Source: Deltaproteobacteria bacterium (lineage in GTDB: Bacteria; Myxococcota_A; UBA796; GCA-2862545). Taken from it: DNA of 51,356 bases. Shown here one piece after another: positions 1-51,356 of this stretch. The DNA lies in assembly GCA_007693595.1 (NCBI GenBank), contig REDI01000022.1, positions 1 to 51,356 on the forward strand, given 5' to 3'. Numbering within the stretch: position 1 is the stretch's first letter; every line of letters starts with the position of its first letter. The translations under genes and the position numbers were made by a program. Under the pieces are notes generated by a model. The model was not told the origin of the DNA. It did no database searches and worked only from the letters and a program-made list of their open reading frames with translations.

Positions 1-5
1 GGTGA

Positions 6-59
6 GGGGCTAGGGCTGGGGCTGGGGCTGGGGCTGGGGCTGGGGCTGGGGCTGGGGCT
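6..59. repeat. GGGGCT hexanucleotide tandem repeat
   Basis: Nine consecutive 6-bp units of GGGGCT; the second unit reads AGGGCT. The plus strand is G-run rich and could form G-quadruplexes. In one minus-strand frame the array would encode alternating Pro-Ser, so it may be the edge of a low-complexity coding region outside the window, or simply an intergenic array downstream of hisS. The array may continue past the left edge in altered form. Confidence 0.9.
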
Positions 60-111
60 GGATGGGTACCGCAAGGGTAGCGCAGCTGGGCCGAGCCGTC
101 CAATGCAGGGC

Positions 112-1431
112 TCAACGTCGGTCCGCGCTCACCTTGTTGACCGCCGCCTGAAGATCGAGGGTGGTGTTCTCCCAGGTGCGGCGGTTCTTGAGGGTGACAG
201 TGCCCGCGCTCGCCTCGTCGGGACCGATCAGGGCGATCCAGGCATAGCCCCTTCGATCCGCGTGCTTGAGCTGGGCCTTGAGCCGCCCATCGCCAATATA
301 GAGTTCGGTCTTGACCCCCGCGGCGCGAAACGCCGTGGCCGCGCGGGAGGCGGCGGGCGCGCTCCCGTCATCGAAGACCGTGATCAAGAGATCGGCGACC
401 GGCCCCATGGAGCCGGCGTCCTCGCGAGCCTCGAGGAGGGTGATCAGTCGCTCGAGCCCTAGAGAGACCCCGACCGCAGGGAGCTCCCGCCCCGAGAGTC
501 GACCGACCAGGCCGTCGTAGCGCCCGCCGCCAGCGACGCTGCCGACGCTGGGGTCATCGCCCGCGACCTCGAAGACCGGGCCGGTGTAGTAGTCCGCCCC
601 CCGCGCGAGGCTCGGATCGAACCGCACGCGGCTTGGGTCGACCCCCATCGCCTCGGCGGCGGCGATCACGGTGCGGAGCGTGTCGACCCCCTCGAGACCG
701 ACCCCGGAGAGGACGTCTTGGAGCGTCTGGAGGAGGGCCTCGGTGGTGGGCGGCGCGGCGATGGCCGACCAGAGAGTGCCGAGCTTATCAGGCTCGAAGC
801 CACGCTCGACGAGCTCTCGCTCGACCCCCTCGAGGCCGATCTTGTCGAGCTTGTCGAGGGCGATGAGGAAAGAGAGCTCCTCTTGGAGAGAAGAAGCGCC
901 CGCCTCTCGCGCCAGCTCGGTGAGGATCCGGCGGTCATTGACCCGGATGGTGTAGTCCTCGAAGCCGAGCGCCCGGAGCGCCGCGTCCGCCACCGCGATG
1001 CACTCCGCGTCGGCGAGGGGGGAGCGAGAGCCCGCGATGTCGACATCGCACTGCCAGAACTCACGGAATCGACCCTTCTGGGGACGCTCCGCGCGCCAGA
1101 CCGGCTGGATCTGCCAGCGCTTAAAGGGCAGGCGCAGGTCCGCGTTCATCGCCAAGACGCGGGCGAGCGGCACGGTCAGGTCGTATCGAAGCCCCAGATC
1201 ACACTCGCCGGGCTTCGCGGACCGTCCACGCTTGTGGATCCGAAACATAAGTTTATCTGCTTCTTCACCATATTTTCCCGAGAGCGTCTCAATGCGCTCA
1301 AAGGCGGGGGTCTCGAGGGGCTCAAAGCCGAAGGACTCGAAGACCGCACGGATCGTATCGATGGCACGAAGCCGGACTTGCATCTGCTCCGGCAGAAAGT
1401 CACGGGTACCTTTGGGCAGGAAGACGCTCAC
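112..1431 (-). CDS. hisS: Histidine-tRNA ligase (HisRS)
   Basis: Charges tRNA-His with histidine in the cytoplasm; class II aminoacyl-tRNA synthetase, 439 aa, a normal length. Visible signatures are GTRDFLPEQ near residue 8, the motif 2 region with WRAERPQKGRFREFWQ at about 112-127, the histidine-binding block RGADYYTGPVFEV at 277-289, GGGRYDGL at 301-308 and motif 3 GVSLGLERL at 321-329. The block LGLRYDLTVPLARV resembles the eukaryotic/archaeal-like branch of HisRS rather than the E. coli branch; this is from memory of the families. The start is GTG at 1431, with GGAGG six bases upstream. It stands alone on the minus strand, divergent from the kinase-like gene. Confidence 0.97.
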   Translation of the reverse strand: MSVFLPKGTRDFLPEQMQVRLRAIDTIRAVFESFGFEPLETPAFERIETLSGKYGEEADKLMFRIHKRGRSAKPGECDLGLRYDLTVPLARVLAMNADLRLPFKRWQIQPVWRAERPQKGRFREFWQCDVDIAGSRSPLADAECIAVADAALRALGFEDYTIRVNDRRILTELAREAGASSLQEELSFLIALDKLDKIGLEGVERELVERGFEPDKLGTLWSAIAAPPTTEALLQTLQDVLSGVGLEGVDTLRTVIAAAEAMGVDPSRVRFDPSLARGADYYTGPVFEVAGDDPSVGSVAGGGRYDGLVGRLSGRELPAVGVSLGLERLITLLEAREDAGSMGPVADLLITVFDDGSAPAASRAATAFRAAGVKTELYIGDGRLKAQLKHADRRGYAWIALIGPDEASAGTVTLKNRRTWENTTLDLQAAVNKVSADRR

Positions 1432-1790
1432 CCTTCACCTCCAGGGGCGCACCGTAGCGCGTTTGTTCTCACCTTGGCGGACCGTAGGGCCGCGCGGCGA
1501 AGCGCGCCCTTCTCTCGCTGAGACGGAGCCCCGGTGGTCCCCATCTCACCGCGACCCCCAGACCGCTCGCTTCGCCTACTCCCGCGCACCAGGACGACCT
1601 CGCCGAGCGCGCCACCAAGAGCACACAAGGCAGGAGAGATCTCCACCGGGAGTTGGGGTTGAAGATCGGCGCCGTGCGCCTAGATGTGCTAATCATGCGC
1701 GCATCACCATCACGGTTGTGGTCACATCGCATAGTCTGAGACCGGGCGCCCGCCCGAGTTGGCCCACCCGACCGCCCCCAGGGAGGCACA
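1432..1790. other. Intergenic region between divergent hisS and kinase-like gene (359 bp)
   Basis: The longest gene-free stretch in the window. It should carry the hisS promoter and the promoter of the plus-strand gene at 1791. The last part (about 1675-1740) is visibly less GC-rich than its surroundings. No small ORF with a convincing ribosome binding site was seen. An open frame at 1469-1789 on the minus strand is Arg/Ser-rich and looks like a by-product of base composition. Confidence 0.6.
1659..1686 (+). promoter_or_regulatory. Possible sigma70-type promoter for the kinase-like gene
   Basis: TTGAAG (1659-1664) and TAGATG (1681-1686) are separated by 16 bases, about 105 bases upstream of the TTG start at 1791. 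Both boxes are partial matches only, so this is a weak call based on position and the local drop in GC content. Confidence 0.25.
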
Positions 1791-3611
1791 TTGAGCGAGA
1801 GCGAGTTCCACTACGTCCGTACCGCCGGCGCCGATGGGGGGGTCGACGCGGTCGACGGTCGCGCGATCGGAGTAGACCTCGAGTCCATCCTCAAGGACGG
1901 CCTGCCCCCCTTCAAGGTCGCCCTCGAGATCATTGCCTCACTCTGTGAGATTCTCGACATTGCCGACCAAGATGGCGAGGCGCATGGCGACGTGCACCCC
2001 CGCAATGTTTTCATCGACGATACCGGAGCGGTCTCCCTCGAGGGCTTCGGGCTCGAGCCCGGCGACTGCTGGGCCCCCGAAGGAGAGATCCTCGGCCCCA
2101 TCACCGACCTCTACGGCCTCGGATACGCGGCGTACCGCCTCCTCGCCCCTCGCGACCTCGTGGACCTGCCCGACGACCCCGACGGACACGACGACGCAGT
2201 CATCGACGCCGTCATCGCGCTGCCCTGGGGCGACATGCCCGAGGAGTGGGTGGGCGACATCCAGTGGTTCCTCGCCAAGCTCATGAGCTTCGACCCCGAT
2301 CAACGCCCGACGGCCTACGATGCCTGGCGCTCCTTCATCGCCTTCGCGACGGACGCCGAGGGCACCGATCTGATCGCCTGGTCCCCCGATGCCATCGAAG
2401 GCGGCGGCGAGCGACGGGACGCCGCCATGGCGGTTCGTCCCTCCCCCGAGGACGCCGAGGAGGACCTCGGCGGGCCCGTGGTGCGCGAAGCGGGGATCCA
2501 AAAGGGCGCCATCAGCTTCGGTGGCGGCGGGGCCAAAGGGGGACAGGCGACCGCGTTCTGGTCCAAGGAACAGATGAAGGCCGCGCTCGAAGCCGAGAAC
2601 GACGAAGATGACCTCGACGTCGAAGACGACGCCCCCGCCTTCAAGCCCAGCGCTGCGGCCGCGACCTCTTTCTGGACCCGCGATCAGATGGAGGCCATGG
2701 CCCGCGGCGAGGGCGATGCCCCGCGCCCCAAACGAAAAGAAGGCGGAGCCCAGCGCCGTGGCGCCGGTCCTGCCGCCGCGGGCCCAGGCGCCCCCCCGCC
2801 CCCCGCACAGCCAGGACCGCCACCTGCGCAGCCCGGACCAGGGTTCCCGCCACCCGTGGCCGGCCAGCCAGGCCCCGCTTCTCCCCCTCCGGTCATCGCA
2901 GGCCCAGGGGGTCCCATCGCCGCCCAGCCTGGCGGCTTCGACGACGAGGACGAGGACGGCGGGGGTGGAGCCAAGATCGGTATCATCGCCGCGGTCGTCG
3001 TGGTTCTCCTCCTGGTCCTCTGCGGCGGCGGCGGTCTCATCGGCGGCGTGGCCTGGTTCATGATGAGCAGCACCGAGTCTGCCGACGTCAGCAGCGACCG
3101 CAGCAGCTCGGCCGCCCGCGACGAGGCCGACCGTGCCCCCGTCGAGAAGATCGACACCGCCATCCAAGAGGTCGAGCCCGAGGTGGAGCCTGAGCCTGAG
3201 CCTGAGCCCGAGCCTAAGCCACCGCCAGCCAAGACCAAGGCCCCACCTCCTCCACCGCCGACCCGCACCACGACTCGGTCCTCCACCCCCGCCCGCACCA
3301 CGTCCAGCCCCACTCGGAGCACCACCACCCGCACCACCACCCGAGGCGGCTCGACGACTCCGAGCGCCCCTCCCCCCGGTGGCCCTGTGCGCGTGACCTT
3401 CACCGTGCCCGGACAAGGGACCATGCGCTGCGGCGACGGTAGCAGCTCTGACATGAGCGATCGGGGCAGCATCACCTTCCGCAACCTCACCTCCGACGGC
3501 GAGACCTGCGGCTTTACCTCCGGAGGCAAGCCGGTGTGCGCAGGTCTGATCGAACCCGGCAACCGGAAGTGCGTCTGCGACGCGGGTAGCCAGCTGATCA
3601 CTTGCGAGTGA
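1791..3611 (+). CDS. Membrane-anchored degenerate Ser/Thr kinase-like protein
   Basis: 606 aa. Residues 1-200 look like the C-lobe of a Ser/Thr protein kinase: HGDVHPRN at 65-72 stands where HRDLKPxN is expected, LEGFG at 83-87 where DFG is expected, and TDLYGLG at 105-111 matches the SDIYSLG block. The glycine loop and ATP-binding lysine of the N-lobe are absent, so a pseudokinase is more likely than an active enzyme. Two copies of an FW(S/T)(K/R)xQM motif sit at 256-262 and 294-300. A Pro/Gly-rich linker, one membrane helix (about 396-424), a Glu-Pro run, a Pro/Thr/Ser-rich stalk and a Cys-rich C-terminal domain follow. The topology implies a cytoplasmic kinase-like part and an exported Cys-rich end. 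The start is TTG with GGGAGG five bases upstream. Gene context gives no partner; dtd follows closely. Confidence 0.8.
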
Positions 3612-3624
3612 CGGTCCTCCTCCC

Positions 3625-4068
3625 ATGAGAGTCGTGGTCCAGCGAGTCTCCAGCGCTTCGGTCACAGTCCACGACGAAGTGGTGGGCGCGATCGAGCGGG
3701 GTCTCCTGGTGCTGGTCGGGGTCGGACCCGAGGACTCCGACCGCGAGATCGGCTGGATGGCAAAGAAGATCGCAGGACTTCGGATCTTCCCCGATGAGTC
3801 GGGCCGCATGAACCGCTCCGTCCTCGACGTCGAAGGCGGCGTGCTGGCGATCTCTCAGTTCACCCTGTACGGGGACGTGCGGAAGGGGCGGCGGCCCTCC
3901 TTCGTGGGCGCAGCCCCCCCCGAGCGGGCGGAACCCCTCTACCTGCGCTTCCTCGACGCCCTGCGCGCCGAAGGGATCTCATGCGTACAGGCCGGCGTCT
4001 TCGCCGCAGACATGTCGGTGGCGCTCGTGAACGAGGGGCCCGTCACCCTGATCGTGGACTCGCCATGA
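3625..4068 (+). CDS. dtd: D-aminoacyl-tRNA deacylase
   Basis: Hydrolyses D-amino acids (and glycine from tRNA-Ala) off mischarged tRNAs. 147 aa, the usual DTD length. The N-terminus [15 protein letters not shown], the catalytic block SQFTLYGD and the C-terminal NEGPVT (the cross-subunit Gly-Pro loop region) are family hallmarks. It begins 13 bases after the kinase-like gene and its TGA overlaps the ATG of the next gene (ATGA), so the inositol phosphatase gene is probably translationally coupled to it. Confidence 0.97.
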
Positions 4069-4838
4069 CCACCCTCGACGTCGCCCTCGAGGCCGCGCGG
4101 GCCGCAGGACGAATCCTCGCCGAAGCCCACCACAGCCGTCGCTTCGACCTGGCCAAGAAGGGGGATGTCAACCTCGTCACCAGCGTCGATCACGCCTGCG
4201 AGCGGGCCGTGCGACAGGTGCTCGCACGCCACACCCCCTCGATCCCGGTCCTGGGCGAAGAGTCGGGCGGCGCGGAACAGGTTGCGACCCGGTGGGTGGT
4301 CGATCCCCTCGATGGCACGACGAACTTCGTACATGGATTTCCTTGGTTTGCCGTCAGTATTGCCCTTGAGATCGAGGGCCGCCCTCAGGTTGGAGTCGTG
4401 CTCGATCCGCTCCGAGATCAGGCCTTCACCGCCGTCCGAGGCGAAGGGGCCTGGCTCGGTACGCGCCGTCTCAGGGTCTCGGACACAGCGAGCCTGGATC
4501 AAGCCCTCCTCGCGACGGGGTTTCCCTATGATCGACGGGAGAACCTCGACCTCTACCTCTCCCGCGTGCGGGCCGCCCTCCTGCATACCCGAGGGATCCG
4601 ACGCGCGGGGGCTGCCTCGCTAGATCTGGCCCGAGTCGCCGCCGGCCAGCTTGACGCCTACTGGGAATACAACCTTGAACCCTGGGACGTCGCTGCGGGG
4701 CGGCTGCTCGTCGAAGAGGCGGGAGGGCGGGTGACCGATCCCACGGGCCAGGACCTCGATCGCTCCAAGCCCAGTCCTCTCGCAAGCAACGGCCGACTCC
4801 ACGCAGCGATGGTGGAGATGCTAGCCGAGCCCGACTGA
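4065..4838 (+). CDS. Inositol monophosphatase family protein (SuhB-like)
   Basis: 257 aa metal-dependent phosphatase of the inositol monophosphatase/FBPase superfamily. GEES at 64-67, DPLDGTTN at 80-87 and the C-terminal [15 protein letters not shown] supply the Mg-binding acidic residues of the family. The ATG at 4065 overlaps the dtd stop and gives the usual family N-terminus; an upstream in-frame extension within dtd is rejected. The substrate cannot be told from sequence: inositol-1-phosphate, another sugar phosphate, or a SuhB-type role in transcription are all possible. Confidence 0.93.
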
Positions 4839-4854
4839 GGCGGCGCGGGAAGGT

Positions 4855-7773
4855 TCAGACCACCGGCCGGCCATCGAGGTACCACTCGCCGGGGTTGAGC
4901 CGCCGACCGTCAGCCGCCCACCACTGACGCCAGGCACGCAGGTGTGCCTGCTGGACACGCCAGGGACCATCGGCGTCGAAGGGGATGTTCACCCCCGTGG
5001 TGATCACCAGCTCATCGTGGGCCGTTCGCCGCACCCAGGGATCATCGACTTCCATGCGAGCGAGCAGCAGCCCCGCCTGAAAGACATGACCATCGCGGTG
5101 GCGAACCCCATCAGGGAAGCGGTCGGTGTTCTGCTCCCACCAAAGGTTCCAGCGTGTCTTCCAGCCGGGATCATCCTGCTGCTCGTGGTGCCCTGTGAGG
5201 ATCTGCAGCGCCCCCGCGGCGACCTCTTGTACCCGACGATCACGGCGATCGAGACACTCGAGCAGGCGCGGGACCGCGCGAGGATCGCCCAGCAGGCCGA
5301 GACCATGCAGCGCGCCGAGCGCGCCTTCGCCTTGACCTCGAGCGGCGTTGACGAGCAGGAGGAGGTGGGTAGACCCGCCGAACCGGCCGACGATCTCGCC
5401 GGGGCTGACGGTGAGCAGGACGCGGTCGTTCGAGAGCGCCCTCGCGTGAAAGTCTACCCCACGGCGATCCCCGAGCATCAACAGCGCGAGGGCGGCGGGC
5501 GCTTCGAGCACGGGGTCTTCGAGGGCCGGGACGATCGCATCGACGACGGAACGATCGCCGATCCGAGCGAGCGCGGTGATCGCCGCCTTGCGGCTGACGG
5601 GGTGCGCCCGCTGATCCGCCAGCGCCACCAGCGCCTTGAGCGCGGACTCCTCGCGGCGTAGGCCGAGGGCCTCGGCGGCTTCGGCGACGATCGAGGCCGG
5701 GTGGTCGTCGGGCTGCTCGATGGCCTTGAGCAAGCCATCGACCAAGGCTGCGTTGGGGGAGCGGGCCACGGCCCCTTGCAAGGCTCGACGAGCCGCGCCC
5801 GTGACTTGCTGACGGACCAGATGATCGAGGAGGAGCTGGGCTGCCCGCCAGGACTGATGCCCCGCGAGAAGATCGACGGCAGCGACGTAGCGCAAGACCG
5901 GAGCGTCGACGGCGCGGGTGCGCCCCGAGGCCATGGCGCGGGCGCAGGCATCGAGCTCGCGGCCGAGGGTCTCGACGACATCGATGCCACAGGCCGCGAT
6001 CGCGCGGCGGTGGGCCCCCAAGCGCCGCTCGGGCCGCTCGGCGTCGGCCCGGGTCCAGGGCGGGCGCGGTCTACGGGCATCGTGGCGCGCGCGGGCATGG
6101 GCCGTCGCGCGCTGAAGGTGCCAGTCCAGGCTGCGGCCCGGATCGCCCCACAGCGCATCGACCGCCGCGATGCCAGAGGCGAGGTCCGCTTCTTCGAAGC
6201 GGCGGCGCGCAGCGCGCAGCAGCGGATCGGGCTGCTCCACCACCCGCGCCAGGCGAAGGAGGGCCCAGGCCTCGCGAACGGGGAGCTGCGCCTGGGCAAA
6301 ACCTTCGACCGCGGCGCGCGCATGGGCGTAGGCCTTCTCGGCCTGGCCGGTGTGAATGGCCAGATCGGCCTGCCGGAGACGTAGGCGGTAGCGCAGCTCC
6401 GCGTGGTCCTGGCGCGCCAGCTCGGCGAGACCTCGCTCGATAGCGGCCTTGGCAGCAACGAAGTCGCGGGCGGCCGCTTCGAGATCCGCGCGCAAGAGGT
6501 GGATGCGCGCCAGGGTCGGAGGGCTCCCGAGCGGCCGGGCCGCCAACTCGGCTCTATCGAGCCAGACCTTGGCGTCGGGGAGTCGAGCGACTCGCAGCGC
6601 TCGCTCCGCGGCCAGGGCTAGCGCAGAGGCGACCGAGGGCGGATCTTCGAGGAGGTCGAGGGCCTCATCGAGGACCTCCTCGGCCCAGGGCTCGTCGCGT
6701 AAGGTCGCGATCTCGGCGACCCGAAGGAGCCCTTCGCCGCGCAGCCGCGGAGGACCTTCGAGTCGTACACGACGCAAGAGGGCTTCGGCCTGATCATGGT
6801 GGCCGAGCTCGATCTGCAGGGTCGCGAGCTCGAGCGCTGCCCCCCACGGGATCTGGCCCGAGGTGGTCTGGGCACACCGCTCCAAGAGCGCCTGCAGCCC
6901 GTCTCGTGCCGCGATCCGACGGCCATGGCGCAGCCGGCTCCGCGCCGCCTGTCGCCCGCACGCCACCATGAGATCGTGCTCTACCTGATCCCGTATGTCG
7001 GAGGCCTGCTCTTCGAGGAAGCGATCCAGCTCTCGCTCGTAGTCTTCGGGATCCGCGAAGGCGGGGCCGATCGAACGAAAGACATCGGGCTCGAGGGCGG
7101 GCGCTCCAGGATAAGGGAGGGGAAGACGGGCCATGCGGAAGGAGCGGAGCCAGGCCTCGCGGGCACGGGACCGATCGACCACCGCCAGGGCGTCGCCGAG
7201 ACGGTGCCAAGCCGCCACCGCCGTCCCCGCCGCCGAGGTCGCTCGCTCGAGCGACACTTTGGCGCCCTCTGGATCGCCCGCCGCCAGGGCGCGTTCCCCC
7301 GCTGCGAGGAGCTGGTAAGGGTCGTCGGCGTCAGCCTCGAGGCGCAAGGCGATCCGATCGCGATCCCGAGTGACCCGAGCCTCGGTCACCGCTAGGGTGG
7401 CGCGGAGCCACCCCCCGAAGGTGGCGTGTTGGGGACGTAGACGCCCCTCCGTCCAGGTCCCGAAGGCCGTCCCGCCCACACCGTCGGGGGCGTAGGCCCA
7501 CTGTTCCCCCTGCACTTCGGCGAAGAGCACCACTTGGTCTCGGTCGGGCGCGGCGATGGCGATGGCGGAGGCCGCCCGGATCCGCACCGCTCCGCGCAAC
7601 AGAGAGGCCCCGTTGTGCTGCTCCAGGAAGGTTCGAAGCCCCGGCGGTAAGGCCCGACGTAGGTGACCCTCGACCGACGTGAGCGCATCGGGCAGCGCCG
7701 GACCGGCGAGCCGGTTCACGTCGTGCTTGTACTTTTCGACGATCCGTTCGACGGGCGCAAAGAGAGAGGGCAT
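4855..7773 (-). CDS. Large SMI1/KNR4-like, TPR and HEAT repeat protein
   Basis: 972 aa with no signal peptide, so probably cytoplasmic. The N-terminal 120 residues resemble an SMI1/KNR4 (SUKH) domain: LPPGLRTFLEQHNG at 42-55 and a later FGTW. The middle (about 150-600) is made of helical TPR-type repeats rich in Ala, Leu and Arg. The C-terminal third has HEAT/PBS-lyase-like repeats with phrases such as PDDHPASIVAEAAEALG and RDRRVQEVAAGALQIL, ending in a Trp-rich tail. SUKH domains occur in immunity proteins of polymorphic toxin systems and in general regulatory scaffolds. No toxin gene is adjacent, so a scaffold role is an inference. The ATG at 7773 has only a poor ribosome binding site; a TATGAT box lies at 7800-7805. 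Confidence 0.75.
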   Translation of the reverse strand: MPSLFAPVERIVEKYKHDVNRLAGPALPDALTSVEGHLRRALPPGLRTFLEQHNGASLLRGAVRIRAASAIAIAAPDRDQVVLFAEVQGEQWAYAPDGVGGTAFGTWTEGRLRPQHATFGGWLRATLAVTEARVTRDRDRIALRLEADADDPYQLLAAGERALAAGDPEGAKVSLERATSAAGTAVAAWHRLGDALAVVDRSRAREAWLRSFRMARLPLPYPGAPALEPDVFRSIGPAFADPEDYERELDRFLEEQASDIRDQVEHDLMVACGRQAARSRLRHGRRIAARDGLQALLERCAQTTSGQIPWGAALELATLQIELGHHDQAEALLRRVRLEGPPRLRGEGLLRVAEIATLRDEPWAEEVLDEALDLLEDPPSVASALALAAERALRVARLPDAKVWLDRAELAARPLGSPPTLARIHLLRADLEAAARDFVAAKAAIERGLAELARQDHAELRYRLRLRQADLAIHTGQAEKAYAHARAAVEGFAQAQLPVREAWALLRLARVVEQPDPLLRAARRRFEEADLASGIAAVDALWGDPGRSLDWHLQRATAHARARHDARRPRPPWTRADAERPERRLGAHRRAIAACGIDVVETLGRELDACARAMASGRTRAVDAPVLRYVAAVDLLAGHQSWRAAQLLLDHLVRQQVTGAARRALQGAVARSPNAALVDGLLKAIEQPDDHPASIVAEAAEALGLRREESALKALVALADQRAHPVSRKAAITALARIGDRSVVDAIVPALEDPVLEAPAALALLMLGDRRGVDFHARALSNDRVLLTVSPGEIVGRFGGSTHLLLLVNAARGQGEGALGALHGLGLLGDPRAVPRLLECLDRRDRRVQEVAAGALQILTGHHEQQDDPGWKTRWNLWWEQNTDRFPDGVRHRDGHVFQAGLLLARMEVDDPWVRRTAHDELVITTGVNIPFDADGPWRVQQAHLRAWRQWWAADGRRLNPGEWYLDGRPVV

Positions 7774-7899
7774 GGGCGGTGTGGGCTGGAGGGAGCCCCA
7801 TCATAAGCGAAGCGGACGCGATGCGCCTCCGTGCGCGAGCACTGTGCACCGACGGCTCGTTGACCACAGGCAGACGCCGGGACACACCAGAGGTTTCGC

Positions 7900-8157
7900 T
7901 TAGGAGAGGGTGCGGGTCATCACAGCGCTGGGCCGACGAGCCCCGAGGTCCCACACGCGCTCCGCGGCCACCCGCAGCCCGGCGACGCCCGAGCGGGCCA
8001 TGCCACCCGAGAGCTCCGAGAGATGGGACCAGGCATCGACCGATGCGCGCAGATCTTGGGAGCGCCAAGGGAGCGCGCCGATCCCGACGGCGGTGACGGC
8101 GAGGACGAGACTCAGCAGGCCGAAGGTGTAGAGGGTGTCGATGAGCGCGGGGTCCAT
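7900..8157 (-). CDS. Small single-span membrane protein
   Basis: 85 aa, not recognised as a family. An N-terminal hydrophobic helix (about residues 8-29, FGLLSLVLAVTAVGIGALPW) is followed by an amphipathic, Arg-containing tail. The ATG at 8157 has AAGGAG eight bases upstream, and a promoter with a palindrome in its spacer lies just beyond (8182-8210). These signals make it a credible gene in spite of its size. It is divergent from the WYL regulator, which is the natural candidate to control it. Confidence 0.6.
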   Translation of the reverse strand: MDPALIDTLYTFGLLSLVLAVTAVGIGALPWRSQDLRASVDAWSHLSELSGGMARSGVAGLRVAAERVWDLGARRPSAVMTRTLS

Positions 8158-8181
8158 GATGAGCTCCTTGGCTATGACGAC

Positions 8182-8210
8182 AGCTTACCGAACATTTGTT
8201 CACTGGTCAA
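8182..8210 (-). promoter_or_regulatory. Promoter of the small membrane protein gene
   Basis: On the minus strand TTGACC (8205-8210) and TAAGCT (8182-8187) are separated by exactly 17 bases, close to a sigma70-type promoter. The start codon at 8157 lies about 25 bases further on. The spacer contains the palindrome GAACATTTGTTC. Confidence 0.5.
8190..8201. promoter_or_regulatory. Palindromic operator-like site GAACATTTGTTC
   Basis: A perfect 5+5 inverted repeat (GAACA/TGTTC, two-base centre) inside the -35/-10 spacer of the minus-strand promoter. Further TGTTCA half-sites occur at 8212-8217 and 8256-8261, the last as TGTTCAACA. Placement between divergent genes suggests binding by the adjacent WYL regulator; this is not proven. 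Confidence 0.45.
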
Positions 8211-8341
8211 GTGTTCAGGAATGGTTCGGATGGGGTGGCCCACCCGTCCTGTACGTGTTCAACATGCCCTGAAGACATGCCAAAAAATGTCCGCCTTCCC
8301 CAACGCCCCCATTATTTTCTGCCCACCCCGAGGGACCGCTC

Positions 8342-9319
8342 ATGAATAAGGCCCAAAAGCTCGTCAAGATGGTCGAGCTCATGTCCCGGCGGGGCGGTGT
8401 GGCCGCCTCGGAGCTCTCAAGGCGCTTCGATCTCGACGCCCGCACTCTCCGGCGGTACCTCTCCGATCTCAAAGACATGGACATCCCCATTCAAGACGAC
8501 GGTCGAGGAGAGTCCAGGATCGTCTCGATCGATGCGCAGTGGAGGCGCACCGGGGTTCAGCTCTCGCTGGCCGAGGTCCTCTCGCTCCACTTCGGTCGGA
8601 CCTTGTTCAACTTCTTGGATGGGACGTCCTTCGCGGCCGATCTCACCGACGCCATCGAGCGGCTCGAGCCCGCCATCAGCCGCGCCGACGCCGACCTCGC
8701 GCGCCAGCTCGACACGAAGTTCGTGGCGGTGCCTGAGCCAACCAAGCGCTGGACGGAGCGATCGAGCGAGATCATCGATGAGGTGATCAGCGCGCTCGTC
8801 TACAACAATCCCGTCGATGCGCGCTACCAGAAGGTCGGGGGCATGATCAGCGAAAAGGAGCTGCACCCCTACACGCTCGCGACCTATCGCCAAGGGCTGT
8901 ACCTCTTCGGCTTCGACGTCGCGAATGGGCAGGTCAAGACCTACGCCCTCGAGCGCTTCATCGACATGAAGCGCCGCCGAAGCGAGCGCTTCGAGGCCCC
9001 CTCGGGGTGGGAGCCCCGAGCCCACATCGCCCACGCCTTCGGGATCATCTCCGCGCCCCCGGAGCATGTGGCCATCGCCTTCTCTCCCCAAGTCACCGGA
9101 TATATCCGAGAGCGGGTCTGGCACCCCACCCAGACCTTCCGCACCCGACCCGACGGCTGGCTCGAGCTGGGCCTGCAGGTCGGCGTCACCATCGAGCTGG
9201 TGAACTGGATCTGCTCCTTCGGCGCCGATGCGCTGGTGGTCGATCCCCTCTCTCTTCGCGATCGCGTCGCACAGATCCTCCGCGCCGCCGCAGCCCGCTA
9301 CGAGGGGGGGCAGGAGTGA
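8342..9319 (+). CDS. WYL-domain HTH transcriptional regulator
   Basis: 325 aa. An N-terminal winged HTH of the DeoR/HTH_11 type (GGVAASELSRRFDLDARTLR at about 18-37, then RYLSDL) precedes a WYL-like sensor domain with HPYTLATYRQGLYLFGFD, which carries the typical YxLxxYRxxWYLxGxD pattern, and the WCX-type C-terminal region (HIAHAFGI, WLELGLQVG). Such regulators usually sense nucleotides or DNA damage products. It is divergent from the small membrane protein gene. Its stop overlaps the GTG of the next gene, so both form one transcription unit. AGGGA lies seven bases before the ATG. Confidence 0.9.
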   Translation: MNKAQKLVKMVELMSRRGGVAASELSRRFDLDARTLRRYLSDLKDMDIPIQDDGRGESRIVSIDAQWRRTGVQLSLAEVLSLHFGRTLFNFLDGTSFAADLTDAIERLEPAISRADADLARQLDTKFVAVPEPTKRWTERSSEIIDEVISALVYNNPVDARYQKVGGMISEKELHPYTLATYRQGLYLFGFDVANGQVKTYALERFIDMKRRRSERFEAPSGWEPRAHIAHAFGIISAPPEHVAIAFSPQVTGYIRERVWHPTQTFRTRPDGWLELGLQVGVTIELVNWICSFGADALVVDPLSLRDRVAQILRAAAARYEGGQE

Positions 9320-10233
9320 GGGTCGACGAAGGTGCCTGGCCCCTGCTCGACGATCCTCGCGACCCTTGGTTCGAGACCTGGCCCGATGACGACCTCGGCT
9401 ACGCGGACCTGCACAGCCTGTCGAGCGCACGACCTGTGCCTGAGGCCGAGTACCGAGAAGCCGCCTTGGCGCTTCAAACCCTGCTCACCGAGGTCCTCCG
9501 CGGAGAGCGTGCGCTCGACCCCGAAGCGCTGCGAGCAGCGTGTCGGCGGGCCCAGGTGGCCTTTCAGGACGGCCGGGTCGACACCCGACCGCTCGTGGTC
9601 GGGCCATATCGGATCCCCGAACAGCACGTCGCCCGGATCGCCCTCGACGCCGATCCGGCGGCGGGTCTCTTCGGCCCCGACGCGGCGCTGGGCCCCTTCG
9701 AGGTGATCTCCGACCGACTCACCTCGGTCTACGCGCTGGCTCACTGGGCGACCGGCAAGCCTACAGAGCACCCCCCGCTGCAGGTCTGGCGTAGGGCGCG
9801 CCTGGCCCCTCCCCGGCGCGACCGCGAGGCGGTGACGGCGGCGGTTCGGGCCCCCCTGGGGCTCTGGCGCGTCTACGCCGAAGGAGCTCAGTGGCGCATG
9901 CAAGATCTCCTTGGCCTCTCGGAGCACCGGCGCCCTGCCCTCCCCCTCCCCCTGGACCATGCCGCCGGGCTCGGCCAGCTCCGGGACGGTGCGATGGTCC
10001 TCGCCCGGCTCGTACCCGTCAAGGACGTCGGCTTCTGCGCGTGGGCGCCCCTGGTCTTACCGGCCGATCCTCCTGTCGAGGCCGCGAGGGCTTGGCTGCA
10101 TGTGCTCCTCACCGCCCACCGCCTGCGCAACCGCCGCGCGACCCCAGCCGATGTGCTCCGGGAGCACGCCGCCGACTTCTGCCGACTCGCTCACCACTGG
10201 TGCTGGGCGCAGGGCCAGGAGCTTGGGCGATAG
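9316..10233 (+). CDS. Protein of unknown function coupled to WYL regulator
   Basis: 305 aa, not recognised. It starts at GTG 9316, overlapping the WYL gene stop by four bases, behind a run of G and AGGA that can serve as ribosome binding site. The protein is soluble-looking, rich in Ala, Arg, Pro and Trp, without a signal peptide or membrane helices. A possible WYL-like beta segment is not evident. Tight coupling suggests it works with the regulator, perhaps as a co-sensor or second subunit. That is inference only. Confidence 0.8.
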   Translation: MRVDEGAWPLLDDPRDPWFETWPDDDLGYADLHSLSSARPVPEAEYREAALALQTLLTEVLRGERALDPEALRAACRRAQVAFQDGRVDTRPLVVGPYRIPEQHVARIALDADPAAGLFGPDAALGPFEVISDRLTSVYALAHWATGKPTEHPPLQVWRRARLAPPRRDREAVTAAVRAPLGLWRVYAEGAQWRMQDLLGLSEHRRPALPLPLDHAAGLGQLRDGAMVLARLVPVKDVGFCAWAPLVLPADPPVEAARAWLHVLLTAHRLRNRRATPADVLREHAADFCRLAHHWCWAQGQELGR

Positions 10234-10368
10234 GGGCCGCGGCCGATCCGCGAAGCCGGCCTCGCCACGTCCTCCGTAATGCCGCCGGATCTCAGCAGGC
10301 TCTCGCCTACTGTCTCGACCGGGGTTCACGGCCCCGCACCGTGCTCAGTCCAGGATCCCAGCAGCCTG
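10234..10368. other. Convergent intergenic region
   Basis: 135 bases between the ends of two convergent genes. Short inverted segments such as AGGC-TCTC-GCCT are present but none has a convincing stem plus T-run, so no terminator is called. Confidence 0.5.
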
Positions 10369-11085
10369 CTAAGGACCGACGAGCATCGCGAGGTTGTGAT
10401 GATCCGCCTCGGTCAAGGCGCTCTCGCTCCCCGGCTCGACGCGGGGGAGAGGCAGCGAGTCTGCGCCCTCGACCACGTCGGGCTCAAACAAGAAGCGCTG
10501 GAGGTCGGGATGTTCGGGCACGATGCCGTGACGCGCCCGAATGGCCGCCGCCAGCCGCCAACGAACGACGGCGTCGAGGGCGACACCATATGGCGCGAGA
10601 TCATCCGCCGTGAGCCGCTCCCCGGCCAGGACCTTGCGGAGCTGGGGCTCGAAGCTGAGCAGGTCCACGCTCTGGCCAATCCTGAACCGATGGCGCGCCG
10701 CCCCCTCGAAATATTGCCGCGCCCGCACGCACGGGGCGGGGGCCGTGGCGCCCTCGGGGCAGATCGCCTGGACGTGCGCGCGCATTCGATCGAGCTGAGC
10801 GGCCGTCACCTCGCGCTCCTCAGGGTGCCCTACCTCGGGATCGAAGTCGAGCTCCGCAGGATCCTCCGTACCGTACGCCACCTTCAGCCACCACTGCATA
10901 CAGCCCTGGGTGCGCGCAGCGGTCGGGGAGGGATCATCCGCCCATCGCGCGGCGCAGACCTCGGCGTTCGGCGGCTCTTCTTGCACGGTCACCTCCCCTC
11001 CGAAGGACAGTCGCTCCTGTAGCAGCTCCAAGGGGTTGCACCCCATCAGCACCGTCGCCAGCGCCAGTTCCCGCCATCCGCTCAG
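10369..11085 (-). CDS. Putative lipoprotein with probable CTG start
   Basis: About 238 aa, function not recognised. A start at GTG 11052 would give an N-terminus of only MLMGC, too short for a signal peptide. Extending upstream in frame gives LSGWRELALATVLMGC, a plausible lipoprotein signal with lipobox LMGC. The only start-like codon there is CTG at 11085, which overlaps the stop of the preceding hydrolase gene as CTGA. The rest is helical and soluble, with four further Cys. It follows the peptidoglycan hydrolase directly, so a role at the cell envelope, possibly as partner or inhibitor of that enzyme, is a reasonable guess. Confidence 0.65.
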   Translation of the reverse strand: MSGWRELALATVLMGCNPLELLQERLSFGGEVTVQEEPPNAEVCAARWADDPSPTAARTQGCMQWWLKVAYGTEDPAELDFDPEVGHPEEREVTAAQLDRMRAHVQAICPEGATAPAPCVRARQYFEGAARHRFRIGQSVDLLSFEPQLRKVLAGERLTADDLAPYGVALDAVVRWRLAAAIRARHGIVPEHPDLQRFLFEPDVVEGADSLPLPRVEPGSESALTEADHHNLAMLVGP

Positions 11086-12890
11086 CGCACACCACCGACC
11101 GCGGTGCCGTGGTGAACCCGACGGTCCGTAGCATCGACGAGCTGCTGATCGGGGCTACCACCCGGCTCGTAGTCACTATCGTTGAAGCGGCCGAGGAAGG
11201 TGAGCTGCTGATCCCCCTCGTCGTAGGCCGTGGCCTGCACCCGATCGCCCCGGTTGCCCTCGACCAGCTCGAGGGTCCCGGTGCGCGCATCGTAGTCGCT
11301 GACGATAGCGACATGGCTGAAGTTCTGCCGGAACAGGACGATGTCGCCCGGACGGGGACCGAAGGCCTCGATGGCTTCCTTACGGCGGTCGCCCGAGAGC
11401 CTACGTAGATCGGTGGTCTGGTGCGGCTGCCACCAGTTGCCAGCTTGGCCGCCGATATACTTGCCCTGGGTGAAGAAGATATGCAGGCGGTAGCCCGACC
11501 AGAACACCAGGTTGCGGAGCATCTCGGTGCGAATGCCCGCCTTCTCGAACTGGAAGCCCACGAACATGCCACACCAGGCGTGCCGATCGGCTGGGTTAGC
11601 GAAGTTGGCCCGCATGTATTCGTCGACTAGCGGTCCCCGGTTGCTGCCGTTGGTCTCCCAGGTGCCGCCCCCGTGGATCGCTACGCCACGCAGGTACTCA
11701 TTCCGAGCAGACTTGGCCGCCAGCGCCCCGCGCTCCCCTGCGAGCCCCTCCCCGCGATCCGCGCGGCCTTCGTGGGACTGCTCCTCTTGGAGCTGATCTT
11801 GGACGTGCTCGAGGTCCTCGATGAGATCGTCGATCCGGCGCGCCGTGCCCGAGTTGAGCGCCGCGCGGGTCTGCGGCCCGACCCGGCCGTCGATACGAAG
11901 GCCGTTGGCGACCTGGAACTCGACGATCGCCAGTCGGGTCTGGTCGTTGTAGAAGCCCGTGATCGCGAGGCCCGCGCCGTAGTGGTTGAGCGCGTGCTGA
12001 AGCGCCTCGACCTCGGGGCCCTGGGAGCGGTGGGCGAGCAGGTCTGTGCCCATGTCCCAGGGGGGGCCCGCAGCGCGAAGCAGCTGCGGCGCGGGGCCTC
12101 CGGGGGGCTCCACCACCGGGGCCTCGCTCGCGACCGGAGCCTCTACGGCGACGGGGGCCTCGGCGGCGGCCTGGGGCTCAGGGATGACCTCGGTCCGCGC
12201 GGGAACGGGGGAGGCGGCCGAGGAAAGCAGGCGGCCTCGGGTCTCGGCGCCGACGACGCCATCGACACTCAAACCATTGCCGATCTGAAAGGCCCGGACC
12301 GCCGCGTGGGTCTGCGGACCGAAGACGCCATCGACCGTGATCGAGGCCCCGTGGTGCACCAGCGCCTCTTGCAAGGCCCGGACGTGGGCTCCCCGGCTGC
12401 CTGAGCGGAGCAAACCCTGACCCAGATCCCAGGTCGGGCTCTCGGCTGCCTCGGAGGGCTCTTCGCGTTCTGGCGCAGCGCGCGCCGCCGAGGGCCGGCT
12501 CAGCGCTTGCTTGGTCTGCGGGCCGACCAGCCCGTCGACCCGAAGCCCCCGCGCCGCCTGAAACTCACGGACTGCGCGCTCCGTGGCGGGGCCGAAGAGC
12601 CCATCGACCGCGAGCCGAGCCCCGGTCTGGTTGAGCGCCTGCTGGAGCGCCTCGACCGCCGGGCCCGAGCTACGACGCCCGAGCAGCTGATCCCCGAAGT
12701 CAGGGGAGGCGCTGACCCCCAGAGCATCGAGCATGGGGGTCTCGCTCTCGACGGGCTGCCGCCCGACCGACGCAGCGAGCTCTTCATTGGATGGTTGAGG
12801 AGCGGAGCGCTCCGTGCGTGGGGCGGTCCGCTCCGCCTCGGCGGTGGACGTACTGGTGGAAGAGCCTCCGAAGAACCGACGAAGAAACAT
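11082..12890 (-). CDS. Peptidoglycan hydrolase, three PG-binding modules plus CHAP-like domain
   Basis: 602 aa. Three PG_binding_1-type modules follow one another (coding about 12700-12500, 12430-12220 and 12060-11850), each with a core like VDGLFGPATERAVREFQ and VDGxVGPQT. The C-terminal domain is of CHAP/NlpC type: AWCGMFVGFQFEKAG (nucleophile Cys, codon near 11571), FSHVAIVSDYD (His) and LVEGN. It should cleave amide bonds in peptidoglycan. The start is ATG 12890, with GGAGG six bases upstream; a longer upstream frame is rejected. The N-terminus MFLRRFFGG with a Ser/Thr-rich stretch is not a classical signal peptide, so the export route is unclear. It is coupled to the lipoprotein gene downstream. 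Confidence 0.9.
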   Translation of the reverse strand: MFLRRFFGGSSTSTSTAEAERTAPRTERSAPQPSNEELAASVGRQPVESETPMLDALGVSASPDFGDQLLGRRSSGPAVEALQQALNQTGARLAVDGLFGPATERAVREFQAARGLRVDGLVGPQTKQALSRPSAARAAPEREEPSEAAESPTWDLGQGLLRSGSRGAHVRALQEALVHHGASITVDGVFGPQTHAAVRAFQIGNGLSVDGVVGAETRGRLLSSAASPVPARTEVIPEPQAAAEAPVAVEAPVASEAPVVEPPGGPAPQLLRAAGPPWDMGTDLLAHRSQGPEVEALQHALNHYGAGLAITGFYNDQTRLAIVEFQVANGLRIDGRVGPQTRAALNSGTARRIDDLIEDLEHVQDQLQEEQSHEGRADRGEGLAGERGALAAKSARNEYLRGVAIHGGGTWETNGSNRGPLVDEYMRANFANPADRHAWCGMFVGFQFEKAGIRTEMLRNLVFWSGYRLHIFFTQGKYIGGQAGNWWQPHQTTDLRRLSGDRRKEAIEAFGPRPGDIVLFRQNFSHVAIVSDYDARTGTLELVEGNRGDRVQATAYDEGDQQLTFLGRFNDSDYEPGGSPDQQLVDATDRRVHHGTAVGGVR

Positions 12891-13008
12891 CACGAGCCTC
12901 CAAAAAACCGACGCCGCGAGGAGGTGCGACGAAGACGACCCAAAAGGGATGACCACAGTGTAGAGCCCCCCAGCGCGCCTGTCTACTGAAAGCAGGACGG
13001 CAGAGCGA

Positions 13009-16000
13009 TCAGAGCTCCCCGGTCGCCACCAACAGGTCCACCGCTGCGAGCCACAGGGCAGTCTGCTCGTTCAGCCGCGTCAGCTCCGCGCTGCGTAGCC
13101 CGAGCTCCGCCTGCTCGACCTCCAGGAAGTTCGCCGTCTCCGCTTCGAAGCTCCGCCGGGCCAGATCCAGGCTGTCCTCGGCCAACGCCACCTCCTCGTG
13201 GACCGCCTCGACGGCAGCGCGGGCCCGGCCGTAGGCCTCCCAAGCAGTGCGCACTTCCTCGTCGACGTCCAGGCGTACCTTCTCGTTCTGCCAGCGGGCC
13301 TGACGCTCTTGACTGGCGGCAGCTCGAATCGCCGCCAGACGTGCGCCTCCATCCCAGAGGTTCCAGCGCGCGGTCAGCCCCGCGATCCAGAACGTCGTCT
13401 GGCCTGCGAAGCCCGGCGTCTGGTTCGCGACCCCCGTCCAGTTCGCGTCGACCTCGGGAAGCCAGGCGAGCCCCTCGGCGCGGACTTGCAGACCCGCGAC
13501 ATCTTCGCGAAGCTCAGACGCGCGCACATCGGGCCGCAGCCGGCGCGCTCGCTCCAGCGCGTCGTCGAGGGTCTGAGGCACCGGAAAGTCGAAGTCCTGC
13601 TCCAACTCGACGCTCGACGGCAGACCCGTCAACTTGGTGAAGGACTCCTGAGCCACGACGAGCTGCTCCTGCGCCCGCCGCAGATCCCGGTCAGCCTGCG
13701 CGACGCTCAGCCGACCCTGGAGCTCCGCTCGGCGCGTCGCGAGCCCCGCGCCGACCTGACGCTCCGCGAGATCGAGCTGACTCTTGGCGGTCTCGACCGC
13801 TTTCTCGGAGAGCACCACGGCCTGACGAGCCGAGAGCAGCCCGAAGTAAGCCCGCGCGATCCCGGCCCGGACCTGCTGGCTCGTGCGACGCTCATCGAGC
13901 GTGGCGGCGTCCGCCTGCTTGTAGGCGCCTATGAGCAGAGGGACCGCCATGCCGTTGAACAAGGGCTGGCTGACAGCCAACGCCCCATCGAAGTTCGATC
14001 CTCGCTGAACGATCGTAGGCTCAGGCGACTCGATGTCGATGGGGAAGCCGTCGAGAAACTCTCCGAAGTCGAGCTTCACGTCGCCATAGCTGTAGTAGTT
14101 GTAGTTTCCTTGAAGCGACACCCTGGGCTGGATCAAGGCCCAGGCTTGGAGGCGCTGGTTCCTTGCCTGAAAGGTCGACTCGCTGACGATGCGTAGATCT
14201 GGGTTGGCTTGCTGCGCCGCCAGCCAGGCCTCCTCGAGGGTGATGGCGTGCGCGGACGGCGGCAAGAGAAGCCATGCTCCGAGCGAGAGGGCGGCGATCT
14301 TGGCCGCGAGGGAGGCGAGCTCCTTCCGGCGCTGCTCGGTCGGCAGGAGCCGCCGGAAGTCGTCGTAGATGCTGTAGAGGGTCGGCACCATGACCAGGGT
14401 GAGCAAGGTCGCGAAGGCCAGACCGAAGATCACCGCCACCGCCATGGGACCCCAGAAGGCCGAAGACTGGCTCCCCAGGACCAGCCCGAGGGTCGGCAGA
14501 GGCACCACGCCCCCAACCCACCACAGATCGAGATCCAAGGCGATGCCCAAAGCCATCGGCACGAGGCCCAGGATGGTGGTGGCCGCCGTCAACATGACGG
14601 GACGAAAACGGGTCATGCCCGCCCTCACCAGGCTGTCGTGCACCGAGTGCCCTTCGCGCTGGAGCTGTCGCACATAGTCGAGCAAGACGATGGCATTGTT
14701 CACCACGATCCCCGCGAGGCTGATCACCCCGATGCCCGTCATCATCACGCCGAAAGGCGTGCCCGTAATCAGGAGTCCCCAAAGCACGCCGATGAGCGAG
14801 AGCACGACGGTAAGCAGGATGATCATGGGCTGTACGAAGTCGTTGAACTGCGCGACGAGCACGAGAAGGATGAGCACGACGGCCACCCCCATGGCCCATG
14901 CCAAGAAGGAGGCCGCCTCCTCTTGTTCGGTGGAGGATCCCCCGAGCTCTCCGCTCATACCCGTAGGGAAGTCGAAGGCCTCGATGGCCCGGACGACCTC
15001 TGCCTGCTTCTGCGAGACCGCATACCCTTCGAGCACATCGCCGGTAATGGTCACCGTGAGGGCCTGGTCGAGGTGAGCGACCGAGCCGGTTCCGCCCGCG
15101 AGCTCGTACCGCGCCACCGTCGAGAGCGGGATGGCGTACATGTCGGGATCCCGCTCCAGTCGCCCTGGAAGCTTGAGCGAGAGAACCTGCTGCACGTTCT
15201 GAGTGAACTCGGGCGCGAGCCGCACGACGACGTCATACTCCTTGTCACCGTCGCGAATGGCCGTAGCCACCGCTCCGTTGAAGGCGGTTCGCACCGTGTT
15301 TCCGATGAGCCCGGTGCTCACGCCGACCTGCTTGGCAGCGGCCCGATCCACTCGGAGCGCCAGCTCGGGCCGATTGACGCGGTAGTTGTCTCGAAGTCCG
15401 GTTACGCCTTCGATTTTGCTGAGCTCTCGACGGAGGCGCTGCGCGACCTCACCGACCTCGTTGAAGTCACGGCCCCGGACCTTGACCTCGATGTCATCTC
15501 CGACCGGCGGCCCCATCTCTTGGCGCTCCACCGTGATCTCGGCGCCGGGGATCACCCGGACAGCTTCACGGATCTCGAGGATCGTCTCGTCGGAGCTCCG
15601 CGATCGGGGAACCTCACCCCTCCGTGCAGAGGCCGGGTGGGAGAGGAAGTCCACCGTGATGCGAGCGGAGTGCGGAGAGGAAGACGAGCCGACCAGCGCT
15701 CCCCCGTTGCCCGATGAGACGCCGACCTCACTGACGTAGACATCGACATCGGCGACCCGATCGAGCATGCCCTCGATGCGACGCACGATCCGATCGGTCG
15801 TGTCGAGATCCGTGCCATCGGCGGCGCGGACGTTGATCGTCGCCCGGTCCGGCTCCGTCGAGGGGAAGAACTCGACCCCATGATTGAAGACGGCGTAGAT
15901 GCCGAAGGTGAGGACCAGCGAGAGGAGCCCCGTCGCGAGCGAGAGGTAACGCCAGCGGATCGACAGCGAGAGGAGCTCCTTGTACCAAGACATGACGCGG

Positions 16001-17550
16001 CCGGGCTGCTCGAAGCGCTCGCGATCGCGCTGCTCCATGCGCTCCACCGCTCGTTCGTAGGTCAGCTCCTTCTCGGCGTGATCTCGCTTGGGCGGTCGCA
16101 TGAGGCGGCTGGTGAAGACGGGAAGGATCACGAGCGCCACGGCCAGCGAGGCGAGAAGGACGATGATGACCGTCTTGGGTAGGTAGCCCATGAACTGTCC
16201 CATGATGCCGCCCCAGAAGACCATCGGGAAGAAGGCCGCCACCGTCGTCGCGGTCGAAGCCGCCACCGGCATGGCCATCTCGCGTGTGCCATCCACCGCC
16301 GCGCGCCATCGACCCTTCCCGAGCTCCAGGTGCCGGTAGATGTTCTCGACCACCACGATCGCGTTGTCGACCAGCATTCCGAGCGCTAGGATCAGACTGA
16401 ATAGGACCACCATATTTAGCGTGAAACCTAGCGCCTGGAGCACCGAGAAGCTCACGAACATCGACAGCGGAATGGCTAGGGCCACGAAGAGGCTGTTGCG
16501 GAAGCCCATGAAGAAGAGGATGACCCCGACCACCAAGAGCAGCGCGGTGAAGATGTTGTTCTGGAGCTCCTTGACCATGTCGTAGATGTTGCGAGACTGA
16601 TCCGCGAGGATCCGGTACTCTGCGTTCTCGGGCCAGGACTGGGCCTGGACGGCCACGACCTCCTTGACCGCGTCCGCCACCCCGATGATGTTCGCCCCCG
16701 TTCGCTTCTTGACCCGAAGCGAGACGGCAGGCTCCCCATTCATGCGAGCATAGGTCGTTCTATCGGCGATCCCGTCGCGAACTCTACCCACATCCTTGAT
16801 CCGCACAGGGTAGCCCCCCTTGATGATCAGGGGCACGCGCTCGATGTCTTCGGACTCGACCAGCTCGGCGGGGGTTCGGACCAGCAGGTTCGCGTCGCCG
16901 ACGAGCACATCGCCACCGGGGATGTTCACGTTCTCGCCATGGAGCGCGCTCACCACGTCGTCGAGGGAGACCCCGTAGTGATCCAGCCTGCCCGGATCGA
17001 GCAAGACCTGGAACTCTCGCTCGGTACCCCCTGCGATCTCGGCCTCGAGCACCCCTGGGATGCGCGCGACCTCGTCCTCGAGATCCTCGACCAGCCGCTT
17101 GAGCACCGTCTCGTCGTAGGGTCCCGCGACCGTGACGATAAGGACCGGGATGTCGGTGAACGAGAGCTCACGGACGCGCGACTCTTCCACGTCATCGGGC
17201 AGCTTGGGGCGGGAGCGATTGACCCGATCGCGTACCTGCTGGATCGCGTCTTCGATGACCACATCGGGCTCAAACTCGAGAAAGACGATGCTCACCCCTT
17301 CGGCCGACGTGCTGCGCATGAGCTTGAGCCCCTTGAGCCCCGCCAGCTCGTTCTCGAGGGGGACGGTGACCAGAGACTCGACGTCGCGCGGCGAGACCCC
17401 CACATAGGGGGTGGTCACCATCACGAAGGGCACCTTGACGTCGGGGGTCGACTCGCGCGGCAGCGTGATGTAGGACACCAACCCAAAGAGGAAGATCCCC
17501 AAGGCCATCAAGAAGACCGGCGCGCCATTTCGTACGATGAGGCCGAACAT
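13009..17550 (-). CDS. RND efflux pump fused to TolC-like outer membrane channel
   Basis: 1513 aa, one uninterrupted frame. Residues 1 to about 1065 are a complete RND (AcrB/HAE-type) permease: N-terminal helix, PRESTPDVKVPFV, TM4 motif GMLVDNAIVVVEN near 390-402, TM10 motif VVNNAIVLLDYV near 946 and the last helix ending MVPTLYSIYDDFRR. The AcrB proton-relay lysine of TM10 is not present at that motif. A second hydrophobic segment AAKIAALSLGAWLLLPPSAHA ends in a signal-peptidase-like AHA|I at 1102/1103. Residues 1103-1513 are a normal-length TolC/OEP protein with long coiled-coil repeats (LDLAERQVGAGLATRRAEL; WNLWDGGARLAAI). The gene begins directly after the TAG of the MFP gene. Processing into two proteins is likely but inferred. 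Confidence 0.93.
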   Translation of the reverse strand: MFGLIVRNGAPVFLMALGIFLFGLVSYITLPRESTPDVKVPFVMVTTPYVGVSPRDVESLVTVPLENELAGLKGLKLMRSTSAEGVSIVFLEFEPDVVIEDAIQQVRDRVNRSRPKLPDDVEESRVRELSFTDIPVLIVTVAGPYDETVLKRLVEDLEDEVARIPGVLEAEIAGGTEREFQVLLDPGRLDHYGVSLDDVVSALHGENVNIPGGDVLVGDANLLVRTPAELVESEDIERVPLIIKGGYPVRIKDVGRVRDGIADRTTYARMNGEPAVSLRVKKRTGANIIGVADAVKEVVAVQAQSWPENAEYRILADQSRNIYDMVKELQNNIFTALLLVVGVILFFMGFRNSLFVALAIPLSMFVSFSVLQALGFTLNMVVLFSLILALGMLVDNAIVVVENIYRHLELGKGRWRAAVDGTREMAMPVAASTATTVAAFFPMVFWGGIMGQFMGYLPKTVIIVLLASLAVALVILPVFTSRLMRPPKRDHAEKELTYERAVERMEQRDRERFEQPGRVMSWYKELLSLSIRWRYLSLATGLLSLVLTFGIYAVFNHGVEFFPSTEPDRATINVRAADGTDLDTTDRIVRRIEGMLDRVADVDVYVSEVGVSSGNGGALVGSSSSPHSARITVDFLSHPASARRGEVPRSRSSDETILEIREAVRVIPGAEITVERQEMGPPVGDDIEVKVRGRDFNEVGEVAQRLRRELSKIEGVTGLRDNYRVNRPELALRVDRAAAKQVGVSTGLIGNTVRTAFNGAVATAIRDGDKEYDVVVRLAPEFTQNVQQVLSLKLPGRLERDPDMYAIPLSTVARYELAGGTGSVAHLDQALTVTITGDVLEGYAVSQKQAEVVRAIEAFDFPTGMSGELGGSSTEQEEAASFLAWAMGVAVVLILLVLVAQFNDFVQPMIILLTVVLSLIGVLWGLLITGTPFGVMMTGIGVISLAGIVVNNAIVLLDYVRQLQREGHSVHDSLVRAGMTRFRPVMLTAATTILGLVPMALGIALDLDLWWVGGVVPLPTLGLVLGSQSSAFWGPMAVAVIFGLAFATLLTLVMVPTLYSIYDDFRRLLPTEQRRKELASLAAKIAALSLGAWLLLPPSAHAITLEEAWLAAQQANPDLRIVSESTFQARNQRLQAWALIQPRVSLQGNYNYYSYGDVKLDFGEFLDGFPIDIESPEPTIVQRGSNFDGALAVSQPLFNGMAVPLLIGAYKQADAATLDERRTSQQVRAGIARAYFGLLSARQAVVLSEKAVETAKSQLDLAERQVGAGLATRRAELQGRLSVAQADRDLRRAQEQLVVAQESFTKLTGLPSSVELEQDFDFPVPQTLDDALERARRLRPDVRASELREDVAGLQVRAEGLAWLPEVDANWTGVANQTPGFAGQTTFWIAGLTARWNLWDGGARLAAIRAAASQERQARWQNEKVRLDVDEEVRTAWEAYGRARAAVEAVHEEVALAEDSLDLARRSFEAETANFLEVEQAELGLRSAELTRLNEQTALWLAAVDLLVATGEL

Positions 17551-18639
17551 CTAACTGCCCCCTAGAGCTTCGTACTGTACGCGCCCCCGATCGCAGCACA
17601 CGCCTCGACGGCTGACGAGGACCGAGTCCCCGTCGATGAGCTCGCGGTGCCCGACCATAATGACGGCATCCCCCGGGGACAGTCCTCCTTCGACAACCAC
17701 CTGGTTGCGGAGCACCCGACCCAGTTCGACCGGGCGCCACTTGGCGCTGCCATCCACTTCGACGAAGACGCCATAGCCCCCAGGGGTCGAGACGATCCAA
17801 TCACTCGGAACCACGATGTGCTCGCCGAGCATGCGGCTGAGCTCGACGCGCGCCACCATGCCCGGAAGGAGCTTGCGATCGGGGTTGGGGACCTCGACCT
17901 CGACCTGGAAGCTGCGCGTGCGCCCGTCGCCCACGGGGCTGATCTGCCGGATCCGCCCTTCGAGCTGCTGCCCGATGGCGCTGGCGGTCACGACGACCGG
18001 GAGGTCTTCTTCGAGGGCCACGACCTCGCGGTCGGAGACCGCGAGCATGACCCGCACGGGGTCGAGCTGGACGACGCGGAGCAGCCCGTTCCCCGGAGGA
18101 GCGATCTCGCCCTCCTCGATGTTGACCGCGCTGACCACCCCGTCGAAGGGAGCGACGATGGAGGCGCGGCTGAGCTGGACCCGCGCCTGAGCGAGCCCGG
18201 CCTCGGTGACCTTGGCCTGGGTCTCGGCTTGCTGGAGCTGACTGGCCGAGACCGCGTCGCCCATGCGGCGCAGGCGCGCAAACTCCGCGGCAGCCAGCTC
18301 GCTCTGCGCTTTGGCCTGGGCGTAGCCGGCGGCGTGGAGCTGCCGGTCGACGGTCATGAGGGTCTGGCCCTTCCGAACCTCAGCCCCCGTTCGCACCGAG
18401 ACCGCTTCAACGAAGCCCCCTTGCGAACTGGCCAGGTTGGCGTCGCGCAGACCCTTGATCTCGCCGGTGAGACCCATCCGCAACTCGGCGGGTACATGCT
18501 GTACCTCCGCCACCTCGACCCGAGCCCCGTCGCTGGGCGCGCTGCGCTCCGTGGGCTCAGCCGAGCTCGCGGCCGTGCCGTCGACGCTGCAGGCCGAGAG
18601 GAGGGCCAAATAACAAAGGGTACTCAATCGAAGTGTCAT
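17551..18639 (-). CDS. RND periplasmic adaptor (MFP/HlyD family) lipoprotein
   Basis: 362 aa membrane fusion protein that should link the fused RND-TolC pump. The N-terminus MTLRLSTLCYLALLSAC has lipobox LSAC, so the mature protein is probably anchored by lipid to the inner membrane. The lipoyl half-motifs GGFVEAVSVRTGAEVRKGQ and IVAPFDGVVSAVNIEEGE flank a short helical hairpin; a beta-barrel domain (LPVVVTASAIGQQLEGRI, then VGDGRTRSFQVEVEV) follows. The ATG at 18639 overlaps the TetR stop (ATGA); a longer frame reaching into the TetR gene is rejected. It is the second gene of a TetR-MFP-RND/OMF operon. Confidence 0.93.
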   Translation of the reverse strand: MTLRLSTLCYLALLSACSVDGTAASSAEPTERSAPSDGARVEVAEVQHVPAELRMGLTGEIKGLRDANLASSQGGFVEAVSVRTGAEVRKGQTLMTVDRQLHAAGYAQAKAQSELAAAEFARLRRMGDAVSASQLQQAETQAKVTEAGLAQARVQLSRASIVAPFDGVVSAVNIEEGEIAPPGNGLLRVVQLDPVRVMLAVSDREVVALEEDLPVVVTASAIGQQLEGRIRQISPVGDGRTRSFQVEVEVPNPDRKLLPGMVARVELSRMLGEHIVVPSDWIVSTPGGYGVFVEVDGSAKWRPVELGRVLRNQVVVEGGLSPGDAVIMVGHRELIDGDSVLVSRRGVCCDRGRVQYEALGGS

Positions 18640-19214
18640 GGTTCGGTGATCCCGGTCAGATATTGGCGGACGACCGTCTTGTGAAAGTCTTGAGGGATGG
18701 GCGCGCCGTGGAAGGCCGCGAGCCCCCATGCGCGCACGATCCCAAGGAAGCTGATGACCGCCAAGGGCACATCGGTGTCGACCCGCAGTTCGCCCCGGTC
18801 GACCGCCTGGGCAAAGACGCCGCCTAGGTGCCGAACGAAGGTCGCGTCGATGCTCATCATGTCGATGGCAGGTTGCCCGTGATCGACCTGATGCAGGCAG
18901 GTCATGAGGAAGCGAACCGTGTCAGGATTATCGGCCGCAAACTCGACATTCTGGAGCAGGAGACGTTCGAGGGTCTGAGCGAGTGGGCCGGGTGAGCTCA
19001 CCGCGGCCGCGACCATCTGGTCGAGCTCCTTCAGCAGCTCGTTGGCGAGCGTGAGGAAGAGGCCCTCTTTGCTGCCGAAGTAGTAGTACAGGGTCGGCTT
19101 GGTGACGCCGGCGGCCTCGACGAGCTCGCGCACCGAGACCGATCCATAGCCTCGAAGACCGAAGAGACGGGTTCCATGGAGTCGGAGGAGGGCTTGCGCG
19201 TCGGGCTGATTCAT
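18636..19214 (-). CDS. TetR/AcrR-family repressor of the efflux operon
   Basis: 192 aa. The N-terminal HTH is clear (SVRELVEAAGVTKPTLYYYFGSKEGLF spans about 26-52, including the TetR hallmark TLYYYFGSKE). The variable C-terminal ligand domain is helical. It is the first gene of the efflux operon and overlaps the MFP start. A palindrome TACCGAACGGTA lies six bases upstream of its ATG, so autorepression of the whole operon, relieved by a pump substrate, is likely. Confidence 0.93.
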   Translation of the reverse strand: MNQPDAQALLRLHGTRLFGLRGYGSVSVRELVEAAGVTKPTLYYYFGSKEGLFLTLANELLKELDQMVAAAVSSPGPLAQTLERLLLQNVEFAADNPDTVRFLMTCLHQVDHGQPAIDMMSIDATFVRHLGGVFAQAVDRGELRVDTDVPLAVISFLGIVRAWGLAAFHGAPIPQDFHKTVVRQYLTGITEP

Positions 19215-19219
19215 GAGCT

Positions 19220-19237
19220 TTACCGAACGGTAGGTAA
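19220..19237. promoter_or_regulatory. TetR operator-like palindrome
   Basis: TACCGAACGGTA (19221-19232) is a perfect 5+5 inverted repeat with a two-base centre; a wider pair TTACC...GGTAA spans 19220-19237. It sits between the predicted -10 box and the TetR start codon, the expected place for an autorepressor site. Confidence 0.65.
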
Positions 19238-19247
19238 CTGCTCGCGG

Positions 19248-19276
19248 AGTTTAATCGCGTGAGCCTTGAGCGCCAA
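19248..19276 (-). promoter_or_regulatory. Promoter of the TetR-MFP-RND/OMF operon
   Basis: On the minus strand TTGGCG (19271-19276) and TAAACT (19248-19253) are separated by 17 bases. Transcription would start near 19241, just before the TetR operator palindrome. Confidence 0.5.
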
Positions 19277-19280
19277 TGAC

Positions 19281-19300
19281 CTCGTGACGCCTCGTGACGC
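19281..19300. repeat. Tandem 10-bp repeat upstream of efflux promoter
   Basis: Two perfect copies of CTCGTGACGC lie immediately upstream of the predicted -35 box, one DNA-turn apart. They could be an activator site, or chance. Confidence 0.5.
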
Positions 19301-19345
19301 CATCCGGCGAAGAGGAGACCGCACCCCGGCCCGTCGTGAGCGCGA

Positions 19346-21670
19346 TTACTGCTCGATAAGCTGCCCTGCACTGGCCGGATCGGGGGCGACGTCGGCGCCG
19401 GGCGTATAGAAGGCGAAGGGTAAGAAGGCGACGATCACCAGCGCGACCGCCATGATGAGCATGGGCAGCCAGATGTGCTCATGTCGCGCCCAGAAACCTT
19501 CGGTGTCGTCATCTTCGACGTGGCTCGGCTCCCCGATCACCTGTCGCGCGAGCAGATGGTTGAGGGCGACCGGCGGGGTGAGGTAGCCCAACTCGAAGGC
19601 CACCAGCACCATCATCCAGAAGTGAACCGCCGAGATCCCCGCGTCGTAGGCCAGGCTCGCCACCGAGACGCTGACGAGGACGACCGCCCCCAGCGCGTCC
19701 ATGGTCATGCCTACGAGCACCATCACGATCACCAGCACCGCCATGGTGAGGTACGGGCCCCCAAGCGAGGCGGGGAAGAGCTCCATCAGCTCCGTGCGCT
19801 CGACCACACCCCCGAGGCAGATCGAGGCCGTCATGAGCATGAGCAGCGCCCCGATGTGCTCGCTCGACTCGGCCGTTGCGCTGACGAGTGGCTTCCAGAG
19901 GCGCTCCTGGGGCTCGGGCACCTGCACCCCACCGAGCTGGGCCGGCGCGTAGACTCGATCGTAGATCACCACCGCGAGCAAGACCGCAGGCAGCACGTAC
20001 ATTGCGGTGTGCTCGGTCACCCCGGTTCCAAGGATGAAGGCGTAAAACAGAATGACCGCCGCCCCGATCCCGACGAAGGGGAGCAGCCGGAGCAGGGCTC
20101 CACCGATCTCGGGGCCCGCCTTGCCCAGCTCAGGCATGCGGAAGGGCTGATCGTTCCGCCAGAGAAAACCCAGTAAGGCCAGCACTGCGCTGAGCGCAAA
20201 GACGTACAGACCCGAGTTGAACAGCTCGGCGGTCGTGACCTCGTTGTTGAGGGTCGCGATGAGCACCACCACCAGGCACGGCGCCAGGACCACCCCGAGG
20301 CTCCCCGACATCGCGGTCGCCGCCAGAGAGATGCGCGACGTGGCGCCAGCATCTCGGAGCTGGGTGAAGATCACGGCGCCCGCCGCAAGCACGAAGATTC
20401 CCGAGGCGCCGGAATAGGCGGTGGGGACCGCGGCGAGCACCACCACCAGCCACGCGAGCAAGACCGGGGGCAAGCCCAGGGGGCGCAAGACCCCGAAGGT
20501 GAGCCGCGCGAAACGGGTCAGACTAAAGAGCATGCCCGCCCAGATGTAGAGGCCGATCCCCAGGTAGACGCTGGGCACCTGCAGGAACTTATGAAGGTAG
20601 ATCGCCTGACCTGAGAAGTGCTGCTCGATCAGCACGAAGTAGATCCCACTTCCGATGGCCATGTACGCGAAGAGGGGCACCACCATGAAGCCACGGGCTA
20701 CGCTCCCCTTACCCGAGAACTTCTCGCCTGGACGCGCGAGCTGCACGAGGTTGACGATCGCGAGGATCGCAAATCCCACAGCCCAGATCAGAGGAAGCTC
20801 CGGGTTCTCACGCTCGGCCTCTGAGGCCATCTGCACCTGATAGTCCGCGATATTCGACGCGAACAAGAAGAGAAAACTAAGGAGCTGCGCGCCCTGAGAG
20901 ATCTGATGTTCGAGGAGCGTCCGAGGCTCCCGGAGGGCGATGTGCTTGCGGTACACCGTGGTCGAGATCGACCCGAGCATGACGAAGAGCACCAGGACGT
21001 GCTTCCAGAAGGGGAAGCGGGCGAGATCGCCGATGAAGACCTCGACGGTGCGGTAGGCGCGGGTGGTCGGGGTCAAGCGGCTAACGATCGTGTTGTAGGA
21101 GGACCAGCGTCGGTCGCAGGTGTCGCGGAAGGCACGGAGCCCGGAGCACTCCGCGGCCGTCGGCGCCGCGACCGCGGCGGCGGCATCGGAGGGCTCCGCG
21201 AAGGGGTCGTCCCCGCCGAAGGGGTCGTCCTCTGCCGCGCCATCGCCGGGCTCTGCGAAGGGGTCGTCCCCACCGAAGGGGTCCGCCTCGCCGCCCTCCG
21301 CACCGGGCTCTGCGAAGGGGTCGTCCCCACCGAAGGGGTCCGCCTCGCCGCCCCCCTCACCGGGCTCTGCGAAGGGGTCGTCCCCACCGAAGGGATCCTC
21401 ACCGCCTTGCGGCGGAGCTGCTGGGGTCTCGGCGTCGGGGCAGGCTTGGATCCTGCGGTCGAGGTCCTCGAGGTCGCAGGTGGGCTCCCGCGGATCGCGC
21501 CGCAGTTCGTTGGCGTAGCCCGGCCAGAACCTCTCGCCCAAGCGCACGAGCTGCGTATCGACGTTGGGTGAGATCCCAAGTCCGAGCGCGACCAGGAGCG
21601 CGAAGAAGACGAGAACGGCCGCCACCCCGGTCAGGGCGCGGAGGGGACCGGGGGTCTGGGGGGCGTTCAA
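19346..21670 (-). CDS. TRAP transporter fused small/large permease (DctQ-DctM type) with DPF repeats
   Basis: 774 aa integral membrane subunit of a TRAP transporter, driving secondary uptake of an organic solute. After one helix (about 13-33) comes an exported loop containing four copies of a 19-residue repeat built on DPFGGDDPFAEP (residues 92-160). Four small-subunit-like helices follow, and then a DctM-type large permease with many helices (AYSGASGIFVLAAGAV, LVGMTMDALGAVVLVSVSV, ELGYLTPPVALNHLL). The start is TTG 21670, with AAGGAG nine bases upstream. It is the third gene of a T-P-QM operon, the arrangement known from TPR-protein-associated TRAP transporters of Treponema. The long repeat insert is unusual for the family. 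The substrate is unknown. Confidence 0.85.
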   Translation of the reverse strand: MNAPQTPGPLRALTGVAAVLVFFALLVALGLGISPNVDTQLVRLGERFWPGYANELRRDPREPTCDLEDLDRRIQACPDAETPAAPPQGGEDPFGGDDPFAEPGEGGGEADPFGGDDPFAEPGAEGGEADPFGGDDPFAEPGDGAAEDDPFGGDDPFAEPSDAAAAVAAPTAAECSGLRAFRDTCDRRWSSYNTIVSRLTPTTRAYRTVEVFIGDLARFPFWKHVLVLFVMLGSISTTVYRKHIALREPRTLLEHQISQGAQLLSFLFLFASNIADYQVQMASEAERENPELPLIWAVGFAILAIVNLVQLARPGEKFSGKGSVARGFMVVPLFAYMAIGSGIYFVLIEQHFSGQAIYLHKFLQVPSVYLGIGLYIWAGMLFSLTRFARLTFGVLRPLGLPPVLLAWLVVVLAAVPTAYSGASGIFVLAAGAVIFTQLRDAGATSRISLAATAMSGSLGVVLAPCLVVVLIATLNNEVTTAELFNSGLYVFALSAVLALLGFLWRNDQPFRMPELGKAGPEIGGALLRLLPFVGIGAAVILFYAFILGTGVTEHTAMYVLPAVLLAVVIYDRVYAPAQLGGVQVPEPQERLWKPLVSATAESSEHIGALLMLMTASICLGGVVERTELMELFPASLGGPYLTMAVLVIVMVLVGMTMDALGAVVLVSVSVASLAYDAGISAVHFWMMVLVAFELGYLTPPVALNHLLARQVIGEPSHVEDDDTEGFWARHEHIWLPMLIMAVALVIVAFLPFAFYTPGADVAPDPASAGQLIEQ
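21191..21397 (-). repeat. 57-bp coding tandem repeat (DPFGGDDPFAEP)x4
   Basis: Four near-identical 57-bp units inside the TRAP permease gene, each encoding DPFGGDDPFAEP plus a variable Gly/Ala/Glu linker. The units are acidic (Asp/Glu) with regular Phe-Pro pairs. The high identity of neighbouring units at the DNA level points to recent expansion. The related string DPFGEDPFGEDPF occurs in the T-component lipoprotein of the same operon. Confidence 0.9.
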
Positions 21671-21676
21671 CGGGGA

Positions 21677-22684
21677 CTACTCCTTCTGCTCCGCGCACTC
21701 CGACCGCGCGCCGTCTCGGGCACAGCGCAAGCGGCGCAGCACCGAGAGCATGGCCCCATCATACGCCTTGTGCTCATCGCGCAAGGCGATCCGGCTCTGC
21801 AAGAAGAGGTCATCGAAGCCTGGACGGGACTCCTTGGGGATCCGGATCCAATACTTTTCATCGATACCGTTCTGATCTTTGAGCACGGCCTTGCGGGCCC
21901 GATCGAACTGCCCGGCGAACCACTCGCGGCTCTTGGCGCCGAACTCGTCGGGGAAGCGCTCGTGGCGCACGAGCACTTGGATGGTGGCCATGGCCAGCGG
22001 CAGGTCGACCACGCCCCCGCCGTTGTCCATGCCCCGCCACAGCTCGAAGGGACGGTAGCCGATCGCCGACATGTAGCAGGCGTCGACGTTGCCGTTGTTG
22101 AACATGGGCCCGAAGGTTCCGAGGTCCGCAGGCACCATGATCGCGCCGATACGGTTGACCATCACCGGGGCGGCGCGGTCGTAATCCATGGTCGCGATCC
22201 GCTTGCCCGCCAGCTCTTCCACGGTGTCGATCTCGCGATCACGGACGTACAAAAAAACCAGCCCCGCTGGCAACACGCCGATGGTCTCGTGGGCGCCGGA
22301 GCGCAGCCTGCGTGCAGCGCTGGGGTAGCGCACGAAGCTGTCGACGAGCTGCTTGAGGATGCCGTACTCCGTGATGGCCCCGATCGCCTCGATCGTTGAG
22401 GAGAACCGATTGAACCGCTGAAGACGGACCCCGGTGGCGACCACCCCATCGCACTTGCCGGCGTCGTAGTCCTTGGCGGCCGTCTCTTCGTCGGTGTAGG
22501 TCCGGATGTCGATCTCGGCCCCCCAGCCTGAAGCCTGAAGCTTGAACTCTTCCATGATCCGAGAGAACTCTCCGGTTCTTCCGCCCGGATCGTAGGCGCA
22601 GATGGACCGGGTTTCCGCGAGGGCGGCGCCGGGGAGGAGCGCGCCGAGGGCGGTCGCAGCGAGCGCGAGGAGCAGGGTCTTCAT
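21677..22684 (-). CDS. TRAP-type solute-binding protein, AdeT-like
   Basis: 335 aa periplasmic protein; signal peptide 1-23 ends in AALA|E. The mature part has the DctP-like pattern of the AdeT family of putative solute-binding proteins: ICAYDPGGRTGEFSRIMEEF, YTDEETAAKDYDAGKCDGVV, VRDREIDTVEELAGKRIATM, and MFNNGNVDACYMSAIGYRPF. AdeT proteins of Acinetobacter were once linked to aminoglycoside efflux, but their sequence is that of a binding protein. The ATG overlaps the stop of the T-component gene (ATGA), and six bases separate it from the permease gene. It should deliver the unknown substrate to the permease. Confidence 0.9.
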   Translation of the reverse strand: MKTLLLALAATALGALLPGAALAETRSICAYDPGGRTGEFSRIMEEFKLQASGWGAEIDIRTYTDEETAAKDYDAGKCDGVVATGVRLQRFNRFSSTIEAIGAITEYGILKQLVDSFVRYPSAARRLRSGAHETIGVLPAGLVFLYVRDREIDTVEELAGKRIATMDYDRAAPVMVNRIGAIMVPADLGTFGPMFNNGNVDACYMSAIGYRPFELWRGMDNGGGVVDLPLAMATIQVLVRHERFPDEFGAKSREWFAGQFDRARKAVLKDQNGIDEKYWIRIPKESRPGFDDLFLQSRIALRDEHKAYDGAMLSVLRRLRCARDGARSECAEQKE

Positions 22685-23742
22685 GGGTTGTTCTCCGGGT
22701 CAGGTGGGTCGGCGTCGTCGGGCCCAGGGGCGGAGTCGTCGCCGCTGGCAAAGGGATCTTCGCCGAAGGGATCTTCGCCGAAGGGGTCGTTGGTAGGGGC
22801 GCTCGACAGGCCGGGACGGCCGGGGAGCTTGCCGGGCTCGACGCTCCGGTGGCCCCGCGCTTTGACCCAGAGCAGGTCGAGCTGATGCTGGAGGATGGCC
22901 CGCGCGTTCACGTCGAGCATCAAATACTCCGCGACGGCGGGCTCGCTCGAGGCATAGGCCTTGGTCAACGCCCGCTCGACGATCTCGGTGCGGCCCGCGT
23001 TGGCGGCGAGCTGCGCCTGGATGGCGCGGGCGACGAGCATGCCCTGCTCTTCGCCCGAAGCTGCCGCTCGATCGAGCGCGTCCCAAGGATCTACCCCCTC
23101 GGGGGCGGTTCCGGGGACCGAAGCCCAGGTCCCTGCCCGCAAGGCAGACGGGACGTGCCACCAACGGTGATCATCGAGGCACGCTGCGCCTCGCGCGACA
23201 TGCTGTAGCCGGTCGGTCGTCACGCCCTGAGAACCTCCGCTGGCCTGATCCTGGAGCAGCGCACCCGCTCCGGCGATCAAACCCAAGAGATAGGTGAGTT
23301 CATCCTCTTCGTTGCGCATCTTGGGGCAGGACTCCCCGATTGTACCGAAGCGAGCCTCGACATGCCCGTAGGCTCGATTCAGGCGGCCCGCGGTGGTCGC
23401 CCGCGCGCGACGCTCCCGCTCGCGGGCATCGGTGACCTCGGCCACCCGCTGGGGACCATCGAGGGTGGCCCACGCACGCTCGGCGTCGATCTGGTGCGCC
23501 ATGGCTTCGCGCTCGCTGCACGCCGCGGCGGTGGTCTCGAGGATGGCCAGCGCGCGCCGAGGTGGCTTGCGGATGTGGGCACCGGCTGCCATCGAGACGT
23601 TGGCGCTGGCAGACTGGCAGACCATGGGCAGGTCCGGGATGAGCATGGCCTGCTTGATCGGCTTGTGAACCATGAAGTTGTCGATGGCCTTGGAGCAACC
23701 ACCGAGTAGGAGCGCCACCGCGAGAGCGAGCAAGGGTCTCAT
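22681..23742 (-). CDS. TRAP-associated T-component-like lipoprotein (TatT-like)
   Basis: 353 aa. MRPLLALAVALLLGGC is a lipoprotein signal with lipobox LGGC. The mature protein is helical, with TPR-like segments and a central EDELTYLLGLIAGAGALLQ block, as expected of TatT-type T components that form a trimer around the P component. The C-terminal tail holds DPFGEDPFGEDPF, echoing the repeat in the permease. The start is ATG 23742, with GGAGG four bases upstream. It is the first gene of the T-P-QM operon. The assignment rests on operon order plus these features; sequence similarity to characterised TatT is faint to the eye. Confidence 0.75.
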   Translation of the reverse strand: MRPLLALAVALLLGGCSKAIDNFMVHKPIKQAMLIPDLPMVCQSASANVSMAAGAHIRKPPRRALAILETTAAACSEREAMAHQIDAERAWATLDGPQRVAEVTDARERERRARATTAGRLNRAYGHVEARFGTIGESCPKMRNEEDELTYLLGLIAGAGALLQDQASGGSQGVTTDRLQHVARGAACLDDHRWWHVPSALRAGTWASVPGTAPEGVDPWDALDRAAASGEEQGMLVARAIQAQLAANAGRTEIVERALTKAYASSEPAVAEYLMLDVNARAILQHQLDLLWVKARGHRSVEPGKLPGRPGLSSAPTNDPFGEDPFGEDPFASGDDSAPGPDDADPPDPENNP

Positions 23743-23861
23743 GAAACCTCCGAGCGCCGAAGGCTAGCACGATGTGTCACATCATGGGGCAGGCTGGGGT
23801 GCGCGTTGGACAGATCCTGACCGATCGAGGTAGGAGGAGGCAACCCTTCGCCGAAGGCACC

Positions 23862-25553
23862 ATGTCCAGCGTCCTGCCCCTCATCACCGCCGCTCGCCGC
23901 CGGATCCGTAGGCGAAACATCCTCTATGGTGCGGTCTACGGGGCCTGGATCGGGGTGGGGCTCGGTGCGGCGACCCTGCTCGTGTCGAGGCTGGTCTGGC
24001 TCGACGCCTTGCCCGCGCCCTGGCTGCCCGCCATCCTCCTGCTGGTCCTGTCTTGCCTCGTCGGAGCCTTCCTCGGTCGCCTCAGGCCCATCCTCGCGCC
24101 GCGCGAGCTGGCCCTGCTCCTCGACCGAGCCCTCGGGACCGACGAGGTCCTGGTCACCCTCCTGCATCTCGAAGAGGCGGGCAAGGCCCCAGACTCGGTG
24201 CGAGCCGACCTCGAGCGGCGGGTGGCCGACCTGCCTCGCGTCGAGCATGGCCTCCGTCACCGCGCCCCGCGCATCGCTCTGGTGCTCCCGCTCGCCATGG
24301 CGCTCGCAGCCCTGCTCCTCTTGCTGCCCGACCGCGTCCTACAACCTCCCGCGCCCGCGCCCCTCTCAGCCGAGGCCGAGCGGCTGGCCGAGTCCCTGAG
24401 CGAGGTGCGAGACGACCTGCCCCAAGACCTTCAGCACGAGATCGATGAGATCCTCGACAAACTCCGCGACGGCGAGATCACGGCCGACGAGGCCCAGGAG
24501 CGCCTGCGGGACCTGCAAGAGGCCCTCGCGAGCTACGAAGACAGCCTCAGCGAGAGCCGCGAAGACCTCAAGGCGCTGCGCGATGCGGCCGAGGCCCTCT
24601 CTGAAGGCGGGCTCTCCGACGACCTGCAACAACCCCTGAACGACATGGCCGACGCGCTGCAAGATCAGGACCTCGACGCCGCGGCCCAGGCTGCCGAGAA
24701 CCTCGCGGACCAGCTCGAAGAGGCCAGCTCCGCGGATCAGGAGCGCCTCGCAGAACAGCTCGAGCGCGCGGCCGAGGCCCTGAAAGACGCCCACGACGAC
24801 GCCCTCCAGCAGGCGGGCGAGTCGCTGAAGTCCGCAGCCGACAAGCTCGCCGAGGCCGCCGAAGCCGGTCCGGGACAGTCCGGCCAAGAGGCCGCTCAGC
24901 AAGCCGCTGATGAGCTTCGCGACCTCAAGGATCAGGCCGGAGGTGCCCGCGATCTTGCCGAGCGGCTCCGCCAAGACCGCGACAAGTTGGCCAAGTCCCA
25001 GAAGGCGAACGGCGCCCTCGAGGCCAGCCGGCAGCGCTTGGGGGGCGACCCTGACGCCGAGGCCGGCGAGTGCGACGGGGGGAGCGCCGACGGCGGTGAC
25101 ACCGAGGGCGAGGGTCAAGGGCAAGCGAGCGGCGCTCCGGGTACCGGCCTCGACGCGCCGATGCCCGGGGACAGCTCAGGGCCGGCCAAAGCAGGCACCG
25201 GCCACACCTGGGAGGACGAGGGAACCTTCGATACCGTCGGGGGCCACCAGGACGACAACCGCCTCTCCGACCGCACTGAGGGAGAGATCGCCAACGACTT
25301 CGAGTCCTACTACGACCCACAGCGGCTCGAAGGCGCCGAGGGCCTGATCACCAGCGTCGAGGGTCGCGTCGATCAGAGCGGGGCCTTCGATGCTGAGCGT
25401 CGAAAGCTCACCTCGGGCCGCGAAGACGCGCGCCGCGCTCGGGTCGACGTGCCGGATGTCTACGTCGATGCCGCCGAGCGCGCCCTGGCGGACGATCGGG
25501 TCCCACCGAGCTACCGAGCTGCGATCCGAGACTACTTCGACAGCATGGAGTGA
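23862..25553 (+). CDS. Coiled-coil membrane protein paired with MoxR ATPase
   Basis: 563 aa from ATG 23862 (GAAGG just upstream); an in-frame extension to 23772 is possible but less likely. Two N-terminal helices (about 20-70) and a third (about 145-165) anchor it. A very long Ala/Glu/Asp/Leu-rich coiled coil (about 175-380; LADQLEEASSADQERLAEQL) follows, then a Gly/Asp-rich linker and a conserved-looking end RVPPSYRAAIRDYFDSME. This architecture, membrane helices plus coiled coil upstream of a MoxR gene, is common in BatA/DUF58-type clusters. The usual DUF58 and VWA genes are not found next to it here. Its stop overlaps the MoxR gene region, so both are co-translated. Confidence 0.8.
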   Translation: MSSVLPLITAARRRIRRRNILYGAVYGAWIGVGLGAATLLVSRLVWLDALPAPWLPAILLLVLSCLVGAFLGRLRPILAPRELALLLDRALGTDEVLVTLLHLEEAGKAPDSVRADLERRVADLPRVEHGLRHRAPRIALVLPLAMALAALLLLLPDRVLQPPAPAPLSAEAERLAESLSEVRDDLPQDLQHEIDEILDKLRDGEITADEAQERLRDLQEALASYEDSLSESREDLKALRDAAEALSEGGLSDDLQQPLNDMADALQDQDLDAAAQAAENLADQLEEASSADQERLAEQLERAAEALKDAHDDALQQAGESLKSAADKLAEAAEAGPGQSGQEAAQQAADELRDLKDQAGGARDLAERLRQDRDKLAKSQKANGALEASRQRLGGDPDAEAGECDGGSADGGDTEGEGQGQASGAPGTGLDAPMPGDSSGPAKAGTGHTWEDEGTFDTVGGHQDDNRLSDRTEGEIANDFESYYDPQRLEGAEGLITSVEGRVDQSGAFDAERRKLTSGREDARRARVDVPDVYVDAAERALADDRVPPSYRAAIRDYFDSME

Positions 25554-25558
25554 GCCGC

Positions 25559-26572
25559 ATGGACCACGACCTGAAGACCTTCGCCGAGAAGGTCAGCCAG
25601 CTACGATCCGAGATCGGGACAGTCCTCGTCGGCCAGCAGACCGTCGTCGATGGCGTGATCACCTGCCTCGTGGCGGGCGGGCACGCACTGCTCGAGGGGG
25701 TGCCAGGCCTGGGCAAGACCCTGCTGGTTCGCACGCTGGCCCAGTCTCTCCACTTGGAGTTTCGGCGTATCCAGTTCACTCCCGACCTGATGCCCGCCGA
25801 CATCTTGGGCACCCATATCCTCGAAGACAGCCCCGACGGTGGACGACGCATGATCTTCCGCGAGGGTCCCGTCTTCACCCAGCTTCTCCTCGCCGACGAG
25901 ATCAACCGCGCCACCCCCAAGACCCAGTCCGCGCTCCTCGAAGCCATGCAGGAACATCAGGTCACCATCGCAGGGGTGCGGCGCCCGCTGCCTCATCCCT
26001 TTTTCGTCCTCGCCACCCAGAACCCCCTAGAGCAAGAGGGCACCTACCCTCTGCCCGAGGCGCAACTCGACCGCTTCTTCTACAAGATCGACGTGCCCTT
26101 TCCTTCGCTAGCCGACCTCGAAGAGATCATGGAGCGAACCACCGGCAACCAGACTCAAGAGGCCCGCCAAGTCCTCGCTCCCGCCGATCTTGCGGAGCTC
26201 CGACGGATCGTGCGTGAGGTGGCGGTCGCTCCCGAGATCGTTCGCTACGCCATGCGGCTGGTCCTTGGGAGTCACCCCACCGGCGACCACAGCACTCGCA
26301 GCGCTCGGGCCTACATTCGCTACGGCGCCAGCCCCCGCGGAGCCCAGACCTTGATCCTGGGCGCTCGGGTACAAGCCCTGATGCAGGGGCGACAGCATGT
26401 GAGCCTCGCCGATGTTCGGACCGTGGCGCTCCCCGCCCTGCGCCACCGGATCGGCCTGAACTTCGACGCCCAAGCCGAAGGGCTGACGGCAGACGATCTG
26501 GTCACTCGGCTTCTCGACGAGGTGCCCGAGGTCGGGCAGCGGGTCGCGCGCGAGCTCTCAGGCCGCGCCTAG
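25559..26572 (+). CDS. MoxR-family AAA+ ATPase
   Basis: 337 aa from ATG 25559, eight bases after GGAG; an alternative GTG at 25550 overlapping the previous stop adds three residues. It has Walker A GVPGLGKTLL, Walker B LLADEINRATPKTQSALLEA, sensor 1 LATQNPLEQEGTYPLPEAQL and the C-terminal lid ARAYIRYGASPRGAQTL. MoxR ATPases act as chaperones that mature or activate metal-dependent or VWA-containing protein complexes. The partner here is most likely the coiled-coil membrane protein upstream. No VWA/DUF58 gene follows; the next gene is convergent. Confidence 0.95.
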   Translation: MDHDLKTFAEKVSQLRSEIGTVLVGQQTVVDGVITCLVAGGHALLEGVPGLGKTLLVRTLAQSLHLEFRRIQFTPDLMPADILGTHILEDSPDGGRRMIFREGPVFTQLLLADEINRATPKTQSALLEAMQEHQVTIAGVRRPLPHPFFVLATQNPLEQEGTYPLPEAQLDRFFYKIDVPFPSLADLEEIMERTTGNQTQEARQVLAPADLAELRRIVREVAVAPEIVRYAMRLVLGSHPTGDHSTRSARAYIRYGASPRGAQTLILGARVQALMQGRQHVSLADVRTVALPALRHRIGLNFDAQAEGLTADDLVTRLLDEVPEVGQRVARELSGRA

Positions 26573-26586
26573 CAGGCGATGACGGC

Positions 26587-27036
26587 TCACCGCTCTTGCA
26601 GCTCGAACCGATGGACGAGCCGGAGGTCGCGCGACTCGATCTTGTAGTTGCCGAACCGCGCCCGTGCGAACCAGGGGGCATCGTCCTTGATGACGACGCG
26701 GACGGGGTCTGTCTGGGAGTGAAGATGGATCACGGCGATCCGGCGGTTGTTCTGCTCAGCCCCCTCGAAGCGGACCTCGCGGATCTGCTCGAAGGGCACG
26801 GTGACCTGCCCCTCGCCAAGTCGACCGTGGACGAAGACCTCACCGTCGAAGGTGACCCTCCGACCCGTGACCTCGACCCCGCCCACGTCTTCGAAGGTGG
26901 CGGAGAAAACCCTGGCGGGCACGGGAATCCGGGAGGGGGCGTCGGTGCCCATGAACCCGCTCGCCAACCCAGGCGCCGCCCCCAGGGCGACGAGCCCTAG
27001 CGCGACCACGGCGATGGAGCCTACCCAGCGGCGCAT
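26587..27036 (-). CDS. Small secreted protein of unknown function
   Basis: 149 aa, family not recognised. An N-terminal signal peptide (RRWVGSIAVVALGLVALGAAPGLA|SG) precedes a beta-rich domain with phrases such as GRRVTFDGEVFVHGRLGEGQ and VTVPFEQIREVRFEG, which suggest a small barrel or sandwich fold. GAGGAGG four bases before the ATG is a strong ribosome binding site. It is convergent with moxR and divergent from ribF, so it is a single-gene unit. Confidence 0.8.
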   Translation of the reverse strand: MRRWVGSIAVVALGLVALGAAPGLASGFMGTDAPSRIPVPARVFSATFEDVGGVEVTGRRVTFDGEVFVHGRLGEGQVTVPFEQIREVRFEGAEQNNRRIAVIHLHSQTDPVRVVIKDDAPWFARARFGNYKIESRDLRLVHRFELQER

Positions 27037-27170
27037 GCAACCTCCTCAGACTCCCGAACCGTAGTCCATCCGAGATCACCATGCCAGAGAGCTCGAGTGC
27101 GAGTCCCCTGGGTCGCCGACGCGCGAGAGACGGTTAGCACTCCGCCCTGTCCTTCTCCTACGAGGCGTCC

Positions 27171-28103
27171 GTGCACGTGCCCCCGATCCTCCGCGGATCC
27201 CATCAATGGCCCGATGATGGCCCCCCGACGGTCGTTACCATCGGGAACTTCGACGGCGTGCACCTCGGGCACCGCGCCCTGCTCGACCGCACGCGAACCC
27301 TCGCGGCGGCCCACCAAGCGCGCGCATGCGCCTTCACCTTCGATCCTCCGCCCCGCGACGTGCTCCGCCCCGATAACGCCATCCAGCGCATCCAGCGGCT
27401 CCAGGACCGAACCGCGATGCTGCTCGATGCGGGCGTGGATCACGTCATCGTCGAGCCCTTCACGCTCGCCTACGCCGCCCACGACGCCCGCTGGTTCGCC
27501 GAAGAGATCCTGCGGCGCCGCCTGGGTGCCGTGGCGGTGGTGGTCGGCTGGGACTTTCGCTTTGGCAAGGGGCGAGGCGGAACGGCCGGAACCCTCCGCG
27601 AGGCCCTCGACGCTCCGGTCGAGCAGATCCAAGCCTACAGACTCGATGGTGAGGCCGTCAGCAGCTCGCGGATCCGACAGGCGCTCCAGCGGGGCGAGGT
27701 CGCCGTAGCCTCCACCTTGCTCGGGCGGCCCCATCGGGTCGTCGGCACCGTCGTCCGGGGCGACGCGCGCGGGAGGGACCTGGGCTTTCCTACCGCAAAC
27801 ATCAAGAGCCAGACCCCCCTCGTTCCAGCAGAGGGCGTCTACGCCGTGCGGGTCCGGCTCGCAGACCAGACGGTGCGGAAGGGGGTCGCAAACCTAGGCG
27901 CACGACCGACCTTCGGCGGCGGCCCTCCCACTCTCGAAGTCCACCTCTTCGACTTCGACGGGGACCTTTACGGCGCCACCTTGGCAGTCGACTTCATCGG
28001 GCGGATCCGGGACGAGCGCCGCTTCGAGGATCGCACGGCGCTCGTCGAGCAGATCCGACACGATGCGCAGGCGGCGCGCGACCTGCTGAGGGCCTCCTCG
28101 TGA
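27171..28103 (+). CDS. ribF: Bifunctional riboflavin kinase/FAD synthetase
   Basis: 310 aa enzyme that phosphorylates riboflavin to FMN and adenylylates FMN to FAD. The N-terminal FAD synthetase domain has TIGNFDGVHLGH at 23-34 and VVVGWDFRFGKGRGG; SSSRIRQAL marks its end. The C-terminal riboflavin kinase domain has GRPHRVVGTVVRGDARGR, LGFPTANI and EVHLFDFDGDLYG. The start is GTG 27171 behind GAGG. Its TGA overlaps the GTG of aroE, so the two are coupled. Confidence 0.96.
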   Translation: MHVPPILRGSHQWPDDGPPTVVTIGNFDGVHLGHRALLDRTRTLAAAHQARACAFTFDPPPRDVLRPDNAIQRIQRLQDRTAMLLDAGVDHVIVEPFTLAYAAHDARWFAEEILRRRLGAVAVVVGWDFRFGKGRGGTAGTLREALDAPVEQIQAYRLDGEAVSSSRIRQALQRGEVAVASTLLGRPHRVVGTVVRGDARGRDLGFPTANIKSQTPLVPAEGVYAVRVRLADQTVRKGVANLGARPTFGGGPPTLEVHLFDFDGDLYGATLAVDFIGRIRDERRFEDRTALVEQIRHDAQAARDLLRASS

Positions 28104-28969
28104 TCCCCTCAGGAAGGACGCGCGTCTTCGCGCTCATCGGGCACCCGATCGCCCACAGCCCCTCTCCTGCGCTGCACAACGCCTGGTTTCGCGCGCTGGA
28201 CATCGACGCAGTCTACGTCGCCCTGCCCGCCCCGCGAGCCCTCGACAACCTCGGGCGAACCCTTCTCGACCTGGGTCTGGCCGGCGTCAACCTGACCCTG
28301 CCCCACAAGGTGGCTGCCGCGCCACACCTCGACGCCCTCGACCCCTCCGCCGAGGCGTGCGGGGCCGTCAACACCGTGGTGGTACGCGAGGGGCGCACCT
28401 TGGGCTTCAACACCGATGTTCCTGGGCTCCAGTGCGCCCTGGCCGAGGCGCCGTGGTCCCTGCAAGGCCATACGTGCGCCGTGCTCGGCGCGGGAGGGGC
28501 CGCGCGGGCTGCGGCGATCGCGCTGCATCGAGCAGGGGTCGCGTCCATCGACCTCTACAACCGCTCCCAGAGTCGAGCCCGTCGCGTGATCGATGAGCTG
28601 AAGCTCCCCGGAGAGGCGTGCCCTCTCGATCCTGTGGGCTTCGCCCAACGCGCGGCGACCTACCGGCTGGTGATCAACGCGTTGCCCGGCGCTGCGCGTT
28701 CCCGCGTGTCCAGCTTGCCTGCAGAATCCTTACACCCTTCTTGTGGTTGGGTAGACCTGAACTACTGGGATGATGCGCCCCCACACCTCGACGTCCTGCG
28801 CGCCGCCGGTCACCCGACCCAGCGCGGCACACCGATGCTCTTGCACCAGGCAGCCCTGGCCTTCGAGCACTTCACGGGGCTGGCGCCGGACCTCGATCTA
28901 GGGCGCCGCACGCTGGCAAGGAACCTCCCCACCTCGCCCCCTTCGTGGCACGGCGGCCCTCAGGGCTGA
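28100..28969 (+). CDS. aroE: Shikimate dehydrogenase
   Basis: 289 aa, reduces 3-dehydroshikimate to shikimate with NADPH. LIGHPIAHSPSPALHN at 12-27 (substrate-binding serines), GVNLTLPHK with catalytic Lys at 70, GAVNTVV, GFNTDVPG with the catalytic Asp, and the nucleotide-binding GAGGAARAAAIAL are all present. The C-terminal QxxxxFxxxTG block is seen as LHQAALAFEHFTG. The GTG start overlaps the ribF stop (GTGA). Confidence 0.96.
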   Translation: MIPSGRTRVFALIGHPIAHSPSPALHNAWFRALDIDAVYVALPAPRALDNLGRTLLDLGLAGVNLTLPHKVAAAPHLDALDPSAEACGAVNTVVVREGRTLGFNTDVPGLQCALAEAPWSLQGHTCAVLGAGGAARAAAIALHRAGVASIDLYNRSQSRARRVIDELKLPGEACPLDPVGFAQRAATYRLVINALPGAARSRVSSLPAESLHPSCGWVDLNYWDDAPPHLDVLRAAGHPTQRGTPMLLHQAALAFEHFTGLAPDLDLGRRTLARNLPTSPPSWHGGPQG

Positions 28970-28993
28970 TACACTCCCCGCCACGGAGGAAGC

Positions 28994-29386
28994 ATGGCCG
29001 ACGTACCCGTGCTCGTGTGCACAAGCGGCACTCTGCAAGGGCAGGTCTTTCACGTCCCCGAGGGCGGTCTCAACCTCGGCCGGGCGAACGAGAACGACAT
29101 CGTCATCCTCGATGATGGCGTCTCTCGCTACCACGCCAGGCTGTTGTATGACGGCGGCTCCCTGTGGCTACAAGACGCCGGCTCACGAAACGGCGTCTTC
29201 GTCAACGGCCATCGGGTTACGGACCATCGCGCCCTGAAAGTGGGCGACGTCGTCGGACTCGCTGAGCACACCTTCGCCGTGCGCTGGCAAGCCGACCTCG
29301 AAGACGAGCCCACCGACCCACGCGACGACGAGACCACCGAAGCCCCGGTGAAAGAGTCTCGCAAACCATGGTACTGGCCATTCTGA
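28994..29386 (+). CDS. FHA-domain protein
   Basis: 130 aa, essentially one forkhead-associated domain, which binds phosphothreonine peptides. The key residues are present: GR at 29-30, SRYH at 44-47 and SRNG at 64-67. A Glu/Asp-rich tail ends in KPWYWPF. GGAGG precedes the ATG. It is the first of three adjacent genes (this gene, the FHA-FHA-TPR protein and the HEAT lipoprotein). A partner kinase could be encoded elsewhere; the kinase-like gene at 1791 looks catalytically degenerate. Confidence 0.93.
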   Translation: MADVPVLVCTSGTLQGQVFHVPEGGLNLGRANENDIVILDDGVSRYHARLLYDGGSLWLQDAGSRNGVFVNGHRVTDHRALKVGDVVGLAEHTFAVRWQADLEDEPTDPRDDETTEAPVKESRKPWYWPF

Positions 29387-29400
29387 GGGAGCCGCCGTCC

Positions 29401-31077
29401 TTGCAGAGCAACTTCGAGGTCATCATCCGACAACCCGGGAAGCCCGACCGGGTCGTCGCCCTCGTGCCGGGGATCACCCTCCTCGGTCGTGCGGATGAGT
29501 GCGATCTGCCGCTTCAGGATCTCGGTGTCTCTCGTCGCCACGCGCGGCTCCACATCCGGCCCGATCAGGTCTTCGTCGAAGATCTGAACAGTGGCAACGG
29601 CACCTGGCTCCGCGGGCGCCGCATCGAGGGAACCAGCCCGCTCCGTCCCGGTGAGGTGCTGCAGATCGATCCCTTCTCCCTCGAGCTGCGGCGCAAGCCG
29701 GGTCCATCCCCCGCAGCCATGGCCGAACCCTCCGGCGAGTCCCACGCGCGGGTCGACGTGATCGCAGGCCCCCGCCTGGCCCAGTCGAGCTACCTCGTCT
29801 CGGCTGGAGGCCTCTCTATCGGCCGCTCCGAGAACCGCGACCTCGTGCTGCTCGACCCCGCAGCCTCGCGCCATCACTGCGACATCCTCCTGCAGAACGG
29901 GCACTGGCGACTGGTCGACAACGGCAGCTCCAACGGTGTCTACCTCAACGATGAGCGGGTCCTCGACGCCCGACTCAGTCACGGCGACGTGCTGCGGATA
30001 GGGAATAGCGAACTCCGCTTCATCGATCTGGGGATCGACCGCCCGACCGTACCCTCGGCGGTTCCGATCCGTGATCCCGACCCGAGCCCGATGTCTGAGA
30101 GCAGCATGGAGTGGAGCCAAGAGCTCTCGCTCCCCCTCCCGACCGATGGGGATCTGCCGCCGCTGTTCACCGACGACGACGACGACGGCTACGCCCCTGC
30201 GCGCACCAACACCATCACCCACACCCTCTCCAAGCCTCTTCTCCCCTGGCTGCCGGTCTCGCTCGGCTTCGTCGCGGTCGGGCTCGTCACGCTGGCCTCC
30301 ACGCTGATCGTCGGCATCGCAGTGCTCTTGCTCGTCGGCCCGCGCGGCGGTGGACTCCCCCTTCCTGCCGACCCGCCGCCCTCGCCGCCCTCCTGGGAGC
30401 TGACCCTCTCCCAGCCGCAGCCCGACGCCACCGTCACCCAGCTCTTCGATCGAGGCGTACAGCAAATGCGAAAGCGAGATCCCGCTAAGGCCCTCGAAGC
30501 CTTCTATCAGGTACTCGTGGTCGATCCGGGGAACCGCGCGGCAGAGCGCCTGTCGTATACCGCAGGCGAGCATGTGGTCGTCGCCGCCATGGAGCAGGTC
30601 ATGAAGGCAAACCGCGAGGAGCGGACCAAGAGCGACGCCGAGCGCGACGAGCTGCTGCGAACCTGGCCGCGCGCGTCGTCCAAGCGAGCTCTCAAGGAGC
30701 GCTTCCGGGACGACCCGATCGTGCTCAAGCGCACCGGGTGGCCGCCGAGCGAGCACGAGGTGAACATCGCCTCGAACATCGACAACGCCATGAAGCTCGC
30801 CAATGAAGGCTCCTGGGCGGAGGCGGTCGAGACCTTCGCCGCCGTCCTCGACACCACCAATGATCCGGTCCTCAAGGACCGCGCTCGGCTGGGTCAGCTC
30901 GCGGCGCGGCGCTCCCTGGCTGCCGCCACCGCGGGCTACTGGCGCGAGGGCGTGGCCGCCCAGGTCCAAGGCGACTTCATCCGTGCCAAGGCTGCCTTCG
31001 ACAAGGTCCTCGAACTCGACCCCAACAACCCGAGCGCCCTGGCCCGGCAGGATCTCTTGCGCACGTCGAGCCCTTGA
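29401..31077 (+). CDS. Membrane protein with two FHA domains and a C-terminal TPR-like region
   Basis: 558 aa from TTG 29401 (GAGGGAG nine bases upstream); ATG 29368 inside the previous gene is an alternative giving 11 more residues. FHA 1 has LGRADECDLPLQ, VSRRHARL and NSGNGTWL; FHA 2 has IGRSENRDLVLL, ASRHHCDI and GSSNGVYL. Both keep the Arg, Ser and Asn positions that contact phosphothreonine. One membrane helix (coding about 30245-30345) leads to an exported helical region with two TPR-like repeats, the last reading AKAAFDKVLELDPNNPSAL. The layout could pass phosphorylation signals from the cytoplasm to the envelope. It overlaps the next gene at TGATG. Confidence 0.9.
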   Translation: MQSNFEVIIRQPGKPDRVVALVPGITLLGRADECDLPLQDLGVSRRHARLHIRPDQVFVEDLNSGNGTWLRGRRIEGTSPLRPGEVLQIDPFSLELRRKPGPSPAAMAEPSGESHARVDVIAGPRLAQSSYLVSAGGLSIGRSENRDLVLLDPAASRHHCDILLQNGHWRLVDNGSSNGVYLNDERVLDARLSHGDVLRIGNSELRFIDLGIDRPTVPSAVPIRDPDPSPMSESSMEWSQELSLPLPTDGDLPPLFTDDDDDGYAPARTNTITHTLSKPLLPWLPVSLGFVAVGLVTLASTLIVGIAVLLLVGPRGGGLPLPADPPPSPPSWELTLSQPQPDATVTQLFDRGVQQMRKRDPAKALEAFYQVLVVDPGNRAAERLSYTAGEHVVVAAMEQVMKANREERTKSDAERDELLRTWPRASSKRALKERFRDDPIVLKRTGWPPSEHEVNIASNIDNAMKLANEGSWAEAVETFAAVLDTTNDPVLKDRARLGQLAARRSLAAATAGYWREGVAAQVQGDFIRAKAAFDKVLELDPNNPSALARQDLLRTSSP

Positions 31078-32258
31078 TGGGCCCCCGAGCCCACGCTCCG
31101 CCGCTGCTCCTCGCCTCCCTCCTCGTGCTGGGCGCATGTGCGCCCCAGACTCGTGGGGGACTGGAGCTCAACCTGCCCGAGGCCAAGACCCAGGTCGAGG
31201 CCCAACGTCCCATCCAGGTACTCCTCGCCGCAGCGGGTCACGAAGAACCCGATCCCCGGGCGCGGGCGCTGGAGCTGCTCCTACACACCTCGGCAGACCA
31301 GGATCTCTCCGGGCTCGCCAACCGTGCGCTGTGGGACCCCGAGCCGTGGGTCCAGCGACGCGCGACCGAGGCCCTCTCCCGGCGCCTCCCGTCGAGCGCT
31401 CCGATCCTGACCACGTTTCTCGAGCGCGAGGACGAGCTCGCCGATCCCTTGGCCCAGAGCCTCGCCGCCCACCACCTCCAGGGCTCTGAGGCGTCGATCG
31501 CCGATACCCTCGCTCGCGCCTGGCGACGCGAGAAGCGGCCCTGGAGAGCGATCCCGCTTCAGCTCGCGGCGGCTCGACTGGGCGATCAGGCGGCCCTCGA
31601 GGGGCTGGTCCAGACGCTCGCGGAAGGGGATCTGGCGATGGAGCCGGAGCTCATGCTCGCCTTCGGCAGGTCGGGCCTGCGTGAGCTCGCCGCCCCCCTG
31701 GCCCAGGCCACCCCCCTCCTCGAAGACGATATCCTCATCGCGGTCCTCACCGCCCGCCTGCTCCTCGAGGACACCCAAGCCGAGAAGGCCCTGCGCGCCA
31801 TCCTCACGGGCTCCGACGAGCTCGCCGCCCTCGAGGCGCTCGACTTCCTCACCACCATCGACCACCCCGCGGCCCCTCGCCTGATCGACAAGGTCCGCTC
31901 CTCTCTCCCCATCGCTCGCCGCTACGCCGATCTCGCCCTAGCAGCCCGGGCGGGCAATCCCGATCTGGAGCTCCCCATCCCATCGGTGGGCGAAGACTCC
32001 GAGCTCCGCACCATCGTCATCCGCTTCGCGGCCGAAGGGCTGGCCTCTCACCCCCCCGACCGCAAGACCCTGCGCGCCTTCGAGCGGCTGATCGTCGGAG
32101 GGCTCGCGGATCCCGAGCCGATGATCCGGGCCAAGACCCTCCGCGCCGCGAGGGTCGCCCCCACCCTGTTGCCGCGCGCGACGATCGAGCCTCATCTTCG
32201 CGACGAGGTCGTCGACGTGCGCATCGAAGCGGCAGGGCTGCTCTTGATGGGCGGCTGA
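31077..32258 (+). CDS. HEAT-repeat lipoprotein
   Basis: 393 aa from ATG 31077 (TTG 31074 is just before it), overlapping the stop of the FHA-FHA-TPR gene. The signal sequence PPLLLASLLVLGAC has lipobox LGAC. The mature protein is a string of HEAT-like helical repeats, for example RALWDPEPWVQRRATEALSR and LRDEVVDVRIEAAGLLL. It is predicted to be a lipid-anchored scaffold that could contact the exported TPR part of its operon partner. Specific function unknown. Confidence 0.85.
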   Translation: MGPRAHAPPLLLASLLVLGACAPQTRGGLELNLPEAKTQVEAQRPIQVLLAAAGHEEPDPRARALELLLHTSADQDLSGLANRALWDPEPWVQRRATEALSRRLPSSAPILTTFLEREDELADPLAQSLAAHHLQGSEASIADTLARAWRREKRPWRAIPLQLAAARLGDQAALEGLVQTLAEGDLAMEPELMLAFGRSGLRELAAPLAQATPLLEDDILIAVLTARLLLEDTQAEKALRAILTGSDELAALEALDFLTTIDHPAAPRLIDKVRSSLPIARRYADLALAARAGNPDLELPIPSVGEDSELRTIVIRFAAEGLASHPPDRKTLRAFERLIVGGLADPEPMIRAKTLRAARVAPTLLPRATIEPHLRDEVVDVRIEAAGLLLMGG

Positions 32259-32259
32259 C

Positions 32260-32865
32260 TCAACCCACTCCGAGCACCCGCGAGAGCAACACCGCCGCTT
32301 TCGCGGCCAGCTCCGCGGGACTCCCGAGCTCGATCTCGCCGATGAGGACCTCGAAGTAGAGCCGCTCGATTCCCCCGAGGATCACCAGGGAGGCGAGCTG
32401 GGGATCGCCTCGTTCGACCAGCCCCCGATCCATCGCCAGGCGCGTGAGCTCAGTGATGCGCTCGATCAGCGCGAGCTCACGCGCCCGAAGGCCGTCCATG
32501 GAGGGGCCGCGCATCTCTCGAAAGAGCAAGAGAACCCTTTTCTGTTGGGATAGCCCGAGCATGGCGAGCTCGGCCGCCATCACTTGATAGACGGCCAAGG
32601 CCGCTCCTGGGCCTTGGGCCTTGTCGAGGCCGGCTTCGACCCGATCGAAGATCTGCATGAGAGGGTCGAGGAAGCCGTCGACGAGGGTCTCGAAGAGGGC
32701 CTCCTTTGTGTCGTAATAGAGGTAGAAGGTGCCCCGAGCGACGCCGGCCTGGGCGGCGATCTGCTCGATGCTGGTACGCTCAACCCCCCCCTCGAGGAAG
32801 AGCTCGAGGCCGGCTTGAAGCAAGGCAGCGTTCTTCTTGGCCTTGTTCTGTTCTCGACGACCCAC
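32260..32865 (-). CDS. TetR/AcrR-family transcriptional regulator
   Basis: 201 aa. The HTH is clear: GVERTSIEQIAAQAGVARGT followed by FYLYYDTKEALFETL. The start is GTG 32865, with GGAGG four bases upstream. A longer upstream frame runs into the divergent promoter region and is rejected. It is convergent with the HEAT lipoprotein gene and divergent from the AAA ATPase gene, which may be its target. The RND pump genes at 34.7-40.2 kb are a second candidate, although they are not adjacent. Confidence 0.9.
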   Translation of the reverse strand: MGRREQNKAKKNAALLQAGLELFLEGGVERTSIEQIAAQAGVARGTFYLYYDTKEALFETLVDGFLDPLMQIFDRVEAGLDKAQGPGAALAVYQVMAAELAMLGLSQQKRVLLLFREMRGPSMDGLRARELALIERITELTRLAMDRGLVERGDPQLASLVILGGIERLYFEVLIGEIELGSPAELAAKAAVLLSRVLGVG

Positions 32866-33038
32866 GGCGCCTCCGAAGTGTCCCGGTTGGGCTAACGTCT
32901 CCCGACGATCATGCAGCGCGACCCGCGCCAGAGGGGCTTCGTACCACGCCGAAATCCGGCTGCCGCCTCCCGCAATACGCGCTAAAGCCAGGTTGCGACA
33001 AGTCCGGTGGCCCGACCACCCAGCCAAGGAGTCCCTCG

Positions 33039-34742
33039 ATGTCCCGTCCCACGCTGCCCAAGTGGTCGCACGATCTACGCGACAAGTACCTCGCCGGCGA
33101 AGCGAGCCTCTTCCTGCTCCACGGCAATGTGCGCGACGTCCAGCGATGGGTCGGCCCCGACGGCCGCTCGGAGTGGCTGGACCTCCGCCGCTTCCTCTCG
33201 CGCTTCCTCTCGCGCACCCGAGATGTGGTCGCGGTCTACGACGTCTCTCGCGGCCTCACCTTCCCCGAGCCCTCCCACGAGCTCGCCTTCCGCGACGCCA
33301 TCGATCGCCGCCGGGAGCACACCGCCAGAGGGCGCCTGGGACCCATGCCCTCCGCCCCCCGCGAGGTCGTCGAGGCCGTCGAAGAGCTGATCACCTCACC
33401 CGCGCAGGCCAGCGGGGTGGTGATCGACTTCGTCGAGACGATCGCCCCCCAGGGTGATCTCTCCTTCATGTCCAACGAAGACAAGGCCACCCTGGTCGCC
33501 CTGCAGCGCTGGTCGAGCGACCCTGCCTTCCTCGGCACCGACAACCTGGTGATCCTGATCACCGAACACCTCTCCGACGTCTCGCGGCGCGTGGTCGCGA
33601 GCCCCCAGCTCAAGACCCTCATGCTGCCCTTCCCCGATCTCGAGCACCGGCAGAAGTTCATCGAAGCCCACGCCGAGGGCGTGCCCACCGAGATGCCGCT
33701 GAACGTCCTCTCTCAGCTCACCGCTGGGCTCTCTCTGCTCCAGATCCGCGCCCTGCTCCGAGGCGCCCGGCTCACGGAGCGGCCGATCACCTACTCCGAG
33801 GTCGCCCGACGCAAGAAGGTGATCATCGAGCAGGAGTGCCACGGTCTGGTCGAGGTCGTGAACCCCCGACACGACTTCAGCCATGTCGGAGGCATGGAGC
33901 GGGTCAAGGCGGACCTCATGCGCGTCGCCAACGCCGTCAAAGAGGGGCGCACGAACCGCGTGCCGATGGGGATGATCTTCGTGGGACCGATGGGTACGGG
34001 CAAGACCTTTGTCGCCAACGCCTTCGCCCGAGAGTCGGGGCTCACGGTCTTGACCTTCAAGAACTTCCGCGAGCGCTGGGTCGGCAGCACCGAGGGCAAC
34101 CTCGAGAAGATCCTCGATCTGGTCGACGCCCTCGGCTACGTCCTGCTGATCATCGACGAGGCCGACCGGAGCCTTGGCGGAAACGATAACGACGGCGGCA
34201 CGAGCAGCCGGGTCATCGCCCGCCTCAAGGAGTTCATGAGCGACACGAGCCACCGTGGCAGGGTCGTCATCCTCATGATGACCAACCGTCCCGACAAGCT
34301 CGACGTCGACCTCAAGCGACCCGGCCGATTCGACATGAAGATCCCCTTCTTCTTCCCCGAAGAGCACAGCGAGCGGGAGCTGATCCTGCAAGCCCTGCTG
34401 CGCAAGAACGACCTCTCGCTCGAAGACGGCGTCAGCCTCGATGGGGCGGCGGAGCGCACCGAGGGCTACTCGGGGGCCGAGCTGGAGCTCGTGTTGCTCG
34501 CCGCCGCCGACATCTCTGCTGCCGACGATCGCGACTGCATCAGCCAGGCCGATCTGGACCGGGCCGTCGAGGACGTGATCCCCAGCCGCGACACCCGCAT
34601 GCTCGCCTACATGGAGCTGCTCGCCGTCTTCGAGGCGAGCTCCAGGCGTATGCTCCCCGACCGCTACCGCGAGATGTCCACCGAAGAGGTGCAGAAGGCC
34701 CTCGACGAGCTGCAGATCGTGCTCGGACCCCGCGCGCGCTGA
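33039..34742 (+). CDS. AAA+ ATPase, Ycf46-like two-domain protein
   Basis: 567 aa. The N-terminal half ([29 protein letters not shown]) looks like a degenerate ATPase domain. The C-terminal half is a complete AAA module: Walker [10 protein letters not shown] near 316-324, Walker B LLIIDEAD near 368-375, sensor 1 MMTNRPDKL and arginine-finger region LKRPGRFD. This arrangement recalls Ycf46-type proteins of cyanobacteria. AAGGAG lies seven bases before the ATG at 33039; an in-frame extension to 32706 would overlap the TetR gene and is rejected. The role is probably protein remodelling; the target is unknown. Confidence 0.9.
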
Positions 34743-34746
34743 GCCC

Positions 34747-35979
34747 TCAGTCCACCCCGCGAACGCCCTCGAGCTCAGCGGTCGCGGCGACGACCGCCGC
34801 TTCGGCGTAGACCACCGACACCTTCGCCTCGATCGAGACCCTCCGGGCATCGAGCCACGACGTCACGCCGTCGATCCCGTTGCGGTAGCGCTCGTCGGTG
34901 CGACGGAAGGCCTCTTCGGCCGCGTTCAGGCTACCGCGCCTCGCGAGGAGCGCGAGCTCGGAGGCCTTGAGCCGAGCCTCCGCCGCCAGCAGGGTGGCGG
35001 CCAGGTCGCGCTCCTGCCCATCGAGCTCGGCGGCTGCGAGGCGTTGCTCGGCCTTGGCCATCGCGAGATCCCCAGGGCCGGTGGTGGCGATGGTGAGCGG
35101 GACATCCAGGGTGATGTTGGCGGACCAGCCAAGACCCGTGCCCCGATCGGCCACGATGTATTCCGCGACGGTGCCGTCGGCGTTGATGGAGGGCAGGTAG
35201 GCGAACCGAGCCTGATCCCCACTCGCCTTGGCTGCCCCCAGAGCCTCCTCAGCCGCCGCGAGGGCGGGGTGCCGATCAGGCCCTCGCTCCGGCGGGCCCG
35301 CCTGCGGGGCCTCCAGCTCGCATCGCCCCGAGAGCTCGGCATCGACCAGGGCTTGCAGACGGGCGCACGCGGCGGTGGCCTCGCCGGTCGCCGCCTCGGC
35401 CTGCGCCTCGAACTCGAGCGCGTCCGCCCGAGCTCTCGCCAGATCGACGGCGGGCCGCACCTCGGCCTCGACCAAGCGCCGGATCGCGTCTTCCGCGCGG
35501 TGGAGCTCCTGGACCGCCTCGCGCAGCAGGGCCGCCGCTCGAGCCGCGCTCCAGGCCTCGGTGTAGGCCACCGCCGCGTCGCGCCGGGCCTGGGCCTTGG
35601 TCCACTGGACGATCGCCTCTCGACCGCGGGCGGTGCGACGCGCCGAGGTCGCCGCGGCCCAGGTCGAGGGATCGACGACACTCCACGCGCCTTGAGCGCC
35701 CAGGCCGACCTGCCAGGGGATAGGTCGCTCGAAGCCAAAGGGGGTGAAGCCGGCACCGACGCCGAGCTGGGTGAACAACGAGACGGCGGGCAAGGCGCGC
35801 CCCCGCCAGACCGAGGCCTCGCCGCGAGCCTGGTCGGCCGAGGCTACGGCGAGCTCGACCGCGACCGCTCGACGCACCGCCCGATCCTGGGTCGCGGCGA
35901 GCGAGCCGGTATAGACCGCGCCCTCCCGCTGGATGGGCACATCGGAGGCCAGCGCCATCCCGAGCAGGAGCGCGATCAT
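34747..35979 (-). CDS. TolC-family outer membrane efflux protein
   Basis: 410 aa. The signal peptide is short (MIALLLGMALASD). Two halves with long amphipathic helices (LHRAEDAIRRLVEAEVRPAV; LLAAEARLKASELALL) and beta segments match the OEP fold, which forms trimeric channels in the outer membrane. The ATG at 35979 overlaps the stop of the RND gene (ATGA). It is the third gene of a conventional MFP-RND-OMF operon and ends four bases from the convergent AAA ATPase gene. Confidence 0.9.
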   Translation of the reverse strand: MIALLLGMALASDVPIQREGAVYTGSLAATQDRAVRRAVAVELAVASADQARGEASVWRGRALPAVSLFTQLGVGAGFTPFGFERPIPWQVGLGAQGAWSVVDPSTWAAATSARRTARGREAIVQWTKAQARRDAAVAYTEAWSAARAAALLREAVQELHRAEDAIRRLVEAEVRPAVDLARARADALEFEAQAEAATGEATAACARLQALVDAELSGRCELEAPQAGPPERGPDRHPALAAAEEALGAAKASGDQARFAYLPSINADGTVAEYIVADRGTGLGWSANITLDVPLTIATTGPGDLAMAKAEQRLAAAELDGQERDLAATLLAAEARLKASELALLARRGSLNAAEEAFRRTDERYRNGIDGVTSWLDARRVSIEAKVSVVYAEAAVVAATAELEGVRGVD

Positions 35980-38900
35980 GCGCGCCTCGCGATCCACCAC
36001 ACCAGGCGGAATACGGCGGGCACGACGAAGAGCGTGAGGGCGGTCGATAGGGCCAGGCCCCCGAGCACGATGGCCCCGACACCCCGGTACAGCTCCGAGC
36101 CCGAGCCCGGGAAGAGCACCAGCGGAAGCAGCCCAGCGAGCGAGGTCATCGCACTCATCGCGATCGGACGGGCTCGACGCTCGACCGCATCGGCCAAGGC
36201 GTCGGTCACGAGTGCCCCTTCGCGCAGCCGCGACAAGGCGACATCGACGACCAGGATCGCGTTATTGACCACCACCCCGATGAGGATGATGAAGCCCATC
36301 GCCGTGAGCAGATCGAAGGCCTGGGGCGCGAGGAGCAGGTCGACGAGCCGCAGCCCGATCACGCCCCCCGCCGCCGCCAGCGGCACCGTCACCAAGACGA
36401 CGATCGGTGCCAGAAAGTCTTCGTACAGCGCGGACAGCAGCAAGAAGCTGATCAGCATGGCGAGCATGAGCACCTGACCGAGCCGGGTCTGCGCCTCGAC
36501 CAGCTTGTCGGCCGCACCTGCATACGAGATCCGCACGCCCGGCGACAGCCCGGCGTCGACCATCGGCGCGACGATGCGATCTTGCAAGCGCTCGAGGGTG
36601 GCTTCGAGGGGAAGGTCGTCGGGGGGACTGAGCTGAAGGGTGATGCCCTGGCGCCGCTCCAGCCTTCGGATCTTGGTCGGTCCTACCGTCTCGACCACGT
36701 CCGCCAGCGAGGACAGCGGCACCACCCCACCCAAGGGCGTCGCGACGGACGCGTTCTCGAGGGCCTCCTTGCTCGTGGGCGCGACCCCCACCGGCCGGAT
36801 CGTCACATCGAGCTTTCGACGACCCGGCCGGGCCAGCTCTCCGACGATCCGACCATCGACCAGCGCGTCGACGACAAGGCCGATCTCTTCGCCGGTGAGG
36901 CCCAAGCGCAGCGCGTCCTCGCGTCGCGGAAAGACCTGCAACTCCGGCCCACCGAGATCGAGAGAGGGGAGCGGCTGGACCTGAGAGCCGGGGATGACCT
37001 CAGCGATCTGCCCCATCATCTCGCGACCGACCGAGAGCAGCTCCACGAGATCCGGGCCGGTGATGTCGATGTCGATGGCGCGGCTCGATCCCAGGCCTCG
37101 GGCGAACAGCCCCGCCTGGTTGGCGACCCCGAAGAGCCCCGGGTGCCGCCGTTGCTCCTGCCGGTAGCGCGCGACCAGCTCGCCGATACGGGAGCCGTCG
37201 ACGGCGCCGCCGCCCATGAAGGCCTGCTCCGGACGCGCGACGAAGAAGCTGCGCTCGATGCGGGGCACGCCGTCGACCTCGTCGAGGCGGTGCCGGTCGA
37301 TGCTCTCTTGGAAGGCGGCACCCACGCGCTTCATCTCGTCCATGGAGTAGCCCGGTGGCGGGATCATGACGCCGAAGAGGAAGTTCCGGTTCCCTTCGGG
37401 CAGGTATTCCATGGAGGGGAGCAAGGCCCAGCCAACCCCGGCGAGGCCCGCAGGCACGAGCAGCGAGATCAGCAGAGCCACAGGGACGCTCTCGACGATC
37501 CGGCGGACCCCCCAGACGACCGCGGCGCGCAGCCGGCCTCCAAGCCGCCCCACCCCCCCGGTGGCCTGGGACCCCTGCCGGAGTAGGCGTGCCGAAAAGC
37601 TGGGGATGACGAGCACCGAGACCCCCAGCGAGAGCACGACCGCGAAGCTGATCGCCACCGCCACGTCGCGCAAGAGCTCTCCGACCTCGTCCTGCCAGGT
37701 GATGATCGGGATGAAGACCGCCGCCGTCGTGACCGTCGAAGCCAGGATCGCTCCCCAGACCTCGCGCACACCGATCAGAGCTGCCTCGGCCGCCGAGCTC
37801 GCGCGGGCGCGCCACGAGTCGATGTTCTCGAGCACGACGATGGCGTTGTCGACCACCATCCCGACCGCGAAGGCGATCCCCGCCAGGCTCACGACGTTTA
37901 CGGAGCGGCCGAGCAGCGCCATCCCCAGCGCCGTGCCGATGACGCACACCGGGATCGAGACGCTCACCACCCCCGCGGCGGGGATGGAGCGCAGGAAGAG
38001 CCAGAGTACGAGGGCCGCCAGGACTGCACCGATCAGCAAGTTCTGTCGAACGAGGGCCAGGGCCCCGTAGATGTAGTCGGTCTGATCGTTGACGATCCGC
38101 AGCTCCAGCCCCTCGGCGTCGAGGAGGTCCCGCTGCACCTCGGCCACCCCCTCCCGGATCATCTCGGTGGTCTCGAGCACGTTGGAGCCCGCCTCGCGAC
38201 GAAAGAGGACGGCGAGGGCCTCACGGTCGTTTCCGTAGACGTAGGCACGCTGGATCCGAAGACCGACCGAGACCTTGGCGACGTCGCCCAGCCGCACCGC
38301 CCCGGCGGATCCCTCCGCGGGCCGAACCACGATGTCTTCGAGATCCTCGACGTTGGGCGGCCGGGCCATGGTGCGCACGATGTAGCGACGCTTGCCCATG
38401 TCGATCTCGCCGCCGGTCAGATCGCGCAGCTCGGCCCTCACCGCAGCCGCCACCTGGGTGAGGGGCAAGCCGCGAGCGGCGAGCTGATCGGGCTCGAACG
38501 AGACGACGACCTCGGAGTCTCGCCCGCCGAAGAGGTCGATGCTCGCGACCCCTGGGATCCGCTCGAGCGGGGGAAGGACCTCTTCTTCGACCCAGGTTCG
38601 GTAGTGCCCGACGTCGTCGCCGGACGGGCTCTGCAGCAGCACCACCGCGAGCGGCGGACCCGCGGCGTTGCCGGTCGAGACGATGGGCTCGTCGGAGTTC
38701 TCGGGGTAAGAAGGGACCTGGGTGAGCAGGTTCGTGATGCGAGAGAGGGCCTCGTCGAGGTTAGTCCCCACCTTCATCTCAAGGGTGATCTGCCCCTGAT
38801 CCGAGGTCGCCTCGCTCGTCATGCGGGTGAGACCCTGCAAGGTCTTGAGGGCTTCTTCTTGGGGCTCGAGGAGCTCCTGCTCGACCTCGGCGGGCGCAGC

Positions 38901-39110
38901 ACCCGGCCAGCGGGTCGTGACCGTCAGCGTCGGGATCTCGATGTCGGGCGTGAGCTGAATCGGGAGCGCGAAGAGCGAGAACAGGCCAAAGAGGACGATC
39001 AGGATCACCCCGACGAGCACACCCACCGGACGCCGAATGGCTAAGGCGAGCAACCCGGAGGCGCTCTCGGTCGGCGCCTCCGGGCGCGCCGGCTCCTGGG
39101 GCTCGCTCAC
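35976..39110 (-). CDS. RND-family efflux permease
   Basis: 1044 aa, normal RND length. The N-terminal helix is followed by LPIQLTPDIEIPTLTV. TM4 carries GMVVDNAIVVLEN near 415 and TM10 carries GVVVNNAILVVDV near 947. The Lys of the AcrB relay is not at the TM10 motif, as in the fused pump. The start is GTG 39110, overlapping the MFP stop (GTGA) with GGAGGAGG just upstream; a longer frame runs through the MFP gene and is rejected. The substrate is unknown; metal-type HME signatures were not seen, so a drug/lipid-type (HAE-like) pump is favoured. Confidence 0.95.
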   Translation of the reverse strand: MSEPQEPARPEAPTESASGLLALAIRRPVGVLVGVILIVLFGLFSLFALPIQLTPDIEIPTLTVTTRWPGAAPAEVEQELLEPQEEALKTLQGLTRMTSEATSDQGQITLEMKVGTNLDEALSRITNLLTQVPSYPENSDEPIVSTGNAAGPPLAVVLLQSPSGDDVGHYRTWVEEEVLPPLERIPGVASIDLFGGRDSEVVVSFEPDQLAARGLPLTQVAAAVRAELRDLTGGEIDMGKRRYIVRTMARPPNVEDLEDIVVRPAEGSAGAVRLGDVAKVSVGLRIQRAYVYGNDREALAVLFRREAGSNVLETTEMIREGVAEVQRDLLDAEGLELRIVNDQTDYIYGALALVRQNLLIGAVLAALVLWLFLRSIPAAGVVSVSIPVCVIGTALGMALLGRSVNVVSLAGIAFAVGMVVDNAIVVLENIDSWRARASSAAEAALIGVREVWGAILASTVTTAAVFIPIITWQDEVGELLRDVAVAISFAVVLSLGVSVLVIPSFSARLLRQGSQATGGVGRLGGRLRAAVVWGVRRIVESVPVALLISLLVPAGLAGVGWALLPSMEYLPEGNRNFLFGVMIPPPGYSMDEMKRVGAAFQESIDRHRLDEVDGVPRIERSFFVARPEQAFMGGGAVDGSRIGELVARYRQEQRRHPGLFGVANQAGLFARGLGSSRAIDIDITGPDLVELLSVGREMMGQIAEVIPGSQVQPLPSLDLGGPELQVFPRREDALRLGLTGEEIGLVVDALVDGRIVGELARPGRRKLDVTIRPVGVAPTSKEALENASVATPLGGVVPLSSLADVVETVGPTKIRRLERRQGITLQLSPPDDLPLEATLERLQDRIVAPMVDAGLSPGVRISYAGAADKLVEAQTRLGQVLMLAMLISFLLLSALYEDFLAPIVVLVTVPLAAAGGVIGLRLVDLLLAPQAFDLLTAMGFIILIGVVVNNAILVVDVALSRLREGALVTDALADAVERRARPIAMSAMTSLAGLLPLVLFPGSGSELYRGVGAIVLGGLALSTALTLFVVPAVFRLVWWIARRA

Positions 39111-40171
39111 CCCTCCTCCCGGCGGCGGTCGATCTCGACGGCTTGGCCGGTGCGGAGGCGCTCGTTGCCTCGCGTGACGACCACATCCCCTGGGGCGAGG
39201 GGGCGCACGAGGGCGTCGTCGCCCGCGGTGGCGACGACGTCGACCTGGACCGACTGCGCCTTGCCGTCCACGACCTTGACGACGCGCGTGCCCGCCGCGC
39301 CGAGCACCAGGGCATCGCGCGGGATGCGTGCCGCCTCCTCGTCGCGTCGGACCACATCGAAGTCGACGGTGACCGACAGCCCTGGCACGATCCACTCGGG
39401 GACCGGCTCGAGAGGCTCGAGTCGGACCACCGCCGTGCGGCTCGTGCGCTCGAGGCTGGAGGCGATGCCCACCACCTCGGCGTCGGCGCGCTCGGACCCG
39501 AAGCGGAGTCGCGCGCGATCACCCTTGGAGAGCTGCCGCGCCAAGGCGCGCGGGGCATCGACCCGCAGATCGAGGGCGCCGAGGTTCACCAGCTCAAGGA
39601 CGGGCTGTCCGGGCTCTACCCAGTCCCCAACACTCGCCAGGAGCGCGACGACCTCACCGTCGAAGGGGGCGCGGAGACGGTGCCGATCGAGCAGAACGCG
39701 GGCCTCGCGCGCGGCGGCCTGGAGCCGACCCACCCGCGCCCGCAGGGACTCGGCCTCAGTGCGCGCAAGGTCGAGCTCCGATGCGGACAGCACCCCCTCG
39801 GCGACCCTGGAGAGGCGCTCCACCTCCCGCTCGGCCCGCCCGGCGGAGACCTCGGCCTCTCGGGCCTCGGAGGTCGCGACGGCGAGTCGGGCAGCAGCGG
39901 GCTGTGGATCGACGGCGAGCAGCAGATCCCCACGCTGCACGGATGCCCCCTCACGCAGGGCGAGCTCGGTGATCGGACCGCTCGCCGCAGCCGCGAGCAC
40001 CGAGCGCTCGAAGGCCCGCACCTCGGCCGGCAAGGACCACTCATCGTCGAGGACCCCTTCGCGCGCCTCCGCGACCTCGACGAGGGCGGGCGAGGGACCG
40101 GAAGAGCCTCGCTCCTCGTCGACCCAGAGGAGGCCACAGCCCATGCACAGAGTCGGCAGCAGGAAGCGCAT
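39107..40171 (-). CDS. RND periplasmic adaptor (MFP/HlyD family)
   Basis: 354 aa. The N-terminus MRFLLPTLCMGCGLL contains a possible lipobox (CMGC). The lipoyl half-motifs ASGPITELALREGASVQRGD and LRAPFDGEVVALLASVGDWV flank a helical hairpin; barrel and membrane-proximal domains follow (PVPEWIVPGLSVTVDFD). It is the first gene of the second RND operon, followed with overlap by the permease gene. No good ribosome binding site precedes the ATG. Confidence 0.92.
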   Translation of the reverse strand: MRFLLPTLCMGCGLLWVDEERGSSGPSPALVEVAEAREGVLDDEWSLPAEVRAFERSVLAAAASGPITELALREGASVQRGDLLLAVDPQPAAARLAVATSEAREAEVSAGRAEREVERLSRVAEGVLSASELDLARTEAESLRARVGRLQAAAREARVLLDRHRLRAPFDGEVVALLASVGDWVEPGQPVLELVNLGALDLRVDAPRALARQLSKGDRARLRFGSERADAEVVGIASSLERTSRTAVVRLEPLEPVPEWIVPGLSVTVDFDVVRRDEEAARIPRDALVLGAAGTRVVKVVDGKAQSVQVDVVATAGDDALVRPLAPGDVVVTRGNERLRTGQAVEIDRRREEG

Positions 40172-40321
40172 CGCGCCGACCTAACCCTCCCCCTCACGAC
40201 GTCGACCTTAGGCGACGGGTCGTGACGCCGCGAGGTCAGGGCCGTTGAACTCGCTACCACGAGACAGGCTTAGACTTGGCGATCGGGTCGAGCCGGTGGC
40301 AGATAGAGACTGGAGGTAGAC

Positions 40322-40921
40322 GTGGACCGTCGTCGCTTCATCATGACCACAGCCGCGGCTGCGCTGCTCATCGGCTGCGCCGAGACCGGGTGGGCCGTCG
40401 CGCCCCCCAAAGCTCCCTTCCGCTCTTCACGAAAGGACGCGGTGAAGATCTCGGAGGAGCGCTGGAAGGAGGCCCTGGACCCGCTCAGCTTCTACGTGCT
40501 TCGCCAGGGCGGCACCGAGCGGGCCTTCACCAGCCCGCTCAACCGCAACAAGGCGGACGGCGTCTACCTCTGCGCAGGGTGCGGACTGCCGCTCTTCGAC
40601 AGCCGGGCCAAGTTCGACAGCGGGACCGGCTGGCCCTCCTTCTTCCAGCCCATCGCCAAGAACCGTGTCCTCGACCGCCCCGACGACAGCATGGGCATGC
40701 GCCGCACCGAGAACGTCTGCGCCCGCTGCGGGGGGCACCTGGGCCACGTCTTCAACGACGGCCCCCGCCCCACAGGGCTCCGCTACTGCATGAACGGCGC
40801 GGCGCTCGCCTTCCTGGAGCGGCGACGCGTCTCGGAGCTCGGCGATCCACCCAAGGTCTTCCTCGGAGCGCGTCTGCCATCCTCAAAGGCCGAACCCCGA
40901 ACCCCTGGAGCCCGACCATGA
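40322..40921 (+). CDS. msrB: Exported peptide-methionine (R)-S-oxide reductase
   Basis: 199 aa. Repairs methionine-R-sulfoxide in proteins. The N-terminus MDRRRFIMTTAAAALLIGC has an RR start and lipobox LIGC, suggesting a lipoprotein, possibly exported by Tat. Zinc ligands CAGC and CARC and the catalytic block RYCMNGAALAF (Cys 156) are present, as is TGWPSFFQP. The start is GTG 40322 with GGAGG seven bases upstream. Its TGA overlaps the ATG of msrA. Confidence 0.95.
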   Translation: MDRRRFIMTTAAAALLIGCAETGWAVAPPKAPFRSSRKDAVKISEERWKEALDPLSFYVLRQGGTERAFTSPLNRNKADGVYLCAGCGLPLFDSRAKFDSGTGWPSFFQPIAKNRVLDRPDDSMGMRRTENVCARCGGHLGHVFNDGPRPTGLRYCMNGAALAFLERRRVSELGDPPKVFLGARLPSSKAEPRTPGARP

Positions 40922-41571
40922 TCCGAGCCCTCCCCCTCCTCGGCCTCCTCTTCGCATGTTCCCCCTCTATCGCTGCCGATGGAAGCCAGCCCTCACACCC
41001 CGCTCCCCCCGCTGCCAAGGGTCAGGGCGTAGCCATCTTCGCCACCGGCTGCTTCTGGTGCTCCGAGTATGACTTCGAGCAGGTCCCTGGCGTCATCGAC
41101 GCGGTCAGCGGCTACGCGGCGGGCCGAACCAAGCGTCCCACGTACAAGCAGGTCACCACCGGCTCGACCGGCCACACCGAAGCCATCCGAGTGATCTACG
41201 ATCCCGCCAAGGTGAGCTACGGCGACCTGCTCGAACACTTCTGGCGGACCGTCGATCCCTTCGACGATGGCGGGCAGTTCTGCGACCGGGGGTCCCAGTA
41301 CCGCGGAGCCGTCCTTCCGCTCGACCCTAGCCAGCGCGCGCAGGCCCAAGACAGCCTTCGGAAGATGGAGCGGGTGTTCGGCAAGAAGATCAAGGTCAAG
41401 ATCGAGGACCCTGGGATCTTCTGGGTGGCCGAAGACTATCATCAGGACTTCTACAAAAAGAACCCCGCCCACTACAAGCGCTATCGCTGGGGTTGCGGCC
41501 GCGATCAGCGCGTGCAGACCATCTGGTCGCAGGTGCCCGACCGCCGGCGGGGCGAGCTTCGGACCCCTTGA
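40918..41571 (+). CDS. msrA: Exported peptide-methionine (S)-S-oxide reductase
   Basis: 217 aa. Reduces methionine-S-sulfoxide. The catalytic motif GCFWC is at 44-48 (Cys 45), followed by SGYAAG, TGHTEAIRVIYDP and a C-terminal YKRYRWGCGRDQRV carrying another Cys for resolving. The N-terminus MIRALPLLGLLFAC ends in a lipobox (LFAC), so it should be an envelope lipoprotein like its partner MsrB. The ATG at 40918 overlaps the msrB stop. Confidence 0.95.
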   Translation: MIRALPLLGLLFACSPSIAADGSQPSHPAPPAAKGQGVAIFATGCFWCSEYDFEQVPGVIDAVSGYAAGRTKRPTYKQVTTGSTGHTEAIRVIYDPAKVSYGDLLEHFWRTVDPFDDGGQFCDRGSQYRGAVLPLDPSQRAQAQDSLRKMERVFGKKIKVKIEDPGIFWVAEDYHQDFYKKNPAHYKRYRWGCGRDQRVQTIWSQVPDRRRGELRTP

Positions 41572-41593
41572 CACAGCCTGTCTGAGCGCCTAA

Positions 41594-41606
41594 GAGCCTC
41601 CGGCTC
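41594..41606 (+). terminator. Small hairpin after msrA
   Basis: GAGCC-TCC-GGCTC forms a five-base-pair stem 23 bases after the msrA stop, without a T-run. It could be a weak terminator or part of the rplU leader. Confidence 0.25.
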
Positions 41607-41622
41607 GCGACGGGCTTGAAGC

Positions 41623-41638
41623 GTGCACCCACGTGCAC
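41623..41638. repeat. Paired GTGCAC sites upstream of rplU
   Basis: Two copies of the self-complementary hexamer GTGCAC, ten bases apart, lie in the 94-base leader before rplU, about 28 bases before its start codon. They could pair with each other in mRNA or bind a regulator. Chance is possible. Confidence 0.35.
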
Positions 41639-41665
41639 CGCCTTGAACGCGGTTCGGAGGAATCC

Positions 41666-41977
41666 ATGTACGCTGTCATTCACACCAGCGGTCGTCAATA
41701 CAAGGTCGCCGTCGGCGACCAGATCGACATCGACCGCATCGGCGCCGACCAAGGCGCCGACATCACCCTGGACCAGGTGCTGCTCATCGGCGGCGAGGGC
41801 GTCAAGATCGGCACCCCAACCCTCGAAGGCGCCACCGTCTCCGCGAAGGTCATCGAGCACTACCTCGACGCCAAGCGGCTCACCCGCAAGTATCGCCGCC
41901 GTCAGCGCACCCGCCGCAAGGTCGGGTACCGCCCGGCGAAGACCCGCATCGAGATCACCGCAATCCAAGGGGGCTAG
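41666..41977 (+). CDS. rplU: 50S ribosomal protein L21
   Basis: 103 aa, normal length. [20 protein letters not shown] and the basic C-terminal [19 protein letters not shown] are typical of bL21, which binds 23S rRNA. The start is ATG 41666, with GGAGG five bases upstream; an earlier in-frame ATG is rejected. It heads the usual rplU-rpmA-obg cluster. Confidence 0.97.
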
Positions 41978-41981
41978 ACCC

Positions 41982-42254
41982 ATGGCACATAAAAAGGGAC
42001 AGGGCAGTTCGCGCAACGGGCGCGACTCCAATCCGCAGTACCGCGGAGTCAAGCTCTACGACGGTCAGGTCTGCAGCGCCGGATCCATCCTCGTGCGTCA
42101 GCTCGGCACCCGCTTCCACCCCGGCACCAACGTCGGCGCCGGCCGCGACTGGACGCTCTTCAGCAAGATCGACGGTGTGGTCCGCTTCGAGACCCGCAAC
42201 CGCCGCAAGCAGATCAGCGTCTACCCGGTCGAGACCTCCGAAGCCGCCAAGTAG
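41982..42254 (+). CDS. rpmA: 50S ribosomal protein L27
   Basis: 90 aa. [20 protein letters not shown] is the bL27 N-terminus that reaches into the peptidyl transferase centre; no cleavable Firmicutes-type extension is present. [19 protein letters not shown] follows. It lies four bases after rplU, with AGGGGG upstream as ribosome binding site. Confidence 0.97.
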
Positions 42255-42311
42255 GCCCGCGCGCTGGGTGCCGCCCTCTCGCGGCGCCCCGCTGAACGAG
42301 ACCCCTCCGCC

Positions 42312-43436
42312 ATGCGCTTCGTCGACGAGGTCCGGATCACCATCGCCTCAGGGAACGGGGGCGATGGCTGCGTCTCGTTTCTCCGCGAGCGCTTCCGTCC
42401 CCGTGGAGGCCCCGATGGGGGCAACGGCGGCCGAGGCGGAAGCGTCATCCTCGAGGCGACCCGCCAGCGGAACACGCTGGTCGACCTGCGCTGGAACAAG
42501 GTCTATCGCGCCCCGAGCGGCACGAACGGGCAAGGTCGAGGCATGACCGGGGCTTCGGGCGAGGATCTGGTGATCCCCGTCCCGGTGGGCACGCAGGTGC
42601 ACAGCGTCGCGCACGGCGATCTGCTGGCCGATCTGGCGGCCGAGGGCGACCGCTTCGAGGTCCCCGGCGGGCGCGGCGGGCGTGGCAACGCCACCTTCAA
42701 GACCTCTACCCGACGCACTCCGCGCTTCGCGACCGAGGGCCGCCCGGGGGTCGAGGTCGAGCTCCTGCTGGAGCTCAAGCTGATCGCCGACATCGGCCTG
42801 CTAGGCTTTCCCAACGCGGGCAAGTCCACTCTGATCAGCCGGATCAGCGCGGCGAAGCCAAAGATCGCAAGCTACCCGTTCACGACACTGGTGCCGAACC
42901 TCGGCGTGGTGCGGCTGAGCGACGGCAAGAGCTTCGTTGTGGCTGACATCCCCGGTCTGATCGAGGGTGCTGCCGAGGGGGTCGGGCTGGGCCACCGCTT
43001 CCTGAAGCATGTCGAGCGCTGCGCCGGATACCTGCACCTGATCTCCCTCGATGAACACGAAGCCACCTCCCCCCTCGAGCGCTTCCGTGCGCTCAACGAA
43101 GAGCTACGCCGCTACGACGAGTCCCTCTCCGACCGTCCCCAGATCGTGGTGCTCAGCAAGACCGACCTCCTCCCTCCCGATCAGGTCGAGCGGATCCGCG
43201 CTGAGCTCGAGCGCGAGCTGGGGACCCGTGTGTTCGCGCTGTCGGCTGTGAGCGGAGATGGCCTGCGCGAGCTCATCGGTGCCACCTGGACCCTGGTCAG
43301 TCGGGTTCGACATGAGGCGCCCCCCGAGGCCCTGAGCACCCCTCGAAGCCCGCTGCTCCACCTCCACCGTCGCTCCGACGAGGCCAACGAGGGTTGGGAG
43401 GACGACTCCGATCCCTGGCTCGACGACGAAGAGTGA
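42312..43436 (+). CDS. obg: GTPase Obg/CgtA
   Basis: 374 aa GTPase involved in 50S ribosome assembly and stress response. The glycine-rich Obg fold is clear (FRPRGGPDGGNGGRGGS). G1 GFPNAGKST near 165-173, G3 DIPGLIEGAAEGVGLG, G4 LSKTD and G5 SAVSG are present. The C-terminus is an acidic tail (DEANEGWEDDSDPWLDDEE), as in many Obg proteins. It is downstream of rpmA in the usual order. Confidence 0.97.
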   Translation: MRFVDEVRITIASGNGGDGCVSFLRERFRPRGGPDGGNGGRGGSVILEATRQRNTLVDLRWNKVYRAPSGTNGQGRGMTGASGEDLVIPVPVGTQVHSVAHGDLLADLAAEGDRFEVPGGRGGRGNATFKTSTRRTPRFATEGRPGVEVELLLELKLIADIGLLGFPNAGKSTLISRISAAKPKIASYPFTTLVPNLGVVRLSDGKSFVVADIPGLIEGAAEGVGLGHRFLKHVERCAGYLHLISLDEHEATSPLERFRALNEELRRYDESLSDRPQIVVLSKTDLLPPDQVERIRAELERELGTRVFALSAVSGDGLRELIGATWTLVSRVRHEAPPEALSTPRSPLLHLHRRSDEANEGWEDDSDPWLDDEE

Positions 43437-43472
43437 CCCTGAGGCGCGATTCGTCACGAGGTGTCCGCAAGC

Positions 43473-43502
43473 TTGTGCATCGCATGGCGCTGGCGCTAAG
43501 AT
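43473..43502 (+). promoter_or_regulatory. Possible promoter of the small secreted protein gene
   Basis: TTGTGC (43473-43478) and TAAGAT (43497-43502) are separated by 18 bases, about 50 bases before the ATG at 43554. Confidence 0.35.
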
Positions 43503-43553
43503 TGCCCCGTGGAAACACGACCTACACGCCACCGCTGCCCCGGAGACCCCCTC

Positions 43554-43991
43554 ATGTGGAAAATCGCCTTTCTTACCGTCGGACTCGTCCTCCCCTCCGT
43601 CGCGCTCGCGTGTGGCGGAAGCAAGAAAGCCGCCGCTGACGACGACAGCCCCAAGCACGCCAAGGTGACCGAGACCGCCGACAGCAAGGACCTCGTCGGC
43701 AAGAACTGCTCCTACACCACAGGCAAGATGGCCCAGCGCATCCTCGCCGAAGGCTCCGACTGGACCTTCACCGGGTCCCTGGCTTCCACCAGCGAAGACC
43801 TCTCGAGCCGCGTGGCCGCTCCCTTCGCGGTGGGCCCCGAAGGGGCGGAGCGCATCGTCGCGAACGAGGTCCTCGAGGACCTGACCAAGCGCGGTGCCCA
43901 CAACAACCGGGTCAGCCTCACCGGCAAGAAGCTGGTGGTCGGCGACGTGACCTACATCGTGCTGACCGAGTTCGGTCAGGCCAATAGCTGA
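43554..43991 (+). CDS. Small exported protein of unknown function
   Basis: 145 aa. The signal peptide MWKIAFLTVGLVLPSVALA is followed by Cys, so it is either a lipoprotein with a poor lipobox or a signal-peptidase I substrate. The mature part is Asp/Lys-rich at first, then forms a compact domain (NCSYTTGKMAQRILAEGSDW; LVVGDVTYIVLTEFG). Not recognised as a family. GGAG lies eight bases before the ATG at 43554. It has its own possible promoter and a strong terminator, so it is probably monocistronic. Confidence 0.8.
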   Translation: MWKIAFLTVGLVLPSVALACGGSKKAAADDDSPKHAKVTETADSKDLVGKNCSYTTGKMAQRILAEGSDWTFTGSLASTSEDLSSRVAAPFAVGPEGAERIVANEVLEDLTKRGAHNNRVSLTGKKLVVGDVTYIVLTEFGQANS

Positions 43992-44012
43992 TCCCAACGC
44001 CAGCGCACGATC

Positions 44013-44043
44013 GAGCCTCGTCCAAGGTCGGACGGGGCTCTTT
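44013..44043 (+). terminator. Rho-independent-type terminator
   Basis: GAGCCTCGTCC (44013-44023) pairs with GGACGGGGCTC (44030-44040) over 11 positions with a single G-T wobble; the loop is six bases and TTT follows. It lies 22 bases after the stop of the small exported protein gene. Confidence 0.8.
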
Positions 44044-44116
44044 CGTCACCGGGCTGCGGATCGCGCTTGCCTATGGGCGACTTGGACGCCAGAATAGGGT
44101 AAGGCACGCAGCCCAG

Positions 44117-44123
44117 CGGAGGA
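44117..44123 (+). promoter_or_regulatory. Shine-Dalgarno sequence deciding the rsfS start
   Basis: CGGAGGA at 44117-44123 is placed at ideal distance (seven bases) from ATC 44131 and fixes the likely start of rsfS despite the absence of a standard start codon. Confidence 0.7.
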
Positions 44124-44130
44124 CTTAGCC

Positions 44131-44535
44131 ATCACCGACGAGACCATTGAGCAGCTTGCGCGCGACCTAGCCGCCGCTGCCCTCAAAAAGAAGGGAACCG
44201 ACGTCGCGATCCTCGACCTGCGAGAGCTGGCCGACTTCGCCGACTTCTTCATCATCATCACCGCGAGCAATCCCCGACAGGTGCGCGCGATCTCCGACGC
44301 GCTCCGACTCGAAGCGCGCGAGCGGCACGGGGTGAGCCCCGTCGGCACCGAAGGCCAGGAAGCGGCGCGCTGGGTCCTCACCGACTTCGGTGACGTGGTC
44401 GCACATGTCTTCGAAAAAGACATGCGGGGTTTCTACGACCTCGACGGCCTCTGGGACGAAGCCCCCCGGCTGAGCCTGCCCGAGGTCGAGGTCGAGTCCG
44501 ACGACCTGCCCGAGCCCTTCTTCACCCTCGGGTGA
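44131..44535 (+). CDS. rsfS: Ribosomal silencing factor RsfS, apparent ATC start
   Basis: About 134 aa. Binds L14 on the 50S subunit and blocks joining with 30S. The whole RsfS fold is encoded in frame: ILDLRELADFADFFIIITAS, RQVRAISDAL, GVSPVGTEGQEAARWVLTDF and GDVVAHVFEKDMRGFYDLDG. Upstream of GTG 44281 there is no in-frame ATG, GTG or TTG back to a stop at 44095, yet the conserved N-terminal half lies there. ATC at 44131 stands exactly seven bases after GGAGG (44119-44123); ATT 44146 is a second choice. A noncanonical start, or a sequence error of ATG to ATC, is the best explanation. rlmH follows after seven bases. Confidence 0.85.
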   Translation: MTDETIEQLARDLAAAALKKKGTDVAILDLRELADFADFFIIITASNPRQVRAISDALRLEARERHGVSPVGTEGQEAARWVLTDFGDVVAHVFEKDMRGFYDLDGLWDEAPRLSLPEVEVESDDLPEPFFTLG

Positions 44536-44542
44536 CCGGGGC

Positions 44543-45007
44543 GTGCGCCCCCTGATCCTCAGCGTCGGCAAGCCCTCCCGTGGCTGGCCAGCCGAGGCGT
44601 GCAACGACTACGTCCGCCGCCTACGCCGGTGGGACGGCCTCGATGAGGTGTGGATCAAGCCCGAGCGCTTCCACGGAGACATCGAGGCGGTGCGGGCCGC
44701 GGAGGGCGATCGCCTCCGGGCCAGGATCGGGCCGCGAGACCGGCTGGTCTGCATCGACGAGCGGGGCGAGGCCATGCGGACCGAGGCGTTCACCGACTTG
44801 ATCCAGCGGGTCCGACTCGAAGGGGCCCCCAGCCTGATCTTCGCCATCGGCGGCGCGTATGGGCACGACGAGCGCACCCGCCAGACCGCGTGGCGAACCG
44901 TGAGCCTCTCTTCGATGGTGCTCAACCACGAGATCGCCCGCCTCGTGCTGGTCGAGCAGATCTACCGCGCCTACGCCACCCTGAACGGGGTTCCTTACCA
45001 CCACTGA
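44543..45007 (+). CDS. rlmH: 23S rRNA pseudouridine-1915 N3-methyltransferase
   Basis: 154 aa SPOUT-class methyltransferase that modifies pseudouridine 1915 in helix 69 of 23S rRNA. IDERGEAMRTEAFTDLI, FAIGGAYGHDERTRQ and the C-terminal LVLVEQIYRAYATLNGVPYHH are hallmarks. The start is GTG 44543, seven bases after rsfS; rsfS-rlmH is a widely conserved pair. Confidence 0.96.
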   Translation: MRPLILSVGKPSRGWPAEACNDYVRRLRRWDGLDEVWIKPERFHGDIEAVRAAEGDRLRARIGPRDRLVCIDERGEAMRTEAFTDLIQRVRLEGAPSLIFAIGGAYGHDERTRQTAWRTVSLSSMVLNHEIARLVLVEQIYRAYATLNGVPYHH

Positions 45008-45077
45008 GCCTCCGGGCCTCCTCGACCGCGACCCGCTCAGACGCTACGCTGACCTCGCCTCGATGCCCGGAGTGCCC

Positions 45078-46295
45078 ATGCGCATCCTCTTCGCCGACAA
45101 GCTGCCCGATCACGCCCGGGTTCGACTCGCGACCGGCGGCAACGAGGTCCGCGCGGAGCCCGGCCTGAAGGGCGAGCCCTTGGTCGAGGCCCTGCGCGAC
45201 TTCGATCCCCAGGTCTTGGTGGTCCGTTCCACCAGGGTCACTCGCGCGCACCTCGCCGCCCCCGAGAGCCTGGCCCTGATCGTGCGCGCCGGCGCCGGGG
45301 TGAACACCATCGACATCGCCGCGGCCTCGGCCCAGGGCATCTTCGTCGCCAACTGCCCAGGCAAGAACGCCGTGGCGGTCGCCGAGCTCACCTTCGGCTT
45401 GATCCTGGCGATCGACCGCCACCTTCCCGAGGGGGTGATCGATCTTCGAGCCGGCCGCTGGAACAAGGCCAAGTACGGCAAGGCGCAGGGCCTTCGCGGG
45501 CGAACCCTCGGGATCCTTGGGACAGGTCAGATCGGCTCTGAGGTCGCTCGCCTCGGGCAGTCTTTCGGCATGGAGGTCCTCGCCTGGTCGCGCAGCCTCA
45601 CCGACGCCCAGGCCGCCGCGCTCGGCGTCCGCCGGTACGACAGCCCCGAGGACGTGGCCCTGCGGAGCAACGTGCTGAGCGTCCACCTGGCTCTTACGCC
45701 CGAGACCGCGGGCTTCGTCGGCGAGAGCATCCTCTCGGTGATGAAGCCGAACGCGACCTTCATCAACACCTGTCGCGCCGAAGTCATCGACGAAGCGGCC
45801 TTGTTGCGTGCCCTCGAGAGCCCAGGGATCCGGGCTGGGCTCGACGTGTTTAGCGGGGAGCCCGCGAGCTCGAGCGGAGCGTTCGAGCATCCCCTGGCCA
45901 GCCACCCTCGGGTGGTCGGATCCCACCACATCGGCGCGAGCACCGCACAGGCCCAGATCGCCGTCGCCGACGAAGCCTGCGCGGTGATCGAGGCCTTTCA
46001 GACCACCGGGCGACCGACCCACTGCGTCAACCTCACCAAGCCCGCTCGCTCGGACCATCAGCTCATCGTGCGCCACCTCGACCGCGTCGGGGTCCTCGCG
46101 GCCGTGCTCGACCGCTTGAGCGCCGACGGCGTCTCGGTCGGCGAGATGGAGAACCAGATCTTCGATGGCGAGGAAGCCGCGGTCGCGCGCCTTCGCCTCC
46201 GCGGGCGACCCTCCGACCAGACCCTCTCCGCCCTTCGGGGCCACGAACACGTCCTCTCCCTCGCCTGCCTCCCTTCTCCACGGAACCCCGAATGA
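45078..46295 (+). CDS. serA: D-3-phosphoglycerate dehydrogenase
   Basis: About 405 aa, oxidises 3-phosphoglycerate with NAD, the first step of serine synthesis. It has VRAGAGVNTIDIAAAS, the Rossmann motif LGILGTGQIGSEVARLG, the catalytic block INTCRAEVIDE and the His region VVGSHHIGASTAQAQ. The C-terminal 70 residues look like an ACT domain (LDRVGVLAAVLDRLSADGVS), which may give serine feedback control. ATG 45078 has GGAG five bases upstream; ATG 45063 is an alternative. Overlaps serC (ATGA). Confidence 0.94.
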   Translation: MRILFADKLPDHARVRLATGGNEVRAEPGLKGEPLVEALRDFDPQVLVVRSTRVTRAHLAAPESLALIVRAGAGVNTIDIAAASAQGIFVANCPGKNAVAVAELTFGLILAIDRHLPEGVIDLRAGRWNKAKYGKAQGLRGRTLGILGTGQIGSEVARLGQSFGMEVLAWSRSLTDAQAAALGVRRYDSPEDVALRSNVLSVHLALTPETAGFVGESILSVMKPNATFINTCRAEVIDEAALLRALESPGIRAGLDVFSGEPASSSGAFEHPLASHPRVVGSHHIGASTAQAQIAVADEACAVIEAFQTTGRPTHCVNLTKPARSDHQLIVRHLDRVGVLAAVLDRLSADGVSVGEMENQIFDGEEAAVARLRLRGRPSDQTLSALRGHEHVLSLACLPSPRNPE

Positions 46296-47359
46296 CCCGC
46301 GTACACAACTTCTCCGCCGGCCCCGGCGTCCTGCCTGAGTCCGTCCTTCAGCAGTGCCAGGAGGCGATCTGGGAGTTCTCTGGCAGCGGCCTGGGGCTCC
46401 TCGAGACCTCCCACCGTTCCCCCCCCTTCGAGGCGGTGATCCAGAGCGCCGTCGCGCGACTGGGGCGCCTGCTCGGGGTGAGCGAGACGCACGAGATCCT
46501 CTTCCTGACCGGCGGCGCCTCCGCACAGTTCTATATGGTGCCGATGAACCTTCTCCGCCAAGGCCGCGCCACCTACCTCGAGACGGGCACCTGGTCGACC
46601 AAGGCCATTCGTGAAGCCCGCCGGTTCGGACAGATCGACGTGCCCTTCACCTCGACCGAGCGCGTTCCAGGCCCGACCGAGTGGGGCGACGTCCCGCCGG
46701 GAACGGCCTACCTGCACTACACCTCGAACAACACCATCATGGGCACCGAGTACCATCACCTGCCCAGGACCGACGTACCCCTCGTGGTGGACGCCTCATC
46801 GAACATGCTCTCGCGCCCCTGGCCCGACGCCGCCCACGACATCCTCTACGCTGGCGCCCAAAAGAACCTCGGTCCCGCCGGGGTGACGGTCGTGGCGATC
46901 CGACGCGAGCTGCTCGACGCCTGCGACCCTGAGCTGCCCACGCTGTTGCGCTACCCGGTCCACGCCGAGAAGGACTCGATGTTCAACACGCCCCCGACCT
47001 TCCCGATCTTCGTCGTGGAGCGTGTGTGCGCCTGGATCGAAGAGCAGGGCGGCCTTCCGGCCATCGGCGCGCGAAACGATCAGAAGGCCCAGAAGCTCTA
47101 CCAGATCCTCGACGGCAGTGAGTTCTGGCAAGGCAAGGCCAGCCCCGACAGCCGATCGCGCATGAACATCACCTTCTCCACGGGTGATCCCGCGCTCGAC
47201 ACCCGCCTTCACACCGCCGCCGCCAAAGAGGGGCTCTCGGGCCTGAAGGGGCATCGCTCGGTCGGGGGCTTGCGCGCCTCGATCTACAACGCCTGCCCCC
47301 CAGAGGCCGTCGACGCGCTCGCGGACTTCATGACGACCTTCGAGCGCACCCACGGCTGA
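46292..47359 (+). CDS. serC: Phosphoserine aminotransferase
   Basis: 355 aa PLP enzyme converting 3-phosphohydroxypyruvate to phosphoserine. NFSAGPGVLPESVL, the conserved ETSHRS, and the PLP-lysine region YAGAQKNLGPAG (Lys 191) are typical; the C-terminus has GLKGHRSVGGLRASIYNA. The ATG overlaps the serA stop, so the two pathway enzymes are co-translated. Confidence 0.97.
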   Translation: MTRVHNFSAGPGVLPESVLQQCQEAIWEFSGSGLGLLETSHRSPPFEAVIQSAVARLGRLLGVSETHEILFLTGGASAQFYMVPMNLLRQGRATYLETGTWSTKAIREARRFGQIDVPFTSTERVPGPTEWGDVPPGTAYLHYTSNNTIMGTEYHHLPRTDVPLVVDASSNMLSRPWPDAAHDILYAGAQKNLGPAGVTVVAIRRELLDACDPELPTLLRYPVHAEKDSMFNTPPTFPIFVVERVCAWIEEQGGLPAIGARNDQKAQKLYQILDGSEFWQGKASPDSRSRMNITFSTGDPALDTRLHTAAAKEGLSGLKGHRSVGGLRASIYNACPPEAVDALADFMTTFERTHG

Positions 47360-47482
47360 GCCCCAAGGCTCCTCCCTTCCCCGCCGGGCCCGATCCCCCC
47401 GAGCCCGTGAACCCAACGAGCCCACCTACCCTACAGCGGGTAAGCCCTCTTCGCCAGGGCGCCGCGCCCCCAAGGAGGTCCC

Positions 47483-47803
47483 ATGTCCGAGAACACCGAA
47501 GAGATCGAAGAGACCGACGTCGTCATCTTGGTCGACGACGAAGGCAACGAGACCGAGTTCGCCATCCTGCTGGTCGTCGAGTACGAAGGGCAGGACTACG
47601 CGGCGCTCTCGCCCGTGTCGCAGATCGAAGATGACTCCCTCGAGGAGCAGGAGATCTTCTTGTTCGTCTTCGACGAGAGCGTCGATGCCGACGGAGAGCT
47701 CACCCAGACCTTCGACCCCATCGAAGACGAAGAGACCTTCAACAAGGTCAGCGCCTTCTGCCAGAGCCAGTTCGCCCTGCTCATGGAACAGTCCGAGGGC
47801 TGA
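47483..47803 (+). CDS. DUF1292-family small acidic protein
   Basis: 106 aa, very acidic (Asp/Glu-rich) with a central DYAALSPV block and IFLFVFDES, matching the DUF1292/YrzB pattern. Function unknown in the family. GGAGG lies shortly before the ATG. It stands 123 bases after serC; whether it shares the serC transcript is not clear. Confidence 0.88.
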   Translation: MSENTEEIEETDVVILVDDEGNETEFAILLVVEYEGQDYAALSPVSQIEDDSLEEQEIFLFVFDESVDADGELTQTFDPIEDEETFNKVSAFCQSQFALLMEQSEG

Positions 47804-47815
47804 CCCCGAGCCCTC
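47795..47815. terminator. Hairpin shared by two convergent genes
   Basis: GAGGGCT (47795-47801) and AGCCCTC (47809-47815) form a seven-base-pair stem with a seven-base loop, overlapping the stop codons of both convergent genes. There is no T-run, so termination strength is uncertain. Confidence 0.4.
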
Positions 47816-49019
47816 AGCGACTCAGCGCCTTGCTGACCACGCCCTCACGGAGCTTCGGCTCGAACCAGGTGCTCTTCGGAGGCATGACCTCGCCCGCGTC
47901 GGCGACCGCCAGGAGCTGGTCCAGGCCCGTGGGGTACAGGTGGAAGGCGATACCGCCCGACGCATCGACCGCCCCGACCAACGCTTCATGGCCACGGATG
48001 CCGCCGATAAAGCTGATGTCTTGGCTGCGTCGAGGGTCCTCGATGCCCAGGATCGGGCCCAGCACGTGGTCCTGCAGGAGGCTGACATCGAGGGAGGCGA
48101 CGGGATCGTCGGTGAGGATCTCGGGCTTGGGGCTGAGCTGATACCAGGAGCCCGCGAGGTAGGCGGTCACGAGGCCACGGCGGCTTGGGGCAGGATCCCC
48201 CGTAGGTTCGACATGAAAGGCGCGACCGATCGCTTCGAGCAAGGCGGCCGGCTCGAGGCCTCCGGTGTGGTGAACCCAGCGGTTGTAGGCCATCACCTTC
48301 AGCGCGTCGTCGGGGAAGAAGCCCGCCAAGAAGGTCGAGGTCGCGGTCGACTGGCGCTGCGCATGCACCCGGCTCGCAGCCGCGGAGCGGTGATGCCCAT
48401 CGGCGATGTAGAGGGCGGGGACCTGACTGAACGCTTCACGGATGGCCTGGACCTTGTCGGCTGGAGCGGGCCAGAGCGCGTGCTCGACCCCATCGTCGGT
48501 CGTGACCCGCCAGGCGGGCTCAGCAGCCGTCACCTCTCGCGTGAGGGCGCGCAGCGCGTCGGTGGCGCGGTAGGTCAGGAAGACCAGACCAACCTGCGCG
48601 TCGAGCACTTCCATGTGGCGGGTTCGATCATCTTCTTTGTCGGGGCGGGTGGTCTCGTGTCTCTTGATCACGCCCCGGTCGTACTCCGCGACCGAGGCGC
48701 CGGCGAGCACCCCGACCTGCCGATGCTCCCCCATCAACTGCCCATAGAAATAGTAGGTGGCGAGCTCATCTTCGCGGAGAACCCCCTCGACGATCAGCGC
48801 GTCGAGGTTTCGGCGCGCCTGCTGGTAGGCGGCCTCGCTGTGGGGATCGGTGCCGGGCGCCATGACCGCCTCGGGGCGCGTGACTCGCACGAAAGACCGG
48901 GGCGCGCTCGCGAGGGCGCGGGCCTCGGCGTCGGTGAGGACATCGTAAGGCGGGGCGATCACGTCGGCGGCGAGATCGTCGGCAGGGCGAAGGGCACGGA
49001 AGGGTCGAACATCAGCCAA
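47814..49019 (-). CDS. DUF1015-family protein
   Basis: 401 aa soluble protein. DVIAPPYDVL at 19-28, the basic-acidic block IKRHETTRPDKEDDRTRH at 118-135 and DGHHRSAAA at 207-215 are the conserved DUF1015 blocks. DUF1015 genes lie next to serA and serine-synthesis aminotransferases in some other bacteria (recalled from Clostridium). DGHHR recalls motifs of ParB/SerK-fold enzymes. A role in serine or phosphoserine metabolism is therefore suggested, not shown. The start is TTG 49019 with GAGG five bases upstream. Confidence 0.88.
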   Translation of the reverse strand: MADVRPFRALRPADDLAADVIAPPYDVLTDAEARALASAPRSFVRVTRPEAVMAPGTDPHSEAAYQQARRNLDALIVEGVLREDELATYYFYGQLMGEHRQVGVLAGASVAEYDRGVIKRHETTRPDKEDDRTRHMEVLDAQVGLVFLTYRATDALRALTREVTAAEPAWRVTTDDGVEHALWPAPADKVQAIREAFSQVPALYIADGHHRSAAASRVHAQRQSTATSTFLAGFFPDDALKVMAYNRWVHHTGGLEPAALLEAIGRAFHVEPTGDPAPSRRGLVTAYLAGSWYQLSPKPEILTDDPVASLDVSLLQDHVLGPILGIEDPRRSQDISFIGGIRGHEALVGAVDASGGIAFHLYPTGLDQLLAVADAGEVMPPKSTWFEPKLREGVVSKALSR

Positions 49020-49211
49020 GTGAACCTCGGGGCAGGCCTCTGGCCTACCTGCGCGAGCCCCTCTCGGTCAAGCGCCCCACGGTGACCGCCTGAGAGGCGC
49101 CGAAAATATTACGCGTTTCAGGCTGTCTTACAAGGACCTTCAGATGTGAGGTGGTGTAGACGACGCGATCCGCGGTAGGCTTGCTTCCCTCGCGAAGCGG
49201 AGAGTTGCTCC
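49020..49211. other. Divergent intergenic region
   Basis: 192 bases between the DUF1015 gene and the FHA-type gene. It contains an AT-rich island (AAAATATTA near 49111-49119) that stands out against the GC-rich surroundings and probably marks promoter DNA. Exact -35/-10 boxes could not be assigned. Confidence 0.4.
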
Positions 49212-51356
49212 ATGGCAGTCAGTGACTGGGTCTCAAACCTCTACCAGTCTGAGCAGACCCGAGGTCTGTCCGGCGGGGCCAGCCCCGCCGTCGCCCTCGA
49301 CGACGCGAACCCCTACTACAACTACAAGCTCCGGCGTCACCGCACCGTCGGCGATCTGGTGGTCGATCCGACCTTGCTCTGGTACACCTCGAGCTTCGTC
49401 GAGAGCCGCGACGGCCTGGGCACGCACCTGCTGATCGACCATGGCAACGCCTCGAGCGCCGGGTTTACCGATGTGCTCTTAATCCTGGCAGCGAGCGACT
49501 ACGACCGCGCCACCGCCGACGAAGACGACGGCCGCGAATCGTGGATGAGCCGCGCGACCCGGCTCTTGCTCAGCTCCTTCGACGAGTTCTGCGCCCAGGA
49601 ATCCTTCGAGCTCCGCCATCCTCACCGCCGGCTGGGCTTTCGGATCCTCCGAGACGGCTCACCCCAGATGGGCGGCCAGTCGCTCGGCTTGCAGCCCGGC
49701 GAGTTCGTCACGGGCTTACTGCCCAACCTCTATACGGGCCCGGTCAAGGGCTCCTACCCCATTGTCAGCGTACACATCAACCTCCCCGGTGCCTGGGATG
49801 GATACCGCGAGGTCGGCCGCCTCTACAACGATCAGCTCCTCTTCACCCTCGGATCCTCTTGGCTCGACAACGTCAGCCACCCCAAGCTCCAAGAGGCGGC
49901 GCTGTACCGCCTGCGCCAGGGCGAAGACGGCCAGTTCATCCACATCATCAACCCCGACCTACAGGACCGTTACCAGCTCGTCTCCACCACCCAGGGCGAC
50001 GCCAGTGTGCTCACCCTCGCCACCCGCGATGGCAACCCTCTCGCCTACATGGTGCTCGCTCTCCTCGACGCGCCCGAGAGCACCGACGGCGCCATCGCCG
50101 CCCCCATGCTCATCGACAACCAGGTGCAGCGGGTCAGCGCGTCCAACGCCCGCACCGTCATCCCCGAGGCGCCCAGCGAGCGGATCTTCTCGCTGCAAGA
50201 GCGAGGGGCGCTCCTACAGAAGGTGCACTTCCGCAAGTTCATGGAGGGCTACGACGTCTACCTCGGCGCTCGTGGGGAGCTCGGCACCGTCGTCGACGAG
50301 AAGGCCGCGACCTTCCAGGTTCGACGTACCGAGGTCTTGCTCATCGCCCACACCGAAGGCATCGAGGTCGCGGGCCGGCCGGCCCCCATCGGAGAGCCGG
50401 TCTCGCTCGATGGGGACTGCGAAATCACGGCCTCTGGCCAGCGCCTCGAGTACCGCGACCTCCGCGGGTGCCGCGTCGAGAAGTGGCCCTATGTCGCCGA
50501 GATTCGTCGCCCCGCCTCCTCGAACTACATGATGTGGGGCTCCAGCTACGAGGTCGGCCGTGCCCTCGACGCGCGGGTGGTCCTGCCGGACAACCCCGAC
50601 AACCGAAACATCCACTGGCGCCCCGAGGTCGGAGTGGGAGCCACGATCAAGTCACGCAACGGCGAGATCGAGAAGTCCCGATTCTACACCGACTCCATCA
50701 TGGTCGCCTCAAACCACGCCCAGATCGATCTGAGCACCCCCGAGCCGAACCTGATCTGCACGGCTCGAAGCTGCTTCGTCTACGTGCGCCGATACGGCGC
50801 CGTCTTCCCCCTCTACCCGGCGGGGAGCGGCAAGCAGCCCACCGAGATGACCATCGAACCAGGCGACGAGGTCCTGATCGGCAACAGCGTCTTCCACGTC
50901 GGGTTCACCCCCGAAGAAGAGGGGATCAGGCCCGCGCCAGCGCCATCCCTCGATGGCGATGAAGACGAGCTCGACAAGACCGAGACCTTCCCGATCCCTG
51001 GCTTTGGAGACGACGCCCCTGGCATGCTCTTTGGCGACGATGAGCCGGACGAAGGAGAGTTCTACTTCGGCGAAGACGAGCCCGAAGACGACGCGCCCGG
51101 CACGCTGGTCGAAGAAGACGCCGGCTCGTCGGAGATGATCTTCGACAACACCGGCGTCAAGGAGCCCGCGGTCGACTGGGAAGAAGACGACTCCTGGGAG
51201 TCCCCTTCCGCCGGCAGCTCACCGCCGCCCCCGCCCGTCGACCCGAACGTGCGGCAGAGCGCGGTCGAGACCTTGCCCCCTCAGCCAAGCGCGCCCCCAC
51301 CCCAGGCCGAGCCGCCGCCTCCGCCCCAAGCCGAGCCCCCGCCCCCACCCCAGGCC
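49212..51356 (+). CDS. Large FHA-type protein, 3' end beyond window
   Basis: At least 715 aa, open to the last base. No signal peptide (MAVSDWVSNLYQSEQTRGLS). The first about 430 residues form an unrecognised globular part (TVGDLVVDPTLLWYTSSFVE; VHINLPGAWDGYREVGRLYN). At about 435-500 an FHA-like core appears: YEVGRALDARVVLPDNPDNR, then an inserted segment and IMVASNHAQIDL, where SNH takes the place of SRxH. A beta region near 530-555 (PGDEVLIGNSVFHVGF) completes an FHA-like sheet. The tail is very acidic and then Pro-rich. GGAGAG precedes the ATG. The frame was followed by codon reading to the window end; no stop was met. Confidence 0.85.
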   Translation, partial: MAVSDWVSNLYQSEQTRGLSGGASPAVALDDANPYYNYKLRRHRTVGDLVVDPTLLWYTSSFVESRDGLGTHLLIDHGNASSAGFTDVLLILAASDYDRATADEDDGRESWMSRATRLLLSSFDEFCAQESFELRHPHRRLGFRILRDGSPQMGGQSLGLQPGEFVTGLLPNLYTGPVKGSYPIVSVHINLPGAWDGYREVGRLYNDQLLFTLGSSWLDNVSHPKLQEAALYRLRQGEDGQFIHIINPDLQDRYQLVSTTQGDASVLTLATRDGNPLAYMVLALLDAPESTDGAIAAPMLIDNQVQRVSASNARTVIPEAPSERIFSLQERGALLQKVHFRKFMEGYDVYLGARGELGTVVDEKAATFQVRRTEVLLIAHTEGIEVAGRPAPIGEPVSLDGDCEITASGQRLEYRDLRGCRVEKWPYVAEIRRPASSNYMMWGSSYEVGRALDARVVLPDNPDNRNIHWRPEVGVGATIKSRNGEIEKSRFYTDSIMVASNHAQIDLSTPEPNLICTARSCFVYVRRYGAVFPLYPAGSGKQPTEMTIEPGDEVLIGNSVFHVGFTPEEEGIRPAPAPSLDGDEDELDKTETFPIPGFGDDAPGMLFGDDEPDEGEFYFGEDEPEDDAPGTLVEEDAGSSEMIFDNTGVKEPAVDWEEDDSWESPSAGSSPPPPPVDPNVRQSAVETLPPQPSAPPPQAEPPPPPQAEPPPPPQA

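Follow-up and report, generated by a model that had tools for sequence, protein, structure and literature searches.

One gene in the 51,356-nucleotide stretch of DNA analysed here (the window) encodes both an RND efflux permease and a predicted TolC-type outer-membrane channel, with a predicted signal peptide between the two. Ordinarily, such a pump and its exit channel are two distinct proteins. We consider it highly probable (roughly 0.87) that Sec would export the channel co-translationally and that signal peptidase I would release it, yielding pump and channel in a 1:1 ratio from a two-gene pump made of adaptor and fusion.

The gene (13009..17550, minus strand) was read as a single ATG-to-stop frame of 1513 codons with no internal stop, specifying a precursor of 1513 aa and ~165.6 kDa. 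Pfam profiles identified a full-length ACR_tran domain (PF00873) in the N-terminal part (residues 11-1002, 693 bits, E 6e-208) and two stretches of OEP (PF02321) in the C-terminal part (186 bits; the best ends at residue 1511, E 7e-55). The region between ACR_tran and OEP reads VPTLYSIYDDFRRLLPTEQRRKELASLAAKIAALSLGAWLLLPPSAHA/ITLEEAW (here and below, the slash marks the predicted cut), with A-H-A ending at residue 1102. The permease part spans residues 1-1057 (14380..17550, minus strand). It is followed on the same strand by a variable linker predicted to be cytoplasmic (residues 1058-1080, YSIYDDFRRLLPTEQRRKELAS; 14311..14379), the internal signal peptide with its predicted SPase I site AHA/I (residues 1081-1102, LAAKIAALSLGAWLLLPPSAHA; 14245..14310) and the predicted TolC/OEP outer-membrane channel (residues 1103-1513; 13012..14244), with a predicted mature mass of 45.4 kDa. 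An earlier note on this DNA had claimed a permease and a TolC-like protein in one frame, separated by AHA/I at residues 1102/1103; both the 1513-aa frame with its Pfam domains and the position of the motif (residues 1100-1103) bear this out.

Upstream of the fusion and in the same direction, the operon contains a TetR-family regulator at its head (18636..19214, minus strand) and a periplasmic adaptor (MFP; 17551..18639, minus strand) with a probable start at MTLRLSTLCYLALLSAC and the lipobox LSAC. The adaptor belongs to HlyD_D23/RND_mfp and scored 214 bits against TIGR01730 (cut-off 94.9), indicating that a cognate adaptor adjoins the permease. At 17545-17560, the adaptor stop codon TAG abuts the fusion ATG in the same frame, so that the adaptor is one stop codon away from a three-part chain. 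The window also contains the normal three-gene RND operon (34750-40180, minus strand) that the earlier note had pointed to as an internal contrast, made of MFP (39110-40180), RND (35979-39518) and a separate OEP (34750-36261; all open-frame bounds). Other neighbouring genes encode a protein with three PG_binding_1 domains and a CHAP domain, possibly a cell-wall hydrolase (11082-12956), and a DctM-type TRAP transporter subunit (19346-21670) with an in-frame 57-bp tandem repeat of 3.7 copies (21191-21398), adjoined by an AdeT1_2 solute-binding protein gene (21677-22684).

The permease-channel fusion is real and is not an assembly artefact. HMM scans recovered the same fused frame in 25 other genomes of the order (26 with the window's own) and in 2 of the class (L203, L204). 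A search of 57 related genomes gave full-length matches at 50-69% identity, each a single frame without stops; over the 14 fused proteins that were aligned along their whole length, identities ran from 49 to 69%. Distant fusions were found elsewhere in the phylum in a 284-genome sample, two of them (L177 and L178) on contigs of 8,047,206 and 5,847,748 bases, and Pfam confirmed both domains in representatives of several fused groups. Two ordinary genes that were joined erroneously during sequencing or assembly, or through a stop codon lost in a single strain, could be suspected given that the window's assembly consists of 97 contigs and that relatives with a single stop do exist (L035-L037, L181). 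The stop-free frame of the 27 further order and class genomes and of the distant fusions, with linkers of varied length, leaves this explanation virtually no chance. The conserved frame and the fusions on 8.05 and 5.85 Mb contigs therefore exclude a frameshift or lost stop in a metagenome-assembled genome. The case that the earlier note had named against its own reading, homologs always carrying a stop at the junction, is contradicted by the many stop-free homologs, which exist alongside the single-stop relatives L035-L037.

Curated cut-offs place the permease part in neither HAE-1 nor HME. Its scores were under every NCBIfam subfamily cut-off: 391/940, 446/1250 and 594/1250 bits (score/cut-off) for the HAE-1 models TIGR00915 and RND_permease_1/2, and 397 bits for the HME model TIGR00914 (cut-off 701). 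The TM4 motif GMLVDNAIVVVEN contains a single Asp, D395, and the pairs D395-N396 and N951-N952 are invariant in A1. In AcrB, we take the counterparts to be an Asp-Asp in the TM4 motif and a Lys-Asn at the position of N951-N952. Unlike the permease of AcrAB-TolC, the fusion permease therefore lacks the AcrB-type Asp-Asp and Lys residues of the proton-relay motif, in addition to scoring below the NCBIfam cut-offs.

The AlphaFold model of residues 1059-1513 had a mean pLDDT of 90.7, with values of 55-66 up to residue 1098 and of at least 90 from residue 1099. This jump in confidence coincides with the predicted cut and supports the cleavage reading. Both TolC repeats are retained in the predicted channel, together with the strands of the barrel and the long helices. 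Its best Foldseek match was E. coli TolC (E 6e-20, TM 0.70-0.75), and OprM, CusC and relatives were also matched; two OEP repeats and a modelled TolC fold would together make it an outer membrane factor. It could be argued, given that an unfused sister clade is missing its original OEP, that the C-terminal part does not act as a channel and instead assists the permease from the inner membrane or periplasm after export. We regard this as very improbable, because the predicted fold retains the repeats, strands and helices of a channel and the signal peptides of stand-alone relatives are normal.

The junction displays the features of a Sec/SPase I signal peptide: ahead of the mature domain come a charged n-region, a hydrophobic core and a small-x-small site. 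These features were scored by simple rules, scanning the whole linker. In group A, to which the window's protein belongs, all 26 proteins of the order have a small-x-small site after the hydrophobic core and next to the first channel helix, and the linker varies in sequence and length (31-59 aa by first placement; ~23 residues in the window's protein). The combination of charged n-region, core and small-x-small site recurs in five RND groups of the phylum and in most of the Bacteroidota fusions checked. An internal signal peptide is retained in nearly all of the 63 fused proteins, while the sequence of segment and linker drifts. An excess of n-region charge was found in only 45/63, and a few members, such as L191, have weak cleavage sites. 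Three B1 proteins unplaced by the script (L119, L122 and L128) show ADA, ARA and ARA by eye. An A-x-A motif lies within 15 aa after the junction core in 48 of the 63 fused proteins, compared with 12.3% of 750 RND TM cores. Shuffling the 18 residues after the core gave A-x-A in ~37/63 against 50 observed; since the junctions are Ala-rich, the motif alone is a modest signal. The stronger argument comes from stand-alone OEPs of the same clade (L244-L247), whose N-terminal signal peptides correspond to the internal ones in both position and kind, as illustrated by MSSLLLLLLSLPSAHA/ATLEEAW in L246 and LGAWLLLPPSAHA/ITLEEAW in the window. Judged from these alignments, the internal segment is homologous to the N-terminal signal peptides of stand-alone channels. 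A Peptidase_S26 (signal peptidase I) gene is present in the genome. Collectively, the kept signal features and this homology make the cut at 1102/1103, the 1:1 production and the two-gene pump proposed in the earlier note the best-supported reading.

The same junction was considered as a signal anchor, a 13th TM helix in an uncut chain that would link pump and channel permanently. The hydrophobic segment could serve as a valid TM start, and in group C 30-55 residues separate the site from the OEP profile, providing a longer possible tether. In the AlphaFold model of the window's protein, only ~9 residues (at most 3 nm) separate the end of the core (residue 1096) from the first channel helix (~1105). 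In assembled pumps, the periplasmic part of the RND protein measures 7 nm and makes no contact with TolC, the adaptor bridging ~6 nm (PMC4754349). An uncut tether is unlikely because a spacer of ~9 residues is too short for this distance. An unused cleavage motif would also not be expected to persist, whereas 48/63 junctions have A-x-A, compared with 12% of TM cores. We thus give the permanently linked chain, which the earlier note had offered as the more radical alternative, little credence on geometric grounds, and slightly less still to an uncut trimeric chain spanning the envelope in at least some long-spacer members such as those of group C.

Cleavage of a single precursor was also weighed against an alternative in which translation of most of the channel begins internally, a short way before the signal peptide, and the fused product is minor. 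A Met precedes the signal peptide in 17/63 fused proteins of the phylum and in the Bacteroidota protein L217 (KKKGNMKTVTTVIVLLL). However, the window has no ATG, GTG or TTG in the 25 codons before the core, many relatives likewise have no usable start, and a start with an SD-like 4-mer was found in only 10/63. No conserved internal start or SD-like sequence before the channel was detected among the 63 fused proteins. A single precursor is therefore likely, and internal initiation as the main source of the channel is quite unlikely.

RND permeases are proton-driven and have 12 TM helices and a cytoplasmic C-terminus. In the mechanism that we propose, Sec would insert the permease and the linker after its last helix would remain inside the cell. 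The internal signal peptide would then re-engage SecYEG, and the channel would cross co-translationally until signal peptidase I cuts after Ala1102. The released channel (411 aa, 45 kDa) would proceed to the outer membrane, and, barring trimming, the used signal peptide would remain attached to the C-terminus of the permease as a stub in the membrane (120 kDa for permease plus stub). Permease and channel would be made 1:1, a possible benefit that matches a 3:6:3 pump, beside the adjoining adaptor gene.

Fused permeases fell into several distant groups, namely A, C/C2, D, B1 and B2. On a FastTree phylogeny of 108 permeases, the fused state changes at least 7 times, 6 of these changes being forced by well-supported branches; several gains and losses are needed if this tree is followed. 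Within group A, an unfused clade (L166-L174) is nested among fused members, and holding the fused members as one clade was rejected (AU p 0.0006; LG+G4, quick tree). The group A channels form one clade (98), to which the channels found near L166-L174 are unrelated. Together, the nested unfused clade, the AU rejection and the single channel clade are most simply read as one fusion event at the root of A, with the channel later lost and replaced. L166-L174 have lost the original channel, and unrelated channels lie next door in L167, L169, L172 and L173; the permease can thus do without the fusion.

A plausible pre-fusion state is represented by L035-L037, in which permease and OEP are in frame and split by exactly TAG then ATG (TAG at L035:2764-2766, L036:4621-4623 and L037:2764-2766). 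Losing the TAG in such a layout would produce a fusion, and the fusion probably originated when two abutting genes lost the single stop codon that separated them. The channel of L035-L037 is sister to the window's channel clade and their permease is distant, which suggests, as far as the trees go, a partner exchange between permease and channel.

A similar architecture was found in Bacteroidota, where 80 genomes contained at least 35 CusA/CzcA (TIGR00914) matches with frames of 1437-1523 aa. All 23 long frames inspected matched the OEP profile (23/23, weakly in five, at <20 bits), and most had a signal-peptide-like junction. Pfam confirmed ACR_tran and OEP in L217, L228, L233 and L235. Fusions with a C-terminal OEP and an internal signal peptide (L207, L212, L217-L237) are apparently common in this family. 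They have the same part order as the window's protein, RND permease, internal signal peptide and OEP, but belong to the HME subfamily and to another phylum, represent an independent permease-channel pairing and in some cases contain an internal Met before the signal peptide. When the group A profile was run on 249 genomes from the Pseudomonas phylum, all of the matches listed stopped short of the channel part. The best 60 matches of a PDB sequence search covered the permease only, with no fused chain; the best matches in plasmid records were a permease, or a permease and TolC annotated as separate genes, and phage records gave no match to the fusion.

Export of a partner protein from the end of a membrane protein has a precedent in Bradyrhizobium FbcH, a cytochrome b-c1 polyprotein that is cut at an internal signal sequence, giving the exported partner 1:1. 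In both cases a polytopic inner-membrane protein comes first, then a cleavable internal signal peptide (a predicted one in the fusion) and last an exported partner, except that both FbcH products join one inner-membrane complex, whereas the second product here is predicted to reach the outer membrane. In dual Sec-Tat membrane proteins, too, an internal targeting segment lies late in the chain, behind TM helices inserted by Sec (PMC5449189), although theirs is a retained Tat-dependent TM rather than a cleaved Sec signal peptide. Like AcrAB-TolC and MexAB-OprM, the system comprises an RND permease (ACR_tran), an HlyD/RND_mfp adaptor and a TolC-fold channel, and a 3:6:3 assembly is expected (PMC4754349); it differs from them in that a single reading frame covers permease and channel, with a signal peptide inside it. 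Fusions involving outer-membrane pore proteins are described as rare (PMC4827864). The tripartite RND pump is already known, and ACR_tran and OEP in one chain are visible to Pfam. No published description of an RND-OMF fusion was found in the literature searched outside subscription journals, which is weak evidence of novelty, and the relevant passages of two reviews (PMC8277102, Chem Rev 2021; PMC4446572) do not mention one.

Gene counting during annotation would score fused operons as having no outer-membrane channel. That the fusion recurs in RND groups far apart and in two phyla points either to a genuine advantage or to a mutational path that is easily taken, by loss of a stop between abutting genes. 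Passages of PMC4446572 describe few channels shared among many pumps; because one precursor fixes both ratio and partner, such sharing would be given up here. The fusions may thus provide a natural setting in which to study the influence of channel supply and specificity on efflux, and to find out if assembly is faster when pump and channel are synthesised together.
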